This document shows positions 1 to 64,000 of a DNA stretch of 64,000 nucleotides, in pieces (the stretch's first letter is position 1; each line of letters starts with the position of its first letter). Under the pieces are notes generated by a model that was given only the letters and a program-made list of their open reading frames with translations, ran no database searches and was not told the DNA's origin. The position numbers were made by a program, and so were the translations under genes. This stretch comes from Nakamurella alba (lineage in GTDB: Bacteria; Actinomycetota; Actinomycetes; Mycobacteriales; Nakamurellaceae). Location: NCBI RefSeq assembly GCF_009707545.1, contig NZ_WLYK01000005.1, positions 248,001-312,000 on the forward strand. Reading direction: 5' to 3'.

Positions 1-1
1 C

Positions 2-985
2 TCGGACCTCGCGCTGGAGCTGGCCCGTGAGCTCGGCGCCGGCGGCCACCCTGTCCCGACCCCCGGTGGGGGCGCCACCCGGATGAGGTGGGAGATCCTG
101 GCCTCGGTGTCCGCGGCGGACCTGACAGCGGGCCGGGTGGTGGAGGCGCACCTCGATGCGCTGGCGATCCTCGACGAGGCCAAGGTCTGTGCTGACGGTG
201 CCGACAGCAGTCCGCTGTCCCGTGTCGGCGCCGGCCCGGGCAGCACCTGGGGCGTGTTCGCCGCCGAGGGCGGCACCGACCCGCTCCGGGTGAGCGGGAC
301 GGCCGACGGGGACGTGCTGACAGGGACGAAGCCGTGGTGCTCGCTCGCCGACCGGCTCAGCCATGCACTGGTCACCGCGCACGGTCCGGACGGTCGGGGG
401 CTGTACGCGGTGCGGTTGCGGTCGTCACGGATCCGGGCCGGCGAGGGGGACTGGGTGTCCCGGGGGCTGGCCGACGTCCCGTCCGGACCGATCGTGCTCG
501 ACCACGCCCCCGCCGTGCCGGTCGGCGGTCCCGGCTGGTACCTGCAACGGCCCGGTTTCGCCTGGGGCGGGATCGGTGTCGCGGCGTGCTGGTTCGGCGG
601 CGCGGTCGCCCTCGGCCGCACGCTGTTCGCCCAGGTCGCCGCGCGTGGCGGCGATCCGATCGCGGACATGCACCTGGGTGCCGTCGACCTGGCGCTGACC
701 CGGAGCCGGCTGACCCTGCTCGACGCCGCGGCGCGGGTGGACAGTGGCGTGCTCACCACAGCGGAGCGCGGGGTGCTGACCGCCCGCGTCCGGGCCGTCG
801 TCGCCGACGCCGCCGAGGAGGTGGTGCACCGGATCGGGCACGCGCTCGGCCCGGCACCGCTCGCCCGCGACGAGGACCACGCCCGCCGGGTCGCGGACCT
901 GACGTTGTACGTCCGCCAGCACCACGCGGAGAAGGACCTCGCCGCGCTCGGCGGCGACCTGCGGGACGGCGGTCTGCCGTGGTGA
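2..985 (+). CDS. acyl-CoA dehydrogenase-like protein (5' end outside window)
   Basis: The open frame runs in from the left edge, so the N-terminus is missing; 327 residues are visible. The visible part has the mid-domain pattern of acyl-CoA dehydrogenases: a segment around TGTKPWCSLADRLSHALVTA resembles the substrate/FAD beta-domain, followed by an all-helical C-terminal region containing RVDSG and a final DLAALGGDL segment. The stop overlaps the next start (GTGA), so it is the first visible gene of an operon with the PIG-L/methyltransferase fusion and a glycosyltransferase. The three-gene combination suggests modification of a lipid or glycan substrate, but the substrate is not visible. The family assignment is moderately sure; dehydrogenase activity is inferred. 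Confidence 0.7.
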   Translation, partial: SDLALELARELGAGGHPVPTPGGGATRMRWEILASVSAADLTAGRVVEAHLDALAILDEAKVCADGADSSPLSRVGAGPGSTWGVFAAEGGTDPLRVSGTADGDVLTGTKPWCSLADRLSHALVTAHGPDGRGLYAVRLRSSRIRAGEGDWVSRGLADVPSGPIVLDHAPAVPVGGPGWYLQRPGFAWGGIGVAACWFGGAVALGRTLFAQVAARGGDPIADMHLGAVDLALTRSRLTLLDAAARVDSGVLTTAERGVLTARVRAVVADAAEEVVHRIGHALGPAPLARDEDHARRVADLTLYVRQHHAEKDLAALGGDLRDGGLPW

Positions 986-2364
986 CGCCCGTCCGTCCGG
1001 CCCCGGTGTTCGACCACCACGACCCCGGGACGTCCGAGAGCACCTGGTCGACGGTGCTACCGGCCGCCGCCACCCCCCTCGATCCCTCCGGGTTCCGTCG
1101 GGTGGTCGTGCTGGCCGCGCATCCCGACGACGAGTCGCTGGGCGCCGCGGGCCTGATGGCGCGGGCCACCGACGCCGGGCTGCCAGTGGTGGTCGTCGTC
1201 GCCACGGCCGGCGAGCGGTCGCACCCGGACTCGCCGACCCACACCCCGGAGGACCTGACCCTGCTCCGCCGTCGGGAGGTGTTCGAGGCGGTCGGCCGGG
1301 TGGCCCCGACCGCGGCCGTGCAGCTGCTGTGTCTCCCGGACGGCGGGCTGTCCCGGGAGGCGGATCGCCTCCGGGATGCGGTGGCCGACGTCGTGCGATC
1401 CGGGGACCTGGTCGTCGCCCCGTGGCGGTCGGACGGTCATCCGGACCACGCCGCCGTCGGCGCCGCCGCCGCCGAGGTCGCTGCGCGGTGCGGGGCGGTG
1501 CTGTGGGAGTACCCGATCTGGATGTGGCACTGGTCCGGACCGGACGATCCGGCGTTCCGCGGTACCCGCTGGGGCCGGGTCGATCTCGAACCGGATCAGC
1601 TGCGCCGCAAGCGCAGCGCACTGGCCTGTCACGGATCCCAGGTGCGGCCGTTGTCCACCGCCGAGGGCGACGAGGTGATGCTCCGACCGGGGTTCCTCGC
1701 GCACTTCCGCCGCGACCACGAGGTCTTCGCCGTCCCTGACGAAGGTGCTCCCGACGACGAGACCTCGCTCGACGCACCGTGGTTCGACGACTTCTACCGT
1801 GCGGGCGAGGATCCGTGGGGCTTCCGCACCCGCTGGTACGAGGAGCGCAAGCGTGCCGTCACGATGGCGTCGCTGCCCCGCCGGCGGTTCCGCTCGGCCT
1901 TCGAGCCGGGCTGCGCACTGGGCGTGCTCACCGCCGACCTCGCGGAGCGGTGCGACGCGGTGCTCGCCACCGACATCTCGGAGACCCCGCTGGTCGCCGC
2001 CCGGGAGCGACTCGGGCACTCCCGGACCGTCCGGTTGGAGCAGCTCCGGGTCCCGCAGGAGTGGCCCGACGGCCGGTTCGATCTGATCGTGCTGTCCGAG
2101 ATCGGTTACTATTGTTCCCGTTCCGACCTGGCCTCGCTGGCCGGGTCCGCCGCACGATCGCTGACCCAGGACGGTGTGCTGGTCGCCTGCCACTGGCGGC
2201 ACCCGGTGGCGGAGTACCCACTCGGCGGGGACGAGGTGCACCGCATCCTGCGCGCCGAGACAGGGTTGAGGGTGCTGGTCGAGCACGTCGAGGAGGACTT
2301 CCGGTTGGAGGTGCTCGTCGGTAGGAACGTGCGATCGGTGGCGGCCGAGGAGGGCCTTTCGTGA
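982..2364 (+). CDS. PIG-L deacetylase fused to class I SAM methyltransferase
   Basis: Two domains in 460 residues. Residues about 40-230 are a PIG-L/LmbE N-acetylsugar deacetylase with the zinc motif AHPDDE (46-51) and a second metal motif DGHPDHAAVG near residue 152. Residues about 265-450 are a NodS-like class I methyltransferase: DFYRAGEDPWGF, then EPGCALG near 307 (SAM-binding glycine loop) and a LIVLSEIGYY motif. The GTG at 982 overlaps the upstream stop; the open frame extends further left only as a shadow of the dehydrogenase gene. It overlaps the downstream glycosyltransferase start by four bases. The likely role is de-N-acetylation plus methylation of a sugar or glycolipid; the substrate is unknown. 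Confidence 0.88.
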   Translation: MTPVRPAPVFDHHDPGTSESTWSTVLPAAATPLDPSGFRRVVVLAAHPDDESLGAAGLMARATDAGLPVVVVVATAGERSHPDSPTHTPEDLTLLRRREVFEAVGRVAPTAAVQLLCLPDGGLSREADRLRDAVADVVRSGDLVVAPWRSDGHPDHAAVGAAAAEVAARCGAVLWEYPIWMWHWSGPDDPAFRGTRWGRVDLEPDQLRRKRSALACHGSQVRPLSTAEGDEVMLRPGFLAHFRRDHEVFAVPDEGAPDDETSLDAPWFDDFYRAGEDPWGFRTRWYEERKRAVTMASLPRRRFRSAFEPGCALGVLTADLAERCDAVLATDISETPLVAARERLGHSRTVRLEQLRVPQEWPDGRFDLIVLSEIGYYCSRSDLASLAGSAARSLTQDGVLVACHWRHPVAEYPLGGDEVHRILRAETGLRVLVEHVEEDFRLEVLVGRNVRSVAAEEGLS

Positions 2365-3101
2365 CCGACCTGCTGGCCGCCCCGGTGCCGGCAGATCCGC
2401 CGGATGTGTTGTCCTGCAGCACGATCGCCGTGCTCATCCCGGCCAACAACGAGGAGCAGCTGATCGACCGCTGCCTCCTGTCGGTACGCACGGCCCGCCG
2501 GCGACTGGCCGCGGTCGTACCGGCGGTCGGCGTCCGGGTCGTCGTCGCGCTGGACTCGTGCACCGACGGCACCGAGGACCGGGTGGCCGGGCACCCCGAG
2601 GTCGAGCCGGTGACGTGCGACGCCGGGCGGGTGGGCGGCGCCCGGATGGCCGCCGCCGACCGGGCCCTCCGGATGGCCGGTGACCCGCGGAGCCTGTGGC
2701 TGGCCTGCACGGACGCCGACAGCTGCGTGCATCCGGACTGGCTGGTCGAGCAGCACCTGGCGGCGACCGGCGGGGTCGACCTGCTGCTCGGCACCGTCCG
2801 GCCGATCCTCGGCGGGGCCCGCCTGCAGCAGTGGACCGACCGGCACACGCTGACCGACGGACATCCGCACGTACACGGCGCCAATCTGGGAATCGCCGCG
2901 GAGATGTACCTGCAGGCAGGAGGTTTCGCCGATCTCGCCGCGCACGAGGACATCGACCTGGTGCGACGGGTGCGGGCGGCGGGCGGCCGGGTCCGCGCGA
3001 CGGGCGCCGCGCCGGTGCTCACCAGCGCCCGGGAGACCGGCCGGACACCGGCGGGTTTCGCCGGCTACCTGGCGGCGTTGCCGCCGGTCGCCGCGGGGTA
3101 G
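2361..3101 (+). CDS. family 2 glycosyltransferase
   Basis: A 246-residue GT-A fold glycosyltransferase. IPANNEEQLIDRCL near the N-terminus is the typical nucleotide-sugar entry motif, CTDADSCVHPDWL carries the DxD-type metal site, and HEDIDLVRRVRAAGG is the ED motif of the acceptor region. No membrane segments are visible, so it should act at the cytoplasmic face. The GTG start overlaps the stop of the deacetylase/methyltransferase, implying translational coupling. Its 3' end overlaps the convergent SDR gene by 37 bases. It presumably transfers a sugar onto the molecule processed by the two upstream enzymes. Confidence 0.87.
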   Translation: MTDLLAAPVPADPPDVLSCSTIAVLIPANNEEQLIDRCLLSVRTARRRLAAVVPAVGVRVVVALDSCTDGTEDRVAGHPEVEPVTCDAGRVGGARMAAADRALRMAGDPRSLWLACTDADSCVHPDWLVEQHLAATGGVDLLLGTVRPILGGARLQQWTDRHTLTDGHPHVHGANLGIAAEMYLQAGGFADLAAHEDIDLVRRVRAAGGRVRATGAAPVLTSARETGRTPAGFAGYLAALPPVAAG

Positions 3102-3955
3102 TGCGCCCGTAACTGCCGGGCGGTCATCCGGTCGAGCAGCCGGTCCGGAACGACCCGGGACAGCCGGGTGAAGATCGCCGCGTCCCGGCCGATCGTGTAG
3201 CGGGTGCGTGGGCAACGCGCGGTCGCCGCCTTCGCGATGACCTCGGCCGCCTTCTCCGCCGGCCGGCCGGCCTCGGTGAACGCCTCCGCGTGCCGCATCA
3301 CCGCGACCATCAGGTCGCCGTAGCGCCGCCGGTGCTCCTCGGTCATCGCGTCCCGGATCGCCGCGGCGTTGGCCACGCCGCGGTTGCTCATCTCGGTCTT
3401 CACGCCGCCCGGCTCGACCACCACCACCTGCACTCCACGCGGGCCGAGCTCCCGGCGGAGCGCGTCGCTGACCGCCTCCATCGCGAACTTGGAACCGGCG
3501 TAGGCGCCGTACGCGGCGAGGGATACCCGGCCGCCGACGGAGCTGATGTTCACCACCCGCCCCCGACTCTCGTGCAGTGCCGGCAGCAGCGCCTGGGTCA
3601 TCGCGATGTGGCCGAACAGGTTCACCTCGAACACCCGGCGCCAGTCGTCCAACGGCAGTGCCTCCACCGGCGCGTTCACCGCGAGACCGGCGTTGTTGAT
3701 CAGCGCCCGCAGCGGACGGCGCTGCGGGTCGGTGGCCACCCGCTGCGCGATGGCGGCCACCTGGTCCGGGTCGGTGATGTCGAGCAGCACCGGCTCCAGG
3801 CCGGGGCCGGCGAGCCGCTCGCCGTCGCTCTCCCGCCGGACCCCGGCGAGCACGTGGTAGCCCCGCCGGGCGAGCTCGCGGGCGGTGGCCGCGCCCATGC
3901 CGGTGGAGGCGCCGCTGATGACGATCAGCTCGGCGATTTGATGTGACACTGTCAT
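3065..3955 (-). CDS. short-chain dehydrogenase/reductase (SDR)
   Basis: A 296-residue classical SDR. The cofactor-binding glycine motif reads SGASTGMGAA, followed by the NNAG motif, the catalytic serine in VVNISSVGG and the catalytic YxxxK in YAGSKFAME. The ATG at 3955 abuts a TetR-family gene on the other strand, and an 11-bp perfect palindrome (3944-3954) covers the start. The minus strand has TTGACA about 16 bases before TACCTT, a plausible promoter overlapping the second palindrome copy. The SDR is therefore probably the target of the divergent TetR repressor. Substrate unknown. Confidence 0.88.
   Translation of the reverse strand: MTVSHQIAELIVISGASTGMGAATARELARRGYHVLAGVRRESDGERLAGPGLEPVLLDITDPDQVAAIAQRVATDPQRRPLRALINNAGLAVNAPVEALPLDDWRRVFEVNLFGHIAMTQALLPALHESRGRVVNISSVGGRVSLAAYGAYAGSKFAMEAVSDALRRELGPRGVQVVVVEPGGVKTEMSNRGVANAAAIRDAMTEEHRRRYGDLMVAVMRHAEAFTEAGRPAEKAAEVIAKAATARCPRTRYTIGRDAAIFTRLSRVVPDRLLDRMTARQLRAHYPAATGGNAAR
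3944..3954. promoter_or_regulatory. TetR-type operator, copy 1
   Basis: TGACA-C-TGTCA, a perfect 11-bp palindrome over the SDR start codon. The same half-sites recur 34 bp away at 3978-3988. Two identical operators between divergent tetR and target genes are the classical autoregulatory layout. Binding itself is inferred. Confidence 0.75.
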
Positions 3956-3977
3956 ATGAACAAGGTAGCGCTTCGTG

Positions 3978-3988
3978 TGACAGTGTCA
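3978..3988. promoter_or_regulatory. TetR-type operator, copy 2
   Basis: TGACA-G-TGTCA, the same half-sites as copy 1 with only the central base changed. It overlaps the TTGACA-like -35 of the SDR on the minus strand and lies just upstream of the TAGGAT -10 of the tetR gene on the plus strand, so one bound repressor could block both promoters. Confidence 0.75.
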
Positions 3989-4021
3989 AGTGAAGGGAGC
4001 CCGGCCCCTAGGATCGAGACC

Positions 4022-4606
4022 GTGATCAGCAGAGCGGACTCGGCCGCGGCGACCCGCGATGCGCTGCTCGAGGCGGCCGGTGCGCTGCTCGACGAGGGCG
4101 GGCCCGACGCCGTCACCCTGCGCGCGGTCGGCGCCCGGGCCGGGGTCAGCCGCGGCGCGCCGTACGGTCACTTCCGCGACAAGGAGGACCTGCTCACCGC
4201 GGTCGCCGTCGAGGCCTGGACCGTGGTGGCCGTGTCGCTGGAGAACCTGCGTGGATCAGCGGATCTCAGCCCCCGCGAGCGGCTGCGGCAGGCCTTGCTG
4301 GCCATGGTCGACCTGGGCCGGCACCGCCCGCACCTGTACGCGCGGATGTTCGTCATCCCGGCCGGCGACCCGGAGGCCGTGGTGCGGGCGGCCGGTCGTT
4401 CCCAGGACGCGTTCCTGGAGATCGTCGGTGACGTGCTGGGATCGGACATGGTCGGACCCGCGGACAGCCGCCGCTACGGCGCGCTGCTGCTCACCGGCGT
4501 GCACGGGATCACCGGCATGGAGATCAGCGGGCACCTGGGCACCCCGAAGTGGGGCGTCTCCGGCGAAGACCTCGTCGACCTGCTGGTCGACACGATCGAC
4601 CGCTGA
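4022..4606 (+). CDS. TetR-family transcriptional repressor
   Basis: A 194-residue regulator with an N-terminal helix-turn-helix: AGVSRGAPYGHFRDKEDLL is the TetR recognition-helix signature. The C-terminal half is a ligand/dimer domain with no recognised ligand. I prefer the GTG at 4022 over the ATG at 3956 because TAGGAT (4009-4014) lies 7 bases before it, the leaderless layout common in actinobacteria, and the resulting length is typical of the family. With the 3956 start the operators would lie inside the gene. It is divergent from the SDR and probably represses both genes through the twin palindromes. Confidence 0.86.
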   Translation: MISRADSAAATRDALLEAAGALLDEGGPDAVTLRAVGARAGVSRGAPYGHFRDKEDLLTAVAVEAWTVVAVSLENLRGSADLSPRERLRQALLAMVDLGRHRPHLYARMFVIPAGDPEAVVRAAGRSQDAFLEIVGDVLGSDMVGPADSRRYGALLLTGVHGITGMEISGHLGTPKWGVSGEDLVDLLVDTIDR

Positions 4607-4634
4607 CACCCCTGCGCGCAGGCGATGGTTCAGG

Positions 4635-6101
4635 TCAGCGGGTGAAGCCCGCAGCGCGGACGGCGTCGGCGATGCCCTGCTGGCCGGTGAGGGTCGGGTG
4701 GAAGGAGGCGGGATCGACGGCCACGTCGATGTTGTCGGTGCCCTTGATGGTGAGACTGCCGATGGTGCCGTTGATCCAGGGATCGCCGGAGCACAGCCCG
4801 TGCCCGGCGAAGGCGGCGGCGGTGTCGACGACATGGACCCAGCTCCCGGCTTTCTCGGCCGCTGTCCGCTGCAGCGCGTTGAGTTCGTCGGCCTTGCCGT
4901 CCAGCCAGCGGGCATCGTCCGGGGTGATCTTGGTGGCCACGGCGATACTGCGACCGGAGTAGGTGACGGTGATCCGGCCGAGCCCGCAGTCGCCGCTCCC
5001 GGGCTCGAACAGCCGCGGATAGCCGACCAGGTACACCTGCGCGTCGGGGGCGAGAGTGTGGATCCGGTCGAGGATCTCGTCGAACGAGACGATCGGCCGA
5101 CCACCCGCGCCGTTGGCCGACGGTCCGCCGCCGAGGGCGGCCAGCCGAGCGTCGACGGCACTCGCCAGGTCCTGCTGGTTCCGGCAGCCGCGGCCGGGTC
5201 GGCCGTAGTTCAGGTTGAATTCGGAGATCCAGATGCACGAGGTCAGGACCTGGGTGAACCCGGCGTCGTTGCCGCCGACGGTCAGCATCACCGCACCGGT
5301 GTCCGGCCCGACGGCGGCCGGCACGTCGTCCGGGCAGTCGGCGGAACACAGTTGTGCGGGCGCGTTCCCGGCCCCCAGCAGATCACCGGTGACGGCACCG
5401 GAGCAGGCCCGGAAGGCGAGACCCGAGGGCACCAGCAGCGGTCCGTAGGCGTGCGCGGAGCGGTGGCAGCGACCGCCCTCCCCGTCGGTCCCGGCCTCGT
5501 AGTCGCCGGCCCCCTCGCCGGCCGAGTAGGAGTCACCGAGCGCCGCGACGGCCGCACCGCGCACCGACTCCCGCCACTGCACGTCCTGGGCGAACGAGAG
5601 TGCCGTGCCCGCAACGGTGACCGTCATCGCGTCGACGCCGATCGCGGTTCCGGTGTACCGCACCGCCACCACCCCGTCGGCACCGGTCAAACAGGTCGCC
5701 GGGACGCAGTGCACCACCGCGCCCGGGTTGGTGCCGGCGATCCGCAGCGCCACGCGGGCATTCGGCACCGCGCGCCCGTCGTCCGCCCACACCCGGGCGA
5801 TGAGCTCGACCGGATCGTCCAGGTGCGCGATGGCGGTGCCACCGGTGACGGTCAGCCTGGTCGGCACCGGTGGTGGCTCGGGGGTGGTCGTCGGTACCGA
5901 GGTCGACACCGGGGTCGATCCGTCGGACCCACCGCCGCCGGCCACCGTCGGCCGGCCGGTGATGCCGGTCGTCGGCAGCAGGAGAGCGAGCAGCAGCACC
6001 GCGACGACCACCAGCGCCAGTGCGGCCAGCACCGATCGCCGCCGTCGCCGCGATCCGACCCCTTTCGATCCCCCCACCGAACGTCCCCCCGGCAACCGCA
6101 C
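4635..6101 (-). CDS. membrane-anchored SGNH hydrolase with Ig-like domain
   Basis: 488 residues. An Arg-rich N-terminus leads into a transmembrane segment (about 23-43), a Ser/Thr/Pro linker (about 58-80), an Ig-like (Big-1-style) domain (about 82-172) and a GDSL/SGNH hydrolase domain (185-488). Catalytic features are GDSYSAGEG (Ser191), the GGNDAGF block and a C-terminal DxxxFHP motif (DPASFHPT). The enzyme should act outside the membrane as a lipase/esterase. The GTG at 6101 is chosen because it lies right after the stop of the spermidine synthase-like gene (6104); an earlier start would run through that gene. The two are likely co-transcribed. Confidence 0.85.
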   Translation of the reverse strand: MRLPGGRSVGGSKGVGSRRRRRSVLAALALVVVAVLLLALLLPTTGITGRPTVAGGGGSDGSTPVSTSVPTTTPEPPPVPTRLTVTGGTAIAHLDDPVELIARVWADDGRAVPNARVALRIAGTNPGAVVHCVPATCLTGADGVVAVRYTGTAIGVDAMTVTVAGTALSFAQDVQWRESVRGAAVAALGDSYSAGEGAGDYEAGTDGEGGRCHRSAHAYGPLLVPSGLAFRACSGAVTGDLLGAGNAPAQLCSADCPDDVPAAVGPDTGAVMLTVGGNDAGFTQVLTSCIWISEFNLNYGRPGRGCRNQQDLASAVDARLAALGGGPSANGAGGRPIVSFDEILDRIHTLAPDAQVYLVGYPRLFEPGSGDCGLGRITVTYSGRSIAVATKITPDDARWLDGKADELNALQRTAAEKAGSWVHVVDTAAAFAGHGLCSGDPWINGTIGSLTIKGTDNIDVAVDPASFHPTLTGQQGIADAVRAAGFTR

Positions 6102-6103
6102 CG

Positions 6104-7600
6104 TCAGCGGCCCTGCGCGATGAGCTGGTCGACCGGGGCGTAGTCGTCGGTGAGTGGACCGGCGCCGTCGATGAAGGTCTCGAGATCCGTTCCGGTGGTG
6201 AGCACGTCGGTGTCGTCCCGGTCCCGGTTGGCGGCCAGGATGCCCTCGGCGTCGATGGGTGCGTGGGAGGCGACGAGCACCATGTTGCCGCCGGACTCGC
6301 CCTGGGCGCGGCCCGGCGGGGCGAGCAGCGCGACGTGCTCGAAGACCTGCTGCAGCGTCGCCGCTTCCGCCCGGGCGAAGCCGAACGGCGGGTAGTCGAT
6401 GACGTTGAGGACGAAGACGCCGTCCGGCCGCAGCACCCGGTCGATCTCCCGCGTCCACTCGACGGTGCTCAGGTGCCAGGGCACCGACAGCCCGCCGAAC
6501 GCGTCGCCCAGCACGATGTCGGCGGTGTCGTCACCGATGCCGCGGATGCCGATCCGGGCGTCGCCGGTGGTCACGGTCAGGTCGTCGGAGAGGGTGAGAC
6601 CCAGTTGCCGCTCGGCGATCTCGACCAGCGCCGGGTCGAGTTCGAGGACCCGGGAGGTGGAGCCGGGGTGGGTGACCTCCAGGTAGCGCGGCACGCTGAA
6701 CCCGCCGCCACCGACATGCACGGCGTCCAGCGGCGCACCGTCCGGCGCGGTCGCGGTGATGACGTCGGCGAACAGCTGGGTGTACGAGAAGTCCAGGCGC
6801 GACGGGTCTTCCGGGTGCACGCAGCTGTGCCGGAGGGTGTCCAGGTAGAGGGTCAGCCCGTCCGGGCAGCCGGCCAGGTTGGGGATGACCCGGGCACAGA
6901 AGTACGCCGACTCCTCCTGGCACGGGTTGAGCGCTCCCCCGATCGCGCTGCTGCCGGCGGCGCCGACCGCGGTCACCCCGATCACCACGGCCGACAACGC
7001 CGCCGGGAACGGCGCTTTCCGGGCCCGGCGCTGCGCCATCTCCACCGCCAGGCCGGACAGCAGCAGGGCCACGGCGACCCCGATCATGATCGGCGTGGTG
7101 GGCCAGGTGGCGACCAGCAGGAAGCCGGTGAGGAAGGTGCCGACGATGGCGCCGGCGGTGCCCAGCGCCGAGATCCGGCCCACCGTCGACCCGGTGGTCG
7201 CCAGATCCGCCAGCTGCAGCTTGACGACGGTGGGCGGCACGGCGGACAGCACCGCGGCCGGCAGGAAGAACGCCAGCCCGACCAGGATCAGCACGGCGAC
7301 CGGGCCGGTGCCGAGCGGCAGCTGACCGACCAGCCGGACGATCGGCACGATCAGCAGCGAGAGCGCACCGCCGACCAGCAGCACCGGACCGAGTACCCGG
7401 CTCGGGTCCACCCGGTCCGCCATCCGGCCGCCGAGCCAGGTGCCCGCGGCGATCGCCGCCAGGATCATCCCGATGATGCCGGTGTAGGTGGCCAGGGTGT
7501 CGCCGACGTAGGGCGCCAGCAGCCGGGCCGCCAGGATCTCCATGACCAGCACGGCCGCGGAGGTGAAGAAGACCAGCAGGCCGGCCGTGAAAGGTCGCAT
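6104..7600 (-). CDS. membrane spermidine synthase-like protein (fused MFS-like domain)
   Basis: 498 residues. The N-terminal ~220 residues contain several hydrophobic helices starting MRPFTAGLLVFFTSAAVLVM and including EILAARLLAPYVG and TWLGGRMADR, typical of the transporter-like half of fused spermidine synthases. The C-terminal half is a Rossmann polyamine-synthase-type methyltransferase fold: VHVGGGGFS, a LELDP acidic strand, TGDAR and IVLGDAFGG. Such actinobacterial fusions are often annotated spermidine synthase, but aminopropyl transfer is rarely proven. The SGNH hydrolase starts 3 bases after its stop. The ATG start and length fit the family. Confidence 0.85.
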   Translation of the reverse strand: MRPFTAGLLVFFTSAAVLVMEILAARLLAPYVGDTLATYTGIIGMILAAIAAGTWLGGRMADRVDPSRVLGPVLLVGGALSLLIVPIVRLVGQLPLGTGPVAVLILVGLAFFLPAAVLSAVPPTVVKLQLADLATTGSTVGRISALGTAGAIVGTFLTGFLLVATWPTTPIMIGVAVALLLSGLAVEMAQRRARKAPFPAALSAVVIGVTAVGAAGSSAIGGALNPCQEESAYFCARVIPNLAGCPDGLTLYLDTLRHSCVHPEDPSRLDFSYTQLFADVITATAPDGAPLDAVHVGGGGFSVPRYLEVTHPGSTSRVLELDPALVEIAERQLGLTLSDDLTVTTGDARIGIRGIGDDTADIVLGDAFGGLSVPWHLSTVEWTREIDRVLRPDGVFVLNVIDYPPFGFARAEAATLQQVFEHVALLAPPGRAQGESGGNMVLVASHAPIDAEGILAANRDRDDTDVLTTGTDLETFIDGAGPLTDDYAPVDQLIAQGR

Positions 7601-7634
7601 GACCCCAGTATCCCGGGCGGCCGTCGGGGTCCGG

Positions 7635-8981
7635 TCAGCTACGACGCATGCGTGACACGAACGCGCACAGCGCCAGTCCGACGACCATCAGCAGCAGCGA
7701 CACCGACACCGCCGGACCGACCGGGACGCCGGTGGCCGCGAGCTCCGGTCCGGTCGGCCCGCTGCTCGAGGAGGGCAGCACAGCTGTGGTCGTGCCGGCC
7801 GGAACCGTCGTGGACGAGTGCGGGGGCGCGGCCGACGACGGAGCGGTGGTCGGGTCACTGCCGCCGACCGCGGAGGTGGTGGTCGCCGGCGCGGCGACGA
7901 CGGTGGCGACGAACCGGGTGGGCTCCAGCGCGGAGTCGATGACCATCACGTCAACGGTGGCGGTGCCGGGGGCCACTCCCGCCACCACCACGGGCGAGGT
8001 CGCGTGGCCCGCGTCGTCGACCTGCACGGTGGCATCGCTCGTCCCGTCGGCAAAGGTGGTGAATCCGTCGAGGGAGAACAACACCTGTACGCCGCCGGCG
8101 GCGGGATAGCCGTTGGCATCCAGCACGCTCACCACGAACGGGTCCGCGAACGACTCGCCGACGGTGGCCGACTGCCCGCCGCCACTCACCTGCAGCAGGT
8201 ACGCAGGCGGCGCGTCGACCACGGTGAGCACTCCGGCCGCGAAGGAATCGGCGGCACCGTAGGCCAGGATCTGCACCTGCCCGACCGTCGGGCCGGCGGT
8301 CATCCCCGGACTCGTCACCCGGCCGTCGGCGCCGGTCAGCAGGGTGACCGAGCTCTGTCCGCCGGGGAAGGTGGCGGTGGCGGTGTAGAAGCCGCCGGTC
8401 TGCAGCTCGAAGGTGACCGGCCACCCGACGAGCGGTTCGCCGTACTCGTCGTTGACGATCGCTGTCACCGGCTCGTCGAACGGGAGCCTGGTACCCGCGG
8501 TCTGCGCATCGCCGTCCACGAAGTCCACGAGCGGCAACGGCGCGGCCGAGGTCTGGGTGAAGGTCACCGGTTCCGCCACCCCTGGCGTGGTGGCGGTGAT
8601 GACGAGATCACCGATCGCCCCGGCGGTCAGTACCGAGTCCGGGGCGGACGTGTAGGCATAACCCTCCGCGTCGCTGGTCACCACGACGCTCTGGAACCCG
8701 CCGGTGAAGCCGGCGGTGCCGGTGTACCCGGGCGAGATCGGCTGGATCGCGAAGGTGACCTGGACACCGGCGACACCTTCGTCGTCGGCGTCCAGCACGC
8801 GCGTGATCAGGTTGTCCGGAAAGGCGTGCCCGGTCTGCACCGACTGCGCGTCGCCGCCGTTCTCCACGAGCGCGACCGGTGGACCGGCGGCGACAGCGGT
8901 GCCGGTGACACCGGTGCCCAGCACGATCATTCCGGTCAGCACCAGAGCTGTGGCGCGGAACCGTAGGGGCGAAGGCGTCAC
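7635..8981 (-). CDS. sortase-anchored surface protein with three Ig-like repeats
   Basis: 448 residues. An N-terminal signal peptide (FRATALVLTGMIVLGTG...AVAAG) precedes three Big-1-like domains, each opening with a Gly/Gln motif and Phe-Asp/Pro (GGDAQSVQTGHAFPD, DGDAQTAGTRLPFDE, GGGQSATVGESFADP). A Thr/Ser/Pro wall-spanning linker follows, then LAATG, a hydrophobic helix and a basic tail (SRMRRS), a class E sortase signal. The GTG at 8981 is chosen because GGAG sits 5 bases upstream and the signal peptide then starts cleanly. It is probably a wall-attached stalk or adhesin. No ligand-binding region is recognisable. Confidence 0.85.
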   Translation of the reverse strand: MTPSPLRFRATALVLTGMIVLGTGVTGTAVAAGPPVALVENGGDAQSVQTGHAFPDNLITRVLDADDEGVAGVQVTFAIQPISPGYTGTAGFTGGFQSVVVTSDAEGYAYTSAPDSVLTAGAIGDLVITATTPGVAEPVTFTQTSAAPLPLVDFVDGDAQTAGTRLPFDEPVTAIVNDEYGEPLVGWPVTFELQTGGFYTATATFPGGQSSVTLLTGADGRVTSPGMTAGPTVGQVQILAYGAADSFAAGVLTVVDAPPAYLLQVSGGGQSATVGESFADPFVVSVLDANGYPAAGGVQVLFSLDGFTTFADGTSDATVQVDDAGHATSPVVVAGVAPGTATVDVMVIDSALEPTRFVATVVAAPATTTSAVGGSDPTTAPSSAAPPHSSTTVPAGTTTAVLPSSSSGPTGPELAATGVPVGPAVSVSLLLMVVGLALCAFVSRMRRS

Positions 8982-9059
8982 TCGTACTCCTCGACGGCCG
9001 GGAACTCGGTCACCAGGAGCAGAACGGACACGAAGGGTCGGCCGCAAGGGCCGACCGGG

Positions 9060-9305
9060 TCAGGACTCCGGGTCGTAGGGGGTGCCGTTGGGCGAGCTGT
9101 CCAGGTTGGTCGGCGGCTCGGCGACCAGCGGCGCCGGCTCCTCGCCGACGGGGAAGACGGAGACGTAGAAGCCGGCCTGCTGGTCCTCGGGCAGCTGCTG
9201 CCCGAGCAGGTACTCCTTGGCCAGGGCGGTGACGTCCTCGCCCACCGGCACGGTGAGTTCGAAGGAATGACCCGATGCCAAGTTGGTCAGGGCGTGGATG
9301 CTCAT
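9060..9305 (-). CDS. small hypothetical protein
   Basis: 81 residues starting MSIHALTNLASGHSFEL with GAGGAG 9 bases upstream. It is acidic toward the C-terminus (DSSPNGTPYDPES), with no signal peptide or membrane segment. The minus strand carries a GGGTAC box at 9338-9333, about 28 bases before the start, resembling a sigma-B/F -10 element, though I see no clear GTTT -35. It may be a small stress-induced protein. No family recognised. Confidence 0.7.
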   Translation of the reverse strand: MSIHALTNLASGHSFELTVPVGEDVTALAKEYLLGQQLPEDQQAGFYVSVFPVGEEPAPLVAEPPTNLDSSPNGTPYDPES

Positions 9306-9396
9306 GCTTGCCGTCTCCTCGTCGATGGTGCGGTACCCACCGGTCTCCGCCGAGGGCCCCGGTCAATCCTCCGGGGCCGCAATCGTCCGACCGGGA

Positions 9397-10410
9397 TCAG
9401 CCGGCCGGCCGCAGTTCCCCGGAGCCGCGCTCGATCAGCGGCACCGGGAGCACGATCCGCTCCGCCGGACCACCGGCACCCGAGATGCGCTGCAGCAGCC
9501 GGTCCACCGCGGTCTCCGCGAGAGCCCGCGGGTTCTGGTGGATGACCGACACCGCCGGCGAGATCGTTGCTGCCAGGTCGAAGTCGCCGAAACTGACCAG
9601 CGCGACGTCGGTCCGCCCGGTGCGGTGCAGGACGGACACGGCGCCGGTGCTGGCGTGCTGGTTGGAGGAGAAGATCGCGGTGGGCGGATCGGGCAGCGCC
9701 AGCAGCTGCGGGACGGCGATCCGAGCATCCGGCGCCTCGTCGCAGTCGGTGCGGATCCACCGCGGGTCCGGCTCGATCCCGGCCTCCGCCAACGCCTCCC
9801 GGTACCCGACGAGTCGGTTCGCCACCGTCTCCAGCCGGGTGGTCCCGCCCAGGAACGCGATCCGCCGGTGGCCGTGCCGCAGCAGGTGGGTGGTCGCCGC
9901 GTGACCGCCGTCCCGGTCCCGGACGCCGACCTGGTCGAAGTCCGCGACGTCGGCGCTGCGGTCGATCAGCACCACCGGCAGGTCGCCGGCCGCGGCAGGC
10001 AGGTAGCTGTGGTCGGACGCGTTCGGCACCAGCAGCAGGCCGGCCACCTTCTGCTGCAACATCCGGTCGACCTGACCCCGCTCGCGGACCGGATCGCGGC
10101 CGGTCGAACCGATCAGCACACTGAAACCGGCCGCCAGCAAACGGTCCTCGATCCCGGACGCCAGAGCCGCGAAGAAGCTGTCGGAGATGGAATCGACGAT
10201 CACCCCGACCGTTCCACTCACCCCGGTGCGCAGCGAGTGCGCCACCGGGTTGCGGACGTACCCCAGCTGTGCGACCGCGGCCAGCACCTTCTCCCGGGTC
10301 GCCGGTGTGACCTCGGCCGCCCCGTTCACCACCCGCGACACCGTCTTGATCGACACCCCGGACAGCCGCGCGACGTCGTGGACCGTGGCGCGTCCCGACG
10401 GTGCGATCAT
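9397..10410 (-). CDS. LacI-family transcriptional regulator
   Basis: 337 residues. The N-terminal helix-turn-helix reads ATVHDVARLSGVSIKTVSRVVNG, the canonical LacI DNA-binding domain with hinge, followed by a periplasmic-binding-protein-like effector domain (GVIVDSISDSFFAAL, DRSADVADFDQV). The ATG at 10410 places the HTH at residues about 8-32, as normal; further upstream sequence is the terminator hairpin. It lies downstream of the MHS transporter on the same strand but behind a strong hairpin, so it has its own transcript. The effector is probably a sugar or sugar acid; the target genes are not obvious. Confidence 0.9.
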   Translation of the reverse strand: MIAPSGRATVHDVARLSGVSIKTVSRVVNGAAEVTPATREKVLAAVAQLGYVRNPVAHSLRTGVSGTVGVIVDSISDSFFAALASGIEDRLLAAGFSVLIGSTGRDPVRERGQVDRMLQQKVAGLLLVPNASDHSYLPAAAGDLPVVLIDRSADVADFDQVGVRDRDGGHAATTHLLRHGHRRIAFLGGTTRLETVANRLVGYREALAEAGIEPDPRWIRTDCDEAPDARIAVPQLLALPDPPTAIFSSNQHASTGAVSVLHRTGRTDVALVSFGDFDLAATISPAVSVIHQNPRALAETAVDRLLQRISGAGGPAERIVLPVPLIERGSGELRPAG

Positions 10411-10450
10411 CGCCCCATTCTCCCCGGAGCGACGACTCCCCGAACGACAA

Positions 10451-10489
10451 CGTCCGTGGAAGTGGCCGCAACGGCCACTTCCACGGACG
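10451..10489 (-). terminator. strong hairpin terminator
   Basis: A perfect 18-bp inverted repeat with a 3-base loop (10451-10468 against 10472-10489), followed on the minus strand by TTGTCGTTCG, a weak T tract. It lies between the stop of the transporter (10514) and the start of the LacI gene (10410), so it should end the transporter transcript. Confidence 0.82.
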
Positions 10490-10513
10490 GAAGCCGGGTG
10501 CAGAAGGGGAAGG

Positions 10514-11953
10514 TCAGAGGGCCTTCTCCGCGGCGGTGAGCCGCTTGTCGTTGGCGTCGAGATCCGCGAGGTCGCTGCCGCGGGTCTCCTTGTAGAGCAG
10601 GGTGCCGGCGATCGAGACGCAGGCCATGATCGCGATGTAGATCGCGACCGCACCCCAGCCGGAGTTCGAGTCGGTGACCGGGGTGCCCTTGGCGGCGACG
10701 TTGGTCAGCAGCGCGACACCGATCAGCGGGGCGATGGAGCCGGCCACGATGCTGGTCAGCTGGGCGCCGACGGACACCGCGGTGTAGCGGATCTTCGTCG
10801 GGAACATCTCGCTCATCAGCGCCGGCTGCACCGCGTACATCAGGCCGTGGATGATCGAGCCGCTGACCAGGCCGAGGGTGAACCAGAGGTAGGACCCGCC
10901 GTTGCGGCTGCCGTCGAAGAGCAGGAATCCGCCCCAGGCCCAGATCACCATCAGCGTGGAACCGACCAGGTAGATCGGCCGCCGGCCGATCCGGTCCGCC
11001 CAGGAGGCCACCAGCGGGATCCAGAAGATGCCGGCGAAGTGCGCGATCAGCATGAAGGACAGGATCGGGACCGCGGCGATGCCGATGCCGGTCAGGTAGG
11101 TGATCGAGAAGGTGACGACCATGTAGTACATGACGTTCTCGCCGGCGCGGCACATCATCGAGGTGATGATCTCGCGCGGGTAGAGGCGGAAGACCTCGAT
11201 GAACGCCGGGCGGGTTGCGGCGACCTGCTCCTCGCGGGCGGAGGCCGCCTTGAAGATCGGGGCGTCCTCGACGGTGCGGCGGATGTACCAGCCGATCAGC
11301 ACGATGACCGCGGAGGCCCAGAACGCCACGCGCCAGCCCCAGCCGAAGAAGGCCTCCTGCGACAGCGAGACGTACAGGACCAGCATGACCACGGTGGCCA
11401 GGAAGTTGCCGAGCGGCACGCCGACCTGCGGGAAGCTGCCGTAGAAGGCGCGCTTCTCCTTGGGCGAGTGCTCGGAGATGAGCAGCACGGCGCCGCCCCA
11501 CTCGCCGCCGACCGCGAAGCCCTGGACGAACCGCAGGACCACCAGCAGCAGCGGCGCGAGGAACCCGATCGAGCCGTAGCTGGGGATGCAGCCCATCAGG
11601 AAGGTGGCGATGCCGACGATGAAGATCGACAGCTGCAGCAGCTTCTTGCGGCCGTACTTGTCGCCGAAGTGGCCGAACACGATCCCGCCCAGCGGCCGGG
11701 CGATGAAGCCGATGGCGTAGGTCGAGAACGCGTAGATCAGGCCGGTCTTCGCGGTCTCACCCGGGAAGAACACGGCACCGAACACACCGAGCGCGGTGGC
11801 GGTGCCGTAGATGAAGAACTCGTACCACTCGACGACGGTGCCGGCCATCGACGCGGCGATGACCTTGCGCAGGCCCTTCTTGCCGATCGGTGCGTCCGGT
11901 ACCGCGGCCCCGGCCGGGTTCGCGGGTGACCCGCTGGTGGTCGTATCACTCAT
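10514..11953 (-). CDS. MHS-family metabolite:H+ symporter (MFS)
   Basis: 479 residues with about 12 hydrophobic helices. Family signatures are GTVVEWYEFFIYG in the first helix, GHFGDKYGRKK after the second helix pair (MFS motif A) and RFVQGFAVGGEWGGAVLL, typical of the metabolite:H+ symporters that import organic acids, shikimate or betaine. AGGAG lies 7 bases before the ATG at 11953. It follows a 3-hydroxyisobutyrate dehydrogenase-like gene by 98 bases on the same strand, so the pair may import and oxidise a hydroxy acid. Substrate unproven. Confidence 0.88.
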   Translation of the reverse strand: MSDTTTSGSPANPAGAAVPDAPIGKKGLRKVIAASMAGTVVEWYEFFIYGTATALGVFGAVFFPGETAKTGLIYAFSTYAIGFIARPLGGIVFGHFGDKYGRKKLLQLSIFIVGIATFLMGCIPSYGSIGFLAPLLLVVLRFVQGFAVGGEWGGAVLLISEHSPKEKRAFYGSFPQVGVPLGNFLATVVMLVLYVSLSQEAFFGWGWRVAFWASAVIVLIGWYIRRTVEDAPIFKAASAREEQVAATRPAFIEVFRLYPREIITSMMCRAGENVMYYMVVTFSITYLTGIGIAAVPILSFMLIAHFAGIFWIPLVASWADRIGRRPIYLVGSTLMVIWAWGGFLLFDGSRNGGSYLWFTLGLVSGSIIHGLMYAVQPALMSEMFPTKIRYTAVSVGAQLTSIVAGSIAPLIGVALLTNVAAKGTPVTDSNSGWGAVAIYIAIMACVSIAGTLLYKETRGSDLADLDANDKRLTAAEKAL

Positions 11954-12051
11954 CTTCGAGCTCCTGCTGGTGGTTGGTGCCTCGGTGTCTCCGGATCGGT
12001 GATGCCGGAGGGTGGTGCCGTTCGGTCCCCGCCGCGGCGGACGGGACCGTA

Positions 12052-12933
12052 CTACCGGTCGACGAGCTTCACCAAGACGGAGCAGTCCTTGCCGGACCAC
12101 CCGTGCGCGTCGATCGTCTCCAGGCGGTCGGCGACCGCCTGCGCGAAGGAGAGGTCGGTGCCCGTCTCCTCGCCGGCCTGCAGGGCGAGCCCCAGGTCCT
12201 TGCGCAGCAGCGCCGCGGAGAACCCGCCCTCGAAGTCGCGGTTGACGGCGGCGGTCTCGACCACACCCTCCACCGGATACCAGGTGCGAAGTGCCCAGCT
12301 GTCCCCGGACGAAACCGCTGCGAGCTGCTGGAACACCTTCGAGTCCAGGCCCAGGCGTTCGGCCAGCACGGCGCCCTCGCAGGTGGCCTGCAGGGTGATG
12401 CCGAGCATCATGTTGTTGGTGATCTTGGCGGCCTGACCGCTGCCCGGGCCGCCGCAGTGGAAGATCCGGCCGGCCAGCACCTCGATGACCGGGCGGGCCC
12501 GGTCGAGCACGGCGTCCTCGCCGCCGATCATGAAGGTCAGGGTCCCTGCCGCGGCGCCGGAGACGCCACCGGACACCGGGGCGTCGAGGAAGGCGAACCC
12601 GGCGGCGGCGGCACCGGCGTGCAGCTCGCGGGCGGTGGCGATGTCGATGGTGGACGAGTCGACGACCAGCGTGGTGGACGCGGCCGAGGCGAGCACGCCG
12701 CCCTCGCCCAGGATGACCTGCCGCGCGTGCCCACCGGCCGGCAGCATGGTGAAGACGATGTCCGCGCCGGCGACCGCAGCGGCCACCGAGTCGACGACGA
12801 CGACGCCGTTGTCCGCGGCCGCCGCCTTCGCGGCCTCACTGAGATCGAAGCCGATGACGCGATGACCTGCGGCGACGAGGTTCGCTGTCATCGGGCCGCC
12901 CATGTTGCCCAGGCCGATCCATCCGATGTCCAT
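12052..12933 (-). CDS. 3-hydroxyisobutyrate/beta-hydroxyacid dehydrogenase
   Basis: 293 residues. The N-terminal Rossmann motif is GWIGLGNMGGPMTANL, followed by the substrate-binding stretch FLDAPVSGGVSGAAAGTL and the catalytic-lysine segment GSGQAAKITNNMML. These are the hallmarks of the HIBADH/GarR/tartronate-semialdehyde reductase family. GAGGAG lies 10 bases before the ATG. It is divergent from a LysR-family gene with a palindromic operator between them, and upstream of an MHS transporter in the same direction. Whether the substrate is 3-hydroxyisobutyrate, tartronate semialdehyde or another beta-hydroxyacid cannot be told. Confidence 0.9.
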   Translation of the reverse strand: MDIGWIGLGNMGGPMTANLVAAGHRVIGFDLSEAAKAAAADNGVVVVDSVAAAVAGADIVFTMLPAGGHARQVILGEGGVLASAASTTLVVDSSTIDIATARELHAGAAAAGFAFLDAPVSGGVSGAAAGTLTFMIGGEDAVLDRARPVIEVLAGRIFHCGGPGSGQAAKITNNMMLGITLQATCEGAVLAERLGLDSKVFQQLAAVSSGDSWALRTWYPVEGVVETAAVNRDFEGGFSAALLRKDLGLALQAGEETGTDLSFAQAVADRLETIDAHGWSGKDCSVLVKLVDR

Positions 12934-13056
12934 GCTGGTTGCACTCCTCGCTGAGCAGGTACGGCGGCTGCCGGGAGCGGCAGCAGATGTTGTCCGGGTC
13001 ACGTCCCGACAAGCAGCCATCTTGGTGGCAGCGACGCGCTCGAACCAGGTCCGGAT

Positions 13057-13075
13057 CTGCACACTTGTTGTGCAG
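13057..13075. promoter_or_regulatory. LysR-type operator palindrome
   Basis: CTGCACA-N5-TGTGCAG, perfect 7-bp arms, containing the T-N11-A core that LysR-type regulators bind. It lies between the divergent dehydrogenase and LysR genes, about 40 bases before the LysR start. Binding is inferred from position and symmetry. Confidence 0.7.
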
Positions 13076-13116
13076 ATTTGCAGACCACCGCGCCGACGGG
13101 GGATCCTCAGGAGGTG

Positions 13117-14022
13117 GTGAAGGCCGATGACCTGCTGGTCCTGCTCGAGGTGGCCCGCAGCGGGAGTCTGCTCGGTGCGGCGAGCGCGCTGGAGGTGGAC
13201 CACACGACGGTGTCCCGCCGACTCAGTGCGCTGGAGCGCGCGGTCGGCGCCCCGGTCGTGGTGCGCACCGGGCGGGGTTGCGAGCTCACCGATCTCGGCC
13301 GTTCGCTGCTGGCACCGTCGGAATCGGTGGAACGGGCGGTCGGGCAGGCCCGCACCCTGGCGCAGCCGGGTGGGGTCAGCGAGCTGACCGGTCTGGTGCG
13401 GATCGCCGCGCCGGACGTGTTCGCCGTCGAGTTCATGGGCCCGGCCATGGCGCGGATGGTGCGTACCCATCCCGGGGTGACCCTGGAGCTGACCTCGGCG
13501 ACCCGGCCGATGGTGCAGGGCAACGGCGCCGACATCGAGATCGGCGTCGGATCGTCGCAGCCCAGGCTGGAGACGGTGCTGCTCAGCCCCTACGTGCTCG
13601 GGCTCTACGGCAGCACCGACTACCTGGCCGACCACGGCACCCCGACCACCCGGGAGGAACTCGACGGGCACCGCCTCGTCTACTACGTCGAATCGCTGAT
13701 CCGGGTCTACGAACTGGACGTGATCGACGAGCTGTTCCCCAGCCACCGGGTGCACGTCGCGTCGACCAGCGTGCACGCCCAGCTCACCGCGACCATGGCC
13801 GGCGCCGGGCTGGGGTTGCTGCCGGCCTTCCTGGCGGACGCGCAGATCGGGCTGCGCCGGGTGCTGCGGCACGAGGTGGACGTGCCGCAGAAGTACATCG
13901 CGGCGCTGGCCCCGCGCTCGCTCCGGCGGCCGGCGACCACCGTGGTGATGCAGGAGATCCGGTCGGAGGTGCGGGCCCGGCAGCACGAACTGATGGGGCG
14001 CCGCATCCGGCACGAGCCCTGA
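13117..14022 (+). CDS. LysR-family transcriptional regulator
   Basis: 301 residues. The winged HTH reads DDLLVLLEVARSGSLLGAASALEVDHTTVSRRLSALE, followed by a LysR substrate-binding domain (TGLVRIAAPDVFAVEF, GLGLLPAFLADAQIGL). Start codons TTG 13078, GTG 13114 and GTG 13117 are possible; I choose 13117 because AGGAGG lies immediately upstream and VKADDLLVLL aligns with a normal LysR N-terminus. It is divergent from the hydroxyacid dehydrogenase and transporter, which it probably controls through the palindrome at 13057-13075. Its stop is 52 bases from the convergent DUF72 gene. Confidence 0.88.
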   Translation: MKADDLLVLLEVARSGSLLGAASALEVDHTTVSRRLSALERAVGAPVVVRTGRGCELTDLGRSLLAPSESVERAVGQARTLAQPGGVSELTGLVRIAAPDVFAVEFMGPAMARMVRTHPGVTLELTSATRPMVQGNGADIEIGVGSSQPRLETVLLSPYVLGLYGSTDYLADHGTPTTREELDGHRLVYYVESLIRVYELDVIDELFPSHRVHVASTSVHAQLTATMAGAGLGLLPAFLADAQIGLRRVLRHEVDVPQKYIAALAPRSLRRPATTVVMQEIRSEVRARQHELMGRRIRHEP

Positions 14023-14074
14023 GTTGATCTTCGTTGCGCACTTCTGCACATATGACCGACCGCCGCAGACGGTC

Positions 14075-14812
14075 TCAGGTCCTGATGAGCGCGCGCAGGG
14101 TCCGGGCATTGCGGACGGCGTGCCCCGCGCCGTCGTTGTTGAAGTAACCGAACACCTCGTGGCCGCCGGCCCGCCACTCATCGATGCGGTCCGCCCACCA
14201 GTGCAGGTCGGCGTCGGGGTAGCTGCCCGCGTACAACTGGTCGTGGCTCGGGCCGTGCCAGCGCACGTAGACCTGTGGCGCCGTCGCCCGCAGCAGGCAC
14301 GGGAGTTGCGCCCCGCTCATCACGCAGTACGCGGCCGCATGCCGTTCCAGGATCCGCAGGACCTCTTCGTCGTGCCAGGTCGGATGCCGGAACTCGACCG
14401 CCACCGGGATGCGGCCGCCGATCCGCTCCAGCAGGTTGTCCAGCAGCCCGTCGTCCCGGACCAGGCCCGGAGGCAGTTGGAACAACATCATCCCGCGCTT
14501 GTCGCCCAGCTCCCGCCAGCCGGCCACGAGTCTGTCGACCCATTCGGCCGGATCGGCCAGCCGTCGCGTGTGCGTGAGACCACGCGCCGCCTTCACCGAG
14601 AACCGGTACACCTCCGGCAGTCTCCGCTGCCAGGAGGCGAAGGTGCCCGGCCTGGGCCAGCGGTAGAAGCTCGCGTTCAGCTCGACCGTGGGGAACTCGT
14701 GGACGTAGATGCCGAACCGCTTCCCGGACGGCGTCCCCGCGGGGTACAGCACGTCGTTCCAGTGGTCGTAACTCCAGCCCGAGGTCCCGATCCACACCGC
14801 CGGGGTCGACAT
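14075..14812 (-). CDS. DUF72 (YecE-like) family protein
   Basis: 245 residues beginning MSTPAVWIGTSGWSYDHW, the classic DUF72 opening, with ELNASFYRWP, FSVKAARGLTHTRRL, FQLPPG and a VEFRHPTW motif, and a C-terminal YFNNDGAGHAVRNA box. The fold is a TIM barrel of unproven function found in all domains. The start ATG overlaps the stop of the upstream gene by one base (TGATG), so translation is coupled. It closes the run that begins with the LLM oxidoreductase at 19079. Confidence 0.92.
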   Translation of the reverse strand: MSTPAVWIGTSGWSYDHWNDVLYPAGTPSGKRFGIYVHEFPTVELNASFYRWPRPGTFASWQRRLPEVYRFSVKAARGLTHTRRLADPAEWVDRLVAGWRELGDKRGMMLFQLPPGLVRDDGLLDNLLERIGGRIPVAVEFRHPTWHDEEVLRILERHAAAYCVMSGAQLPCLLRATAPQVYVRWHGPSHDQLYAGSYPDADLHWWADRIDEWRAGGHEVFGYFNNDGAGHAVRNARTLRALIRT

Positions 14813-15405
14813 CAGCGTAGCGGGCCACCCCGGTCCGGCGAGGCCGGCGGGATCTCGTCGGCCCGGTAGGACTCGGCATCGATGGTGTCCCGGCGCTCCT
14901 CGGCCTTGCGCTTGAGGTGCCCGAGACCCGGGACCGAGCCGATGATCTCGTTGAGTTCGCGGGACACGTCGAGCAGATCGCGCAGGTCCGGGGCGACCGT
15001 GCCGAGGGTGTCCAGGATCGGCAGGATGTCGGTGCGCAGTTTGCCGACCAGTTCGGGCAGCAGGTCGACCAGCCTGACCACGGCCTCGACCTCGTCCGGG
15101 TCGGTGGTCTTCGCGAGGCGGTCGACGATCGGCTGCAGCGTCCGCAGTGCCGGTGCGAAGCCGTCCAGCAGGTCGTCGGCCGTGCGCGCGGTGTGTTGCG
15201 CCCGGCTGACCACCTCGGCCACCCGGTCCACCTGGGCCAGCGCCCGCTTCTGCACGACCTCGACCGAGTCGACGACGCCGGACACCCGGGCCATCAGCTG
15301 CTCCACCTCGCCGACGACCGCCACCACCCTCGGCACCACGTCGATGACCTGACCGGCGGTGTCGAGCAGGCGGCCGGGCAGGCGGAGCATCGAGGTCAGG
15401 TCCAC
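14812..15405 (-). CDS. hypothetical helical (phasin-like) protein
   Basis: About 197 residues, mostly amphipathic helix with regular Val/Leu spacing (VVPRVVAVVGEVEQLMARV, LVGKLRTDILPILDTLGTV), resembling coiled-coil or apolipoprotein-like proteins rather than any enzyme. The C-terminal tail is charged and disordered (AEERRDTIDAESYR). Starts at TTG 15438, GTG 15405 or ATG 15390 are possible; I choose 15405 because a GTTT-N16-GGGCAC box (15440-15415) ends 9 bases before it, the same spacing as other putative sigma-B starts here. It is coupled to the DUF72 gene. Function unknown. Confidence 0.72.
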   Translation of the reverse strand: MDLTSMLRLPGRLLDTAGQVIDVVPRVVAVVGEVEQLMARVSGVVDSVEVVQKRALAQVDRVAEVVSRAQHTARTADDLLDGFAPALRTLQPIVDRLAKTTDPDEVEAVVRLVDLLPELVGKLRTDILPILDTLGTVAPDLRDLLDVSRELNEIIGSVPGLGHLKRKAEERRDTIDAESYRADEIPPASPDRGGPLR

Positions 15406-15450
15406 GCCCGACCCGTGCCCGGGCGCGAGGGCCGACAAACCGGGCGCATG

Positions 15451-17301
15451 TCAGGCCCCGCGCAGGCTCAGCTCGGCGTCGAGCAGGGCGAGGTGGCTGA
15501 GCGCCTGCGGGACATTGCCGAGGAACTCCCCCGTCCCCGGATCGATCATCTCGGCGAATAGTCCGACATCGTTGGCCAGCGGGTGCAGCTGCCCGAGCAG
15601 TTCCCTGGCCTCGCCGCTGCGGCCGACGGCGGTCAGCGCCACCACCACCCAGAACGAGCAGGCGACGAAACAACCCTCCTCGGCCTGCATCCCCGTGTAC
15701 CGCCAGAGCAGCGGGCCGCTACCCAGCTCGCGGCGCAGGGTGTCGATGGTCCGGGACATCCGCTCCCCGCGGTCGAACCGGTGACCGAGCAGCACCGAGG
15801 CGTCCAGCTTGTCGGACCCGGCGCACATCGTGTACGCACCGCGCGCTTCCGACCAGCACTCCTCGTCGAGGAACCGTGAGATCTGCTGCGCCTCGGACCG
15901 CCACCGGGCCGGGTGCCCACCGAGGTGACCGGCATCGGCGAGTTCGGCGGCCGAGGTCAGCGCCTGCCAGCACCCCATCTTCGACGACGTGTGGTGGGCC
16001 TCCTCCGGCAGCTCCCACAGGCCGGCATCGGGCCGCCGCCACAGGTCGCAGCACCGGTCCGCCATGTCGGCCAGGGTGCGGGCGCTGCGGTGGTCGAGCC
16101 GGTGCCCGGCACCGATGTAGGAGTGGATCAGGCCGAACAGGTCGCCGAACACGCCGAGCTGGAGCTGGTCCGCGGCGGCGTTGCCGATCACCACCGGCCC
16201 GATGCCGTCCCAGCCCGGGGCCATCGACTCCTCGTGCCCGGACGGCGCTCCGCCGCTGAGGGTGGTGAAGATGGGCGGCACCGGTCCGTCGTCACGGAGG
16301 GTGCGCAGCAGTCGGGAGGTGGCCGCGTGCACCTCCTCGCGCAGACCCAACCGTTGCAGCGCACTCACCGCGAAACTCGTGTCGCGGAGCCAGGAGTAGC
16401 GGTAGTCCCAGTTCTTCGGCACGGTCCGTGACTCCGGCAGCGAGGTGGTGCCGGCCGCGGCGATGGTGCCGGTCGGGCTGTGCACCAGCAGCTTCAGCGC
16501 CAGTGCACTGCGGGTCTCGACGAGCGAGAGCTCCTCGCCGCACTGCCGGGTCCAGGACTGCCAGCCCTCGACGGTCAGCCGGATCCGATCCCGGATCTGC
16601 CGGGGATCCGGCAGCGGCACGGGTTGGTCGTCGACGCCGATCACCGCCAACAGGTGCGTGCTGTCCGGCGCGGTGGTGAAGGCTCCGTGCACCGCGGTGC
16701 CGGCCCGTTGCGTGTCGTGGTCACCGTCGTGGTCCGGGCTGTGCTCGAGATCCACACCACGGCGCGGGAAATGGTGCTCGCCGCAGACGGCCAGCTGAAC
16801 CGTGCCGACCCGCAATACGGGATCGCGGACGCCGTCGGCGTCCTCGGCGAACCACGGCGAGTGGGTGCGCCACTGCCCACCGGGCTGCACCGACCAGCGC
16901 ATCCGCACCCGGCCGCGGACACCACGGACCGAGCGCGCGAACTCCGTCCACGGCAGCCGGCCGGCCACGCCGGAGTTGAGCGATTCGGTGATCTCCACCT
17001 CGCCGTCGGCCGTGCGCATGGTGGTGATCAGCACATTGGTGCCGTCGAGATAGCTTCTCTGTACGGTGAAGTCGTCGACCGGATGCAGGGTGATCCGGCC
17101 GCCACGATCGGCGTCGACGATCGCCCCGAACACCGGCGGGGTGTCCAGGTCCGGCACGGGCAGCCAGTCGACGTCACCGTCCGAGGCGATCAGCGCCACG
17201 GTGCGGCCGTCACCGATCGCCGCGTAATCGGCGATCGGCACCGCTCCCCGTTCGGTGCGCGCCGTAGGCGCACGGAATCCCCCGTCGTCCGGTGCCGGCA
17301 T
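15451..17301 (-). CDS. GH15 family glucoamylase/trehalase-like glycosidase
   Basis: 616 residues. The N-terminal beta domain starts PIADYAAIGDGRTVALIASDGDVDWL, standard for actinobacterial GH15 proteins. The (alpha/alpha)6 barrel carries NWDYRYSWLRDTSFAV (substrate-binding W-L-R-D), IGNAAADQLQLGVFGD, WELPEEAHHTSSKMGCW around the first catalytic Glu, and DPGTGEFLGNVPQALSHLALL around the second. The HHTSSKMGCW segment departs from the more usual HFTHSKVMAWVA, so specificity may differ. The ATG overlaps the stop of the upstream SDR (TGATG). No signal peptide is visible, so it probably acts on cytoplasmic trehalose, glycogen or maltodextrin. Context with an F420-type enzyme and a sigma-B-like promoter points to stress carbohydrate metabolism. 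Confidence 0.9.
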   Translation of the reverse strand: MPAPDDGGFRAPTARTERGAVPIADYAAIGDGRTVALIASDGDVDWLPVPDLDTPPVFGAIVDADRGGRITLHPVDDFTVQRSYLDGTNVLITTMRTADGEVEITESLNSGVAGRLPWTEFARSVRGVRGRVRMRWSVQPGGQWRTHSPWFAEDADGVRDPVLRVGTVQLAVCGEHHFPRRGVDLEHSPDHDGDHDTQRAGTAVHGAFTTAPDSTHLLAVIGVDDQPVPLPDPRQIRDRIRLTVEGWQSWTRQCGEELSLVETRSALALKLLVHSPTGTIAAAGTTSLPESRTVPKNWDYRYSWLRDTSFAVSALQRLGLREEVHAATSRLLRTLRDDGPVPPIFTTLSGGAPSGHEESMAPGWDGIGPVVIGNAAADQLQLGVFGDLFGLIHSYIGAGHRLDHRSARTLADMADRCCDLWRRPDAGLWELPEEAHHTSSKMGCWQALTSAAELADAGHLGGHPARWRSEAQQISRFLDEECWSEARGAYTMCAGSDKLDASVLLGHRFDRGERMSRTIDTLRRELGSGPLLWRYTGMQAEEGCFVACSFWVVVALTAVGRSGEARELLGQLHPLANDVGLFAEMIDPGTGEFLGNVPQALSHLALLDAELSLRGA

Positions 17302-18092
17302 CAGATGGTGGCGACGGATCCGGAGTCGACGCGGTAGTTCGACCCGTTGACGAACGACGCCAGGTCCGAGACCAGGAAGGCGATCACCGCGGCGACCTCC
17401 TCCGGCCGGCCACGCCGCTTCAGCTCCATGTACGGGCGCTCCTCGTCCAGGAACGACTCGACCGCCTCGTCGAAGGACGAGCCCTGCTCCTTCGCCCGCT
17501 TCTCCATCATCTTGTCGGTCATCGGGGTGGAGATGAAGGCCGGCGACACGGCGTTCACCAACAGTCCCTCCTTCGCGTACGACCGGCTGAGACCCTTGGC
17601 CAGGGCGAGGATCCCGGCCTTCGCGGCACAGTAGGGCAGTTCGTCGTCGTAGGGCTGGACGGCGTCCTCGGAGGCGAGGAACACCAGGCGACCGTGCCCG
17701 GCGGCGCGCAGGTCCGGTAGGAACGCACGCACCAGCTTCACCGGACCCAGCAGGTCGGTGTCGATGGTGGAGGACCAGCCGTCGTCGTCGATCTCGTGGA
17801 ACAGTCCCTGCGCGCCGGTGATACCCGCTGCCTGGACGAGGATGTCGACAGCGCCCACCTTCTCGTGCACCGCGTCGGCGAGCCGTTGCACGTCGGCCGC
17901 CTTCGTCACGTCCGCACCGACGGCCAGCACATCGGGACCGATGCGGTCGGCGGCCTCGGCCACCGATTCCTGGTCCATGTCGGTGAGGACGACGGTGGCG
18001 CCCTCCTCGTGCAGGATGCGGGCGGTCTCCCACCCGATGCCGGAGTCACCGCCGCTGATCAGCGCGACCCGACCGGTGATACCGAGATCCAT
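17301..18092 (-). CDS. short-chain dehydrogenase/reductase (SDR)
   Basis: 263 residues. ISGGDSGIGWETA is the NAD(P) glycine motif, DVT follows, QAAG replaces the usual NNAG, and PYCAAKAG is the YxxxK active site; the C-terminus NGSNYRVDSG matches the classical family end. The start is ATG 18092, 24 bases after the LLM oxidoreductase stop. It overlaps the GH15 start (TGATG). It may oxidise or reduce a sugar or alcohol in the same pathway as its neighbours. Substrate unknown. Confidence 0.9.
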   Translation of the reverse strand: MDLGITGRVALISGGDSGIGWETARILHEEGATVVLTDMDQESVAEAADRIGPDVLAVGADVTKAADVQRLADAVHEKVGAVDILVQAAGITGAQGLFHEIDDDGWSSTIDTDLLGPVKLVRAFLPDLRAAGHGRLVFLASEDAVQPYDDELPYCAAKAGILALAKGLSRSYAKEGLLVNAVSPAFISTPMTDKMMEKRAKEQGSSFDEAVESFLDEERPYMELKRRGRPEEVAAVIAFLVSDLASFVNGSNYRVDSGSVATI

Positions 18093-18116
18093 GTGTTATT
18101 CCTCGTTCTCGTGAGC

Positions 18117-19079
18117 TCAGAGCTTGCGCAGCTCGGGGAGGATCTCGCTCTCGGCGGCGCCGAAGAACGATTCCTGGGCGTCGTCGCCGACCTGCACCAG
18201 GGCAAGATCGGTGTACCCGGCGTCGAAGAACTTCTTCGCCGCTTCCACGATCGCGCCGACATCGCTTCCGCAGGGCACGCTCTCGGCGACGTCGTCCGGG
18301 GTCACCGATGCCGACGCACTGTCGAACGCATCCGGGCCGGGCAGCTCTGCGTTCACCTTCCACCCGCCGGCGCTCCAACGGAACAGCCGGTGTGCCCGCT
18401 GCTTCGCGGCGTCCGCGTCCGAGTCCCAGCTGACCGGCAGCTGCGCGACCTTCCGGGACGAGCCGTCCCGCGCACCGTCCCAGTACTCTGCCAGCTCCGG
18501 CTCCGGGTCGATGCCCACCATGACGTCCGCCAGCGGCGAGAACAGTTCGCAGCTCTGCTGTCCGGAGACGGCGATGCCGATCGGCACCCGGGTGTCGGGC
18601 AGGTCCCACAGCCGCGCCGAGTCGACGTCGAAGTACTGCGAGTGCCGGGAGACCGGTCCGCCGTCGAACAGCTCACGGATGATGTGCACGGCCTCGACCA
18701 GCTTGTCCTGCCGCACGTTCGCACCCGGCCAGGGTCCGACGATGTGCTCGTTGAGCGACTCCCCCGAGCCCAGGCCGAGGGTGAACCTGTTGCCGGAGAT
18801 GATCTGCAGGGTGGCGGCCTGCTGCGCCACCACCGTCGGGTGGTATCGGAAGGTCGGGCAGGTCACGTACGTCATCAGGCCGACCGACTCGGTGGCCTGG
18901 GCGACCGCGCCGAGGGTGACCCAGGCGTTGGGCGAGTGGCCCATCTCGTCCAGCCACGGGAAGAAGTGGTCGCTGGAGACTTCGAAGTCGAAACCCGCGC
19001 GCTCGGCCTGCTGTGCGTACCGGATCAGCGCCGTGGGCCCGGACTGCTCTGTCATCAAGGTGTATCCGATGGAAGCCAT
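18117..19079 (-). CDS. LLM-class F420-dependent oxidoreductase
   Basis: 320 residues resembling the F420-dependent glucose-6-phosphate dehydrogenase-like subgroup of the luciferase-like monooxygenases: SIGYTLMTEQSGP, FDFEVSSDHFFPWLDEMGHSPNAW, TCPTFRYHPTVVAQQAATL and GNRFTLGLGSGESLNEH, then a C-terminal GYTDLALVQVG. F420 use is inferred from the subgroup. The ATG at 19079 lies exactly 9 bases after a GGGTAC box with GTGT 16 bases further upstream, so the transcript looks leaderless and sigma-B/F-driven. It heads a run of five genes in the same direction. Confidence 0.9.
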   Translation of the reverse strand: MASIGYTLMTEQSGPTALIRYAQQAERAGFDFEVSSDHFFPWLDEMGHSPNAWVTLGAVAQATESVGLMTYVTCPTFRYHPTVVAQQAATLQIISGNRFTLGLGSGESLNEHIVGPWPGANVRQDKLVEAVHIIRELFDGGPVSRHSQYFDVDSARLWDLPDTRVPIGIAVSGQQSCELFSPLADVMVGIDPEPELAEYWDGARDGSSRKVAQLPVSWDSDADAAKQRAHRLFRWSAGGWKVNAELPGPDAFDSASASVTPDDVAESVPCGSDVGAIVEAAKKFFDAGYTDLALVQVGDDAQESFFGAAESEILPELRKL

Positions 19080-19088
19080 GGGCGCGCG

Positions 19089-19114
19089 GTACCCACGGTC
19101 CGGCGGGGCCACAC
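19089..19114 (-). promoter_or_regulatory. putative sigma-B/F-type promoter of the LLM-SDR-GH15 operon
   Basis: On the minus strand GTGT (19114-19111), 16 bases, GGGTAC (19094-19089), then 9 bases to the ATG at 19079. The consensus for actinobacterial sigma-B/F promoters is GTTT-N14-17-GGGTAY; one -35 mismatch. The spacing to the ATG implies a leaderless transcript. Confidence 0.6.
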
Positions 19115-19124
19115 GGCGGGCCGG

Positions 19125-19319
19125 TCAGCCGCCGCCGGCCGTGTCCTCGGTGCCGGCCACGTCGTTGCTCGTGCCGGTGTCGTGCTGCTGCTCCCAGAGC
19201 CGCTCCTCCTGCTCGCGGGTGGCCATGCCGCCGTGCCCTCCCTCGTCGGTCGGGCCCGGGCGGACGTTCGGCTTCACACTGCCGTCGAGGGGATGCGGTT
19301 CCTCGTCGTGTTCGCTCAT
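19125..19319 (-). CDS. small acidic hypothetical protein
   Basis: 64 residues, MSEHDEEPHPLDGSVKP at the start and Asp/Glu/Gly-rich throughout, with a central RGPTDEGGHGG-like stretch and a helical REQEERLWEQQ segment. GGGAGAGG lies 9 bases before the ATG. The minus strand upstream has GTTC-N15-GGGAAC (19386-19362), which resembles a degenerate sigma-B promoter but is also partly palindromic. Such short acidic hydrophilic proteins are common in actinobacterial stress regulons. No family assigned. Confidence 0.72.
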   Translation of the reverse strand: MSEHDEEPHPLDGSVKPNVRPGPTDEGGHGGMATREQEERLWEQQHDTGTSNDVAGTEDTAGGG

Positions 19320-19401
19320 GTTGTTGCACCTCTCCCGGGGATCGGGCGCCCCGGAGGGCCCGTTCCCGCGGTGGGATCCGGCGAACCGGCAGGATGTGCG
19401 C

Positions 19402-19959
19402 ATGGCGCTCCCCTCCCTCCTGCGGTCCGTGGCCGACCGGGTCGACGCGCTGGACAAGGAGGTGGTCCGCCGGGTCGGTGCCACCGGGCACCTGCGGTAC
19501 GACCCGGTGATCGATGCGCTGCTGCCGGTGACCCGGATCGCCGACAACTCGGTGGTCTGGATCCTGTCCGCCGCCGGGATGGTGGCGTTCGGCGATCCCG
19601 TGGTGCGGCGCCGGGCCCTGCAGGGTCTCGGCACCATCGCGGTGACCAGCCTGGTGGTGAACCAAGGCCTGAAGCGGCTGTTCTCCCGCCCGCGGCCGGA
19701 CCAGCAGGTGGTGCCGGAGGACAGGCGTGCGGCGGCGAAGTCGTCGTCCAGCTTCCCGTCCGGGCACACTGCTTCGGCAGTGGCCTTCGTGACCGTGACC
19801 GGTCGTTCGCACCCGTTGCTGACCACACCGCTGGCCGTCGTGGCCGTGGCGGTCGGCAGCTCGCGCGTGGCCACCGGCATGCACTATCCGTCCGACGTGC
19901 TGGTGGGCGGCGCGGTGGGTGCGGTGATCGGCCGGATCGCCTGCCGGGTGTTGCCCTGA
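19402..19959 (+). CDS. PAP2-family phosphatase
   Basis: 185 residues with the three phosphatase motifs of the PAP2 superfamily: KRLFSRPRP, SSSFPSGHTASA and SRVATGMHYPSDVLVGGAVG, plus hydrophobic helices between them. It should be an integral membrane lipid phosphatase, for example on phosphatidic acid or prenyl pyrophosphates. CAGGAT lies 6 bases before the ATG, suggesting a leaderless transcript. The length is typical. Confidence 0.9.
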   Translation: MALPSLLRSVADRVDALDKEVVRRVGATGHLRYDPVIDALLPVTRIADNSVVWILSAAGMVAFGDPVVRRRALQGLGTIAVTSLVVNQGLKRLFSRPRPDQQVVPEDRRAAAKSSSSFPSGHTASAVAFVTVTGRSHPLLTTPLAVVAVAVGSSRVATGMHYPSDVLVGGAVGAVIGRIACRVLP

Positions 19960-19972
19960 CCGGCGCGTGACG

Positions 19973-19996
19973 GTTCCGGGCGCCGGAGGTGGGAAC
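19973..19996 (+). promoter_or_regulatory. possible sigma-B-like promoter or palindrome
   Basis: GTTC (19973-19976), 14 bases, GGGAAC (19991-19996). This fits a weak sigma-B/F promoter for the gene at 20072, leaving a ~70-base leader, but the two boxes also form a GGTTCC...GGAACC inverted repeat, so it could instead be a hairpin or the terminator of the PAP2 gene. Confidence 0.35.
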
Positions 19997-20071
19997 CGGC
20001 GGGACGGGACCGTGCGGCCCGGGTGCCGACCGGCGCGCGGCATGGATGCGGCCCGACCACGGAGGTATGAC

Positions 20072-20491
20072 ATGGATCTCAAGCCCGGCTGGCCGGCCCG
20101 CGCGGTGGCTGCTGTCACCGTCGCCTACGGCATCGCCATCGCCGTCGCCCCGAAGGTGCTGGCCAGGCCCGCCGGTCTGGTCTCGGAGGATCGCACCGTG
20201 CCACCGGCGGTGGCGAACCTGATCCGCTCGATCGGGGTCAGGGACGCGGCACTGTCGACCGCCCTGGCGCTTGCCCCCGCCGGCTTCGCCATGCGCTCGA
20301 TGACCTGGGCGCGGGTGGCCATCGACGGTGCCGACGCCTTCCTGTTCTCGCGGCTCGCCGCGGATCGTTCTGCCGTCCTCAAGGTCTCGGGTGTTGCGGG
20401 CGGATGGGCACTGGTGCAGGCACTGGTCGGCCTGCGCGGGGTGGCTGCGAGGGGCTTGCCGCCGGTCACCGTGGTGCCCGCGACACCCTGA
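20072..20491 (+). CDS. small membrane-associated hypothetical protein
   Basis: 139 residues beginning MDLKPGWPARAVAAVTVAYG, with two or three moderately hydrophobic helices (AVAAVTVAYGIAIAVAPKVL, ALSTALALAPAGFAM, GWALVQALVGLRGVAA) and little charge. GGAGG lies 6 bases before the ATG. It resembles widespread small actinobacterial proteins without assigned function. It is convergent with the NAD(P)HX dehydratase gene. Confidence 0.78.
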   Translation: MDLKPGWPARAVAAVTVAYGIAIAVAPKVLARPAGLVSEDRTVPPAVANLIRSIGVRDAALSTALALAPAGFAMRSMTWARVAIDGADAFLFSRLAADRSAVLKVSGVAGGWALVQALVGLRGVAARGLPPVTVVPATP

Positions 20492-20504
20492 CCGAAGGTC
20501 CGGG

Positions 20505-21398
20505 TCAGCGGTCCAGTTCGGCGAGTGCCTGCGGCAGCGCGTCGGCGAGCTCCCGGGCGAGGAACCCCATCGGGCCGATCGCCGCGATCAGCCTGTCGCC
20601 CGCGACCGCGTGGAGGTGGGTTCCCCAACAGGCCGCCTGCGCCGGCTCGGCGCCCCGGGCCAACAGGCCGGCGATCGCTCCGGCAAGGACGTCGCCACTG
20701 CCGGACGTGCCCAGTCCGCTGTGACCACTCGTGATCCGCCAGAGCCGCGCGCCGTCGGCGACCCGCCCCTTGGCGGTGACCACCGCGCCGTATCGCCGGG
20801 CGAGCGGCAGCAGGTCGCTGTCGGGGTCGAAGTCGGACTGCTCCAGGAGCCGGGCACCTTCCTCCGCATTCGGGGTCAGCACCAGCCGACCGGCGAGGTC
20901 TGCGACGAGACCCGTTCGGCCGGCGAGCACTCCGAGCGCGAACGCGTCCAGGAGCACCGGTGCGGTCGAGTCGGCGAGGGCCGGCCGTAGTTCGTCCAGC
21001 AGCGCACCGGTCAGTTCCGGATCGTCCAGACCGCTGCCGATGACGACCGCGTCGGCGCGGCCGATGGCGTCGTGCAACCGTTCGGCTGCGGACGGGAGCA
21101 CGGAACCTTTCTCGTCCTCCGGGAGACCGACCACTCCCGCTTCCGGAGTGGCCACCGCCAGTGGAACCGCAACGGACTCAGCGACCGCAAGGGTGAGCCG
21201 CCCCGCGCCGACACGCAGTGCACTGAGCCCGCCCAGCTGCGCGGCTCCGGGAGTGCCCCGGGCTCCACCGATGACGAGGATCTGGCCACGGCCGTACTTC
21301 CCGCCGTCGGTGTCCGGCAAGGGCCAGTCCCGGAGCATCGCCGGGGTCACCTCGCGGGCTGCCGGCGGACTGTCCGTGCGGTCAGCGCGGCGCGACAT
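20505..21398 (-). CDS. nnrD: ADP/ATP-dependent (S)-NAD(P)H-hydrate dehydratase
   Basis: 297 residues of the ribokinase-like NAD(P)HX dehydratase family, which repairs hydrated NAD(P)H. Visible signatures are GQILVIGGARGTPGAAQL, GSGLDD, a VLTPNAEEGARLL box and SGLGTSGSGDVLAGAIAGLLARG (the conserved GxGD), then ACWGTHLHAVAGD. No YjeF epimerase domain is fused to it, unlike in many bacteria. The ATG at 21398 overlaps the upstream histidine phosphatase by 17 bases, so the two are one transcription unit. Confidence 0.88.
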   Translation of the reverse strand: MSRRADRTDSPPAAREVTPAMLRDWPLPDTDGGKYGRGQILVIGGARGTPGAAQLGGLSALRVGAGRLTLAVAESVAVPLAVATPEAGVVGLPEDEKGSVLPSAAERLHDAIGRADAVVIGSGLDDPELTGALLDELRPALADSTAPVLLDAFALGVLAGRTGLVADLAGRLVLTPNAEEGARLLEQSDFDPDSDLLPLARRYGAVVTAKGRVADGARLWRITSGHSGLGTSGSGDVLAGAIAGLLARGAEPAQAACWGTHLHAVAGDRLIAAIGPMGFLARELADALPQALAELDR

Positions 21399-22182
21399 CG
21401 GTGTCTCCCGCGTGCTCGGTGACCGTGGCACCCGCGCTTTCCAGATGACTCGCGGCATTGAACGAGGCGAGGTTCCAGCTGATCCCGTCCCCGGCGCGGG
21501 TGAGCTGGGTGACCGATGCGTTCACCACGGTGTGCGTCCTGGCGATCTCGAGCAGCTGATCCTCGTCCAGTTGTTCGCAGACGTAGCGGAGGAGAAGGAT
21601 CACCGCGTCGTGTGCGACGAGCAGCACCCGGCCACCCGGATGCGCATCGTCGATGTCCCGGAGCAGTGACCGCAACCGCAGCACCACGTCCGTCCACGCC
21701 TCGCCGCCCGGTGGCCGGTAGTAGAACTTGCCCCACCAACGCCGGCGTGCCGCCTCCTGAGGGAAGCGACGTTCCACGCCGACGGCGGTCAGCAGGTCGA
21801 GGACCCCGAGTTCGCGGTCACGGAGCCGTTCGTCGACCCGGGGCCGTAGCCCCGACCCGGTCGCGTCCAGCGCGAGCTGCGCAGTCTGCCGCGCACGGAG
21901 GTAGGGCGAGCACCACACGGCCTGCGGAAGCGCTCCCGGGTCGAGACCGGCCATCCAGGCGCCCAGGGCCGCCGCCTGCTCGGCACCGCGGGATGTGAGC
22001 GGCACGTCGGCGTCGCGCTGCCCGATCTCGATGACCTCGGCACCGGCGGCCTGGGCCGCCGTGGCCGCGACGTTGCCGGTGCTCTCCCCGTGCCGGACCA
22101 GCCAGAGTTCGGCGGCCCCCGACCGTGTCGGCGGGTCGGAGGCGCCGTGGTCGGCGGGGTCCTGCGGGTGCATGGCAGCCAT
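21382..22182 (-). CDS. histidine phosphatase (phosphoglycerate mutase-like) family
   Basis: About 266 residues. LWLVRHGESTGN holds the phosphohistidine RHG motif, SPYLRARQTAQL the second arginine, and LLVAHDAVILLLRY the distal catalytic histidine. Starts at 22215, 22182 and 22173 are possible; 22182 is a compromise. The 3' end overlaps the nnrD gene. It probably dephosphorylates a small phosphometabolite; the substrate is not predictable. Confidence 0.86.
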   Translation of the reverse strand: MAAMHPQDPADHGASDPPTRSGAAELWLVRHGESTGNVAATAAQAAGAEVIEIGQRDADVPLTSRGAEQAAALGAWMAGLDPGALPQAVWCSPYLRARQTAQLALDATGSGLRPRVDERLRDRELGVLDLLTAVGVERRFPQEAARRRWWGKFYYRPPGGEAWTDVVLRLRSLLRDIDDAHPGGRVLLVAHDAVILLLRYVCEQLDEDQLLEIARTHTVVNASVTQLTRAGDGISWNLASFNAASHLESAGATVTEHAGDTDVAPR

Positions 22183-22246
22183 CCCCGGGCGTTGCCCGGA
22201 GCCGCGGTCCGGCAAACGACCCGCAGATGGGGTCGTGGCGCACCTC

Positions 22247-22252
22247 TACTCT
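22247..22252 (+). promoter_or_regulatory. leaderless -10 element
   Basis: TACTCT (TANNNT form) ends 7 bases before the GTG at 22260. With no Shine-Dalgarno before the GTG, this supports a leaderless transcript for the esterase gene. Confidence 0.5.
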
Positions 22253-22259
22253 GGGCGGG

Positions 22260-22925
22260 GTGACCACCGCACCCGCATCCACCGCGCTCAGCTGGATCGG
22301 ACCCGGCCGGGACGACGCTGCCCGGGACGCACCGACGTTGGTGGTGCTGCACGGCTACGGCTCGTCGGAGGCCCAGATGATCGCGCTGAGCCCGCTGCTC
22401 GGGATGTTCCTCGGCAGGTCGGCGCGGGTGATCGCGGTGCGCGGCGAGTACCCGGCGCCCGGCCGCCGGGGGTTCTCCTGGTACCCCGGGGACCGGTACA
22501 GCCAGCCACCGGACGCCGACATCGCCGCCGTCGCCGACAGGGTCGCGGCGGCGGTGCAGGAGCACAGCGACCGGGCCGTCTGGCTCGGCTTCTCCCAGGG
22601 CATGTGCACCGCGATCACCGTGCTGCGGCGCCGCCCGGAGCTGGTGTCCGCGCTGGTGGCGCTGAGCGGGTTCAGCTTCGACGCCCCGCAGCCGGGCGAT
22701 CCGCAGCTCGCCCGCGACGCCGCGGCCGGCCGCGGCGTGCCGTGCTTCTACGGCCGCGACCCGACGGATCCGGCCATCCCGGGATTCGCCGCGGAGTGGG
22801 CGCGACGGTTCCTCGCCGACCACACTGCCCTGGAGGAGCACAGCTACCCCGGTATGGGGCACAGCCTCTCCCCCGTCGAGATCGCGGACGTGGTGCCGTT
22901 CCTGAGACAGCACCTGGCATCCTGA
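22260..22925 (+). CDS. alpha/beta hydrolase, carboxylesterase/phospholipase family
   Basis: 221 residues. VVLHGYGSSEAQM is the oxyanion region, LGFSQGMC the nucleophile elbow (GxSxG), FYGRDPTDPAIP the catalytic Asp region and YPGMGHSLSP the catalytic His. This is the short carboxylesterase type (YpfH/Est-like). The GTG at 22260 is preceded by TACTCT and no Shine-Dalgarno. It runs 4 bases from the LuxR-family gene and may be co-transcribed with it. Confidence 0.87.
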   Translation: MTTAPASTALSWIGPGRDDAARDAPTLVVLHGYGSSEAQMIALSPLLGMFLGRSARVIAVRGEYPAPGRRGFSWYPGDRYSQPPDADIAAVADRVAAAVQEHSDRAVWLGFSQGMCTAITVLRRRPELVSALVALSGFSFDAPQPGDPQLARDAAAGRGVPCFYGRDPTDPAIPGFAAEWARRFLADHTALEEHSYPGMGHSLSPVEIADVVPFLRQHLAS

Positions 22926-22929
22926 GCAG

Positions 22930-25422
22930 GTGAACGGGGCGGACCGGGCGACGCACATCGAGGCGATCGCCGCCGCCGTGCGCCCGACCCCGACCGCCGG
23001 CCGGGTGATCGCCGTGCACGGCGGTCCCGGGGTGGGCACCACCTCCGCGGTCCGGGCGGCGATCGGCGCCGCGCTGTTCGACGCGGGCGCGGTGGTGGCC
23101 CTGCGGGCGGAGGAGATCCGTCGGCACGTCCCGTTCGGTGTGCTGGCCCCGCTGCTGCCGGAGGGCACCGCCCGGACCTCGGCGACACTCCTGGACACGG
23201 TCGACGAGCTTTGTGCCGCAGGAGATCTCATCGTCTGGATCGACGACGCGCAGTACGTCGACCCGGCGTCGGCCGCCGCGCTGGCCGTGCTGGCGGACGC
23301 CACCCGGTCGCTGCCGCTGTCCCTGGTGCTGAGCGGCAGCGGGCCGGAGGTGGCTCTCGGTACTGCCGGCACCGTCGGCGCCGCGCCGGATCTGGAGGTG
23401 GACCTCGGGTCGTCGGACGGTCCCGTGCCTGCACTCCCGGACCTGCCGGACGGCATCCTGCAGCTGCTCCGGGTGCTGGCGGTGGTCGGCACCGGGACCG
23501 ACCAACCGACGCTGGCCCGGCTGGCCGGGACATCGGGGCCGCTGGTCGGCCGGTCCCTCGCCCCGGCCCTGGCGGCCGGTGTGGTCATCCGGCAGGACGG
23601 GCTGCTCACCTTCGCCCATGCGCGGGACCGGACGGGACTGCTCGACGACCTCTCCGGGACCGAGCGAGCCGATCTGCACCGGACCGTCGCCGAGGTGCTC
23701 GCCGCGACCGGCGGGGATCCGGCGCTGGCGGCCGAGCACCGCCGCCGGGCCGGGGATCCGGGAGCCGTTGCGGCGCTGCGGGAACTGGCCGCCGACTGGC
23801 AGGTGCTCGCCCCGGAGGGCGCCGCCGACCTGCTGGCGCAGGCACTGGTCGCGGAGCCGGACCGGGACGCCGACACCGTGACCGCGGACCGGGCCGAGGC
23901 GTTGATGCTGGCCGGTCGCGGGGTCGAGGCGGAGGACCTGGTGCGGTCCCGGTTGCCACTGGTCCGCGATCCGCGGATGGCCGGCCGGATGTCGACCATC
24001 TCGCTGCGCTCGCTGGTCAACCGCGGCAACATGCCGGTCGCCCTGGCCGAGATCGAGATCCTGCTGCAGCGAGCGGGTCTGCCCGCCGAGGCCGCGCGGG
24101 AGCTACGCGCGCTCCGGCTCTGGGTACTGGTGCTCGCCGGGCGGCTGCCGGAGGCCAGGAAGCTGCTGGACGTCGAACTCGACGCGGTCCCGGAGTCGGA
24201 CCGGGACCTGGTGGCGGTGACGGCGCAGTCGTCGCTGCTGTGGTTGTCGGGGCGCCCGGCCGATGCGCTGCGGGTGCTGCCGGTCGCCCATGCCGCTCCC
24301 GCCGACGCCGACGGGAGCGGGCCCGGTGACGCGCTGACCGGGCCGGTGTGGCCGGCCCAGTACGTGTCGGCCCTGCAGGGACCGGCCGCCGGGCTGACCG
24401 TCGCGGCCGCCGGCCGGGCCACCTCGGACTCGCGGAACGCCCGCTGGGTGCTGCCGTTCCACGACTTCGTCATCGGCGGGCTGCGTTTCGCCGCCGGCGA
24501 CTGGGACGACGCGGCGGCGATCTTCGACAGCGCGCTCGCCGCGGCGCGCGACACCGGGACCGGCTGGACCGCGCTCGCGGCGGCCGGCCGGACGCTGATC
24601 GACGTGCACCGCGGCGATCTCGGCGCCGCCCGGGACCGGATCGACGGCCTGGAGCGGCGGCGGGTGCCCACCCAGTTCGGCATGGACGGGGTGGCGCTGG
24701 CGTCGCTGGCGATGGCCGAGGCGGGTCTGTACGCGGACGACAGCCGGCCGCTGGACGAGCAGGCCCGCGGCATGGTGGTGCTCGCGGCGCAGGCCGCCTG
24801 GCGGGACTGCATCGACCGGGGCGGCGTGCTGTGGGCGGCCCGGATCGCGCCCTACGTGGCACGTCTCGCCGACGAACACCTGCGACTGGCGATCGCCGCC
24901 CACCTCGGAGCGCACCGCAGCCACCTGCCGGAGGCCGGCCCGGCAGCCGACCTCGCCGCTGGGCTGGCCCGCGTCGATCCGGCCACGACAGCTGCAGCCG
25001 CGGAGGAGTTCTCGAGGATCGGCCTGCCGCTGTTCGCCGCGGCCGCGCACGAGGAGACCGGTCTGCTGGCGGCCCGCACCGGCGACATCACCACGGCCGG
25101 GCGGGCGCTGCGCACGGCGCTGGACCTCTACCACCGGCTCGGCGCGGAGACCGACGAGCAACGGCTGCGGATCCGGGCGCACCGCATCGGCGCCCGGCCG
25201 GGCGGGGCGCGGACCCGCAAGCGGCCGGCCAGCGGTTGGGAGGCGCTGACCCCGACCGAGGTCACCGTCGCGGACATGATCAAGGACGGCCTGACCAACC
25301 CGGAGATCGCCCGACGGTTGTTCCTGTCGCCGCGCACCGTGCAGACGCACGTCTCGCACGTGCTCGCCAAGACCGGTCTGCGGTCCCGGGTGGAGATCGC
25401 CGCGGCGCTGGTCAAGGGCTGA
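22930..25422 (+). CDS. large LuxR-family regulator with degenerate STAND-type ATPase
   Basis: 830 residues. An N-terminal NTPase domain carries GGPGVGTT (31-38) where a Walker A should be; the invariant lysine is a threonine. A good Walker B follows (LIVWIDDAQ, about 99-107). The middle 500 residues are TPR/helical-repeat-like. Residues about 772-828 are a LuxR HTH: LTPTEVTVADMIKDGLTNPEIARRLFLSPRTVQTHVSHVL. The architecture matches MalT-like STAND regulators. The missing lysine suggests weak or no ATP hydrolysis. It starts GTG, 4 bases after the esterase stop. The inducer and targets are unknown. Confidence 0.88.
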   Translation: MNGADRATHIEAIAAAVRPTPTAGRVIAVHGGPGVGTTSAVRAAIGAALFDAGAVVALRAEEIRRHVPFGVLAPLLPEGTARTSATLLDTVDELCAAGDLIVWIDDAQYVDPASAAALAVLADATRSLPLSLVLSGSGPEVALGTAGTVGAAPDLEVDLGSSDGPVPALPDLPDGILQLLRVLAVVGTGTDQPTLARLAGTSGPLVGRSLAPALAAGVVIRQDGLLTFAHARDRTGLLDDLSGTERADLHRTVAEVLAATGGDPALAAEHRRRAGDPGAVAALRELAADWQVLAPEGAADLLAQALVAEPDRDADTVTADRAEALMLAGRGVEAEDLVRSRLPLVRDPRMAGRMSTISLRSLVNRGNMPVALAEIEILLQRAGLPAEAARELRALRLWVLVLAGRLPEARKLLDVELDAVPESDRDLVAVTAQSSLLWLSGRPADALRVLPVAHAAPADADGSGPGDALTGPVWPAQYVSALQGPAAGLTVAAAGRATSDSRNARWVLPFHDFVIGGLRFAAGDWDDAAAIFDSALAAARDTGTGWTALAAAGRTLIDVHRGDLGAARDRIDGLERRRVPTQFGMDGVALASLAMAEAGLYADDSRPLDEQARGMVVLAAQAAWRDCIDRGGVLWAARIAPYVARLADEHLRLAIAAHLGAHRSHLPEAGPAADLAAGLARVDPATTAAAAEEFSRIGLPLFAAAAHEETGLLAARTGDITTAGRALRTALDLYHRLGAETDEQRLRIRAHRIGARPGGARTRKRPASGWEALTPTEVTVADMIKDGLTNPEIARRLFLSPRTVQTHVSHVLAKTGLRSRVEIAAALVKG

Positions 25423-25460
25423 TCCCCCGGCCGTCCGGCGGCATGCACCATGATCGGGAG

Positions 25461-25919
25461 ATGGCCCGCTTCCCCGGCAGCACCCACCTCACCGTGCACC
25501 GGCACTGGGGTCTGCGCGGCGCCGCCGGGATCCTGGTGCACCGGGCGGGACCGGAGGTGCTGCTGCAGCTGCGCAACACCTGGGTGATGCAGGGCGGGAC
25601 GTGGTCGGTGCCCGGGGGTGCGCTGGAGCCCGGCGAGGAACCGGTCGACGCGGCCCTGCGGGAACTGCGCGAGGAGGCCGGCATCGCCGCCCGCGACGTC
25701 GTCGTGGACCCCGATCCGCAGGTCTGGACCTGCCCGGACTGCGGCTGGAGCTACTGGACGTTCCTGGCCCGGCCGGCCGGTGACCGGACGTTGCGGATCC
25801 GGATGAACGCCGAGGCCGCCGACATGCGCTGGGTGCCGGTGTCGGAGGTCGGCGCGCTGCCGCTGCATCCCGGGTTCGGCCGGTCCTGGCCGGAACTGGT
25901 GACCCGGCTCGAGGACTAG
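25461..25919 (+). CDS. NUDIX hydrolase
   Basis: 152 residues. The Nudix box GGALEPGEEPVDAALRELRE...EEAGI is complete (GX5EX7REUXEEXGU), with an extra CPDCGWSYW segment that could bind a metal. The ATG at 25461 is chosen because CATGAT lies 6 bases upstream, a leaderless layout; 25443 is an alternative start. It probably hydrolyses a nucleoside diphosphate derivative. Confidence 0.9.
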   Translation: MARFPGSTHLTVHRHWGLRGAAGILVHRAGPEVLLQLRNTWVMQGGTWSVPGGALEPGEEPVDAALRELREEAGIAARDVVVDPDPQVWTCPDCGWSYWTFLARPAGDRTLRIRMNAEAADMRWVPVSEVGALPLHPGFGRSWPELVTRLED

Positions 25920-26032
25920 GGCGGCAGTTCACGAACGGTCGCACGGATGCCCGTGCTCGTCATGCCTTCCGGTGGTATCCGCGGCCGCGTCGGCCTGTCA
26001 GGTATCCCCGGGGCGACAATTCGCCACCATGG

Positions 26033-26533
26033 GTGCATGAAGACGGTCCAGGGGCGGGCGGGACGGTGGGGACGGTGCCGATGACCGGGTTGCCGGTGGT
26101 GGAGTCGGTCGGGCATCTCGCCCGGCTGGTCCGGTACCAGGCCGGGCGGCCGCTGTTCCTGCGCTGGACCGGCGACCTGCGGGCCGACCTGGACGCGCAC
26201 GAGATCCTCGACCCGCAGACCGGCGTGCCGCTGCCCGGACTTCCGGCGGTGTCGCTGTCCGTCGAACCCTGGTGGGGCCGCCGGTCGGTCGAGCTGTGGG
26301 TGGCCCGCAAGCTGCACACGGCGGTCGCCGCACGCCGGCCCGGCGCCGCCCTCTGGGTGATCTCCGGGGCGGAGGTCGGGCGCGGGCCGGACAACGACTC
26401 GCTGGTGGTCGACTGCACCCCGGTCGCCCGGCTCGGCAGTCGGCTGATCGCCTCCGCGGGCCGGATCTGGGCCGATGGCCCGTCAGCCGATCCGGCCGTC
26501 GCGAGGGTGCCCGACGGGACACTGCCTGGTTGA
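26033..26533 (+). CDS. DUF6098-like hypothetical protein
   Basis: Up to 166 residues; the conserved part starts MTGLPVVESVGHLARLVR (ATG 26081) and includes LFLRWTGDLRADLDAHEILDP, LPGLPAVSLSVEPWWGRRSVELWVARKL, an arrangement I associate with the DUF6098 family of actinobacteria. The GTG at 26033 adds 16 Gly-rich residues and may not be the true start. It has no enzyme motif, signal peptide or membrane segment. It converges with the GGDEF gene. Confidence 0.72.
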   Translation: MHEDGPGAGGTVGTVPMTGLPVVESVGHLARLVRYQAGRPLFLRWTGDLRADLDAHEILDPQTGVPLPGLPAVSLSVEPWWGRRSVELWVARKLHTAVAARRPGAALWVISGAEVGRGPDNDSLVVDCTPVARLGSRLIASAGRIWADGPSADPAVARVPDGTLPG

Positions 26534-26571
26534 GACGCCGACCGCTCCGGCCGGGCCGGTGCGGTCCGGCC

Positions 26572-27531
26572 TCAGTCGGGCTGCCGGGACCGAAGTTCTC
26601 GCTTGCGGTCCAGCAGTTCGGCGTCGGCGCGGGTCAGCAGGTCGGTGATCAGCTCACCGGGCCGGGCCTGCGCGATGCCGGCCGTCCACTCCGCAGGGTG
26701 TGCGCGCGCCAGGGTGTCCAGTCGCGCACGGGCCTCGTCCAGGTCCAGCCCGGACATCAGCAGCACGAACTCGTCGCCGCCGTACCGACCGACGACGGCC
26801 TGCCGGCCGAGGGTGCTGGTCCACAGCTCGGAGAGCTCGCGCAGCAGGGCATCCCCGGCGAGGTGACCGTCCTCGTCGTTGACCGCCTTGAAGTTGTCCA
26901 GGTCGATGATCGCAACGCAGACCGGGCGCGCCTGACGTCCGATCTCCCGCTCGGCCATCTGCAGCCACGTCGCCCGGCTGACCGCGCCGGTCAGCGCATC
27001 CAGCGTGCTGCGCCGGCGCAGCCGCCGGGTCAGCCGGTTCAGCGTCGCCGCCACCGCCGTCGACGCCAGTGCCACCGACAGCAGGTGCACGGCCTCCGGC
27101 CGGGCGCTGGACAGCAGCGCACCGCCCGCGTACGCCAGGACCGCCAGGACCGTCTGCAGCACCACGCTGCGCCGGGTCAGGAAGTAGCCCGCGTACATCG
27201 CGGCGATGATCACCGCCGGGCCGAGCCCGACCACGCCGGCGGTGGTGATCGACGCGGCCGCGAGCAGACCGACCAGCAACGAGAACAGCGCCAACAGGGA
27301 CTGCATCAACCACGGCGGGAACCGGCGGCCGGTGGTCCAGAGCAGGATCCCCAGCACAACGGCGCCGCACCCGAGTGCGGTGAACAGCGGATATCGCGCG
27401 CCCGGCCGGTCGACCGAGATCACGAAGAACAGGCAGAGCGCACCACCGGCGGCGAACATCAGTGCCAGCACCCGGGCACGTTCCTCGCGCAGGTCGTACT
27501 GCCACGACAGCTCCAGCTGACGGGTCGGCAC
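26572..27531 (-). CDS. membrane GGDEF diguanylate cyclase
   Basis: 319 residues. Six or so hydrophobic helices occupy residues about 20-165 (VLALMFAAGGALCLFFVISV, MQSLLALFSLLVGLLAAA, AVIIAAMYAGYFLT), followed by a GGDEF domain with LDNFKAVNDEDGHLAGDALL and the intact YGGDEF signature near residue 249. It should make cyclic-di-GMP at the membrane. No RxxD inhibitory site is evident. GTG 27531 is preferred to GTG 27537 because AGGAGG then sits 5 bases upstream. It is divergent from the CYTH-CHAD gene. Confidence 0.88.
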   Translation of the reverse strand: MPTRQLELSWQYDLREERARVLALMFAAGGALCLFFVISVDRPGARYPLFTALGCGAVVLGILLWTTGRRFPPWLMQSLLALFSLLVGLLAAASITTAGVVGLGPAVIIAAMYAGYFLTRRSVVLQTVLAVLAYAGGALLSSARPEAVHLLSVALASTAVAATLNRLTRRLRRRSTLDALTGAVSRATWLQMAEREIGRQARPVCVAIIDLDNFKAVNDEDGHLAGDALLRELSELWTSTLGRQAVVGRYGGDEFVLLMSGLDLDEARARLDTLARAHPAEWTAGIAQARPGELITDLLTRADAELLDRKRELRSRQPD

Positions 27532-27647
27532 GGGCACCTCCTCGGCGGTCGCGGACGACGCCTAACGCGGCGGGGTTCGCGGGGGCTCGCCCCCGGCGGG
27601 GAGCGGCGGGCCGCCGGCCCGGACCCCACCCTCCGGACCTGCGACGG

Positions 27648-27688
27648 GCTGCGGCTGATCACCACCCGGGGAGGCGATCAGCCGCAGC
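27648..27688. other. 13-bp inverted repeat in divergent promoter region
   Basis: GCTGCGGCTGATC (27648-27660) and its exact complement (27676-27688), 15-base loop. It lies between the divergent GGDEF (start 27531) and CYTH-CHAD (start 27799) genes, so it cannot be a normal 3' terminator for either. It may be an operator or a leader RNA structure. Confidence 0.6.
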
Positions 27689-27798
27689 GGGGAGAGCTTA
27701 CGGTGCAGTGCCCGCCGAACGCGCCTCGAACCTCACGAATCGGACACTCCCTGTTCGTGCCCCGGTTGACACCGAGCCACGCGGGGCAGCGAACACAC

Positions 27799-29337
27799 AT
27801 GACCGAGTCGCACACCGAGCGTGAGGACAAGTTCGACGTCCCCGACGGCTGGATCCTGCCCGACCTGACCCCTGCCCTGCCGCCCGGAGCCGATCAGTCG
27901 ATCGACGTCCAGCGGCTGTCGAACGAGTACTGGGACAACGCCGACCTGGACCTGCTCCGCGCCGGGGTCACCGTGCGGCTGCGGCACGGGGCCGGCGAGG
28001 ACGGCTGGCAGGTGAAGGTGCCATCCGGGGCGGCACGGACCGAGTTCCGGTTCGGCGGATCGGCGGACACCCCACCGGAGGGGGTGCTCGACCTGGTGCG
28101 CGGGCTCGCCCGCGGCCGCCGGCTGCTGCTGCTCGCCACCCTGCACACCGACCGGGTGGTGCGCACCGTGCGGTCCGGCGACGAGGTGCTGCTGGAGATC
28201 GCCGACGACACGGTGCGGGCCGCCGCTCCCGGACCCGGCGAGGCCCTGCTGAACGAGTGGCGGGAGCTGGAGATCGAGCTCGGTCCTGGCGGGGACGAGG
28301 AACTGCTGGCCGCCGTCGGGAAGCGGGTGCGCAAGGCCGGGGCGGTGCCCGGCTCCCCGCCGAACAAGGTCGGCCGGGCCGTCGGCGGTGCCCCGGCTCC
28401 GGTGCTCGGGGCCGGCCCGCGGCCGGTGATCGAGTACCTGGCCGCGCAGCGGGACGCGGTGGTCGGTGGTGATCTCGCGCTGCGGTCCGGGCACGACGAC
28501 GTCCACGCCACACGCGTCGGGACCAGGCGTTTCCGGTCGACCCTGCGCATCTTTGGTGGCTTCTTCGACGACGAGCGGGTGGCCGCCCTCGACGCCGAGC
28601 TGCGCTGGTACGCCGGTGTCCTCGGCGAGGTGCGGGACCGCCAGGTGCAGCGGCCCCGGTTCGCCGCCGCGATCGCAGCGTTACCGGATGAGCTGGTGCT
28701 CGGCCCGGTCGCGGGGTCGGTGGAGCAGCAGCTGCTGGGCGAGCAGGTCGCGGCCCTCGCCGAACTGCGCACCTTGCTCGACGGCGAGCGGTACCTCGCC
28801 CTGCTGCGTGCCCTCGACTCCTTCGTCGCCCGGCCGCCGCTGGTGTCCGGCTCGCACCGGCCGCTGCCGAAGATCGCCGAGCGGGCGGGACGCAAGGCGC
28901 TGCGGCGGCTCGACGAAGCGCTGGCGGCCGGTGACTCCGTCGGTTCCGATCCGGCCGCTGCCGACGGTTCCACCGGGCGGCACTCCCGCTCCGACCACGC
29001 CGACTCCGATCACGCCGACGAGCTGCTGCACCGGGCACGCAAGGCGGCCAAGCGGGCCCGGTACGCGGGCGAGCTGATCCGGGACGGATCGTCGACCGGA
29101 CGGAAGAAGGCGGCCGCCGCGGCCGCGCAGGCCGACCGGTTCGAGGAGTTGCAGGACATCCTCGGCGAGCACCAGGACGGCGTGGTCGCCGCCGCCCTGC
29201 TGCGCCGCTGGGGTGCCGCCACCCACGGCCGGCCCGACGAGAACGGCTTCACCTACGGCCTGCTCTTCCAGCGCGAGCTGACCGCCGCCGAGCACGGGCG
29301 GGCTGCGGCGGAGCGGTGGCGCTCGGCGCAGAACTGA
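27799..29337 (+). CDS. CYTH-CHAD domain protein
   Basis: 512 residues. The N-terminal CYTH domain starts with the ExExK-like signature TEREDKFDV and has the Arg/Lys-rich tunnel strands (VTVRLRHG, GWQVKVPSG, TEFRF). The CHAD domain follows from about residue 210 with DDVHATRVGTRRFRSTLRIF and LLHRARKAAKRARY, the conserved histidines/arginines that bind polyphosphate. Between them at about 388-412 is an odd Ser/His/Asp insertion (RHSRSDHADSDHADELLH). CYTH-CHAD proteins bind or process inorganic polyphosphate. No neighbouring ppk is visible. ATG start 27799. Confidence 0.92.
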   Translation: MTESHTEREDKFDVPDGWILPDLTPALPPGADQSIDVQRLSNEYWDNADLDLLRAGVTVRLRHGAGEDGWQVKVPSGAARTEFRFGGSADTPPEGVLDLVRGLARGRRLLLLATLHTDRVVRTVRSGDEVLLEIADDTVRAAAPGPGEALLNEWRELEIELGPGGDEELLAAVGKRVRKAGAVPGSPPNKVGRAVGGAPAPVLGAGPRPVIEYLAAQRDAVVGGDLALRSGHDDVHATRVGTRRFRSTLRIFGGFFDDERVAALDAELRWYAGVLGEVRDRQVQRPRFAAAIAALPDELVLGPVAGSVEQQLLGEQVAALAELRTLLDGERYLALLRALDSFVARPPLVSGSHRPLPKIAERAGRKALRRLDEALAAGDSVGSDPAAADGSTGRHSRSDHADSDHADELLHRARKAAKRARYAGELIRDGSSTGRKKAAAAAAQADRFEELQDILGEHQDGVVAAALLRRWGAATHGRPDENGFTYGLLFQRELTAAEHGRAAAERWRSAQN

Positions 29338-29486
29338 CCCCGTTCGGCCACGACCGATCGGTTTGCTGGTCGGTCCTGGGCGCTGTGGTGGTGCTGGGTC
29401 GGTCGGTCCTGGTCGCTCGGTCGGTCCTGGGTCAGTCGGTCGGTCTTGTCGCGCGGTCGGGGCGGTCCCGGTCCGTCGGTCAGCCG

Positions 29487-29531
29487 ATCCGTGCCGTCCC
29501 ACCGCGGATCCCGCGGGAGAACGGCGCAGAT
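29487..29531. repeat. 45-nt structured repeat, copy A
   Basis: Outer arms ATCCGTGCCGT (29487-29497) and ACGGCGCAGAT (29521-29531) pair over 10 of 11 positions; inner arms CCGCGG (29502-29507) and CCGCGG (29511-29516) pair perfectly around ATC. About 42 bases of flank after the hairpin are shared with copy B. Confidence 0.85.
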
Positions 29532-29637
29532 TCGAAAGGCCACCCGGATACAGCAGTCGGGCCCGCGCCGGCCCGCCGATCCCGGTCGATCGGTCCTGGT
29601 CGCTTGGTCGGGGCGGTCCCGTTCGTCCGGTTCGCCG

Positions 29638-29682
29638 ATCCGTGCCGTTGGACCGCGGATTCCGCGGGAGAACGGCGCGGAT
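29638..29682. repeat. 45-nt structured repeat, copy B
   Basis: The best-formed copy. The 11-bp outer stem (29638-29648 with 29672-29682) has one G-U pair and no mismatch; the 6-bp inner stem is perfect around ATT. It starts 151 bases after copy A. Confidence 0.85.
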
Positions 29683-29788
29683 TCGAAGGACCACCCGCGT
29701 GCAGCCGTCGGGCCCGCACCGGCCGGTCGGTCCTGGTCGGCCGATCCCGGTCGGTCGATCCCGGCCGATCCCCGACGTTTGTCCACCG

Positions 29789-29833
29789 ATCTGTGCCGCC
29801 CCACCGCGATTCCCACGGGAGAACGGCGCGGAT
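29789..29833. repeat. 45-nt structured repeat, copy C
   Basis: Outer stem 29789-29799 with 29823-29833: eight Watson-Crick pairs, two G-U pairs and one terminal mismatch. The inner stem is partly decayed (four of six pairs). It starts exactly 151 bases after copy B. The 3' flank CGATCGTCG is shared with copy D. Confidence 0.8.
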
Positions 29834-29961
29834 CGATCGTCGATAGGCGTACTGCGTCTGCACCACGCAACGGCCGGGCCGCCGCGGTGCGGACGCGCCG
29901 GAGTACCGCTGATCGGCACGACCGGGACCGGTCGGCGTTCGGTCCGAGGTCGGCCCGGCCG

Positions 29962-30006
29962 ATCGGTGCCGTTGTCCCGCGGATCCCACGGGCGTACGGC
30001 GCGGAT
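29962..30006. repeat. 45-nt structured repeat, copy D
   Basis: Outer stem 29962-29972 with 29996-30006, one mismatch and one G-U; inner stem five of six pairs. It starts 173 bases after copy C and ends 28 bases from the stop of the GAF-EAL gene. Confidence 0.8.
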
Positions 30007-30033
30007 CGATCGTCGGCTTCCAGGCGTCAGGTG

Positions 30034-31317
30034 TCAGCGCACGGCCCTCCTCCGCGCCGACGTGATGTCCGCCCGCGGGTGCGTCCGCTGACCCGGGATC
30101 GCCGGCGGTGATCCGAGCTGCTGGTCGATCCGGCAGGCCGGCTGCGGTCGCGACCAGAGGAATCCCTGGCCGGTGGCGCAGCCGGCCGCATTCGCCTGCT
30201 CGACCTGCTCCGGTGATTCCACCCCCTCGATGCAGGTGTCCAGGTCCAGGTCGTGCGCCAGCGAGAGCAGCGCCCGCAGCAGGGCGTCACCGGTCCGGCT
30301 GCCCAACGCGGTCGTCACCGACCGGTCGATCTTGATCCCGTCGACCGGCATCCTCATCAGATGGGCGACCGAGGAGAACCCGGTCCCGAAGTCGTCGAGG
30401 ACGATGCGGAACCCGAGGTCGCGCAGCGCGTGCAGCTGCACCGTGGTGATCGGGCCGGTGGACAGCATCGCGGTCTCGGTGACCTCGAGATCCACTGCGG
30501 TGGACGGTATCCCGGCACTCGCCACACGGCCGGCGATGCGCTCGACGCAGTCCGCCTGTTCGAAGTGCCGGGCCGACAGGTTGACGTGCAGGCGGAGCCG
30601 CGGATCCCGGCGGAACCACGGCGCGAAGTGGCGGGCCGCGTGCCCGATGACGGCGAGGTCGAGATCGACCACCATGTCCGAGGTCTCAGCCAACGGCAGG
30701 AACGCCGAGGGTGAGAGCAGGCCCAGCTGGGGGTGCTCCCAACGGGCGAGCGCCTCGAGGCCGACGGTCCGGCCGGAGACCAGTCCGACGACGGGCTGGA
30801 AGTGCGCGGTGATCCGGCCGGTGTCGATCGCCTCACCCAGCGCCAGGGCGTTGGCGACGGTCAGCCGCAGGTCCTCCCGCTCCAGCCGGCGCAGTTCGAG
30901 TTGCTCCTGGACGATCCCGCCGGCAGCGGCGAGGTCCTGCAACTGGCGGGCGGAGAACCCGCGGCGTTCCGGGTGGAGCAGGCAGAGCGTGCCGATCGGC
31001 AGACCTTCCCGGCCCACGAGCGGCAGCCCGACGTAGGTGAGCATGCGCCGGTCGCCGACAGCGACGTCGATCTCGAGGACCTGCGGCCGGGCGTCGTCGA
31101 TCACGTCCCGGCACACGGTGGCCAGGTTGCCGACCTGGCGGGGATGGACGCCGGCGCCGGCGATCGTGTGCTGGACGTTGTCGTCGACGACGTTGACCAG
31201 GGCGATCGGGAAGCCGAAGTACTTCGCGAGCAGTTCGACCGACTGCTGGAGGGCCGAGGTGCGGTCCGGTGGGACCAGGTAGTGCAGTGCCGATCGGTGC
31301 CGGCGGGAGCTGGGCAT
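30034..31317 (-). CDS. GAF-EAL cyclic-di-GMP phosphodiesterase-like protein
   Basis: 427 residues. A GAF domain (about 20-155) with YFGFPIALVNVVDDNVQHTIAGAG and VGLPLVGREGLPIGTLCLL precedes an EAL domain (about 170-410). The EAL catalytic signatures look intact: LEALARWEHP, VNLSARHF, VTETAML, LDDFGTGFSS, IKIDRSV and CIEGVES, so it may hydrolyse cyclic-di-GMP. The GAF domain would sense a small ligand or light/redox state. GGGGAA lies before the ATG at 31317. It counterbalances the GGDEF proteins at 26572 and 48637. Confidence 0.9.
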   Translation of the reverse strand: MPSSRRHRSALHYLVPPDRTSALQQSVELLAKYFGFPIALVNVVDDNVQHTIAGAGVHPRQVGNLATVCRDVIDDARPQVLEIDVAVGDRRMLTYVGLPLVGREGLPIGTLCLLHPERRGFSARQLQDLAAAGGIVQEQLELRRLEREDLRLTVANALALGEAIDTGRITAHFQPVVGLVSGRTVGLEALARWEHPQLGLLSPSAFLPLAETSDMVVDLDLAVIGHAARHFAPWFRRDPRLRLHVNLSARHFEQADCVERIAGRVASAGIPSTAVDLEVTETAMLSTGPITTVQLHALRDLGFRIVLDDFGTGFSSVAHLMRMPVDGIKIDRSVTTALGSRTGDALLRALLSLAHDLDLDTCIEGVESPEQVEQANAAGCATGQGFLWSRPQPACRIDQQLGSPPAIPGQRTHPRADITSARRRAVR

Positions 31318-31439
31318 GACACTTCCCCTTTGCTGACGAACGGGAAGAAGGGACGGGGGTTCCGGCGAGCACTGGCGTGCCCTGGTGAGCACTGGTGAGC
31401 GCGGTCGCCGGGGAGACCGGTGCCGCCCGCGGGCGGGCA

Positions 31440-31457
31440 CCGTGGGATCACCCACGG
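31440..31457 (-). terminator. hairpin downstream of the chaplin-like gene
   Basis: CCGTGGG-ATCA-CCCACGG, a perfect 7-bp stem, just after the stop at 31480 in the minus direction, followed by a second GC hairpin (GTGCC...GGCAC). Together they form a plausible terminator; no T tract is seen. Confidence 0.65.
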
Positions 31458-31479
31458 GCCCGCCGCTGCGGACGGGACG

Positions 31480-34400
31480 TCAGCGCTGCACGCGCCGCCG
31501 GCGGCCGAGGGCGACCACGAAGCCACCCGCGACGAGGAACAGCAGCGCCAGCGAGACCAGCCCGCCGACATCCACACCGGTCCAGGCCAGACCCGCGCTG
31601 CCCGGCACCGTGGCGTCCGGGGCAGGGACCGGGGCCGCCGCAAACGGCGGAGCCTGGGGTACGACCGGGGCGGCCGGGCCGGCAGGAGCAGGCGCACCCG
31701 GCTGGGCCGGGGTTGCGGGATCGGCTGGGGTGCCCGGCTCGGCGGGAGTGCCCGGCTGGGCCGGAGTGCCCGGGTCGGTCGGCTCACCCGGGGTGCCCGG
31801 GTCGGTCGGCTCACCCGGGGTGCCCGGGTCGGTCGGCTCGCCCGGGGTGCCCGGGTCGGTGGGATCGACCGGGGTGCCCGGGTCGGTGGGATCGACCGGG
31901 GTCACCGGCTCACCCTGACCGCTGCCCGTGCCCTGCACGCAGCTCACGCCGCTGGATCCGAGGATCCCGAGACCGAGACCGCAGATGCGGATCCGGATCG
32001 GGAAGCCCCCGAAGATCCCCGTGCCGGGGTCGTCCGTTCCGTCGGTGGTGCCGGAGCAGTCGATGACGCTGTCGCCCAGCAGACCCAGACCCACGCCGCA
32101 GACGTCGACCGGGATGTCGATGACCGGGACGGTGGGATCGGTCGGCACGGTGGGATCTGTGGGCACCGTCGGATCGGTCGGATCCGTGCCGGGATCGGTC
32201 GGATCCGTGGGATCGGTCGGTGTGGTGCCCGGGTCCGTCGCGACACCGCAATCGGTCGCCGCATCACCGAGCAGACCAGCAGAGATCCCGCAGACGTCCA
32301 CCGGGATGTTGATCACCGGGCTGTCACCCAACGGCCCGACCGGATCGGTCGGATCAACGGGGTCGGTCCCAGTGCCGGTGCCCGGGTCGGTCGCGACACC
32401 ACAATCGGTCGCCGCATCACCCAGCAGACCAGCAGAAACCCCGCAAACATCGATCGGGATGTTGATCACCGGGCTGTCACCCAGCGGCCCGACCGGATCG
32501 GTCGGATCAACGGGGTCGGTCCCAGTGCCGGTGCCCGGATCGGTCGCGACACCACAATCGGTCGCCGCATCACCGAGCACACCAGCGGAAATGCCACAGA
32601 CGTCCACCGGAACATTCACCAGCGGGGCCTCCCCCACCGGCGAGGACGGATCAACGGGGTCGGTCCCAGTGCCGGTGCCCGGATCGGTCGCGACACCACA
32701 ATCGGTCGCCGCATCACCGAGCACACCAGCGGAAATGCCACAGACGTCCACCGGAACATTCACCAGCGGGGCCTCCCCCACCGGCGAAGCCGGATCAGTC
32801 GGATCGGTACCGGTCCCGGTGCCCGGGTCAGTCGCGGCACCACAGTCGGTGGCGGCGTCACCAAGGATGCCCGCGGAGATTCCGCAGACATTCACCGGCG
32901 CATTCACCAGCGGGGTCTCCCCCACCGGCGAAGCCGGATCAGTCGGATCGGTACCGGTCCCGGTGCCCGGGTCAGTCGCGACACCACAATCGGTCGCCGC
33001 ATCCCCGAGCAGCCCAGCGGAAATGCCACAGACGTTCACCGGCGCATTCACCAGCGGGGTCTCCCCCACCGGCGAAGCCGGATCAGTCGGATCGGTCCCG
33101 GTGCCCGGGTCGGTCGCGACACCACAATCAGTCGCGGCATCACCGAGCACACCAGCGGAAATGCCACACACATCCACCGGGATATTGATCACCGGGGTGT
33201 CACCCATCGGCGAGGACGGATCAGTCGGATCGGTCCCGGGGCCCGGGTCGGTCGCGGCACCACAATCAGTCGCCGCATCACCGAGCACACCAGCGGAAAT
33301 GCCACACACATCCACCGGGATATTGATCACCGGGGTGTCACCCACCGGCGAGGACGGATCAGTCGGATCGGTACCGGTGCCCGGGTCGGTCGCGGCACCA
33401 CAATCAGTCGCCGCATCACCGAGGATGCCCGCAGTCACGCCGCACACATCCACCGGCGCAGTCACCAGCGGAGTCTCCCCCACCGGCGAGGACGGATCAG
33501 TCGGATCGGTACCGGCGCCGGGATCGGTCGCGGCACCACAATCGGTCGCCGCATCACCGAGCAGACCCGCGGAGATCCCGCAGACGTCCACCGGCGCATT
33601 CACCAGCGGCACCTCGCTGCCGTCCGCATCCGGCACCGTGGTGCCGGCGCCCGAGTCGATGGAGCCGCCGCAATCGGTCGACGCATCACCGAGCAGACCC
33701 GCGGAAATCCCGCAAACGTTCACCGGCGCATTCACCAGCGGGGACTCCCCCACCGCCGAATCGGATCCAGCGCCGGTCCCGGTACCCGGGTCCGTCGCGG
33801 CACCACAATCAGTCGACGCATCACCGAGCAGACCCGCGGAAATCCCGCAGACGTCCACCGGCGCATTCACCAGCGGAGCATCGGCGCCGTCGGTGGTCCC
33901 GGAGGTACCGGGCTCCGAAGGGGCTCCACAATTCGCACTGCCATCACCCAGCACACCCGCGGAGATCCCGCAGATGGTCACCGGGATGGTGGCGACACTG
34001 CCCTGGGTCGGCGTGGTGACCGGCCCACAGTTCGCGTCCGCATCACCCAGCACACCCGCGCCGATGCCGCACACGGTCACCGGGACGGAGACCAAGGGCC
34101 GATCCGAGTCTTCGCTGTCTGCCGGTGCCCCGGACGTCGGGGCGCAGTTCGCAGTGGACTCGCCGATCCCGATCCCGCACACGGTGATCGGGGCCGAGAC
34201 CAGGGCGTCGGAATCACCAGCGGTCGGCGCACAATTCGAGGCACTGTCACCCAGCAACCCCACGCCGATCCCGCACACATCGATCGGGGCCGAGACCAGG
34301 CCGCCATCGGTGAGATCGTCGGTCAGGTCATCGGTGCCGTTCAGGTCCGGGAGCCCGATCGGGGACCCGTCGCTGTTGTCGGACCCGGCACCGACCGTGA

Positions 34401-35622
34401 CGGCGACATCAGCGCCGTTCTGATCGACATCCGCATCCGCCGTCGCAACGCCATCGGCCGGCAGGTTGGCATCCGCATCGGCAGCGATCTGACCGTCGTC
34501 GACCGTGGCATCGGCGGACACGTCCGCATCGTCGGACACGGTCGCGTCCGCGCCGGCCTGAACGCCGTTGTCGGCGACATCGGCATTCGTGGTCGCTGCG
34601 GTGTCGTCACCCACCCGGAGATCGACGTCAGCCGTCGTCTGCTCGTCGGTGACATCCACGTCCGCGGTGGCCTCGACGTCGTCGGACACGGTGGCATCGG
34701 CGTCTGCGGAGACCCCTTCCTCCGAGGCGTTCGCATCGGCGGAAGCGGTGACCTCGTCCGAGACATTCGCATCCGCATCCGCGGACACACCCTGATCGGA
34801 GACATCGGCATCGACCGACGCCGACGTGTCATCACCGACCTGCGCATCCACATCCGCCGACACACCCTCATCCGAGGCATTCACATCAGCGGACGCGGTC
34901 ACCTCGTCCGAGACATTCGCATCCGCACCGGCGGACACACCCTGATCGGAGACATCGGCATCGACCGACGCCGACGCGTCATCACCGACCTGCGCATCCA
35001 CATCCGCCGACACACCCTCATCCGAGGCATTCACATCAGCGGACGCAGTCACCTCATCCGAGACATTCGCATCCACATCCGCGGACACACCCTGATCGGA
35101 GACATCGGCATCGACCGACGCCGACGCGTCATCACCGACCTGCGCATCCACATCCGCCGACACACCCTCATCCGAGGCATTCACATCAGCGGACGCAGTC
35201 ACCTCGTCCGAGACATTCGCATCCGCACCGGCGGACACACCCTGATCCGACGCATTCGCATCGGCGGAGGCATTCACCTCGTCCGACACGTGTGCATCGG
35301 CGTCGGCGGACACACCCTCGTCCGAGGCGTTCACATCGGCGGACACCACGGTGTCGTCACCGACCCCGAGGTCCACACCCAGGTGCAGACCGTCTCCGGA
35401 GCCATCGGCGTCGGTGCCGACGGTGATCGGCGCCTTCCCCGATCCGGAACCCTGCCCGAGCACGTCGACCGACGTGCCACCGAGCTTGACCGACACCAGT
35501 GCGGTGCCGTTGCCACCGGGGTCTGTCCCGGTGGAATCCGCGGCGGCGATGCCTACCCCGAGGGCGAACATCCCGCCGCTGAGAACTGCGATCTGCAGCC
35601 CTCTTCGCAGCAAGTTGTGCAT
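31480..35622 (-). CDS. giant chaplin-like cysteine-repeat wall protein, sortase-anchored
   Basis: 1380 residues. After a signal peptide (LQIAVLSGGMFALGVGIAAA) the mature chain begins ADSTGTDPGG. Residues about 95-400 are Asp/Ala/Ser/Val repeats of 12-13 residues, four per 50-residue super-unit (for example NASDEGVSADVD). From about 440 to 1220 come 18 modules of roughly 36 residues, each with a core like P-V-D-V-C-G-I-S-A-G-L-L-G-D-A-A-T-D-C (two Cys 14 apart), separated by Gly/Thr/Pro/Asp linkers. A PTDPGTP-rich wall linker, LAWTG near 1341-1345, a hydrophobic helix and RRRRVQR complete a class E sortase signal. The Cys modules resemble Streptomyces chaplin (DUF320) cores shortened between the cysteines. 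A GGGAGAAG Shine-Dalgarno precedes the ATG. It is probably a rigid, amyloid-prone surface coat. Confidence 0.85.
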   Translation of the reverse strand: MHNLLRRGLQIAVLSGGMFALGVGIAAADSTGTDPGGNGTALVSVKLGGTSVDVLGQGSGSGKAPITVGTDADGSGDGLHLGVDLGVGDDTVVSADVNASDEGVSADADAHVSDEVNASADANASDQGVSAGADANVSDEVTASADVNASDEGVSADVDAQVGDDASASVDADVSDQGVSADVDANVSDEVTASADVNASDEGVSADVDAQVGDDASASVDADVSDQGVSAGADANVSDEVTASADVNASDEGVSADVDAQVGDDTSASVDADVSDQGVSADADANVSDEVTASADANASEEGVSADADATVSDDVEATADVDVTDEQTTADVDLRVGDDTAATTNADVADNGVQAGADATVSDDADVSADATVDDGQIAADADANLPADGVATADADVDQNGADVAVTVGAGSDNSDGSPIGLPDLNGTDDLTDDLTDGGLVSAPIDVCGIGVGLLGDSASNCAPTAGDSDALVSAPITVCGIGIGESTANCAPTSGAPADSEDSDRPLVSVPVTVCGIGAGVLGDADANCGPVTTPTQGSVATIPVTICGISAGVLGDGSANCGAPSEPGTSGTTDGADAPLVNAPVDVCGISAGLLGDASTDCGAATDPGTGTGAGSDSAVGESPLVNAPVNVCGISAGLLGDASTDCGGSIDSGAGTTVPDADGSEVPLVNAPVDVCGISAGLLGDAATDCGAATDPGAGTDPTDPSSPVGETPLVTAPVDVCGVTAGILGDAATDCGAATDPGTGTDPTDPSSPVGDTPVINIPVDVCGISAGVLGDAATDCGAATDPGPGTDPTDPSSPMGDTPVINIPVDVCGISAGVLGDAATDCGVATDPGTGTDPTDPASPVGETPLVNAPVNVCGISAGLLGDAATDCGVATDPGTGTGTDPTDPASPVGETPLVNAPVNVCGISAGILGDAATDCGAATDPGTGTGTDPTDPASPVGEAPLVNVPVDVCGISAGVLGDAATDCGVATDPGTGTGTDPVDPSSPVGEAPLVNVPVDVCGISAGVLGDAATDCGVATDPGTGTGTDPVDPTDPVGPLGDSPVINIPIDVCGVSAGLLGDAATDCGVATDPGTGTGTDPVDPTDPVGPLGDSPVINIPVDVCGISAGLLGDAATDCGVATDPGTTPTDPTDPTDPGTDPTDPTVPTDPTVPTDPTVPVIDIPVDVCGVGLGLLGDSVIDCSGTTDGTDDPGTGIFGGFPIRIRICGLGLGILGSSGVSCVQGTGSGQGEPVTPVDPTDPGTPVDPTDPGTPGEPTDPGTPGEPTDPGTPGEPTDPGTPAQPGTPAEPGTPADPATPAQPGAPAPAGPAAPVVPQAPPFAAAPVPAPDATVPGSAGLAWTGVDVGGLVSLALLFLVAGGFVVALGRRRRVQR
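34741..35260 (-). repeat. 150-bp tandem DNA repeats within the Asp-rich region
   Basis: Near-identical blocks recur with a period of exactly 150 bp (for example blocks starting at 34861, 35011 and 35161 share their first ~90 bases almost perfectly), encoding the 50-residue super-units. Codons are conserved as well as amino acids, which indicates recent unit duplication, and copy number may vary between strains. Confidence 0.88.
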
Positions 35623-35656
35623 GATCTTCTCCCGAAGATTCGAAGGAACGATGGAC

Positions 35657-35671
35657 GGGCCCGGAGGGCCC
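35657..35671 (-). other. short GC hairpin between the two giant genes
   Basis: GGGCCC-N3-GGGCCC. It lies in the 85-base gap between the PAPAAKP gene (stop 35708) and the chaplin-like gene (start 35622). It may attenuate or process a shared transcript. Confidence 0.45.
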
Positions 35672-35707
35672 TGAATCGGGCGCCATGACGGCAGCCCGGT
35701 CCTTCGT

Positions 35708-37681
35708 TCAGTCGGGGGAGAAGCTCCTGTCCTCGGCCGGGGAGGCCGGGATCGCGACGCCGGCCGGATGCACGGCGCCGATCAGGGAGAGCGAGAAGTG
35801 GTGGCCGGAGGCCGGCAGCGACACCGTCGGTGCGGCGGCCGAACCGCCGGCGGCACCGGACGGAGCGGTCGGGCACGGCACCGAAGGGGTGGCCGGCTGC
35901 GGCTGCGCGGGGGTCTGTGGGGCACGGGTACCGGTGGCGATCGAGGACTTGGCGATCGAGGCGGTGGCGGCGCTACCGGTCCGCACGACCGCCTCTCCGG
36001 TGCGGTCGCCCGTTCCCGACGGAGAGGTGGTCGACGTCGGCACCGATCCCCCGGCGACGGCGTCCGTGCTTGCCGACAGCAACGCATCAGCAGCGGCAAG
36101 CCGAGCTGACGCAGGAGCGACGATGGCGGCGCGGCCGGAATGTGAAACGGCGGAGCGGGTGGAGGTTCCGGCGGAGCTGTCGGTCGCGGTCGGCGTGGAG
36201 TGCGCGCCGGTCGCACCGGCGCCGCCCGCCGGGGTGTCGACTCCTCCACCGGCGGCCGGCGGCGTGGTCGGCACCGACGGGGAGGCACCCGGCACCGGCG
36301 GAACGACGGCCGGCAGCGCCGGGTCGACGATCGGGTCGGTCACCGGGCGGACCACGTCGACCACCGGGGTCAGCAGACCGGTCACCGGATCGAGCACCGG
36401 GGCGAGCGCATCCACCACCGGCACCAGCGGGGCGGTGACGGTCTGCACCACCGGCTCGACGGTCGCAACGACGGGATCCAGCACCGGCCGGACGGCATCG
36501 ACGACGGGCGCCACCACGGTGCCCACCTCGTCGGTGACCGGGGTGACCACCGCGACCACACCGCCGACGACGGGCTCCACGGCCTCGATCACCGGTGCCA
36601 GGCCCTCGACCACCGGGCGCACCACCCCATCGGCCAACGCGCCGGTCACCGGGCGGAGAGCCTCCGCGACCGGGGCGACGACGGTGGTGGTGACGGCGTC
36701 CGTCACCGGCCGCACGGCGGCGACCGCCGGGGCGACGACGCCCGTGCCGAGTGCGGTGGTGAGCGGCGTGATCGCGCCGGCGACCGGCTTCACGACCGAG
36801 GTCACCAGGTCGGTGACCGGCGAGTCCGCGGCCGGTTTCGCGACCGGCGCGGGCTTCGCAGCCGGAGCAGGCTTCGCGGCGGGCTTCGCAACCGGAGCCG
36901 GCTTCGCAACCGGAGCCGGCTTCGCAGCCGGAGCCGGCTTCGCGGCGGGCTTTGCAGCCGGAGCAGGCTTCGCGGCGGCAGCCGGCTTCGCAGTCGGGGC
37001 AGGCTTCGCGGCGGGCTTCGCAGCGGGAGCCGGCTTCGCAACCGGAACAGGCTTCGCAGCCGGCACAGGCTTCGCAGCCGGAGCGGGCTGGGCGGCGGGG
37101 GCGGGTGCGGGCTGCGTCGGCTTGGGCGACACCACCTGCTGCACCGTCGACGTCACGTCGTCGGTCACCGTGTCGACGGTCCCGACGACACCGCTGACGA
37201 CCGCACCGATGACGCCCTGAGCGGGTGCCGGGGCAGGGTCGGCAGGGGCCGGCTTCGGTGCGGCAGCGGGCTTCGGCGCAGGGGCCGCAGCGGGTGCCGC
37301 GGCCGGCGCTGCGGGCTTGGCCGGAACAACTTTCTCCACAACGGGTGTCGTCGCCGGAGCGGCCGGTGCTGGAGCAGGCTTCGCGGCCGCCGGGGGCTTC
37401 GCTGCGGGCGCAGGCTTCGGGGCCGGAGCGGGCTTCGGGGCCACGGCCTGCACCACGTCCCCCACCGGCTTCGTGACGGTGTCCACCACGCCGGTCACCG
37501 CTGTTCCGAGGCCGCCCAGCGGTCCGGGGTCGGTACCGGTGGGGGAGGCGGAGGCCGCGGTGGCGCCGAGAAGCCAGACGCCACCGGCGAATCCGGCGAT
37601 CGCGAGTCCGCGCAGCAGCCATCGCCGGCCGCGGAGGCCCGAGCGGGAGGAGCGGGGGTCCGGAATCGAATGCGATCCCAT
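35708..37681 (-). CDS. secreted PAPAAKP-repeat protein
   Basis: 657 residues. A basic N-terminus and signal peptide (LLRGLAIAGFAGGVWLLGATAASA) precede a mature start SPTGTDPG, which closely matches that of the downstream chaplin-like protein. Residues about 80-287 are Ala/Pro/Lys repeats (APKPAPAAKP, VAKPAPAAKPAAKP). Residues about 288-470 are Val/Pro/Ala-rich with a recurring VxPVxxAVxPV pattern. A Ser/Thr-rich segment and a short C-terminus ending EDRSFSPD follow; there is no sortase motif. It is probably an extended, basic wall-associated or released protein. GGAGGCGGAG precedes the ATG. The pair with the chaplin-like gene looks like one operon. Confidence 0.82.
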   Translation of the reverse strand: MGSHSIPDPRSSRSGLRGRRWLLRGLAIAGFAGGVWLLGATAASASPTGTDPGPLGGLGTAVTGVVDTVTKPVGDVVQAVAPKPAPAPKPAPAAKPPAAAKPAPAPAAPATTPVVEKVVPAKPAAPAAAPAAAPAPKPAAAPKPAPADPAPAPAQGVIGAVVSGVVGTVDTVTDDVTSTVQQVVSPKPTQPAPAPAAQPAPAAKPVPAAKPVPVAKPAPAAKPAAKPAPTAKPAAAAKPAPAAKPAAKPAPAAKPAPVAKPAPVAKPAAKPAPAAKPAPVAKPAADSPVTDLVTSVVKPVAGAITPLTTALGTGVVAPAVAAVRPVTDAVTTTVVAPVAEALRPVTGALADGVVRPVVEGLAPVIEAVEPVVGGVVAVVTPVTDEVGTVVAPVVDAVRPVLDPVVATVEPVVQTVTAPLVPVVDALAPVLDPVTGLLTPVVDVVRPVTDPIVDPALPAVVPPVPGASPSVPTTPPAAGGGVDTPAGGAGATGAHSTPTATDSSAGTSTRSAVSHSGRAAIVAPASARLAAADALLSASTDAVAGGSVPTSTTSPSGTGDRTGEAVVRTGSAATASIAKSSIATGTRAPQTPAQPQPATPSVPCPTAPSGAAGGSAAAPTVSLPASGHHFSLSLIGAVHPAGVAIPASPAEDRSFSPD

Positions 37682-38131
37682 CTCCGCCTCCGATCACTCG
37701 GCCACGGTCGTCCGGGGGACGTGCGCAGTACTCACGCCGGTTGCTCGACGTGCGTCAAACGTACTGCTGCGCAGGCGCAACGGCGCTGCAGCAGGGTGGT
37801 TTTCACCCGAACCCGGGTGCGTGTCCCTCGGGGTGAGTGGCCGGAAGCGCACACCCGGCGACCGGCGGAACACTCCCGTGGCCGCACCTCTCCGGATGCT
37901 GTGGTCGGGGTCACTGTCGGTGATCCGGACATCAGGGACGAACACCCAGGGGCGCAGAAGTACGACCGCACGGGGAACGAGCAGCGGTGAGACAGGCACG
38001 CCAGGTTGAGCTCTCAAGAACACCCGACCCCGGAATGCACGACGTCCCGCCTCCGTGCCCAGGGGCACGAGAGGCGGGACGTGGTGCGCTGTGTGATCCG
38101 GAAGGCGCTGCGGAACGAGGGAACCGGTCGG
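37682..38131. other. 450-bp intergenic region upstream of the PAPAAKP gene
   Basis: Contains the sigma-factor terminator (separate entry) and, on the minus strand, two small hairpins: CACCCG-N4-CGGGTG at 37804-37819 and a CTGCTGC...GCAGCAG repeat near 37766-37796. These would lie in the 5' leader of the PAPAAKP transcript. I see no recognisable riboswitch and no supported gene. Confidence 0.55.
38042..38082 (-). terminator. strong nested hairpin terminator of the sigma factor gene
   Basis: ACGTCCCGCCTC (38042-38053) pairs perfectly with 38071-38082, and the loop holds a second CGTGCCC...GGGCACG hairpin. It lies about 50 bases beyond the stop of the sigma gene at 38132. Confidence 0.82.
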
Positions 38132-38986
38132 TCAGGCGGCCGGCGCCAGATCCTCGGAGAGCTTCTCCAGTGCCCGGCGCAGGATCCGGCTGATCTGCAT
38201 CTGGCTGACGCCGACCTCGGCGCCGACCTCGGCCTGGCTGAGATCGTCCCAGTACCGCAGACCGATGACCCGCCGCTCCCGCTCGGTCAGCTTCGACATG
38301 GCGTGGGCGAGGTCGTGACGCGACTCCACGAGGTCCAGGAAGTGGTCCTCGCCGCCCAGCATGATGTCCGGCTGCAGTGCATTGTCGAGCGAATCCGGGT
38401 TGCACATCCAGTCCGCTGCAGCACATTCGCGCACAGTGGTCTCGGAAACTCCGGCATGAGCGGCGATCTCGGCCGGTGTCGGCTCATGGCTGTTGCGGTG
38501 AGCCAGTTCCTCGCGCGAGTTGCGCACGACTGCGCCGGCCTCCTGCAGGGACCGGGGCCGGCGCACCAAGGTCAGCCGGTCGCGGAACCACCGCTTCACG
38601 GAGCCCTCCATGGTGGGCACCGCGTAGGAGAGGAAGCTCGGGGCGTGACCCGGCTCCCACCGCCGGACGGCCTGGACGAGTCCCAGCAGCGCCTGCTGCT
38701 CAAGGTCGTCCAGGGGAGCGCCGCGGCGGGCGAACCGACGCGCGACCTGGGTCGCGATCGGCAGGTGGTGGAGCACCACGGCATCCTCGGCCGAGGTGAT
38801 GGCGGCCGGCGAGCCGGTCGCGCGGGCGGTCAGTACCTCGTCGAGCAGCTCATCGGCGCGCGCCGCGAACTCCTCCTTGGGCATCCGGCCGGACCGGAGG
38901 TGTCGCACCGATCCCGAAGAACCCGGAATCCGGTCGGATCCCGAGGTACGGAGATGCTGGTCGATCGTGCGGGGCGTGTCGAGCAT
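38132..38986 (-). CDS. RNA polymerase sigma factor, sigma-B/F type (first of three)
   Basis: About 284 residues with regions 2-4 of the sigma-B/SigF group: RRGAPLDDLEQQALLGLVQAVRRWEP (region 2), SYAVPTMEGSVKRWFRDRL, a region 3 with LAHRNSHEPTPAEIAAHAGVSETTV, and region 4 LTERERRVIGLRYWDDLSQAEVGAEVGVSQMQISRILR. The ATG at 38986 is the most plausible start (GGGAAC upstream); starts further upstream would add unconserved residues. No RsbW/RsbV-like anti-sigma gene is adjacent, so the partner regulator must lie elsewhere. Confidence 0.88.
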   Translation of the reverse strand: MLDTPRTIDQHLRTSGSDRIPGSSGSVRHLRSGRMPKEEFAARADELLDEVLTARATGSPAAITSAEDAVVLHHLPIATQVARRFARRGAPLDDLEQQALLGLVQAVRRWEPGHAPSFLSYAVPTMEGSVKRWFRDRLTLVRRPRSLQEAGAVVRNSREELAHRNSHEPTPAEIAAHAGVSETTVRECAAADWMCNPDSLDNALQPDIMLGGEDHFLDLVESRHDLAHAMSKLTERERRVIGLRYWDDLSQAEVGAEVGVSQMQISRILRRALEKLSEDLAPAA

Positions 38987-39207
38987 GGTCGTCTCGTTCC
39001 CTTGCACAGCCCGGGCCACTGTCTGGACCCGGTCCGGCATCGTCCGGGCGAACCCGGTGGGTGGGCGGACGTGCAAGCGGTCCGCTGCGATGCCGTGTCT
39101 AGCTGTGATCGACTCTAAACGGTTCATCACGCGAAAAGCCAGCCGGGTCACAGTTCCCACCCGTTTCCCACGGTGCCGAACGGGCAGCCGGGTGGTACAC
39201 CTGCCCG

Positions 39208-39801
39208 GTGGACCACGACGCCGGACGAGCACATCATGACAAACCGGACAAGTCGGGCGATAGCGAGAGTTCCGGTCGCGCAACGGATTCCACAGTCGCC
39301 GGGCTGCGGACGCAGCGAAAACCCAACTGGGCCCTCTACCTCCGACGAGTCGCGGTCCTCGTTCTCCTGCTGATCGTCGTCGCCGGAGGCGTCGGGCTGC
39401 TGGGCGTTCACAGTTCTTCCGTGACGGCGTCAGGAAACGGCTACACCCTGTCGGTGACCTATCCGCGGATCGCACGTGCGGGTCTCGACGTGCCGTTCCG
39501 AGTCGAGGTGACCGCGCCGGAACCGTTCCCGTCCGACCAGTCCATCACGGTCCGGATCACCCGCGAGTACCTGACGATCTTCGAATCGCAGGGGCTCCAC
39601 CCGGAGACCTCGGCCGAGCGGGGCGACGCCACCACCGTCGACTGGGAGTTCGACCCGCCCGCCGACGGTGCGGTGTTCGCCGTCGACTACGACACCTACA
39701 TCCAGCCGGGCAGCCAGCGCGGCGAGGACGGCACGGTGCAGCTGGTCGTCGACGGCGCGGTGCAGACCTCGGTGTCCTTCACGACCACACTGCTGCCCTG
39801 A
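39208..39801 (+). CDS. membrane-anchored hypothetical protein
   Basis: 197 residues: a hydrophilic N-terminus (about 1-40), one transmembrane helix (YLRRVAVLVLLLIVVAGGVGLLGV) and a mostly beta extracytoplasmic domain (NGYTLSVTYPRIARAGLDVPFRVEV, then ESQGLHPETSAERGDATTVDWEFDPP). The TLSVTYP/VTAPEPFP pattern looks like an Ig/CARDB-type beta sandwich. GTG start, TACACC 7 bases upstream. The DUF421 gene follows after 30 bases, so the two are likely one operon. It is divergent from the sigma factor at 38986. Function unknown. Confidence 0.82.
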   Translation: MDHDAGRAHHDKPDKSGDSESSGRATDSTVAGLRTQRKPNWALYLRRVAVLVLLLIVVAGGVGLLGVHSSSVTASGNGYTLSVTYPRIARAGLDVPFRVEVTAPEPFPSDQSITVRITREYLTIFESQGLHPETSAERGDATTVDWEFDPPADGAVFAVDYDTYIQPGSQRGEDGTVQLVVDGAVQTSVSFTTTLLP

Positions 39802-39831
39802 CAGCGGTACCCCCGAACAGAGAGGAGTCCG

Positions 39832-40317
39832 GTGGAGATCGTCTACCGCGCGGCGGCCATGTTCGTCTTCCTGTGGATCGTGACCAGGATCGTCGGCCGA
39901 TCGACGCTGGGGGAGCTCAGCACCTTCGAACTCATCCTCTTCGTGACCCTGGGCGACATGGTCCAGCAGGCGGTGACGCAGCAGGACTACTCCTTCACCG
40001 GCGGCATCCTGACCATCTCCGTCTTCACCCTGCTCACCGTCGGGCTGTCCTGGATCAATGCGCGGTGGCCGAAGGTCCGCACCGTCACCCACGGCGTCCC
40101 GGTGGTGATCGTGCAGGGCGGTGATCCGCTGCTGGACGTCATGAAGCACGAACGGCTCTCGCTCGACGACCTGATGGCGGCGGCGCGGCAGCAGGGCTTC
40201 GAACGGTTCTCGGACATCCGGCTCGCCGTGCTGGAGGCGAACGGCCAGATCGCGTTCCTGCGGAAGGGCGACCGGGACGGCGAGAGCGGAGCGGCGGAGC
40301 GGCCGACCGCGGGCTGA
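39832..40317 (+). CDS. DUF421 (YetF-like) membrane protein
   Basis: 161 residues. VYRAAAMFVFLWIVTRIVGRSTLGELSTFELILFVTLGD and SFTGGILTISVFTLLTVGLSWI are the membrane segments and the conserved family core; the C-terminal cytoplasmic domain has the HERLSLDDLMAAARQQGFERFSDIRLAVLEANGQIAFL signature. DUF421 proteins occur in sporulation and stress contexts; no reaction is known. GAGAGGAG lies 6 bases before the GTG. It is in an operon with the 197-residue membrane protein. Confidence 0.9.
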   Translation: MEIVYRAAAMFVFLWIVTRIVGRSTLGELSTFELILFVTLGDMVQQAVTQQDYSFTGGILTISVFTLLTVGLSWINARWPKVRTVTHGVPVVIVQGGDPLLDVMKHERLSLDDLMAAARQQGFERFSDIRLAVLEANGQIAFLRKGDRDGESGAAERPTAG

Positions 40318-40442
40318 CACGCGGACCCGCCCGCCCCTGTCGCAGCCGCCTGCAAGATCAGGACATAATGCGTGCGGTCCAGCAAGTGGCCACTGGCATT
40401 CGACGCGGCGCCAGGGACCACACGGCCGCAGCAAGTGATCAC

Positions 40443-41153
40443 ATGACCCACGAATGGCAACCCGCCGAACTGGCGGAGCGGACCCGGCGCGCCCTCGGCG
40501 CGGAGGAGGACGACGCACTGCTGTCACTGGCCCGGGCCGCCGTCGAGGCCGGGCTGGCCGACCTGGCGGCCGTCGGTCGCCGTGGTATCGACGGCGACGG
40601 CCCCACCGTCGTCGGGGCGACAGATCCGCTCGCCCAGGCGATCGGCGACCTGGAGCACACAGCCACCGGCGGCCCCGTGCGCAGCCTGATCGACAGTGGG
40701 GACGACCTGCTGACGATCGGTGACGTCGCCACCGCACCGGCCTGGCCCGAATGGTCCGCGGCCGCGGCGGCCACCGGCATCCGGCAGATGACGGCGGTGC
40801 GTCTGCATGCCGATCGCGGCACCCTCGGGGCGCTGCTGCTCTACCGCACCACATCCGTGCCGTGGACCGGACCCGAGCTCGAGCTGGCGAAGCTCATCGG
40901 CGTGCACGCCTCGATCGTGCTGGCGCACGCCGACGGCACCGCCCACCTGTGGCGGGCCATCGACGCGCGGAACCGCATCGGCCAGGCCCAGGGCATCCTG
41001 ATGGAGCGCTTCTCCCTCGCGGCGGACACCGCGTTCGAGGTCCTCCGGCGGTACTCGCAGACGACGGGTACGAAACTGCAGAGCATCGCCGACGACCTGG
41101 TCCGGACGCGGAAGCTCCCTCAATCCGACTCCGATGGGCCGGCACCGAACTGA
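40443..41153 (+). CDS. GAF-ANTAR RNA-binding antiterminator, copy 1
   Basis: 236 residues from ATG 40443 (an ATG at 40368 with CATAAT just upstream is the alternative). A GAF-like sensor (about 20-165) precedes an ANTAR domain (about 165-225): RAIDARNRIGQAQGILMERFSLAADTAFEVLRRYSQ is the three-helix RNA-binding signature. ANTAR proteins bind paired hexaloop RNA hairpins and prevent termination. It is a tandem paralogue of the next gene, and a third relative is at 54174. The targets are not known. Confidence 0.88.
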   Translation: MTHEWQPAELAERTRRALGAEEDDALLSLARAAVEAGLADLAAVGRRGIDGDGPTVVGATDPLAQAIGDLEHTATGGPVRSLIDSGDDLLTIGDVATAPAWPEWSAAAAATGIRQMTAVRLHADRGTLGALLLYRTTSVPWTGPELELAKLIGVHASIVLAHADGTAHLWRAIDARNRIGQAQGILMERFSLAADTAFEVLRRYSQTTGTKLQSIADDLVRTRKLPQSDSDGPAPN

Positions 41154-41262
41154 GGCCCCTGAGGACCGGGCCGACGTCGCATCGTCGATGACGCTGACGC
41201 ATGATGGGCAGGCACGCCGCCTGTTCGCACAGGGGCCAGCGCCCCGGGAAGGTCGACCTGAC

Positions 41263-41979
41263 ATGGAGACGATCCCGCAGTACCTCCACGACCTGATCGG
41301 CGAGGCCCGGTCCGCCATCGGCCAGGGTGACCGCGCCGAGGGGTTCGAGGAGGCCCTCAGGGGCGTCACGACCGCAGCGATCGCATCCGGCATCTGTGAC
41401 CTGGCCGGCATCACCGAACGCCGGGGCCGGACGCTGACCACCATCGGCGCCAGTGCGCCGCTGGTCGAGAAGCTGGACGCCGCCCAGTACGAGGCGGGCG
41501 AAGGTCCTTGTGTCGCCGCCGCATTCGACGACCGCGGGGTGCTGGTGAGCCAGGATCTGCAGGTCGACCCCCGCTGGCCGACCTGGGGCCCGGCGGCGGT
41601 CGAACTCGGCGTGCACTCGGTGCTCGGCATCCAGCTCTACGTCGACGACGAGGCAATGGGCGCACTCAACCTCTACTCGAGGACCCCGCGCACCTTCAGC
41701 ACCCAGGACGTCGAGACCGCGCAGTTCATCGCGGCCAATGCGTCGTTCAGCCTCGCGCATTTCCGCAATGTCGAGCAGCTGTGGACGGCGATCGACGCCC
41801 GGCACCGGATCGGCCTGGCCCAGGGAATCCTGATGGGACGGTTCGACCTGACCGTCGACCGGTCGTTCGAGGTGCTCCGGCGGATGTCGCAGCAGCAGCA
41901 CCTCAAGTTGTCGGCCGTCGCCTCGGCGGTCATCGCCGCCCGCGGCCTGCCGCCGACCGATCCGTCCACCGCGAACTGA
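41263..41979 (+). CDS. GAF-ANTAR RNA-binding antiterminator, copy 2
   Basis: 238 residues starting METIPQYLHDLIGEARSAIG. A GAF domain (RGRTLTTIGASAPLVEKLDAAQYEAGEGPCVAAAF, VHSVLGIQLYVDDEAMGALNLYS) is followed by ANTAR: AIDARHRIGLAQGILMGRFDLTVDRSFEVLRRMSQQ. EAGEGPCVAAAF is the usual GAF-ANTAR pocket motif. The ATG at 41263 is chosen; the preceding ~110 bases hold CATGAT and other AT-poor promoter-like sequence. Arranged in tandem with copy 1 but with its own leader. Confidence 0.9.
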   Translation: METIPQYLHDLIGEARSAIGQGDRAEGFEEALRGVTTAAIASGICDLAGITERRGRTLTTIGASAPLVEKLDAAQYEAGEGPCVAAAFDDRGVLVSQDLQVDPRWPTWGPAAVELGVHSVLGIQLYVDDEAMGALNLYSRTPRTFSTQDVETAQFIAANASFSLAHFRNVEQLWTAIDARHRIGLAQGILMGRFDLTVDRSFEVLRRMSQQQHLKLSAVASAVIAARGLPPTDPSTAN

Positions 41980-41993
41980 CCGAAGGGCTGATG

Positions 41994-42272
41994 TCAGCCG
42001 GTCCGCGGATCCGGGATCTGCTGCACCGGGCCCTCGGTCGGCGCGTTGCAGGAACCGCACGCCGGGCAACGGAAGAGGAGCCCTGGCACCCGGTGCACGC
42101 TGCGCTGCCGGCGCATCAGCACCCGTCCGCAGTGGCCGCACACGCAGTCGATCCGGCCGTGACCTTCCAGGAACGCGGCACCCGGTGCCGACGGTCGGGG
42201 GAGGGCGAACACCCGGGCGAGTTCCGGGTCGTCCGGCTCGGCGACCACGGCCATCCGCACGGTCCGTCGCAT
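41994..42272 (-). CDS. six-cysteine mini-protein, paralogue 1
   Basis: About 92 residues. DCVCGHCGRVL and LLFRCPACGSCNAP give six cysteines in the order C-x-C-x2-C...C-x2-C-x2-C, with a conserved R-x-V-H-x-V-P-G-L between them, a zinc-ribbon-like arrangement. The gene at 47581 encodes the same core. GGAGG lies 5 bases before ATG 42272; GTG 42284 and ATG 42275 are alternatives. Convergent with the ANTAR gene copy 2. Unknown family; probably metal-binding. Confidence 0.8.
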   Translation of the reverse strand: MRRTVRMAVVAEPDDPELARVFALPRPSAPGAAFLEGHGRIDCVCGHCGRVLMRRQRSVHRVPGLLFRCPACGSCNAPTEGPVQQIPDPRTG

Positions 42273-42536
42273 CATCGCCTCCACCGTGGTCGTTCCCCGT
42301 ACGCCTCCACGGTGCCCCGCGCATCACCGGTTCCGCCTCGCCGGAACGCATGAAAACGCTGTTGCGATCGCGCTCACCGGGCGTGACGGATCGGCTCCGT
42401 CGGCCTGCCGGGCTCACCCCGGTGCCTTCCGGCCGTACGGCCCGGCGTGCGCTCCGACGAAGACGTCGTCGATCCTTCTACTGCTGTCGAGGAGCCAGGG
42501 CGTGTTTCTCCACCCCGCACCGCCGCGAAAGATGTC
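42273..42536. other. intergenic region, nothing recognised
   Basis: 264 bases between the cysteine mini-protein start and the peptidase E stop, both on the minus strand. It must carry the mini-protein promoter; I see no sigma-B-like GGGTA box or hairpin. Confidence 0.5.
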
Positions 42537-43205
42537 CTATGGGAGCAGTTCCCAGGTGCCCTCGGAGACCACCTCGACCCGGCCGTCGTCGACGACAATC
42601 GCGCTCCGGTCGTCCAGGACGTACGCCGGGCCGGTGACCCGGGTGCGCCATCGCTGCGCCGCCGCCATCGAGTTGCCGGGTTCGCCGTCCGGGGCGAGGT
42701 GCGGGCAGATGGAGAAATCGACGAGGCCGAGCGTGCTCTCGTCACCGCTCGGCGGGCGCCACTGGATGAAGTCCGCGCCGACCTCCGGCGTCATCACCAT
42801 GCTGCCGGCACTCAGCCCGACCCAGACCGTGTCGGTCAACGACGGAAGAAGGTCGACGAACCCGGACTCCCGCATCCAGTGGCAGAGATAGAGGACGTCA
42901 CCGCCGGCAGCGAGCAGCACGTCCGTCTCCCGGACCATCGGCGTCCAGCGGTCGGCATCGATGCTCGGCAGGGCGGTCAGTTCGAGGATGCCGACCGACC
43001 GCCAACCGAGATCGACCATCGGGTTCTCCGACCGCCCGCTGATGAACTCCCACGCCTTGACCCCGGGTCCGCTCCACGGGTGGCCGTACATCGCGGTCGG
43101 GATGCACAGCGCCGACGCCTCCTCGACCGGCTTGCCGAGCAGGTTCACCAGCGCGGCCCGGATCGACGGATTGGTGACACCGCCCGACGTGAGCAGCAAC
43201 TTCAC
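42537..43205 (-). CDS. peptidase E-like (S51) serine peptidase
   Basis: 222 residues. VKLLLTSGGVTNPSI at the start, LLAAGGDVLYLCHWMRESG, and the nucleophile elbow VGLSAGSMVM with the S51 serine, then DFSICPHLAPDGE. The family cleaves Asp-Xaa dipeptides or, in cyanophycinase relatives, cyanophycin. GGAGG lies 4-5 bases before the GTG. It follows the DUF6480 gene by 32 bases and completes the Rv2629-like/DUF6480/peptidase unit. Confidence 0.85.
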   Translation of the reverse strand: MKLLLTSGGVTNPSIRAALVNLLGKPVEEASALCIPTAMYGHPWSGPGVKAWEFISGRSENPMVDLGWRSVGILELTALPSIDADRWTPMVRETDVLLAAGGDVLYLCHWMRESGFVDLLPSLTDTVWVGLSAGSMVMTPEVGADFIQWRPPSGDESTLGLVDFSICPHLAPDGEPGNSMAAAQRWRTRVTGPAYVLDDRSAIVVDDGRVEVVSEGTWELLP

Positions 43206-43237
43206 GGCGCCTCCCGGCAAGGACGGATCAGGAAGGG

Positions 43238-43471
43238 TCAGAACAGGTCGAAGATCCGGACCACGAAGAACAGCACCACCGCGAGCACGAACACCCCGAT
43301 GATGCCGATGACCACCGGCCCCAGGAAACGTGGGCTGTCCCGTTCGTGATGCGTCAGTCCCACGGTGGTCGAGCCCGAGTCGGGCGGCGTCTCGCCCGGC
43401 GGTACACCGCCGCCGGGCTCGAGTCCGGGCGTACGAGCCGGATCGGGGTCCGGCGGCTGGTCCGTCGACAT
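43238..43471 (-). CDS. DUF6480-like small membrane protein
   Basis: 77 residues. The DPARTPGLEPGGGVPPGETPP block is typical of DUF6480, followed by one C-terminal transmembrane helix (PVVIGIIGVFVLAVVLFFVV). GAGGAGGGC lies 8 bases before the ATG, 5 bases after the stop of the upstream Rv2629-like gene. Such proteins recur in actinobacterial stress loci; function unknown. Confidence 0.85.
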   Translation of the reverse strand: MSTDQPPDPDPARTPGLEPGGGVPPGETPPDSGSTTVGLTHHERDSPRFLGPVVIGIIGVFVLAVVLFFVVRIFDLF

Positions 43472-43476
43472 GCCGG

Positions 43477-44673
43477 TCAGCCCTCCTCGTCGCGACGGTG
43501 CCGACCCTGCACCTGGCCGTGCCCGGGCATGCTCTCCAGCCCGTCGCGCGGGGTGGACCGGTCGCTCCACCGCAGTACCGCCGCGACACCGCCGGTGAAC
43601 TGCACGGTCTCCCGGTCGTACAGCTGCACCGCACCGCCGGAGCCGAGGGTCGACCAGATCAGTGCGGCATCCGCCCGCACCTGATGGGGCTCGGTGACAC
43701 CCAGCGATGCCAGCTCGGCGGCGTCCAGTCCGACGACCGAGGGGTCCGGCCCGGTCCACAGGGTCAGGGTCGACGTCGGGTCGTCGGCGAGCAGCAGGGT
43801 GTCCAGCTGCTCCTTGCGCAGCACGTCGACCACCGCGTCCAGACCCTGCACGGCCGCGCCCTGACTGCCCTCCTGCTCGGAGAACCGGTCCAGCACCGCC
43901 TGCGCGCGTCGGGCATCGAAGTCGGCCAGCGCGCCGTCGACCGCCTCGGCACGGGCCCGCTCGGACGTGCCGTCCGCCCGGCCGCCGGTCGACAGGTGCA
44001 CCAGCAGCTCGCGGGTGCCGCCCTCGACGGCCTTGCGGATCTCGCCGACCACCGCGTCCTCGCCGTCCACCAGCACCACGTCCGGCCGGAACCGGCGCAC
44101 CAGGACGTCGATCTCCTTGGCGACCTCCTTGGCGTTGTGCGCGACGGAGTCCTCCACCCGGGCCTGCACCCGGCGCTGCGACATCCGGCCGCCGGGCACC
44201 CGGTGCAGCTCGTCGTTGCTGCCCTCGACCTCCTGATCGGCGAGCCGGTTGTCCAGCACCCCGACCATCTCCAGATCGGCGCCGGCCTTGTCCGCGGCCA
44301 CCAGCAGGTGGGTCGCACGTCCCTGCACGCCCCGGACCAGCGGCAGCAGCTGCGGCACACCCGACCACGTCGACTCGTCCCGGACCGGACGCCCGGGATG
44401 GACGACATCGAGCAGCACGCCGTCGGCGTTCGCGACCACCACCCGGCCGGCCTGGCCCGACCGGCCCGGCGGCGCGATCACCGCCGACCCGACGGTCTCC
44501 AGCAGGTCGTCGGGCGCCCCGGCCGCGGCCAGCAGCTTGCGCTGCGCCTGCCACCGGTGTTCGACCTCCCGCGCGCCGGCCTCGTCGGTGCGACCGACGT
44601 CCAGCGACACCGAGACGAAGGGACCGCGCGCCTTGAGCACCGGTCCGACGTACTCCTCAAGCATTCTGTCCAC
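43477..44673 (-). CDS. Rv2629-like (Vms1/baeRF-type) protein
   Basis: 398 residues. It resembles mycobacterial Rv2629 and the bacterial/archaeal eRF1-like baeRF domains: an N-terminal GPFVSVSLDVGRTDEAGAREVEHRW, VVIAPPG-like strand, HLLVAADKAGAD, HRVPGGRMSQRRVQ (a Gly-rich loop corresponding to the catalytic or tRNA-contact region of eRF1-family proteins), and a C-terminal DTLLLADDPTSTLTLW domain. It may release peptidyl-tRNA or bind ribosomes under stress; unproven. GTG 44673 or ATG 44664 are possible starts. A GTTC-N14-GGGTAC promoter sits upstream. Confidence 0.85.
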   Translation of the reverse strand: MDRMLEEYVGPVLKARGPFVSVSLDVGRTDEAGAREVEHRWQAQRKLLAAAGAPDDLLETVGSAVIAPPGRSGQAGRVVVANADGVLLDVVHPGRPVRDESTWSGVPQLLPLVRGVQGRATHLLVAADKAGADLEMVGVLDNRLADQEVEGSNDELHRVPGGRMSQRRVQARVEDSVAHNAKEVAKEIDVLVRRFRPDVVLVDGEDAVVGEIRKAVEGGTRELLVHLSTGGRADGTSERARAEAVDGALADFDARRAQAVLDRFSEQEGSQGAAVQGLDAVVDVLRKEQLDTLLLADDPTSTLTLWTGPDPSVVGLDAAELASLGVTEPHQVRADAALIWSTLGSGGAVQLYDRETVQFTGGVAAVLRWSDRSTPRDGLESMPGHGQVQGRHRRDEEG

Positions 44674-44703
44674 CTACCTCTTCTGATCGACTGCACGGGT
44701 CCG

Positions 44704-44727
44704 GTACCCGGTCCGCTCCGACCGAAC
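44704..44727 (-). promoter_or_regulatory. putative sigma-B/F promoter of the Rv2629-like operon
   Basis: On the minus strand GTTC (44727-44724), 14 bases, GGGTAC (44709-44704), about 30 bases before the GTG. One -35 mismatch to GTTT. Fits the canonical general-stress promoter. Confidence 0.65.
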
Positions 44728-44801
44728 ACGACCGCGCCGGGACCATCAGGACGCCGGGTCCGGGCGGTCGGGAAGGTCGGGAGATCCGACCGGTCGGGAA
44801 G

Positions 44802-45590
44802 TCAGGGCCGGTCGACGTCGTCGGGAAGATCGACGACCAGCGCGCGGTGGTCGGACAGCGGCAGCTCCGGGTTGTCGACGGACAGCGGATCCGGCAGCGA
44901 CCCGCGCACCACGATGTGGTCGAGCTGCCGGTCCGGTCGCGACAACGGGAACGTCGGCGCCGTGGCCAGTGACCGGAAGCCGCGCACCGCACCCGGCAGC
45001 GGGGGGGTGCGGTTGAAGTCGCCCATCAGCACCACCGGTCCGGCGCCGCCGGCGGCGCGGACCGCGGCCCGCTCGAGCCGCTGCAGCTGCACCCGGTTCC
45101 AACCCGGCACGAAGGACAGGTGGGCGTTGGCGACGGTGATCGGACCGCCGGGTGCATCGATGCCGGCGATCACTGCGGACCTCGGTTCCTCGTGCACCAG
45201 CAGCCACTTGCGCGGCTCCCGCAGGTACACCGGCACCCGGCCCGGTAACCGCGGCAGCCGGATCACGTGCCAGGAGCTGACCGGGTAGCGCGACAGCAGC
45301 GCGATGCCGTACGACGCGGTCCCCGGTGCCTCCTGACCGGTGGCCGCCACCCAGCTCGCACCCGGTGTGCCGGCCAACGCGGCGACGAACCGGTGGGCGA
45401 CGGCGCCCATCGCCGTCGCTGCGACGTCGGTCAGATCGGCCAGATGCGATCGCGGCTGGTCGCGGTCGACCTCCTGCAGGGCCAGCACGTCGGGATCGAG
45501 CAGCCGGACGGCCTCGGCGAGACGGTCCGGGTGCACGGCGTCGTCGTGCAGGGAGCGTCCGTGCAGGATGTTGAAGGTGACCAACCGCAT
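44802..45590 (-). CDS. endonuclease/exonuclease/phosphatase-family protein
   Basis: 262 residues. Motifs of the EEP fold appear in order: LVTFNILHGR, ALQEVD, ANAHLSF, LMGDFN, LDHIVV and LSDHRALVVDL, so the metal-dependent active site is complete. It is probably a nuclease or sphingomyelinase-like phosphodiesterase; no signal peptide. The ATG lies 9 bases after a GGGTAC box inside a palindrome shared with the divergent nucleotidyltransferase gene, so it appears leaderless. Confidence 0.88.
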   Translation of the reverse strand: MRLVTFNILHGRSLHDDAVHPDRLAEAVRLLDPDVLALQEVDRDQPRSHLADLTDVAATAMGAVAHRFVAALAGTPGASWVAATGQEAPGTASYGIALLSRYPVSSWHVIRLPRLPGRVPVYLREPRKWLLVHEEPRSAVIAGIDAPGGPITVANAHLSFVPGWNRVQLQRLERAAVRAAGGAGPVVLMGDFNRTPPLPGAVRGFRSLATAPTFPLSRPDRQLDHIVVRGSLPDPLSVDNPELPLSDHRALVVDLPDDVDRP

Positions 45591-45615
45591 GCCGGGTGGG
45601 TACCCACCGGGCATG
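45588..45615. promoter_or_regulatory. palindromic bidirectional leaderless promoter (GGGTACCC core)
   Basis: A 28-bp near-perfect palindrome (one mismatched base pair) whose two ends are the start codons of the divergent EEP and nucleotidyltransferase genes. The GGGTACCC centre supplies a GGGTAC on both strands, each exactly 9 bases from its ATG (45598-45603 to 45613; 45605-45600 to 45590). The -35 elements are poor on both sides. Confidence 0.6.
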
Positions 45616-46233
45616 ACCGCCGACCCCGCCCCGCCCGCCGCAGCCGACGAACCCGTACAGGCGACCGACCGGGATGCCCTGCGCGATGCCCTCAAGCGGG
45701 CCGCGTCCGCGCTCAAGGACGAGGGGATCCCGTTCGCGGTCGCCGGCGGGTACGCGCTGTGGGTGCACGGGGCCCCGGAGAGCGAGCACGACGTCGACCT
45801 GGCGGTCGAGGAGCCAAGGGTCGAGCAGGCGGCGGACCGGCTGGCCCGTGCGGGATTCGCGATCGAGCGGCCGCCGGAGGACTGGTTGTTCAAGGCCTGG
45901 GCCGACGGCGCGGAGGGAGCCGGCGCGATGGTCGATGTGCTTCACCGGCTCAACGGCATCCCGGTCGACCTGGGTCTGCTGGACCGCGCGGAGGAGCACG
46001 AGGTGCTGGGGCTGCGGGTGCCCGTGCTGCCGGCACAGGAGGTCGTCACCGGCAAACTGCTCGCGATGACCGAGCGCTACTGCGACTTCTCCGCGATGAT
46101 CCCGGTGGTCAGGGCGGTGCGGGAACAGATCGACTGGGATCGACTCACCGCCGCCACCCGGGACAACGACTTCGCGGCAGCATTCCTGTTCCTGGTGCGC
46201 CGCCTCGGCATCGCTCCCGCCGACGAGAGCTGA
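45613..46233 (+). CDS. nucleotidyltransferase-fold protein
   Basis: 206 residues. FAVAGGYALWVHGAPESEHDVDLAV gives the GG motif and the DxD metal residues of the polymerase-beta/minimal nucleotidyltransferase fold. It resembles AbiEii/MNT-like or aminoglycoside nucleotidyltransferase-type proteins. No toxin partner such as an HTH gene is adjacent. ATG 45613, leaderless from the shared palindrome. Substrate unknown. Confidence 0.84.
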   Translation: MTADPAPPAAADEPVQATDRDALRDALKRAASALKDEGIPFAVAGGYALWVHGAPESEHDVDLAVEEPRVEQAADRLARAGFAIERPPEDWLFKAWADGAEGAGAMVDVLHRLNGIPVDLGLLDRAEEHEVLGLRVPVLPAQEVVTGKLLAMTERYCDFSAMIPVVRAVREQIDWDRLTAATRDNDFAAAFLFLVRRLGIAPADES

Positions 46234-46426
46234 CCGCGCCACCGGCAGCTGACTCCGCGCTCCGATCCGCCCGCACCCCTGACGCGATGATTAACTTCCG
46301 CTGCGCGTACGAAGTCGGCGACTCCCGCCCCACCCGTCCCATTTCCGCCCGGAACTCACGCGTCGACGACGTTGATCATCGCGACGGGCGCCGTGGGGGA
46401 GGGGAGTGCCACACGGTGCGGCCGGC
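46234..46426. other. convergent intergenic region, nothing recognised
   Basis: 193 bases between the stops of the nucleotidyltransferase and a small minus-strand gene. No clear hairpin terminator or gene seen. Confidence 0.5.
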
Positions 46427-46651
46427 TCAGCCGAGGCGGTAGCCCTCGAGGCCGGGCGGGGCGTCCTTGTGCGGGGCAGCGGCACCGTCCGCGGTCCCGT
46501 CGATCGGGTCGGCGTCGCCGAACACGGCGAGACCGTCGGAGGCGGCGGGGTCGCCGACCGGCACCGCCTGCTCGACGAGATCGGCGCCGTCGGCCTCCAC
46601 CCCGGAGGCAAAGGCCTCGCTGACTCCGGCGAACTGTCCCGGATCCGTCAT
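46427..46651 (-). CDS. small hypothetical protein
   Basis: 74 residues: MTDPGQFAGVSEAFASGVEADGADLVEQAVPV... rich in Ala/Asp/Gly and acidic, ending PPGLEGYRLG. AGGAGG lies 5-6 bases before the ATG. A 9-bp hairpin (46674-46700) sits right upstream of the ribosome site in the leader. No family recognised; acidic small proteins of this style recur around 52.4 and 55.0 kb. Confidence 0.78.
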   Translation of the reverse strand: MTDPGQFAGVSEAFASGVEADGADLVEQAVPVGDPAASDGLAVFGDADPIDGTADGAAAPHKDAPPGLEGYRLG

Positions 46652-46673
46652 CCCGCACCTCCTGATGCGCCCG

Positions 46674-46700
46674 GCGGGCACTCCGTGTCGAAGTGCCCGC
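46674..46700 (-). other. leader hairpin
   Basis: GCGGGCACT...AGTGCCCGC, perfect 9-bp stem and 9-base loop, 11 bases upstream of the AGGAGG of the 74-residue protein. It could modulate translation or stabilise the mRNA. Confidence 0.5.
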
Positions 46701-46964
46701 GGCCGGGCGCGGTCAAGCGCCACGGACGCCACGGTCCGAGGTCACCCGAGGGGCACCGCGCTACCTGAATGCCTGACGGCGCCCGGTCGCGCGCTGTGGA
46801 TCGGGGCCCAGTTCCGTCAGGCCGACGCGTCGCGCGGCGCGTCGGGGCGGCCGACCAAGATCACCTCTCGGTGACAGATCGAAGAGCCGTTGGCGCGACG
46901 GAATGTCACATGCCACACGAATGGACCGGCTCAAAGCCTCTACGGCGGTATGAACCACATCAGT

Positions 46965-46994
46965 GTTTCGGTACGTTCGTTGCGCTATGGGTAT
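46965..46994 (+). promoter_or_regulatory. possible sigma-B/F -10 (GGGTAT)
   Basis: GTTT (46965-46968) and GGGTAT (46989-46994) with a 20-base spacer, longer than the usual 14-17. The -10 is a perfect match, 43 bases before the small coding frame at 47037. Confidence 0.4.
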
Positions 46995-47036
46995 CGGATC
47001 TCGAAACGCCGTTGCAGTACACCCGAGGAGGTCATC

Positions 47037-47165
47037 GTGGACACGCCGGGAGCCAGCAGATCCGCCCACCCCGAGGTCCGGCACCGGACCGAACAGCACT
47101 GCCCCGCCCCCACCGCACTGAGAGCACAGTCGCAACGGGGACTGCCAGCAAGGACGAGAAGATGA
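47037..47165 (+). CDS. 42-residue upstream small coding frame
   Basis: GTG 47037 preceded by GAGGAG, 42 codons (start VDTPGASRSAHPEV; no domain), and its TGA overlaps the ATG of the next gene (ATGA). The good ribosome site and the 4-base overlap suggest real translation, perhaps as a leader that couples translation of the helicase-associated-domain protein. It has no known homologue that I can name. Confidence 0.5.
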   Translation: MDTPGASRSAHPEVRHRTEQHCPAPTALRAQSQRGLPARTRR

Positions 47166-47452
47166 CCGGGCCCGACGACCTTCCCCGCCGGGGTTCATGG
47201 GGCTTCCAACCCGCCGACGAGGTCTGGGAGCAGCGGCTGATCGCCGTCGCCGAGTTCCTGGCCGAGCACGAAGGCCGGTGGCCCCGCAGCACCCGCCCCG
47301 CCGAGGCCGACGAGCGAAGGCTCGGACAGTGGCTCGGCACCCAGCGACGCGAGATGCGGAGCCTGGGCCTGTCCGAGATCCGCCGGCGCCGACTCGACGA
47401 GACCCTGCCGGGCTGGCACGAGAGGCGGGCGCGCGAGCACTCTGGCCACTGA
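47162..47452 (+). CDS. helicase-associated (HA) domain small protein
   Basis: 96 residues. The core WEQRLIAVAEFLAEHEGRWPR...RLGQWLGTQRREMRSLGLSEIRRRRLDETLPGW matches the helicase-associated repeat (W...L..F....G.WP....EE..LG.WL..QR) normally found beside SNF2 helicases, here alone. It probably binds nucleic acid. Translation is probably coupled to the 42-residue frame (ATGA). A strong hairpin follows the stop. Confidence 0.84.
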   Translation: MTGPDDLPRRGSWGFQPADEVWEQRLIAVAEFLAEHEGRWPRSTRPAEADERRLGQWLGTQRREMRSLGLSEIRRRRLDETLPGWHERRAREHSGH

Positions 47453-47473
47453 ACCCACCGACAATCGGTGCAA

Positions 47474-47511
47474 GAGGAGCCGGCCGCTCCACATCGGGTG
47501 GCCGGCTCCTC
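47474..47511 (+). terminator. 12-bp hairpin terminator
   Basis: GAGGAGCCGGCC (47474-47485) pairs perfectly with 47500-47511, starting 22 bases after the HA-domain stop. No long T tract. Confidence 0.8.
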
Positions 47512-47535
47512 CACCACAGCGGTGTGGCCGGCGGC

Positions 47536-47593
47536 ACTCAGCTGAACGCTCTGCTCATTTGAGCGGAACGCCGCGCCCACTCAGCTGAACGCT
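47536..47593. repeat. 15-bp direct repeat around a stop codon
   Basis: ACTCAGCTGAACGCT at 47536-47550 and again at 47579-47593, 43 bases apart. The second copy contains the stop of the minus-strand cysteine mini-protein, so the repeat duplicates the last codons and stop. Confidence 0.7.
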
Positions 47594-47922
47594 GTCGGCA
47601 CCGCCTGGCGGTGCTCCCCCGCGCCCGGGCGCTGCTGTTGCGCCGGCACAGCGAACCGACCCGCCCCGCGATGGGCCAGCTTCCGCGGGGTCGCGTTGCA
47701 GGCGTGGCAGTCGGGACAGACGAAGACCAATCCGGGCAGGGGGTGCAGCCCGCGCACCCCACGCAACAGCACCCGCCCGCAACCACCGCAGACACAGTCG
47801 GTGTCGCCCTCGCCGCGGATGAACGCGTGGTCCTCCGGCACCGGGTCCTCTGCTACGAAGATGCGCGCGTCGATGTCGGCGCCGGGATGGTCGACGACCT
47901 CCAACTCGATCCGCCCGGTCAC
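47581..47922 (-). CDS. six-cysteine mini-protein, paralogue 2
   Basis: 113 residues, the same core as the 41994 protein: DCVCGGCGRVLLRGVRGLHPLPGLVFVCPDCHACNA, with C-x-C-x2-C and C-x2-C-x2-C plus R-x-x-H-x-x-P-G-L. The N-terminus (IELEVVDHPGADIDARIFVAED) and C-terminal tail differ. AGGAGG lies 5 bases before the GTG. Probably a zinc-binding regulator or chaperone; family unknown. Confidence 0.8.
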   Translation of the reverse strand: MTGRIELEVVDHPGADIDARIFVAEDPVPEDHAFIRGEGDTDCVCGGCGRVLLRGVRGLHPLPGLVFVCPDCHACNATPRKLAHRGAGRFAVPAQQQRPGAGEHRQAVPTAFS

Positions 47923-48636
47923 GGCACCTCCTGATCACCCGTCGTGTCGTTCACCCACTACCGTCACGGACCACCCGGACGATCGGCAACGGATCCGCCG
48001 GTCGACACAGAGCGCATCCGTCTCGTCCGATGGTATGGCCACCGGGGCCCGCTGACGCACACCCGCGCGCGAGTCACGCACTCTCCGTACCGGTCTCCGC
48101 CCGCGCGGCCGGCGCGCCGGTCCCCCACCGGGTGGGCGGCACGGGCAGCACGGCCCACCTCCGGCCCCACGCTGTGAGCGCCCGGGCACCCCGCGCGGCC
48201 GGGAGGATCGGGCGGACGAGTGAGCCGCTCGCAGCCGGGTGAAGCGCGGGGCGCACAGGGATGAATCGGTCCGGCGGGGGCACCCTCACCCTCGTCGGCA
48301 GGCGGTCCGTAGGGTTCCCAGAGGTGGGCGGCCACCGGGGCCGCGGGGTCGACCGCCGCGTCGGCGAAGGTCGGGGCCACCGGCGGGTGGTGACACACGG
48401 GCGTTCGGCACCCGTCCGTGCCCCGATGATGACTGGGGGTGACGTTCCGTAGGAGTGGTCCGCGCGTCGGGGTGATCTAGGGCCCATTCGCCGAGCCTGC
48501 ACGCATACTGAACCGAAGAAACTACGGCGACACGGTGCAACGACCACGACCGTACGACCGCCGACCGGCCCGGAAGCGTGACCACACGGTGGTCCGTTGC
48601 AGCGGGTGAACGTGTACAGACCGAAGGGAGCGCTCG
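47923..48636. other. 714-bp divergent intergenic region
   Basis: Between the mini-protein (minus) and the GAF-PAS-GGDEF gene (plus). Long frames exist on both strands because of GC content, but none has a Shine-Dalgarno, domain or amino-acid logic I trust. I see no hairpin or sigma-B box. It may hide a small RNA. Confidence 0.5.
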
Positions 48637-50262
48637 ATGGCAGACCGGCCACTGCGGTACCGGCTGACCTCGCGCACCCTGCACCAGATCGTCACTGCGC
48701 TGCACACCCCGTCCGACCTGCACTCGACGGTGCAAGCGGTGACCGACCTCGTCGTCCGGTTCGCCGGATTCCGGGTGGCCGCCGTCAGCGTGGCCCGCAA
48801 CGACAACGTGTTCGAGACCGTGGCCGTCGCCGGACAGGACGGCGCCGCCGACGGCGCTGCCGACGTGCTGCTCGGGCACCGCACCCCTCGTACCAACTAC
48901 GACGAGGAGTTCGCGGTCGCGGAGAAGTGGGGGCGGCTGCTGTTCGTGCCGCACGACCGGGTGCCGGACGCCGGGCAACGGGGCTGGGTGCCGGAGACCG
49001 CGATCAGCGACAGCAAACACGCCTGGCATCCCCTCGACGCCCTGTACGCGCCGCTGCTGTCCTCGTCCGGCGAACTGCTCGGCGTGCTGTCCGTCGACCT
49101 GCCGGTCGACGACCACCGCCCCGGACGCCGACGCCGGGAGCTGCTGGAGATCCTGGCGATCCACGCCGGAGCGGCGATCGAGACCGCCCGGCTGACCGAC
49201 CAGCTGCGCGAGGAGGAGGAGCTCTTCCGCCTCGCGTTCGACGGCACCGGGACCGGCATGGCCCTCGTGTCGATGGCGGAGAGCACGACCGGGCGGTTCG
49301 CCCGGGTGAACCCGAAGTTCTGCGAACTGACCGGACGCTCCGCCGGCGAACTGCTCGGCCTGACGGTCTTCGATCTCGCCCCCCCGGACGAGATCGACGA
49401 CGTGCGCAACGATGTCGACGCGGTGGTGTGGGGCGACGAGTCGGTGCACCGGATCGAGCGACGGATCCGGCGACCGGACGGCAGCGACCTGTGGGTGTCG
49501 ATCACCCTGGCCGGGGTGGCGGACTCCGAGGGCGCCCCCCAGTACACGATCCTGCAACTCGAGGACATCTCGGCCAGACGGGCCGAACAGCAGTACCTCG
49601 AGCATCTGGCCGGGCACGACCCGCTCACCGGGCTGGCCAACCGGGCCACCCTGACCGAGCGGCTCCGGCGGGCGGTGGTGTCCGCAGCCACCACCGAGCG
49701 GCCGGGAGCACTGCTCTTCATCGACCTCGACGACTTCAAGAGCATCAACGACCACCACGGCCACCTGGTCGGCGACCAGGTCCTCGCCATGGTCGCGGCA
49801 CGGCTCGCCGAGTCGGTGCGCGGGAACGATCTGGTCGGCCGCATCGGCGGCGACGAGTTCGTGGTGATCGCCGACGAGATCGACACCACCGGCACCACCG
49901 ACATCATCGAGCGGCTCACCGCCGCGATCGCGACCCCGTTGTCGATCATGGACAACACGTTCCGGCTCTCCGGCACCGTCGGCGCCACGCTCATCCTGGA
50001 CGCCTCCCGGAGCCCCGAGCAGCTGCTCGACGATGCCGACACCGACATGTACCGGCGCAAGAACCGCACGACCCCGGCCCGTCCGGGCACCCCGGCGGCC
50101 GATCCGACCGGCGAGACGGAGAGCACTTCGGGCCGAGGTGACAACGCTGTCGAGAACGACTTCGACGGCGGCCTTCTCGGGATCGACGACGCCGGGGACA
50201 ACGAGCCGGCCCTTCCGGCAGAGGGTTTCACCCGGCCAGCCGGCGCCGCAGCTTTGCGATGA
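48637..50262 (+). CDS. GAF-PAS-GGDEF diguanylate cyclase
   Basis: 541 residues: GAF (about 15-190; LHQIVTALHTPSDLHSTVQ...), PAS (about 205-325; ARVNPKFCELTGRSAGELLG, RRPDGSDLWVSITLAGV), and GGDEF (about 325-500) with LDDFKSINDHHGHLVGDQVL and an intact IGGDEFV near residue 402. A disordered tail of about 40 residues follows. It should make cyclic-di-GMP in response to signals sensed by GAF and PAS. GAAGGGAG precedes the ATG. Its last 35 bases overlap the convergent sigma-factor gene. Confidence 0.92.
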   Translation: MADRPLRYRLTSRTLHQIVTALHTPSDLHSTVQAVTDLVVRFAGFRVAAVSVARNDNVFETVAVAGQDGAADGAADVLLGHRTPRTNYDEEFAVAEKWGRLLFVPHDRVPDAGQRGWVPETAISDSKHAWHPLDALYAPLLSSSGELLGVLSVDLPVDDHRPGRRRRELLEILAIHAGAAIETARLTDQLREEEELFRLAFDGTGTGMALVSMAESTTGRFARVNPKFCELTGRSAGELLGLTVFDLAPPDEIDDVRNDVDAVVWGDESVHRIERRIRRPDGSDLWVSITLAGVADSEGAPQYTILQLEDISARRAEQQYLEHLAGHDPLTGLANRATLTERLRRAVVSAATTERPGALLFIDLDDFKSINDHHGHLVGDQVLAMVAARLAESVRGNDLVGRIGGDEFVVIADEIDTTGTTDIIERLTAAIATPLSIMDNTFRLSGTVGATLILDASRSPEQLLDDADTDMYRRKNRTTPARPGTPAADPTGETESTSGRGDNAVENDFDGGLLGIDDAGDNEPALPAEGFTRPAGAAALR

Positions 50263-50953
50263 TGCTCCGGTGCGAGCGGGAGACGTGCATCTGGCTGACC
50301 CCCAGCGAACCGGCGATGCGCGCCTGGCTCCAGCCCTGGCTGTAGTGCAGCTCGAGCAGCCGGCGCTCCTCATCGGACAACGCGCGGACCGCATCCTGCA
50401 GATCCAGAAAATCGTCGATACGTGTGTCGGTGTCGTGGATCCCGGACTGCTGGTCCGCCACGCCGGCGCCGACCAGACGACGCGCGGTACGTGCCTCGGA
50501 CAGTTCGCTGACCGGCGTCTGGATGGCGTCGGCGAGCTCCCGCAGGGTCGGAGAGCGCCCGGCCTTCTGCTCGAGATCACGGCTCACCTGGTCCGCGACG
50601 GCATTGACCTCCTGCAGCCGGCGCGGGATCCGCACGACGTAGAGGTGGTCACGGAAGTACCGCTTGATCACACCGGAGATGGTCGGCACCAGGTAGGCCA
50701 CGAAATCCTCGCCACGCTCGGGGTCCCAGCGCTGCACGGCCTCCACCAACGACAGCCGGGCCAGTTGCACCAGTTCCTCGATCGGCACGCCCCGACCACG
50801 GTAGCGTCGCGCCACGGCGGTGGCCACCGAGAGGTGACCGAGCACCACATTGTTCCGCGCGACGCAGAGCGCACGCACGTCCCCCGACACCCGCGCCGCT
50901 GCGAGTTCCTGCAATGTCTCGCGCTGCGCCGCGCGAATGCACTCGTCGTTCAT
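50228..50953 (-). CDS. RNA polymerase sigma factor, sigma-B/F type (second of three)
   Basis: 241 residues with RGRGVPIEELVQLARLSLVEAVQRWDPERG (region 2), AYLVPTISGVIKRYFRDHLYVVRIPRRLQEV, region 3 RSPTLRELADAIQTPV and region 4 LSDEERRLLELHYSQGWSQARIAGSLGVSQMHVSRSHRSI. It is closest in sequence to the third sigma factor at 53179. ATG 50953 with AGG 9 bases upstream. It lacks an adjacent anti-sigma gene. A 7-bp hairpin (51036-51055) sits in its leader region. Confidence 0.9.
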   Translation of the reverse strand: MNDECIRAAQRETLQELAAARVSGDVRALCVARNNVVLGHLSVATAVARRYRGRGVPIEELVQLARLSLVEAVQRWDPERGEDFVAYLVPTISGVIKRYFRDHLYVVRIPRRLQEVNAVADQVSRDLEQKAGRSPTLRELADAIQTPVSELSEARTARRLVGAGVADQQSGIHDTDTRIDDFLDLQDAVRALSDEERRLLELHYSQGWSQARIAGSLGVSQMHVSRSHRSIIAKLRRRLAG

Positions 50954-51035
50954 CCCCGGAAACCTTTCGGTTCCTTGGCCCTCGGGGTGCTCTCTCACCC
51001 GCGTTCAGCGAACTACGTCCGGTTCGTCCGGGCAA

Positions 51036-51055
51036 CGCACCATCCGGGTGGTGCG
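51036..51055 (-). promoter_or_regulatory. hairpin in sigma factor leader
   Basis: CGCACCA-N6-TGGTGCG, perfect 7-bp arms, about 83 bases before the ATG of the second sigma factor. It could be an operator or an RNA structure; too far to be a terminator of the PPOX gene. Confidence 0.45.
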
Positions 51056-51203
51056 TCCGAGAAGGAGCGCCCCTGTTGGTGTTCCGAGCACGTCGAACGG
51101 GTGCACGACCATGACGGCGAGTCATTCCCTGCCCGGTGACAGCGATGTCATTCATGAGCGCTCGTAAAGCATTCTTGACCCACATCGCGGTCACGGTTTC
51201 GCA

Positions 51204-51707
51204 TCATTCGGGCAAATGCACCACGCCCTCCTCGCCGCCCTCGTAGCGGTGACCGGTCACCCGGGCCTTGATGAAGCTGAACACCGAGGCGATGCGTCCG
51301 CCGGGGGTGTCCCAGTACTGCGCGGTGGCGACCGCGACCTTGATCAACACGACGGACGGGTCCTCCGGCCCCTGTGGCATCCACGCCGCGACGCCGGCGT
51401 TCCACAGCTCCTTCGCCTTCGCCGGATCGGTGATCAACTCCGCGGTGCCGTCCATCGAGAGCCAGCTGTCCGACGAGGACATCGTCACGCCGACGTGCGG
51501 GTCGGCGGTGATGTGCCGGACCTTGCGCGACGCCCGCTCGGCGACGAACCACAGGTCGCCGTCGAACTCGACCTCCTGGTGCGCCATCGGCCGGGCCACC
51601 AGCGTGCCCTGCTCGTCGATCGTGGTGAGCATCGCGAAGCGCATGTCCTTCGCGATCTCCGCGACCTTGCGGACCTGGTCCGGACTGTCGTCCTGAGTGC
51701 TGTTCAT
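51204..51707 (-). CDS. PPOX-type general stress protein (split-barrel flavin fold)
   Basis: 167 residues. KVAEIAKDMRFAMLTTIDEQGTLVARPMAHQEVEFDGDLWF, SRKVRHITADPHVGVTM and a C-terminal VFSFIKARVTGHRY segment match the pyridoxamine 5'-phosphate-oxidase-like general stress protein 26 family. Flavin or F420 binding is likely; reaction unknown. GGGGAAG precedes the ATG at 51707. Divergent from the DUF6328 gene and downstream of the sigma-factor promoter region, consistent with stress control. Confidence 0.87.
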   Translation of the reverse strand: MNSTQDDSPDQVRKVAEIAKDMRFAMLTTIDEQGTLVARPMAHQEVEFDGDLWFVAERASRKVRHITADPHVGVTMSSSDSWLSMDGTAELITDPAKAKELWNAGVAAWMPQGPEDPSVVLIKVAVATAQYWDTPGGRIASVFSFIKARVTGHRYEGGEEGVVHLPE

Positions 51708-51817
51708 GGGCAACCACTTCCCCTGCGGTCGCCGGGTCAACCGGTCAGACACGGCCCGTGGGAGCGACTTTCGCCGCCGGGCTGGAATCCCGGGCTCGGA
51801 CCGGACATGCTGGGCCC

Positions 51818-52384
51818 ATGACCGACACCGGCCCCGACCATTCCGCCCGGCCCGCAGGCGGCGATCAGCCCGGCTCGGATGCGGAATGGAACCGGTTGGC
51901 CCGCAACGAGACTCCGACGCAACGGCTGGACCGCAACTGGGACGACCTGTTGCAGGAGCTGCGGGTGGTGCAGACCGGGGTACAGCTGCTCACGGCCTTC
52001 CTGTTGACGCTGCCCTTCCAGCCCCGCTTCGGCGACCTCCCGCCGTTCGCCCGGAACATCTACCTGGTGACGGTCGGACTGTCGGTCGCGTCCGTGGGCT
52101 TCCTCATCGCCCCGGTCAGCCTGCACCGCGCGCTGTTCCGGCAGCACGCGCGGAGCGCGATGGTGGCGACCGGGCACCGGTTGGCGCTGATCGGCATGGT
52201 GCTGCTCGGTGCGGCCATCACCGGCGTGGTCGTGCTGACGTTCGACGTCGTGCTCGGCCGGACGGCCGGACTGCTCGCCGGCGCAGCCGCCCTGATCCTG
52301 CTGGTCGTGCTCTGGGGAGTGCTGCCCCTGACGTCCCGATCCCGGGTGATCGAGGACCGAGCGGAGGATCGCCGTCCCCGGTAG
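51818..52384 (+). CDS. DUF6328 membrane protein
   Basis: 188 residues. ARNETPTQRLDRNWDDLLQELRVVQTGVQLLTAFLLTLPFQPRF is the DUF6328 opening, followed by three or four transmembrane helices (VGLSVASVGFLIAPVSL, LIGMVLLGAAITGVVVL, GLLAGAAALILLVVLWGVLPL). It is found in actinobacterial stress regulons; function unknown. CATGCT lies 6 bases before the ATG, suggesting a leaderless transcript. Confidence 0.86.
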   Translation: MTDTGPDHSARPAGGDQPGSDAEWNRLARNETPTQRLDRNWDDLLQELRVVQTGVQLLTAFLLTLPFQPRFGDLPPFARNIYLVTVGLSVASVGFLIAPVSLHRALFRQHARSAMVATGHRLALIGMVLLGAAITGVVVLTFDVVLGRTAGLLAGAAALILLVVLWGVLPLTSRSRVIEDRAEDRRPR

Positions 52385-52399
52385 CGCGCAGGCAGCCGC

Positions 52400-52822
52400 T
52401 CAGCCCTTGACGTCGCCGTCCGGGTCGACCTCCAGCCGATCGGCGAACTCGGCCGGCTCGGGCAGAAGGCCGGACGAACCCGGCCCGGTCCCGTCGTCGG
52501 CCGCCGCCCGGTCCCGGGCGTCCTCGTCCGCAGCGAGCACGTCGTGTTCCTCGGCCGCGGTGTCGGGGAGATCGTCCCCCTGGTGTCCGGTGCTCATCGT
52601 GTCGTCCTCCTCGGGTTCGGGTAAAGGAGCGTCGTCGGCGAACAACGGTTCGTCGTCGAGGAACAGGCCCTCCCCCGGATCGTCCTCGTCCGCCTCGGTG
52701 ACTTCGTCCTGCATGCTTGCGCCACCCGTTCCGGGTCCACCCATTCCGTCGGGTCCGGTCGTGTCGTACGCCGCCGCCGAGTCGTCATCGAGCGGGGTGC
52801 GGGGTGTCGTCGGATCGTTCAT
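52400..52822 (-). CDS. acidic disordered hypothetical protein
   Basis: 140 residues, very rich in Asp and Glu (EADEDDPGEGLFLDDEPLF, AAEEHDVLAADEDARD). No fold is visible. GAGGAGGAAGAG precedes the ATG. Similar acidic small proteins accompany actinobacterial stress genes. It may be intrinsically disordered and act in desiccation or osmotic protection, a guess only. Confidence 0.78.
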   Translation of the reverse strand: MNDPTTPRTPLDDDSAAAYDTTGPDGMGGPGTGGASMQDEVTEADEDDPGEGLFLDDEPLFADDAPLPEPEEDDTMSTGHQGDDLPDTAAEEHDVLAADEDARDRAAADDGTGPGSSGLLPEPAEFADRLEVDPDGDVKG

Positions 52823-52883
52823 CTCTTCCTCCTCGGCGGGCAGCGCTTCGGGCCCGCCGCGTTGTACCAGCTACCGCCGGCCG

Positions 52884-53078
52884 CTACCCGAGCACCCGGG
52901 TCGCGACCGCGCCGGACACACCGGCACCGCGGTCCACCGGCGGCTCCGTGTCATTGCCGCCTGCCACGATCAGCACCACCACCGCGATGATGATCGCGAT
53001 CACGAGAAACAGCACCGGAACCAGGATCCCGAATCTGATGCCGCGCCGTTTCGCCTGCCCGTCGTCGGAGCCGGCCAT
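52884..53078 (-). CDS. small single-helix membrane protein
   Basis: 64 residues: AGSDDGQAKRRGIRFGILVPVLFLVIAIIIAVVVLIVAGG then a short acidic/Gly tail. The single hydrophobic helix follows a basic RR patch, so the N-terminus should be cytoplasmic. GGAGG lies 8 bases before the ATG. A GTTT-N15-GGGAAT promoter is upstream. Possibly a membrane stress peptide. Confidence 0.8.
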   Translation of the reverse strand: MAGSDDGQAKRRGIRFGILVPVLFLVIAIIIAVVVLIVAGGNDTEPPVDRGAGVSGAVATRVLG

Positions 53079-53127
53079 ACCGATCACCTCCGCTGCCGTC
53101 CGCCGGGCGGTCCCCGGCACCTTTCGC

Positions 53128-53152
53128 ATTCCCCGGGTAGGGCCGGACAAAC
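53128..53152 (-). promoter_or_regulatory. putative sigma-B/F promoter of the single-helix protein
   Basis: On the minus strand GTTT (53152-53149), 15 bases, GGGAAT (53133-53128), one mismatch to GGGTAT, about 50 bases before the ATG at 53078. Confidence 0.55.
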
Positions 53153-53178
53153 CCCGGCGAGCGTCGGACCGCCCGGGA

Positions 53179-53958
53179 TCAGGCGGTGAGCGACAACTGC
53201 CGACGGAGCTTCTGGAGCACCGCCCCGTGCAACCGTGAGACCTGCATCTGACTCACCCCCAATCTGCCGGCGATCCGCGCCTGGCTCCATCCGTTGCCGT
53301 AGTACAGGTCGAGCAGCTCGCGGTCGCGGGTTCCGAGCGCACGAATCGCACGCTCGAGATCGATTCGTTCATCGATGTTCTCACTTGGATGACGCGCGGC
53401 CACCTGGAGCACCGGACCGTCCAGTTGCGCCGTGCGGGTGGTGCGTTGTGCTTCCCGGGCCGCACGAAGGTCATGTTCCGGTCGACCGATGCCGTCGGCC
53501 AGCTCACCGAGCGTCGGTGGTCGCCGCATAGACTGCTCCATGGCGCGCGCAGCTACGTCGGCCGCATGGTTGATCTCCTGCATCCGCCGGGGGACCCGAA
53601 CCGACCGCAGATGGTCCCGGAAGTAGCGCTTCAGGCTGCCGGTCACCGTCGGGACCACGAAAGCCACGTACCTGTCGCTGATGTCGGGGTCCCACCTCCG
53701 GGTGGACTCGACCAGCGACAGCCGGGCGAGCTGCTCGAGATCCTCCAGCGGGACACCACGTCCGAGGAACCTGCGGGCGAGCGCCGCCGCCACCGAGAGG
53801 TGGGCCACCACCACAGCCTGCTCGCAGTACCTGACACGGTCGATCCGACCGGAGTTCCTCGCAGCCACGAGCGCGTTCAACGCGTACTGCTGCTCTGCGC
53901 CACTGTGTCGTACCTGGGTCCCGAGTCGTGCACGGGTCACGTGTCGTGCATCAATCAC
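53179..53958 (-). CDS. RNA polymerase sigma factor, sigma-B/F type (third of three)
   Basis: About 259 residues from GTG 53958; the frame is open to 54135 and the start is uncertain (GTG 53940 is an alternative). Region 2 is LGRGVPLEDLEQLARLSLVESTRRWDP, then FVVPTVTGSLKRYFRDHLRSVRVPRRMQEI, region 3 RRPPTLGELADGIGRPEHDL and region 4 LGTRDRELLDLYYGNGWSQARIAGRLGVSQMQVSRLHGAVL. It is the closest relative of the second sigma factor 3 kb away, suggesting a duplication. No anti-sigma neighbour. Between them lie the PPOX, DUF6328 and acidic proteins. Confidence 0.87.
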   Translation of the reverse strand: MIDARHVTRARLGTQVRHSGAEQQYALNALVAARNSGRIDRVRYCEQAVVVAHLSVAAALARRFLGRGVPLEDLEQLARLSLVESTRRWDPDISDRYVAFVVPTVTGSLKRYFRDHLRSVRVPRRMQEINHAADVAARAMEQSMRRPPTLGELADGIGRPEHDLRAAREAQRTTRTAQLDGPVLQVAARHPSENIDERIDLERAIRALGTRDRELLDLYYGNGWSQARIAGRLGVSQMQVSRLHGAVLQKLRRQLSLTA

Positions 53959-54173
53959 GTCTGCCTGCCGGGCATCGATGCCGGAGCAGGTGCTGTTGAC
54001 CCGCGCCCTCAGTGAACTGCCGATACCGCAGTGCGGCAACCGGCAGACGGGTGGTCTTCCGATCCGTAGACACACCGATGCGACCCGGCCACCCACCGTG
54101 TCATCCCGCCGTGAACGGAACCCGGTGTGCTGCAACTCGAGTCCGGATCAGCTGATGCGGGAGCGATTGTCGC

Positions 54174-54923
54174 TCATTCCGTGCGGGAGCCACCGGTCGG
54201 ATCGTGATCTGCAATCAGTTCGCCGGTGAAGGCCAGCCGGTCGGCGATCTGCCGCAGCGGGATGTTGGCGTGCTGCGACGCCTGCACGAGCATCCGGAAC
54301 GCCTCCTGGTCACCGACACCGTGCCGTTCCATCAGGATGCCCTTGGCCTGCCCGATGATCTCGCGACCCTGCAGGGAACCGGTCAGCTGCTCGCGCTGCC
54401 GGGCCTGATCGAGGGCGACGGTGGCGTGCGCCGCATAGGCCACCGCGGCGGCAACGGCGTCGTCGTCGAAGATGCCGGGGCGGTCCGAGTAGAGACTCAG
54501 TGCGCCGAGTGCCTTTCGACGGAGGTAGAGCCGGACGGCGAGCACGGACCGCACGCCTAGGCCCCGAGCGGTACGGCTGTAGTCCGGCCATCGCTCATCG
54601 CTCGCGAGATCAGCGACCAGGACCAGGTTCTCGTCCCACAACACGGACAGGCATGGACCGGCTCCCACCCTCGACTGCTCGGCGTTCAGCGCCTCGGCGA
54701 TGACGTCGGTGGCCGCCAGCGTGGTGACGGCCCGGTTCTTGCCGACCTCTGTGATGCAGGCGACGCGACTGCCCGGCACCATCTCCAGCGCTCCGGAAGT
54801 GACCAGCTCCGCCGCCGCGGTCCGATCCGGGTGCTCGCCCTGGACCTCCCTGGCCAGGTCGGCCATGACCGCCGCCCAGGCAATTCCTCGCGGCAGGCTG
54901 GGATCCGACTCTCGGGGGCGCAC
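54174..54923 (-). CDS. GAF-ANTAR RNA-binding antiterminator, copy 3
   Basis: 249 residues. GAF domain with RVACITEVGKNRAVTTLAATDVIAEALNAEQSRVGAGPCLSVLW, LAVRLYLRRKALGALSLYSDRPGIF, and ANTAR: REIIGQAKGILMERHGVGDQEAFRMLVQASQHANIPL. It shares the GAGPCL pocket motif with the pair at 40.4-42 kb. GTG start with GGAGAGG 10 bases upstream. It probably binds paired RNA hairpins in response to a GAF ligand. Confidence 0.9.
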   Translation of the reverse strand: MRPRESDPSLPRGIAWAAVMADLAREVQGEHPDRTAAAELVTSGALEMVPGSRVACITEVGKNRAVTTLAATDVIAEALNAEQSRVGAGPCLSVLWDENLVLVADLASDERWPDYSRTARGLGVRSVLAVRLYLRRKALGALSLYSDRPGIFDDDAVAAAVAYAAHATVALDQARQREQLTGSLQGREIIGQAKGILMERHGVGDQEAFRMLVQASQHANIPLRQIADRLAFTGELIADHDPTGGSRTE

Positions 54924-55030
54924 GGGTCAAAGCCTCTCCACGGAGGAGGGCAGCCGTGGCTTGACTGCGCCGAACCGGACAGTACAGGGTCGCGGGCGGT
55001 CGTCCTCACCGGGCGGCACAGGTCGAGTGG

Positions 55031-55234
55031 TCAGTCCGCCTGGTCCAGGATCTGCTCCGGATCGTCGAGCACGTCCGATGCGTCCTCCGGTCGCGAGCCG
55101 GGCAGTTCCTGCCCGTGCACGTCGCGCACAGGGCCGTCGCGGTGCAGGGACTCCGCCGTCTCCGGGCCTCCGTGCACGCCCTCGCCCCCGGGTAGGTGCA
55201 GGTTCGGCAACGGCTCGTCATCGGGTTCGGTCAC
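55031..55234 (-). CDS. small acidic hypothetical protein
   Basis: 67 residues from GTG 55234, chosen because GGAGGAG lies 5 bases upstream; the ATG 14 codons earlier lacks a ribosome site. Sequence VTEPDDEPLPNLHLPGGEGV...DDPEQILDQAD is hydrophilic and acidic. No family. It stands between the ANTAR gene and the ABC transporter. Confidence 0.75.
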   Translation of the reverse strand: MTEPDDEPLPNLHLPGGEGVHGGPETAESLHRDGPVRDVHGQELPGSRPEDASDVLDDPEQILDQAD

Positions 55235-55307
55235 GGGGGCTCCTCCGCTCCTCGGGTCGTGGACGTGACGACTCACTACCCGGCCGCGCCACTTCTCATC
55301 CGCGTTG

Positions 55308-56276
55308 TCACCTGGTCGAACCCGTGGTGGCCACGCCTTGCACGAAATGCCGTTGCCCCAGGAAGAACAGCACGATCATCGGGACCGTCGTGATGACGCC
55401 TGCGGTCACCACGATCTCCCAGTGCCACTCCCCGCCGAACCCGTAGGCGTCCAGCATCGATTTCAGCCCGCGCGGAACGGTGAAGTCCGCTTCGTCCCGG
55501 AGATAGATCAAGGGACGCATCAGGTCCGTCCACGACGCCTGCACCTCGAACAGCAGGGTCAACACCATGGCCGGCCGGCACAGCGGCACCGCGATCCTGG
55601 TGAAGATCGCCCAGTGCCCCGCTCCGTCGATGCGCGCCGCCTCGAACAGTTCACGCGGCAACCCCAGGAAGAACTGTCGGAGCAGGAAGATGTAGAAGGC
55701 ACTGCCGAAGACGTTGCCGCCCCAGAGGGGGGTCAGGGTGCCGGTCATGCCCAGCGCGTTCCAGATCAGGAAGACCGGGATCATCGTGACTGCGCCGGGC
55801 AGCATCATCGTGGCCAGAACCAGCAGGAACAGAGCACTGCGGCCGCGGAACCGGTAGTAGGCGAATCCCCACGCCACCATCGCACTCGACAGGGTCACGG
55901 TGAGGCCCGCCAGGACGGCCACCAGCAGTGTGTTACCCATCCACACCAGCATCGGCGCCTCTTGCCACACCTGGACGTAGTTGTCCAGGGTGAAGGAGCG
56001 CGGAATCAGCCGGTTGTCGAAGACCTCGCCCCGCGGTTTGAACGAAGCGGAGACCAACCACACGAAGGGGTAGACGAAAATCAGTCCGCAACCTGTCAGC
56101 AGGGCACCGATGACAACCCGTCCCGGCGCGAGCCGACGACGAGCAGACCGCTTCCGCACGACCGGCAGCGGGCGCGGGGTGATGCTGCCGGAGGGGGCGA
56201 CCGGGCGATCGACCGGAACGCCGGGTTCCCGGGCGGCGAGAGGATCAGGGTCGCTGCCGCGGACACCGGCGCTCAC
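55308..56276 (-). CDS. carbohydrate ABC transporter permease (second)
   Basis: 322 residues of the MalG/ thermoplasma CUT1-type: six helices and the EAA loop ELFEAARIDGAGHWAIFTRIAVPLCRPAM, ending LFFLGQRHFVQGVATTGSTR, the standard CUT1 C-terminus. The N-terminal 40 residues are basic and disordered. GTG overlaps the upstream permease stop (GTGA), so the two are translationally coupled. Part of a three-gene importer without an ATPase gene. Confidence 0.9.
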   Translation of the reverse strand: MSAGVRGSDPDPLAAREPGVPVDRPVAPSGSITPRPLPVVRKRSARRRLAPGRVVIGALLTGCGLIFVYPFVWLVSASFKPRGEVFDNRLIPRSFTLDNYVQVWQEAPMLVWMGNTLLVAVLAGLTVTLSSAMVAWGFAYYRFRGRSALFLLVLATMMLPGAVTMIPVFLIWNALGMTGTLTPLWGGNVFGSAFYIFLLRQFFLGLPRELFEAARIDGAGHWAIFTRIAVPLCRPAMVLTLLFEVQASWTDLMRPLIYLRDEADFTVPRGLKSMLDAYGFGGEWHWEIVVTAGVITTVPMIVLFFLGQRHFVQGVATTGSTR

Positions 56277-57202
56277 GACCGTCCACCTTCGTAATAGACA
56301 AGACGACGCGAGCCGATCAATTGGATCACGGTGATCGCCAGGATCACGACGAAGAGCAACCAGGCCATCGCCGACGCGTAGCCCATGTGCAGGTACTGGA
56401 ACGCCTGCTGGAACAGGTAGATGGAGTAGAACAACGCGGAATCGTTGCTGTACGTCGTGTTCCCGGAGCCGAAGTAGGCGGTGTACGCCTCGGTGAAGGT
56501 CTGGAACGCACCGATCGTGTCGACCACGACGACGAAGAACAGCGTTCCGCTGATCATCGGCAGGGTTATCCGGGTGGTTCGGCGCAGGAACGACGCGCCG
56601 TCGACGCGCGCCGCGTCGTACAACTCCACCGGCACGTTGCGCAGCGCCGCCAACAGGATGACCACCGTGCTGCCGACCGTCCACAGACTCATCAGGACGA
56701 GGCCGGGCTTCACCCAGGCCGGGTCGGTGGTCCAGGACGGCCCGTCCAGGCCGAACCAACCGAGAACGCCGTTCACCATCCCGTTCTGGCCGTTGAAGAG
56801 CAGCAGCAGCAGGATGCCGACCGCGACCGGGGGTGTCATCTTCGGCAGGAAGAAGGCCGTGCGGAAGAAACCGGATGCGCGGCCCGCCCGCTCCAGCAGG
56901 AGCGCGAGGCCCAGCGCCACGAGGACGTGCAACGGCACCTGGATCACCGTGTAATAGAGGGTGTTGCCCAACGACCGGGCGATCTTCGGATCCTCGAGGA
57001 TGCGCTCGAAGTTGCGCAGCCCGACGAAGGTGGGCGCCGTGATCACGTCGTAGTCGGTGAGCGCAAGGTAGCCGCTGTAGAGGAGCGGCCAGGCGGTGAA
57101 CACGGCGAACCCGATCAACCATGGCGCGATGAAGGCCATCGCCGGCCAGAATTCGCGGTTGCGCCGGGACCGACCGGCAGAGGCGATCCCCGTTCCTGTC
57201 AT
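56273..57202 (-). CDS. carbohydrate ABC transporter permease (first)
   Basis: 309 residues of MalF/CUT1 type with TM helices FWPAMAFIAPWLIGFAVFTAW and the EAA loop VELYDAARVDGASFLRRTTRITLPMISG. ATG 57202 overlaps the stop of the binding-protein gene by four bases (ATGA). With the second permease it should form the channel of a sugar importer. Confidence 0.9.
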   Translation of the reverse strand: MTGTGIASAGRSRRNREFWPAMAFIAPWLIGFAVFTAWPLLYSGYLALTDYDVITAPTFVGLRNFERILEDPKIARSLGNTLYYTVIQVPLHVLVALGLALLLERAGRASGFFRTAFFLPKMTPPVAVGILLLLLFNGQNGMVNGVLGWFGLDGPSWTTDPAWVKPGLVLMSLWTVGSTVVILLAALRNVPVELYDAARVDGASFLRRTTRITLPMISGTLFFVVVVDTIGAFQTFTEAYTAYFGSGNTTYSNDSALFYSIYLFQQAFQYLHMGYASAMAWLLFVVILAITVIQLIGSRRLVYYEGGRS

Positions 57203-58596
57203 CCGCCCTGCTCGTCCCACGTCGCCCAGGCCGTGTCAAGGGCCGCCTGGGCCTCCCGCTGCGCCTGGGCCAGGGCGTCCGCCGGTTCCTGCTGACCGTT
57301 CAGGACCCGGTTGACGGCGTCCTGCCAGGCCGCCTTGAACTCTGCGTCTGCCGGGTTGGCCGGGAGGCCGAAGGTGTGGGCGTTCGCCTCGTACATCGCT
57401 GAGATGGCCGTGCCCCAGACCGTCGACGTGGGCTCTGTGACGTAGGTGTCGCGGATCTGCTCATCGGCCACGGTGTTGCCGGTGAGAAGGCCGGTGAAGA
57501 CCAGACCGTTCGCGGCCCGGTCGTCGGCCCGTGCCTTCGCGGCCTGCATCCAGGTGTCCGTCCGGGTCATGATCTTGACGAAGGTGCAGGCCGCACCCGG
57601 GTTGCTGCTGCCCTTCGGCACGGCCCAGGACGAGCCGGAGGCGTAGGCAAGGGTGTCGCCGGCCGGCGTCCGGACGGTGTCGAAGGCCATGGGTGCCTCG
57701 GGTGAGACCTCGTTCAGAACATTGACGTACCACTGCTCCATCGGCATGGCGCCCAGGGAACCGCTCGCGTACTGGTTCCCCTCGCCGAAGAAGTCGGCGC
57801 TGTCCCGGAACGCCTTGACCGCGGGGAAACCGCCTTCGGTGTCGTAGACGCCGACGGCGAAGTTCAGCGCCTGGACCACCTTCGGATCGTCGAGTTGCGC
57901 CGTCCGACCGTCCGCGGAGAGCAGATCGGCGCCGTTCGCCTTCGCCCACAGCGGGAGGAACTCCGGGAGCTTGGAGTCCACACCGATCACGGAGAGCTTC
58001 CCGGCGGACGTCTTCGTCAGCTTCGATGCGGCCGCGGTCAGTGCCTGCCAGTCGGAACCGTTCACGTCGTCCATGGCAAGGCCTGCTTCGTCGAGGAGAC
58101 TCCGGTTCGCCATCACGATCTGCACCGAGTTGAACTCGGGGATGGCGTACACGGTGCCGTTCAACGTCACCTGCGCCAACGCGCTGGGAAGGTACTGCCC
58201 GGTGTCGACGGCCTGCTGCGTGATGCAGTCGGTCAACGGCAGGATCGCTCCGCGGGAGGCGAAGGTGCCGATCTGGTCCCGGTTGGCGTAGATGATCTCC
58301 GGCGGGTCGCCGGCGGCGACCGATGAGAGGAATGCCTGGACGTCCAGATCACCTTTCACGAGGTCGACCGTGGTGCCGTTCAGGGCGGCGGTCGCCAGCT
58401 GCAGCCGGGTCGATCCGATCTCGTCGTCCGCACCGAATCCCATGACGGTGAGCGAGCCGCCCGCCGCCGACGGCGGTGCGGAGAATGCCGCGGAGGTGGT
58501 CGCATCCCCGGATCCGGTCGCACACCCGGACAGCACGACCGCTGTCGTCACAACGGCGAGGGAACGGAGCCTGCGACGGCAGTTTCTGACGGACAT
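57199..58596 (-). CDS. sugar ABC transporter lipoprotein (substrate-binding protein)
   Basis: 465 residues. The signal sequence ends VVLSGCATG, a lipobox (LSGC), so the protein is lipid-anchored. The mature protein is a cluster B, CUT1-type binding protein: AIPEFNSVQIVMANRSLLDEAG, GNQYASGSLGAMPMEQWY, WAVPKGSSNPGAACTFVKIM. Substrate presumably an oligosaccharide. GAGGAGG lies 5 bases before ATG 58596. It heads the ABC operon; no ATPase or glycosidase follows, so a shared MsiK-type ATPase is implied. Confidence 0.9.
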   Translation of the reverse strand: MSVRNCRRRLRSLAVVTTAVVLSGCATGSGDATTSAAFSAPPSAAGGSLTVMGFGADDEIGSTRLQLATAALNGTTVDLVKGDLDVQAFLSSVAAGDPPEIIYANRDQIGTFASRGAILPLTDCITQQAVDTGQYLPSALAQVTLNGTVYAIPEFNSVQIVMANRSLLDEAGLAMDDVNGSDWQALTAAASKLTKTSAGKLSVIGVDSKLPEFLPLWAKANGADLLSADGRTAQLDDPKVVQALNFAVGVYDTEGGFPAVKAFRDSADFFGEGNQYASGSLGAMPMEQWYVNVLNEVSPEAPMAFDTVRTPAGDTLAYASGSSWAVPKGSSNPGAACTFVKIMTRTDTWMQAAKARADDRAANGLVFTGLLTGNTVADEQIRDTYVTEPTSTVWGTAISAMYEANAHTFGLPANPADAEFKAAWQDAVNRVLNGQQEPADALAQAQREAQAALDTAWATWDEQGG

Positions 58597-58746
58597 GCGG
58601 CCTCCTCGGGTGCTGGGGAGCGAGCCCGGTCCCGTCCGCAGGGGTCGCGGACACGTCGGAGTTGGCTCGGCAGGCACCGATCCCCCGCCGGCCGACCCTC
58701 AAACACTTCGCGGAGGGACACGTTCGAGCCGCGCGCCGGCAACCGT

Positions 58747-60333
58747 TCAGGGACGGAAGCGCGCGTGCCACAGCGCCGCCCGCGCGGCATTGGCCCCGGG
58801 TGCGCCGTGCACCCCGCCGCCCGGATGTGCTGCGGACGACCCGAGGTACAGGCCGCCCAGATGCGTCTCGGCCCGGCCACGGCCGGGGATCGGCCGCAGC
58901 ACCAGTTCCTGGTGCAGGTTCGCGGTCCCACCGCCCAGGGCGCCGCCGTGCAGGTTGGCGTTCCTGGCCTCGAACTCGCGGGGCCCGAGCACCCGGCGTG
59001 CGATCACCCGGGCTCCGAATCCCGGCGCGGCGCGCTCCAGCCGGCCCTGCATCCGGTCGGCCATCCGCTCGAGATCGTCCCGGTCCCAGCGTCCCGAGAT
59101 GCCGGTCCCCGCGTCGCGCACGGTGTGCTGCGGCACGTGCGTGTAGGCCCAGAGCGACTCCGTGCCGGCCGGGGATCTGGTCGGATCGCTGGTGGTCATC
59201 TGCCCGATCAGCAGGAACGGGTCGGCCGGCACGATGCCCGACTGCACCTCCGACATCCACACCGACACGTCGCCGGCGGTCCCGCTGCCGCCCGGCAGGT
59301 GCACAGTGCCCGGCGCAGTTTCCGGTGTGTCGGCCCATGGCACCGGTCGGTCCAGCGCCCAGTCGACCTTGACGGTCCCGGGATCCCAGGTGAATCCCTG
59401 CATCCGCTGTCTGATCCGGTGCGGCACCGCGGCGGCCGGCAGCAACCGCTCGTAGAGGGCCGGCGCGCCGACGTCGGCGATCACCGCTCGACGGGTTCGC
59501 AACCGTCCGGCGGCGGTCCGGACACCGACCGCACGTCCGTCGGCCACCAGGATCTCCTCGACCTCGGCCCCGCACCGGACACGCCCGCCCGCCGCGACCA
59601 GCCGCCGGACCAGGGCGTCGGTGAGGCTCCCGGCGCCACCGCGCGGGACCGGGAACCCTCGCTGCTGGCCGATCATCGCCAACAACCAGCCGAAGAGTCC
59701 CGACCCTGCCCCGTCCGGGGGCAGGTCGGCGTGCGCGGCGTTGCCGACGACCAGCAGCTTCGCCGCCTCGCTCCGGAGGTGCTGGGCCGTCATCGCCGTG
59801 GCCGGGCGCAGCAGGAACTGCACGTCGTCCGCCAGACCACCGCGCAGCATCGCCCCACCCAGCCGCATCCCCGCCCGGATCGGCGGGAACGGGGACAGCA
59901 GTGCGTCGACCAAGGATCCGCCGATCCGCAACCAGCGGCCGTACAGCGCCCGCCAGCCGTCACCGTCCCCCGGACAGGACGCCTCCAGCCCGGCGATCGT
60001 TCGTTCCGCGTCACGGTGCACCAGCGCCCAGCCCCCGTCGGGACCCGGGGACCCGATGACGGCCGGTGCGTGCGACCACACGAGACCGTGCTGCTCCAGG
60101 TCCAGTCCGCGGATCACCGGGGAGGCGGCACCGAGCGGGTAGAAGGAACTGAAGGTGTCGTGCCGGAAGCCGGGGGCGACGTCGTCGTCCGTGGCCACCG
60201 CGCCGCCAGGCCGGTCGAAGGCCTCCAGCACCAGCACGTCCCAGCCGGCGTCGGCCAGCAGGTTCGCCGCCACCAGCCCGTTGGGCCCGGCCCCGATCAC
60301 CACGGCGTCGGCGGTCTCCGGATCATCGCTCAC
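58747..60333 (-). CDS. phytoene desaturase-like FAD oxidoreductase
   Basis: 528 residues. VIGAGPNGLVAANLLADAGWDVLVLEAFDRPGGAV is the FAD-binding Rossmann motif, AGSLTDALVRRLVAAGGRVRCGAEVEEILV follows and the C-terminal GLYLGSSAAHPGGGVHGAPGANAARAAL is the signature of the carotenoid/phytoene desaturase-like family (NAD(P)/FAD-dependent oxidoreductase). No carotenoid gene neighbours are visible, so a different substrate is likely. GTG 60333 with AAAGG 7 bases upstream; divergent from the SRPBCC gene 36 bases away. Confidence 0.88.
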   Translation of the reverse strand: MSDDPETADAVVIGAGPNGLVAANLLADAGWDVLVLEAFDRPGGAVATDDDVAPGFRHDTFSSFYPLGAASPVIRGLDLEQHGLVWSHAPAVIGSPGPDGGWALVHRDAERTIAGLEASCPGDGDGWRALYGRWLRIGGSLVDALLSPFPPIRAGMRLGGAMLRGGLADDVQFLLRPATAMTAQHLRSEAAKLLVVGNAAHADLPPDGAGSGLFGWLLAMIGQQRGFPVPRGGAGSLTDALVRRLVAAGGRVRCGAEVEEILVADGRAVGVRTAAGRLRTRRAVIADVGAPALYERLLPAAAVPHRIRQRMQGFTWDPGTVKVDWALDRPVPWADTPETAPGTVHLPGGSGTAGDVSVWMSEVQSGIVPADPFLLIGQMTTSDPTRSPAGTESLWAYTHVPQHTVRDAGTGISGRWDRDDLERMADRMQGRLERAAPGFGARVIARRVLGPREFEARNANLHGGALGGGTANLHQELVLRPIPGRGRAETHLGGLYLGSSAAHPGGGVHGAPGANAARAALWHARFRP

Positions 60334-60369
60334 GGGTTCACCTTTCCCCTGTCGGGGGAGTGGTACGCC

Positions 60370-60807
60370 ATGAGCCGGACGACCCGAGACCTGACCTGCG
60401 CTCCCGAGGACGTGTTCGCCGTGCTCGCGAACGGCTGGCTGTACCCGGGCTGGGTGGTGGGCGCGTCCCGGATGCGTCGCGTCGACGAGGACTGGCCGGC
60501 GCCGGCCAGCCGGCTGCACCATTCCGTCGGCGTCTGGCCCCTGCTGGTGGACGACAGCACCTCCGTGCTGCTGATGGATCCGCCACGAAGGCTGGTGATG
60601 CGGGCCCGCGGCTGGCCCGCCGGTGAGGCGGAAGTGGCCATCGACGTCGTCCCGCGCCCCGGGGGCTGTCGGGTCACCATCACCGAGGACGCCACCGAGG
60701 GGCCGGCCACCCTGATCCCCGGTCCGGTGCGGAACCTGGCCCTCGGTGTCAGGAACCGGGAGACCCTTCTGCGGTTGGCCATGCTGGCCGAGGGCGGGGC
60801 GGGCTGA
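60370..60807 (+). CDS. SRPBCC (polyketide cyclase-like) protein
   Basis: 145 residues with the helix-grip fold pattern: SRTTRDLTCAPEDVFAVLANGWLYPGWVVGASRMRRVDEDWP at the N-terminus and a C-terminal helix RNLALGVRNRETLLRLAMLAE. It may bind a lipid or aromatic ligand. GGGGGAG lies 9 bases before the ATG. Divergent from the FAD oxidoreductase and upstream of the DHA2 transporter, so the three may work on the same small hydrophobic compound. Confidence 0.84.
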   Translation: MSRTTRDLTCAPEDVFAVLANGWLYPGWVVGASRMRRVDEDWPAPASRLHHSVGVWPLLVDDSTSVLLMDPPRRLVMRARGWPAGEAEVAIDVVPRPGGCRVTITEDATEGPATLIPGPVRNLALGVRNRETLLRLAMLAEGGAG

Positions 60808-60866
60808 GTCGGCGCCCCGGCATCCCCGACGGCTCCCACCCACCCGGCACGGTGTTCACTGACCGG

Positions 60867-62303
60867 ATGACCGCGCCGGCCGACGGGAACTCCAGGCACC
60901 TGACCTTCCGCTCGGCCCGCGGCCGCGGGGTGCTGTGGGCGACGGTGCTGGGCTCGGGCCTCGCGCAGCTGGACGCCACCATCGTCACCGTCGCGCTGCC
61001 GCGGATCGGCCAGGACCTCGGGGCCGGTCTGGTCGCCTTGCAGTGGACGCTGAACGCCTACACGCTCACCCTGTCCGGTCTGCTGCTGCTCGGCGGCGCG
61101 CTGGGTGACCGGCGCGGCCGGCGGCGGATCTTCCAGATCGGCGTCATCTGGTTCACCCTCGCCTCCATCGGATGCGCTGCGGCGCCGAATGTCTCGATGC
61201 TCATCGGCATGCGGGCGCTGCAGGGCATCGGCGCCGCCCTGCTCACCCCCGGTTCCCTGGCCATCCTGCAGGCGGTGTTCCGCAAGGAGGACCGCGGCAC
61301 CGCGGTCGGCGCCTGGTCCGGGCTCGGCGGCGTGGCCGGCGCACTCGGTCCGGTGCTGGGCGGTGTGCTGATCGGCTGGGGGGAGGCGGGCTGGCGGCTG
61401 GCCTTCCTGATCAACGTGCCGATCGGCGCCGTGGTGGTCTGGCTGGCCCGGCACTACATCCCGGAGACCCGGGACGAGCAGGCCACCGGGCGGCTGGACG
61501 TGCTGGGCGCCGGGCTCGCCTCGCTCGGGTTGGCGGGCGTGGTCTACGGGCTGACCGACGGTCCGGCCGGCGGCTGGCCGTGGCCGACGGTCCTCGGGGT
61601 GGCGGTCGGTGCTGCGTTGCTCGGGCTGTTCGTGCTGCGGCAGGCCAGGGCCGCGCATCCGTTGATGCCGCTGGTGCTGTTCCGGAACCGGCAGTTCAGC
61701 GCGACGAACCTGGTGACGCTCGCGGTGTACGCCGCGCTGGCCGGCGGCCTGTTCCTGCTGCCCGTCGCCCTGCAGGTGGTCGCCGGGTTCAGCCCGCTCG
61801 CGGCGGGGACGGCGACGCTGCCGCTGACGGCGGTGATGCTGGTGCTCTCACCGGTGGCCGGCCGCGTGTCCACCCGGATCGGGCCGCGCTGGCCGATGAC
61901 GGTGGGGCCGATCGTGGCAGGGGCGGGCATGGCGCTGTTCACCCGGATCGATGCGGACAGCAGCTATCTCACCGATATCCTGCCGGCGGTCCTGGTCTTC
62001 GCGCTCGGGCTGTCGGCGACGGTCGCGCCGCTCACCACCACGGTGCTCGCCGCGGCACCGAATCATCTGGCCGGGATCGCGTCGGCGATCAACAACGACG
62101 TGGCCCGGATCGCCGGGCTGCTGGCCGTCGCCGTGCTGCCGGGCCTGGCCGGAATCACCCCGGCGGTCTACGCGGACGCGGTGGCGCTGACGTCCGGGTT
62201 CCACCGGGCGGTGCTGCTGGCGGGGGCGCTCTGCGCCGCCGGCGGTGTGCTCGCCGCGCTGACGATCCGCCGGACGCCGCTGGAAGCACTCGACGACGAC
62301 TGA
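60867..62303 (+). CDS. DHA2-family MFS transporter (14 TM)
   Basis: 478 residues, about 14 transmembrane helices. LAQLDATIVTVALPRIGQDL, GALGDRRGRRRIF (motif A), RALQGIGAALLTPGSLAIL and GGVAGALGPVLGGVLIG (motif C) are drug:H+ antiporter 2 signatures. It probably exports a toxic or amphiphilic compound. ATG 60867 with TTCACT upstream. Its last 136 bases are overlapped on the other strand by the gene at 62168. Confidence 0.9.
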   Translation: MTAPADGNSRHLTFRSARGRGVLWATVLGSGLAQLDATIVTVALPRIGQDLGAGLVALQWTLNAYTLTLSGLLLLGGALGDRRGRRRIFQIGVIWFTLASIGCAAAPNVSMLIGMRALQGIGAALLTPGSLAILQAVFRKEDRGTAVGAWSGLGGVAGALGPVLGGVLIGWGEAGWRLAFLINVPIGAVVVWLARHYIPETRDEQATGRLDVLGAGLASLGLAGVVYGLTDGPAGGWPWPTVLGVAVGAALLGLFVLRQARAAHPLMPLVLFRNRQFSATNLVTLAVYAALAGGLFLLPVALQVVAGFSPLAAGTATLPLTAVMLVLSPVAGRVSTRIGPRWPMTVGPIVAGAGMALFTRIDADSSYLTDILPAVLVFALGLSATVAPLTTTVLAAAPNHLAGIASAINNDVARIAGLLAVAVLPGLAGITPAVYADAVALTSGFHRAVLLAGALCAAGGVLAALTIRRTPLEALDDD

Positions 62304-62713
62304 CCGGCCGGCCTGGCCACCTGGGGCGCCGGCGCCTTCTCGACGACCTCCGGCTCGGCCGGGACCGCCTGCAGCAGCGGGCGTTCGGTGGTGGTGCGGG
62401 CAGCGGGGCGGGACACCGGACGCTGCTCGGGGACGACGGCCCGGACGCTGAACAGCCAGCCGGCGTCCAGCTCGTACCAGCTGCGCTCGTCGATGACCTG
62501 CTTCGTGATCGGGTGCCAGCTGCCGTCCAGCCCGGCCTGCTCCCAGTCCTGCGCGCCCTGCCGGATCCGGAAGGACCCGCGGGAGGTGACGGCGATGTGC
62601 GCCAGCACGCGGCCGGGGAAGAGGAACCTGGTGCCGTCGGAGAGACCGTCCACCACACCTTGTACGTGGGGCGAGACCGCCCGGACCGAACGCAGTGCGG
62701 GAGTGGATCTCAT
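62168..62713 (-). CDS. hypothetical protein overlapping the MFS gene
   Basis: 181 residues from ATG 62713 (GAGAGG 8 bases upstream). Residues about 1-90 look folded (RAVSPHVQGVVDGLSDGTRFLFPGRVLAHIAVTSRGSFRIRQGAQDWEQAG...WHPITKQVIDERSWYELDAGWLFSVRA); the rest is Ser/Ala/Pro-rich. The last ~45 residues come from sequence antisense to the MFS 3' end, so the real gene may stop sooner or read through. A GTTT-N16-TGGTAC promoter lies upstream. Function unknown. Confidence 0.68.
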   Translation of the reverse strand: MRSTPALRSVRAVSPHVQGVVDGLSDGTRFLFPGRVLAHIAVTSRGSFRIRQGAQDWEQAGLDGSWHPITKQVIDERSWYELDAGWLFSVRAVVPEQRPVSRPAARTTTERPLLQAVPAEPEVVEKAPAPQVARPAGQSSSSASSGVRRIVSAASTPPAAQSAPASSTARWNPDVSATASA

Positions 62714-62748
62714 GGGGTGGACCTCTCTGTCGGTGCAGCAGGACGTCG

Positions 62749-62774
62749 GTACCACGATGTCGATGTGTTCAAAC
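62749..62774 (-). promoter_or_regulatory. putative sigma-B/F promoter
   Basis: On the minus strand GTTT (62774-62771), 16 bases, TGGTAC (62754-62749), one -10 mismatch, about 35 bases before ATG 62713. Confidence 0.5.
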
Positions 62775-63328
62775 CCGGTGTGATCCAGATCCATTCCCTG
62801 CAGCCGCATCTCGCCTTCGCATCGACCGGTTCACCGCGCGGGCGATGGTCGGGGCAGCAGGGGAGGGCGGGACGGGAGGCAGCGGATCGTCGGACTGTTG
62901 CCGGGCACGTGCGGTTCGGGCTGCGGTCCGGATCGGCCGGGCCGGGAGCGTGCTGTCCCGGCGCCACCGTGATCGTCCCGCAGTACGGAGAAGCTATCGG
63001 AGACGCCGTTTCGCCAAGGTTACGTCCTGTGGTCGCCCCATCACAAGAACGATCATGACCTGCATCGATGACGGAATCGGTCAAGATTTCACCCGACATC
63101 GGGCACGACCGGCGACGGCGACCACTCCTGTGTGCGGGGGTCTGCGAGCTGACCTCACCGAGGGTGACCGGATCCGGGCATCCCACCCGGGAGGTGATCC
63201 CGGTGACACGAACCGGTCGAAGATCAACAGTGATCCCTGCTGCGCGGGTGCCGGAACTCGGCGGCACACCGTTGTGGCGGCGTCGTGATGACGGGAATGC
63301 TTGTGCGTCAGCGCAGGCGCCGGCTCCG

Positions 63329-63373
63329 ATCGGCGCCGATCGACCGCGCGAATCGCGGCTGAACGGCACGGAC
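63329..63373. repeat. 45-nt structured repeat, copy E
   Basis: Same 45-nt frame as copies A-D, 33 kb away: inner arms CCGCG (63344-63348) and CGCGG (63354-63358) fall at the identical offsets; 3' arm ACGGCACGGAC. The outer stem has four mismatches, so this copy is decayed. It lies 14 bases downstream of the stop of the gene at 63387. Confidence 0.7.
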
Positions 63374-63386
63374 GTGCAGTGGCGGG

Positions 63387-64000
63387 TCAGCCGGGATTCG
63401 GCCCGCTGTCGGGTCGCCGGCCCCGCCACCCGGAGAGCCGGGCGCCGAGCACGCCGAGGGCGAGTTCCGGTGCGTTCTGGTGCACCGATGCCAGGAAACT
63501 CGTCCGGACGTCCGGCCGGTGCAGCGGGTGGCCGGTCGGGGTGCGGTGCAGCAGTCGGTCGACGGTCCGCCCCGCCGCCGCATCGCAGTCGGCGGCCCAC
63601 TGCTGCCTCGCCGACCGGTCACGCCCGTCGAGCAGCCGCTTGACCCAGGACTCGACCTGCCACTCCCGGCCGTCCGGCGCCTGGCGCAGGTAGCCCCCCA
63701 GCGGGTCGGTGTACACCCGGCCGTACCGGGACGATCCTGCCGCGGCGACGATCTCGTCGAGCAGTGCGCGCAGCAGCAGTGACCGGGCCAGGGCCGCGCC
63801 GAGGTCCGGCCGGTCGGCGACCCGGAGCAGCACCGCCTCGAGCGCGATCGGCCACCGATCGTCGAGCCCGGTGGGCGCAGGTGCCGGCGGTTCACCGGCC
63901 ACCGCGGTCGAACCGTGCTCCCCCCAAGGCCAGCCGCCCGCGGCGACGAACTCCGCATCGGCCACCACCACGTCCTGTGCCAGCCGCTCCCGGACCGCAC
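63387..64000 (-). CDS. hypothetical protein, N-terminus outside window
   Basis: The frame continues to the right edge, so the protein is probably longer than the 204 codons seen. Visible features: LLLRALLDEIVAAAGSSRYGRVYTDPLGGYLRQ, a charged RDRSARQQWAADCDAAAGRTVDRLLHRTP, and HPLHRPDVRTSFLASVHQNAPELALGVLGARLSGW. No domain recognised. A copy of the 45-nt repeat follows its stop. Confidence 0.65.
   Translation of the reverse strand, partial: AVRERLAQDVVVADAEFVAAGGWPWGEHGSTAVAGEPPAPAPTGLDDRWPIALEAVLLRVADRPDLGAALARSLLLRALLDEIVAAAGSSRYGRVYTDPLGGYLRQAPDGREWQVESWVKRLLDGRDRSARQQWAADCDAAAGRTVDRLLHRTPTGHPLHRPDVRTSFLASVHQNAPELALGVLGARLSGWRGRRPDSGPNPG

Follow-up and report, generated by a model that had tools for sequence, protein, structure and literature searches.

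The minus strand of the window, the 64,000-nucleotide stretch of Nakamurella alba DNA analyzed here, carries an open reading frame (ORF) for a protein of 1380 amino acids (aa). Its features are as follows (positions are those of the window).

31480..35622, minus strand: whole ORF, 1380 aa, with ATG start; signal peptide, Asp-rich repeats, 18 two-cysteine modules, Pro/Asp/Thr/Gly spacer and LAWTG sorting signal
35539..35622, minus strand: signal peptide, residues 1 to 28, MHNLLRRGLQIAVLSGGMFALGVGIAAA (boundary set by eye)
35440..35478, minus strand: possible Cys-less module remnant, residues 49 to 61, GTSVDVLGQGSGS (weak profile score)
34721..35344, minus strand: Asp-rich repeats with a period of 25 aa (75 nt), found by TRF at period 75/150 nt
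31939..34305, minus strand: array of 18 two-cysteine modules, residues 440 to 1228, with 36 Cys and linkers of 7 to 39 residues (motif count)
31576..31590, minus strand: LAWTG sorting motif, residues 1345 to 1349; LAXTG is given as the class E signal in passages of PMC5148588
31480..31575, minus strand: hydrophobic stretch and RRRRVQR tail of the sorting signal, followed by the stop codon (translation)

All 36 cysteines of the protein lie inside the modules as 18 consecutive pairs, which confirms the initial annotation's 18 two-cysteine modules on a 1380-residue chain. The cysteines were said to be 14 residues apart, which holds for 17 of the 18 modules but not for module 2 (11 apart). Both conserved cysteines are present in every module, and the first sits in the claimed core P-[VI]-x-[VI]-C-G in all except module 18, which reads IRIRICG. 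The Asp-rich repeats before the modules and the LAWTG after them are also present as described. The linkers are rich in Asp, Pro, Gly and Thr, and the whole chain is strongly acidic (225 D+E versus 13 K+R; 102 versus 3 in residues 29 to 440). The possible remnant GTSVDVLGQGSGS scored 8.9 bits when residues 37 to 75 were scored alone and 2.7 to 4.8 bits in longer context; it is weak because the best of 200 shuffles reached 6.5 bits.

The opposite strand also has a long ORF (1422 aa, 31420 to 35688, plus strand), as might be seen if the 1380-aa frame were spurious, a product of GC-rich, repetitive sequence. We give this explanation almost no credence, since the minus-strand frame shows a pN of 0.24 against a pS of 0.51 (uncorrected, among the 17 modules with spacing 14), has GGGAGAAG directly 5' of its ATG together with a signal peptide and a sorting signal, and has its architecture matched in other genera. 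Single modules of other genomes of the genus match the window modules with E-values down to 1.6e−13; judged by these matches and by pN/pS among the modules, the module pattern exceeds chance. The signal peptide is similar to those of relatives (e.g., MNTWLRRGLLTAVLSGGIFAIGAGIASAE), and a start of this type was found with an ad hoc pattern in 20 of 41 ORFs. Pattern searches for promoters and terminators between 31000 and 36200 found none, and an Rfam search across the whole window gave no match.

In HMM comparisons with the chaplin domain (DUF320), the chaplin similarity noted in the initial annotation holds through intermediates, profile against profile, but not in the direct Pfam score. The Pfam profile PF03777 (ChpA-C) matched seven stretches of the protein with 15.5 bits (E = 0.016), below the curated cut-off of 21 bits, and direct searches of Pfam, NCBIfam and PDB sequences were set aside as a means of identification, their matches being sub-threshold or compositional. 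In contrast, at least 17 modules in at least 8 genomes (G033, G038, G086, G123, G168, G176, G342 and G362, among the matches listed) were matched by two profiles, that of the window modules (E ≤ 0.001) and PF03777 (above its cut-off), with an overlap of at least 48 nt. With hhalign, the window modules scored 98.8% against relatives from outside the genus, and these relatives scored 97.6% against Streptomyces-type chaplins (permuted controls at most 9.3%, reversed 34.9%). Relatives from within the genus scored 95.0% against chaplins (permuted at most 19.1%, reversed 6.1%), and the window modules compared directly scored 67.8% over 17 columns (permuted at most 40.9%, reversed 6.9%). The chaplin set comprised 33 distinct Streptomyces-type domains, where "Streptomyces-type" denotes genus g87, an assignment inferred from scores near 100 bits; the controls were 60 column permutations and one reversed profile.

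The window modules depart from chaplin domains in cysteine spacing and in GN motifs. The statement that chaplin cysteines lie about 18 residues apart proved correct for 41 of 42 distinct Streptomyces-type stretches, the other having 7 (47 of 48 had 18 before removal of duplicates), and none of the window modules has this spacing. GN motifs, which according to passages of PMC13251363 mark the chaplin domain with three copies each, are absent from the window modules by either count; they are present in the intermediates L092, L086 and L087. These two differences, the sub-threshold Pfam score and the modest direct hhalign value over so few columns are what would be expected of convergence, that is, of a cysteine repeat unrelated to chaplins that shares PVxVCG by chance. 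We consider convergence very improbable, because both profiles match the same modules in intermediate proteins, the profile-profile scores of the relatives exceed those of permuted controls, and GN motifs occur together with 14-residue spacing in the intermediates L092 and L094. The sequence comparisons support common descent of the window modules and chaplin domains via these intermediates; the direct comparison alone is weak.

We define a tandem short-loop chaplin-type family by the P[VI]x[VI]CG core with cysteines 14 or 11 apart, a definition that covers the window protein. The window module profile detected this family in 22 of the 85 genera sampled from the order (70 of 397 genomes), and module alignment A2 placed members in Nakamurella, Blastococcus, Geodermatophilus, Trujillonella, Goekera, Lentzea, Actinomadura and others. 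Hence, the 14-residue spacing and the tandem layout, which had been taken as peculiar to this protein, are both usual in relatives found with its profile. The spacing occurs in 171 of 184 pairs (window included) in an ORF set that was chosen with the window profile and may favor it, and in 147 of 158 pairs in a second set that overlaps the first. That P, C, G and C are invariant across alignment A3 is unusable as evidence because its rows were selected by that pattern. The window protein has the most two-cysteine modules seen, followed by L088 with 10. In Lentzea, 22 of 23 loci have three modules and 21 lack L[AP]xTG. CGN is found in many family members, and several have N-terminal Cys-less modules where the window protein has Asp-rich repeats. 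When the genome contigs were queried with the whole protein, none of 228 stretches could be confirmed as a relative; five of the six chosen peptides lay beyond the module core or at its margin. The search with A2 succeeded. Among the matches listed from the open-licence literature, no title or abstract on the family was found.

Within the genus, 8 of 17 genomes, including that of the window, have a match. No further chaplin-type gene was found in the window's own genome, where all matches fall within the 1380-aa ORF (5/5 for PF03777 at E ≤ 10, 18/18 for profile A1 and 17/17 for profile A3), none of those to PF03777 exceeding its cut-off. In 7 other genomes of the genus, the surroundings of the 8 loci do not repeat the neighbors of the window gene; three other matches there were to ORFs that lie at 17 kb and 60 to 62 kb of the window. 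PF03777 exceeded its cut-off in 72 of the 397 sampled genomes, a figure that should not be read as the number of classical chaplins because it includes open frames of about 1000 to 1270 aa with Cys-less, GN-rich modules. Such long frames occur in the family that holds Lentzea.

The earlier proposal of sortase anchoring is supported by the LAWTG motif and by the single class E sortase gene (235 bits, cut-off 160) among the four sortases of the genome. The other three best fit class F, one scoring above and two below the class F cut-off. Having an LAXTG motif, a hydrophobic stretch and a basic tail in a genome with a class E sortase, the 1380-aa protein is a predicted class E substrate, a prediction the sequence supports. 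L[AP]xTG was found within the last 80 residues in 29 of 38 ORFs of the set chosen with the window profile, and passages of PMC5148588 describe the LAXTG chaplins of S. coelicolor as anchored by class E sortases.

The closest known counterparts are the long chaplins ChpA-C of S. coelicolor, which have two domains with GN motifs and cysteines 18 apart and act with short chaplins. The window protein shares with them hydrophobic two-cysteine modules, the PVxVCG core, LAXTG and, as predicted here, class E sortase anchoring, traits of ChpA-C described in passages of PMC13251363, PMC3079736 and PMC5148588. It differs from them in its 18 modules, its shorter cysteine spacing and the absence of GN, and no short chaplins were found in its genome; separately secreted short chaplins, on which Streptomyces relies, would be unneeded because all modules are on one chain that is predicted to be anchored. 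The other tandem proteins of the family, in Nakamurella, Blastococcus, Geodermatophilus, Lentzea and further genera, have the same module but at most 10 two-cysteine copies. CwpA and CwpB of Actinoplanes missouriensis are SrtE-anchored hydrophobic surface proteins outside Streptomyces, as we propose for the window protein; in the relevant passages of PMC13251363 the authors conclude that they lack chaplin domains.

We think it somewhat likely that this is a secreted protein, joined covalently to the wall by a class E sortase, whose single chain displays 18 short-loop chaplin-type modules; as a wall-tethered relative of the long chaplins it would probably give a hydrophobic or adhesive coat. 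Each module would fold as a small beta structure, and its two cysteines could form a disulfide. The hydrophobic modules may associate, both inside a chain and from chain to chain, to build a beta-rich layer that would make the cell surface water-repellent or sticky, while the Asp/Pro/Thr/Gly linkers and the acidic N terminus would keep the modules spaced and hydrated. Putative amyloid formation by the modules is plausible. On the aggregation scale used, their mean score is 0.182 (0.164 for chaplin domains) and their peak 7-residue score 0.62, below the 0.84 of chaplins. We counted against the reading as a wall-tethered chaplin-type coat the Pfam score, the missing GN motifs, the lower peak score and the acidity, as well as the low confidence of the models, the presence in only 8 of 17 genomes of the genus and the non-recurring neighbors. 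The AlphaFold models had pLDDT values of 66 and 56. Foldseek found no useful match of the modeled modules to solved folds; the single match of a four-module model (E = 6) was discarded.

The protein could instead have descended from chaplins without self-assembling and act as a non-amyloid stalk or adhesin, with disulfide-closed beads on a flexible acidic string binding a partner or a mineral. The linkers that separate the modules, the excess of acidic residues, the reduced peak aggregation score and the pairing of every cysteine inside a module are all consistent with such a stalk. However, the modules are hydrophobic (GRAVY +0.96, against −0.72 for the linkers; one Streptomyces-type domain has +0.75), and the family does not require disulfide closure, since some relatives carry modules of this pattern that lack Cys. 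We regard the stalk as a real but lesser possibility.

Chaplins are coat proteins that render the hyphae of Streptomyces water-repellent, and research has treated them as a means of aerial growth in that genus. Nakamurella is not known to form aerial hyphae, nor are some other groups that carry the module. The presence of the module of this longer, single-chain, wall-anchored form in 22 of the 85 sampled genera, including such groups, suggests a broader role of the chaplin module in surface attachment or hydrophobicity. A passage in a FEMS review raised this possibility, noting chaplin-like genes in a non-sporulating Arthrobacter (PMC4255298). More speculatively, and on balance doubtfully, the module might be a general actinobacterial surface-polymer unit of which the aerial chaplins of Streptomyces are one late, long-loop form; in Nakamurella and Geodermatophilaceae, units already joined covalently in series on a single wall-anchored chain would stack in-chain into a cross-beta fiber. 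If so, the fiber would provide a coat, hydrophobic or adhesive, to non-aerial cells that have no short chaplins. With a single gene of this kind and a single class E sortase among four sortases, the window's own genome offers a simple test system.

By sequence, the protein encoded below is conserved and unusually long for its family, which is related to chaplins and of which we found no description.

31480-35622, minus strand: chaplin-type open reading frame (ORF), 1,380 amino acids

Its 36 cysteines form 18 pairs, and the spacing of 14 residues given in the initial annotation is right for 17 of the 18 modules (typical sequence, TPLVNAPVNVCGISAGLLGDAATDCG), the second module having a spacing of 11. 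The linkers between modules (7 to 39 residues) are enriched in Asp, Pro, Thr and Gly and, with a GRAVY of −0.72, are not hydrophobic, unlike the modules (+0.96). The Asp-rich repeats and LAWTG motif described initially are both present: acidic repeats precede the modules (102 Asp plus Glu versus 3 Lys plus Arg in residues 29 to 440), and the modules are followed, in this order, by a spacer rich in Pro, the LAWTG motif, a hydrophobic segment and RRRR. Among the 17 modules with spacing 14, the uncorrected pN (0.24) is lower than pS (0.51), as would fit a protein sequence that is conserved.

The 14-residue spacing had been thought to set this protein apart, but it prevails throughout the family, in 171 of 184 pairs from 38 ORFs picked with the window protein's profile and including it (the others are 11 in 11 pairs, 15 in one and 16 in one) and in 147 of 158 pairs from 44 named loci, which overlap that set. 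L[AP]xTG is present in 29 of the 38 ORFs and in 17 of the 44 named loci, and is missing from 21 of 23 Lentzea loci. Besides Lentzea, named carriers include Nakamurella leprariae, Blastococcus, Geodermatophilus, Trujillonella, Goekera, Actinomadura, Microtetraspora and Sinosporangium. The window protein has the most two-cysteine modules (18) of the 38 ORFs, followed by the ORF L088 with 10, and the named loci have 7 at most; the module search pattern slightly undercounts (it finds 17 in the window protein), and the relatives' ORFs come from part of the matching genomes and were taken stop to stop, some being ended by contig ends. Once cysteine-less modules are counted, the lead is small by profile, with 19 matches versus 16 in L084 of the same genus (domain E-value ≤0.01). 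Three long proteins (L117, 6797-10600, plus strand; L074; L076) carry numerous chaplin-like modules that lack cysteine and are rich in GN, together with a similar signal peptide; they are perhaps another branch of the family. In the second copy in genome G006 (L080, 7573-12057, plus strand), a DHP repeat is followed by a C-terminal region that looks different and lacks a sorting motif, as though the reading frame had been lost within the repeat.

The sequence link between the window modules and chaplins is transitive, via relatives, because the profile of the window modules (A1) matches no Streptomyces-type genome (our label, based on scores near 100 bits and on genome size) of the phylum sample at an E-value of ≤0.001. 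The proposed chaplin likeness stays below the cut-off in the direct comparison with Pfam ChpA-C (PF03777; 15.5 bits, cut-off 21), and profile searches gave no PF03777 match above cut-off anywhere in the genome, but it holds through intermediates and hhalign. At least 17 modules are matched by both profiles, PF03777 above its cut-off, and intermediates such as L092 (GGNVVQAPVNAPVTICGNSVAVLGLAASGC) and L094 (NGAQVVAPIQVPINVCGNAVGVLGDAEAGC) have their cysteines 14 residues apart but share GN or CGN with chaplins. The usual chaplin spacing of about 18 was borne out in Streptomyces-type domains (for example, SGNVVQVPVHVPVNVCGNTINVVGLLNPAFGNKC), being 18 in 41 of 42 distinct stretches. In hhalign, the window protein scored 98.8% against non-genus relatives, which scored 97.6% against chaplins (60 permuted controls, ≤9.3%; reversed chaplins, 34.9%); genus relatives scored 95.0% against chaplins (permuted, ≤19.1%; reversed, 6.1%), and the window protein directly 67.8% across 17 columns (permuted, ≤40.9%; reversed, 6.9%). 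A1 matches 8 of 17 genomes of the taxonomic family in our collection (all one genus), 70 of 397 sampled genomes of the order (22 of 85 genera) and 3 of 346 sampled across the phylum, the own genome being counted in the first and last. For PF03777, the order sample of 397 has 94 matching genomes at an E-value of ≤0.01 (72 above cut-off), and the phylum sample of 346 has 12. The two genome sets overlap in 36 genomes of the order sample versus 16.6 expected if kinship is ignored.

The genome has four sortase genes.

L164: class E sortase, 235 bits (cut-off, 160)
L165: class F sortase, 194 bits (cut-off, 166)
L166 and L167: best fit class F, both below the class F cut-off

According to one paper, LAXTG is the class E signal and class E sortases anchor ChpA-C in S. 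coelicolor (PMC5148588); sortase anchoring, as annotated, is thus predicted from LAWTG and L164. All matches of PF03777, A1 and A3 (a further module profile) in the genome fall inside the chaplin-type gene, and therefore no short chaplin was found with these profiles. Long chaplins have two domains and act jointly with short chaplins (PMC3079736, PMC5618241), whereas the window protein has 18 modules.

The best-supported function is that of a hydrophobic or adhesive layer, which would be tethered to the cell wall. By analogy with chaplins, whose fibrils are reported to form even under reduction (PMC3079736), we infer that the modules may assemble in cross-beta form; a non-amyloid stalk is the strongest rival. 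AlphaFold gave approximately four short strands per module for four modules (pLDDT, 56) and two strands for a single module (pLDDT, 66), low-confidence models that carry no weight here.

The tandem short-loop family was absent from the titles and abstracts listed in our literature searches, which covered open-licence papers. A 2013 review mentions chaplin-like genes in a few other actinomycetes, one of them a nonsporulating Arthrobacter, and suggests an older role in attachment (PMC4255298), and a paper on Actinoplanes SrtE presents further hydrophobic substrates of this sortase, which lack chaplin domains (PMC13251363).

The chaplin-type gene has these neighbors.

35708-37681, minus strand: upstream gene, 657 amino acids, secreted-looking
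26572-27537, minus strand: GGDEF gene
30034-31455, minus strand: GAF-EAL gene

The longest EAL ORF starts 24 nt past the stop codon of the chaplin-type gene. A link to c-di-GMP is possible; the GGDEF/GAF-EAL arrangement was not found at the 8 loci of the genus. The 657-residue protein, with no Pfam match above cut-off, has Ala/Pro/Val repeats (PAAKPAPA, then PVVDAVRPVLDPV-like) and LPASG 36 residues before its C-terminal end, without a clear membrane stretch or basic tail. Degenerate 151-nt direct repeats lie in 29368-30006, with partial copies (67 to 87% identity) in other parts of the genome, for example on contigs C19, C11, C9 and C8.
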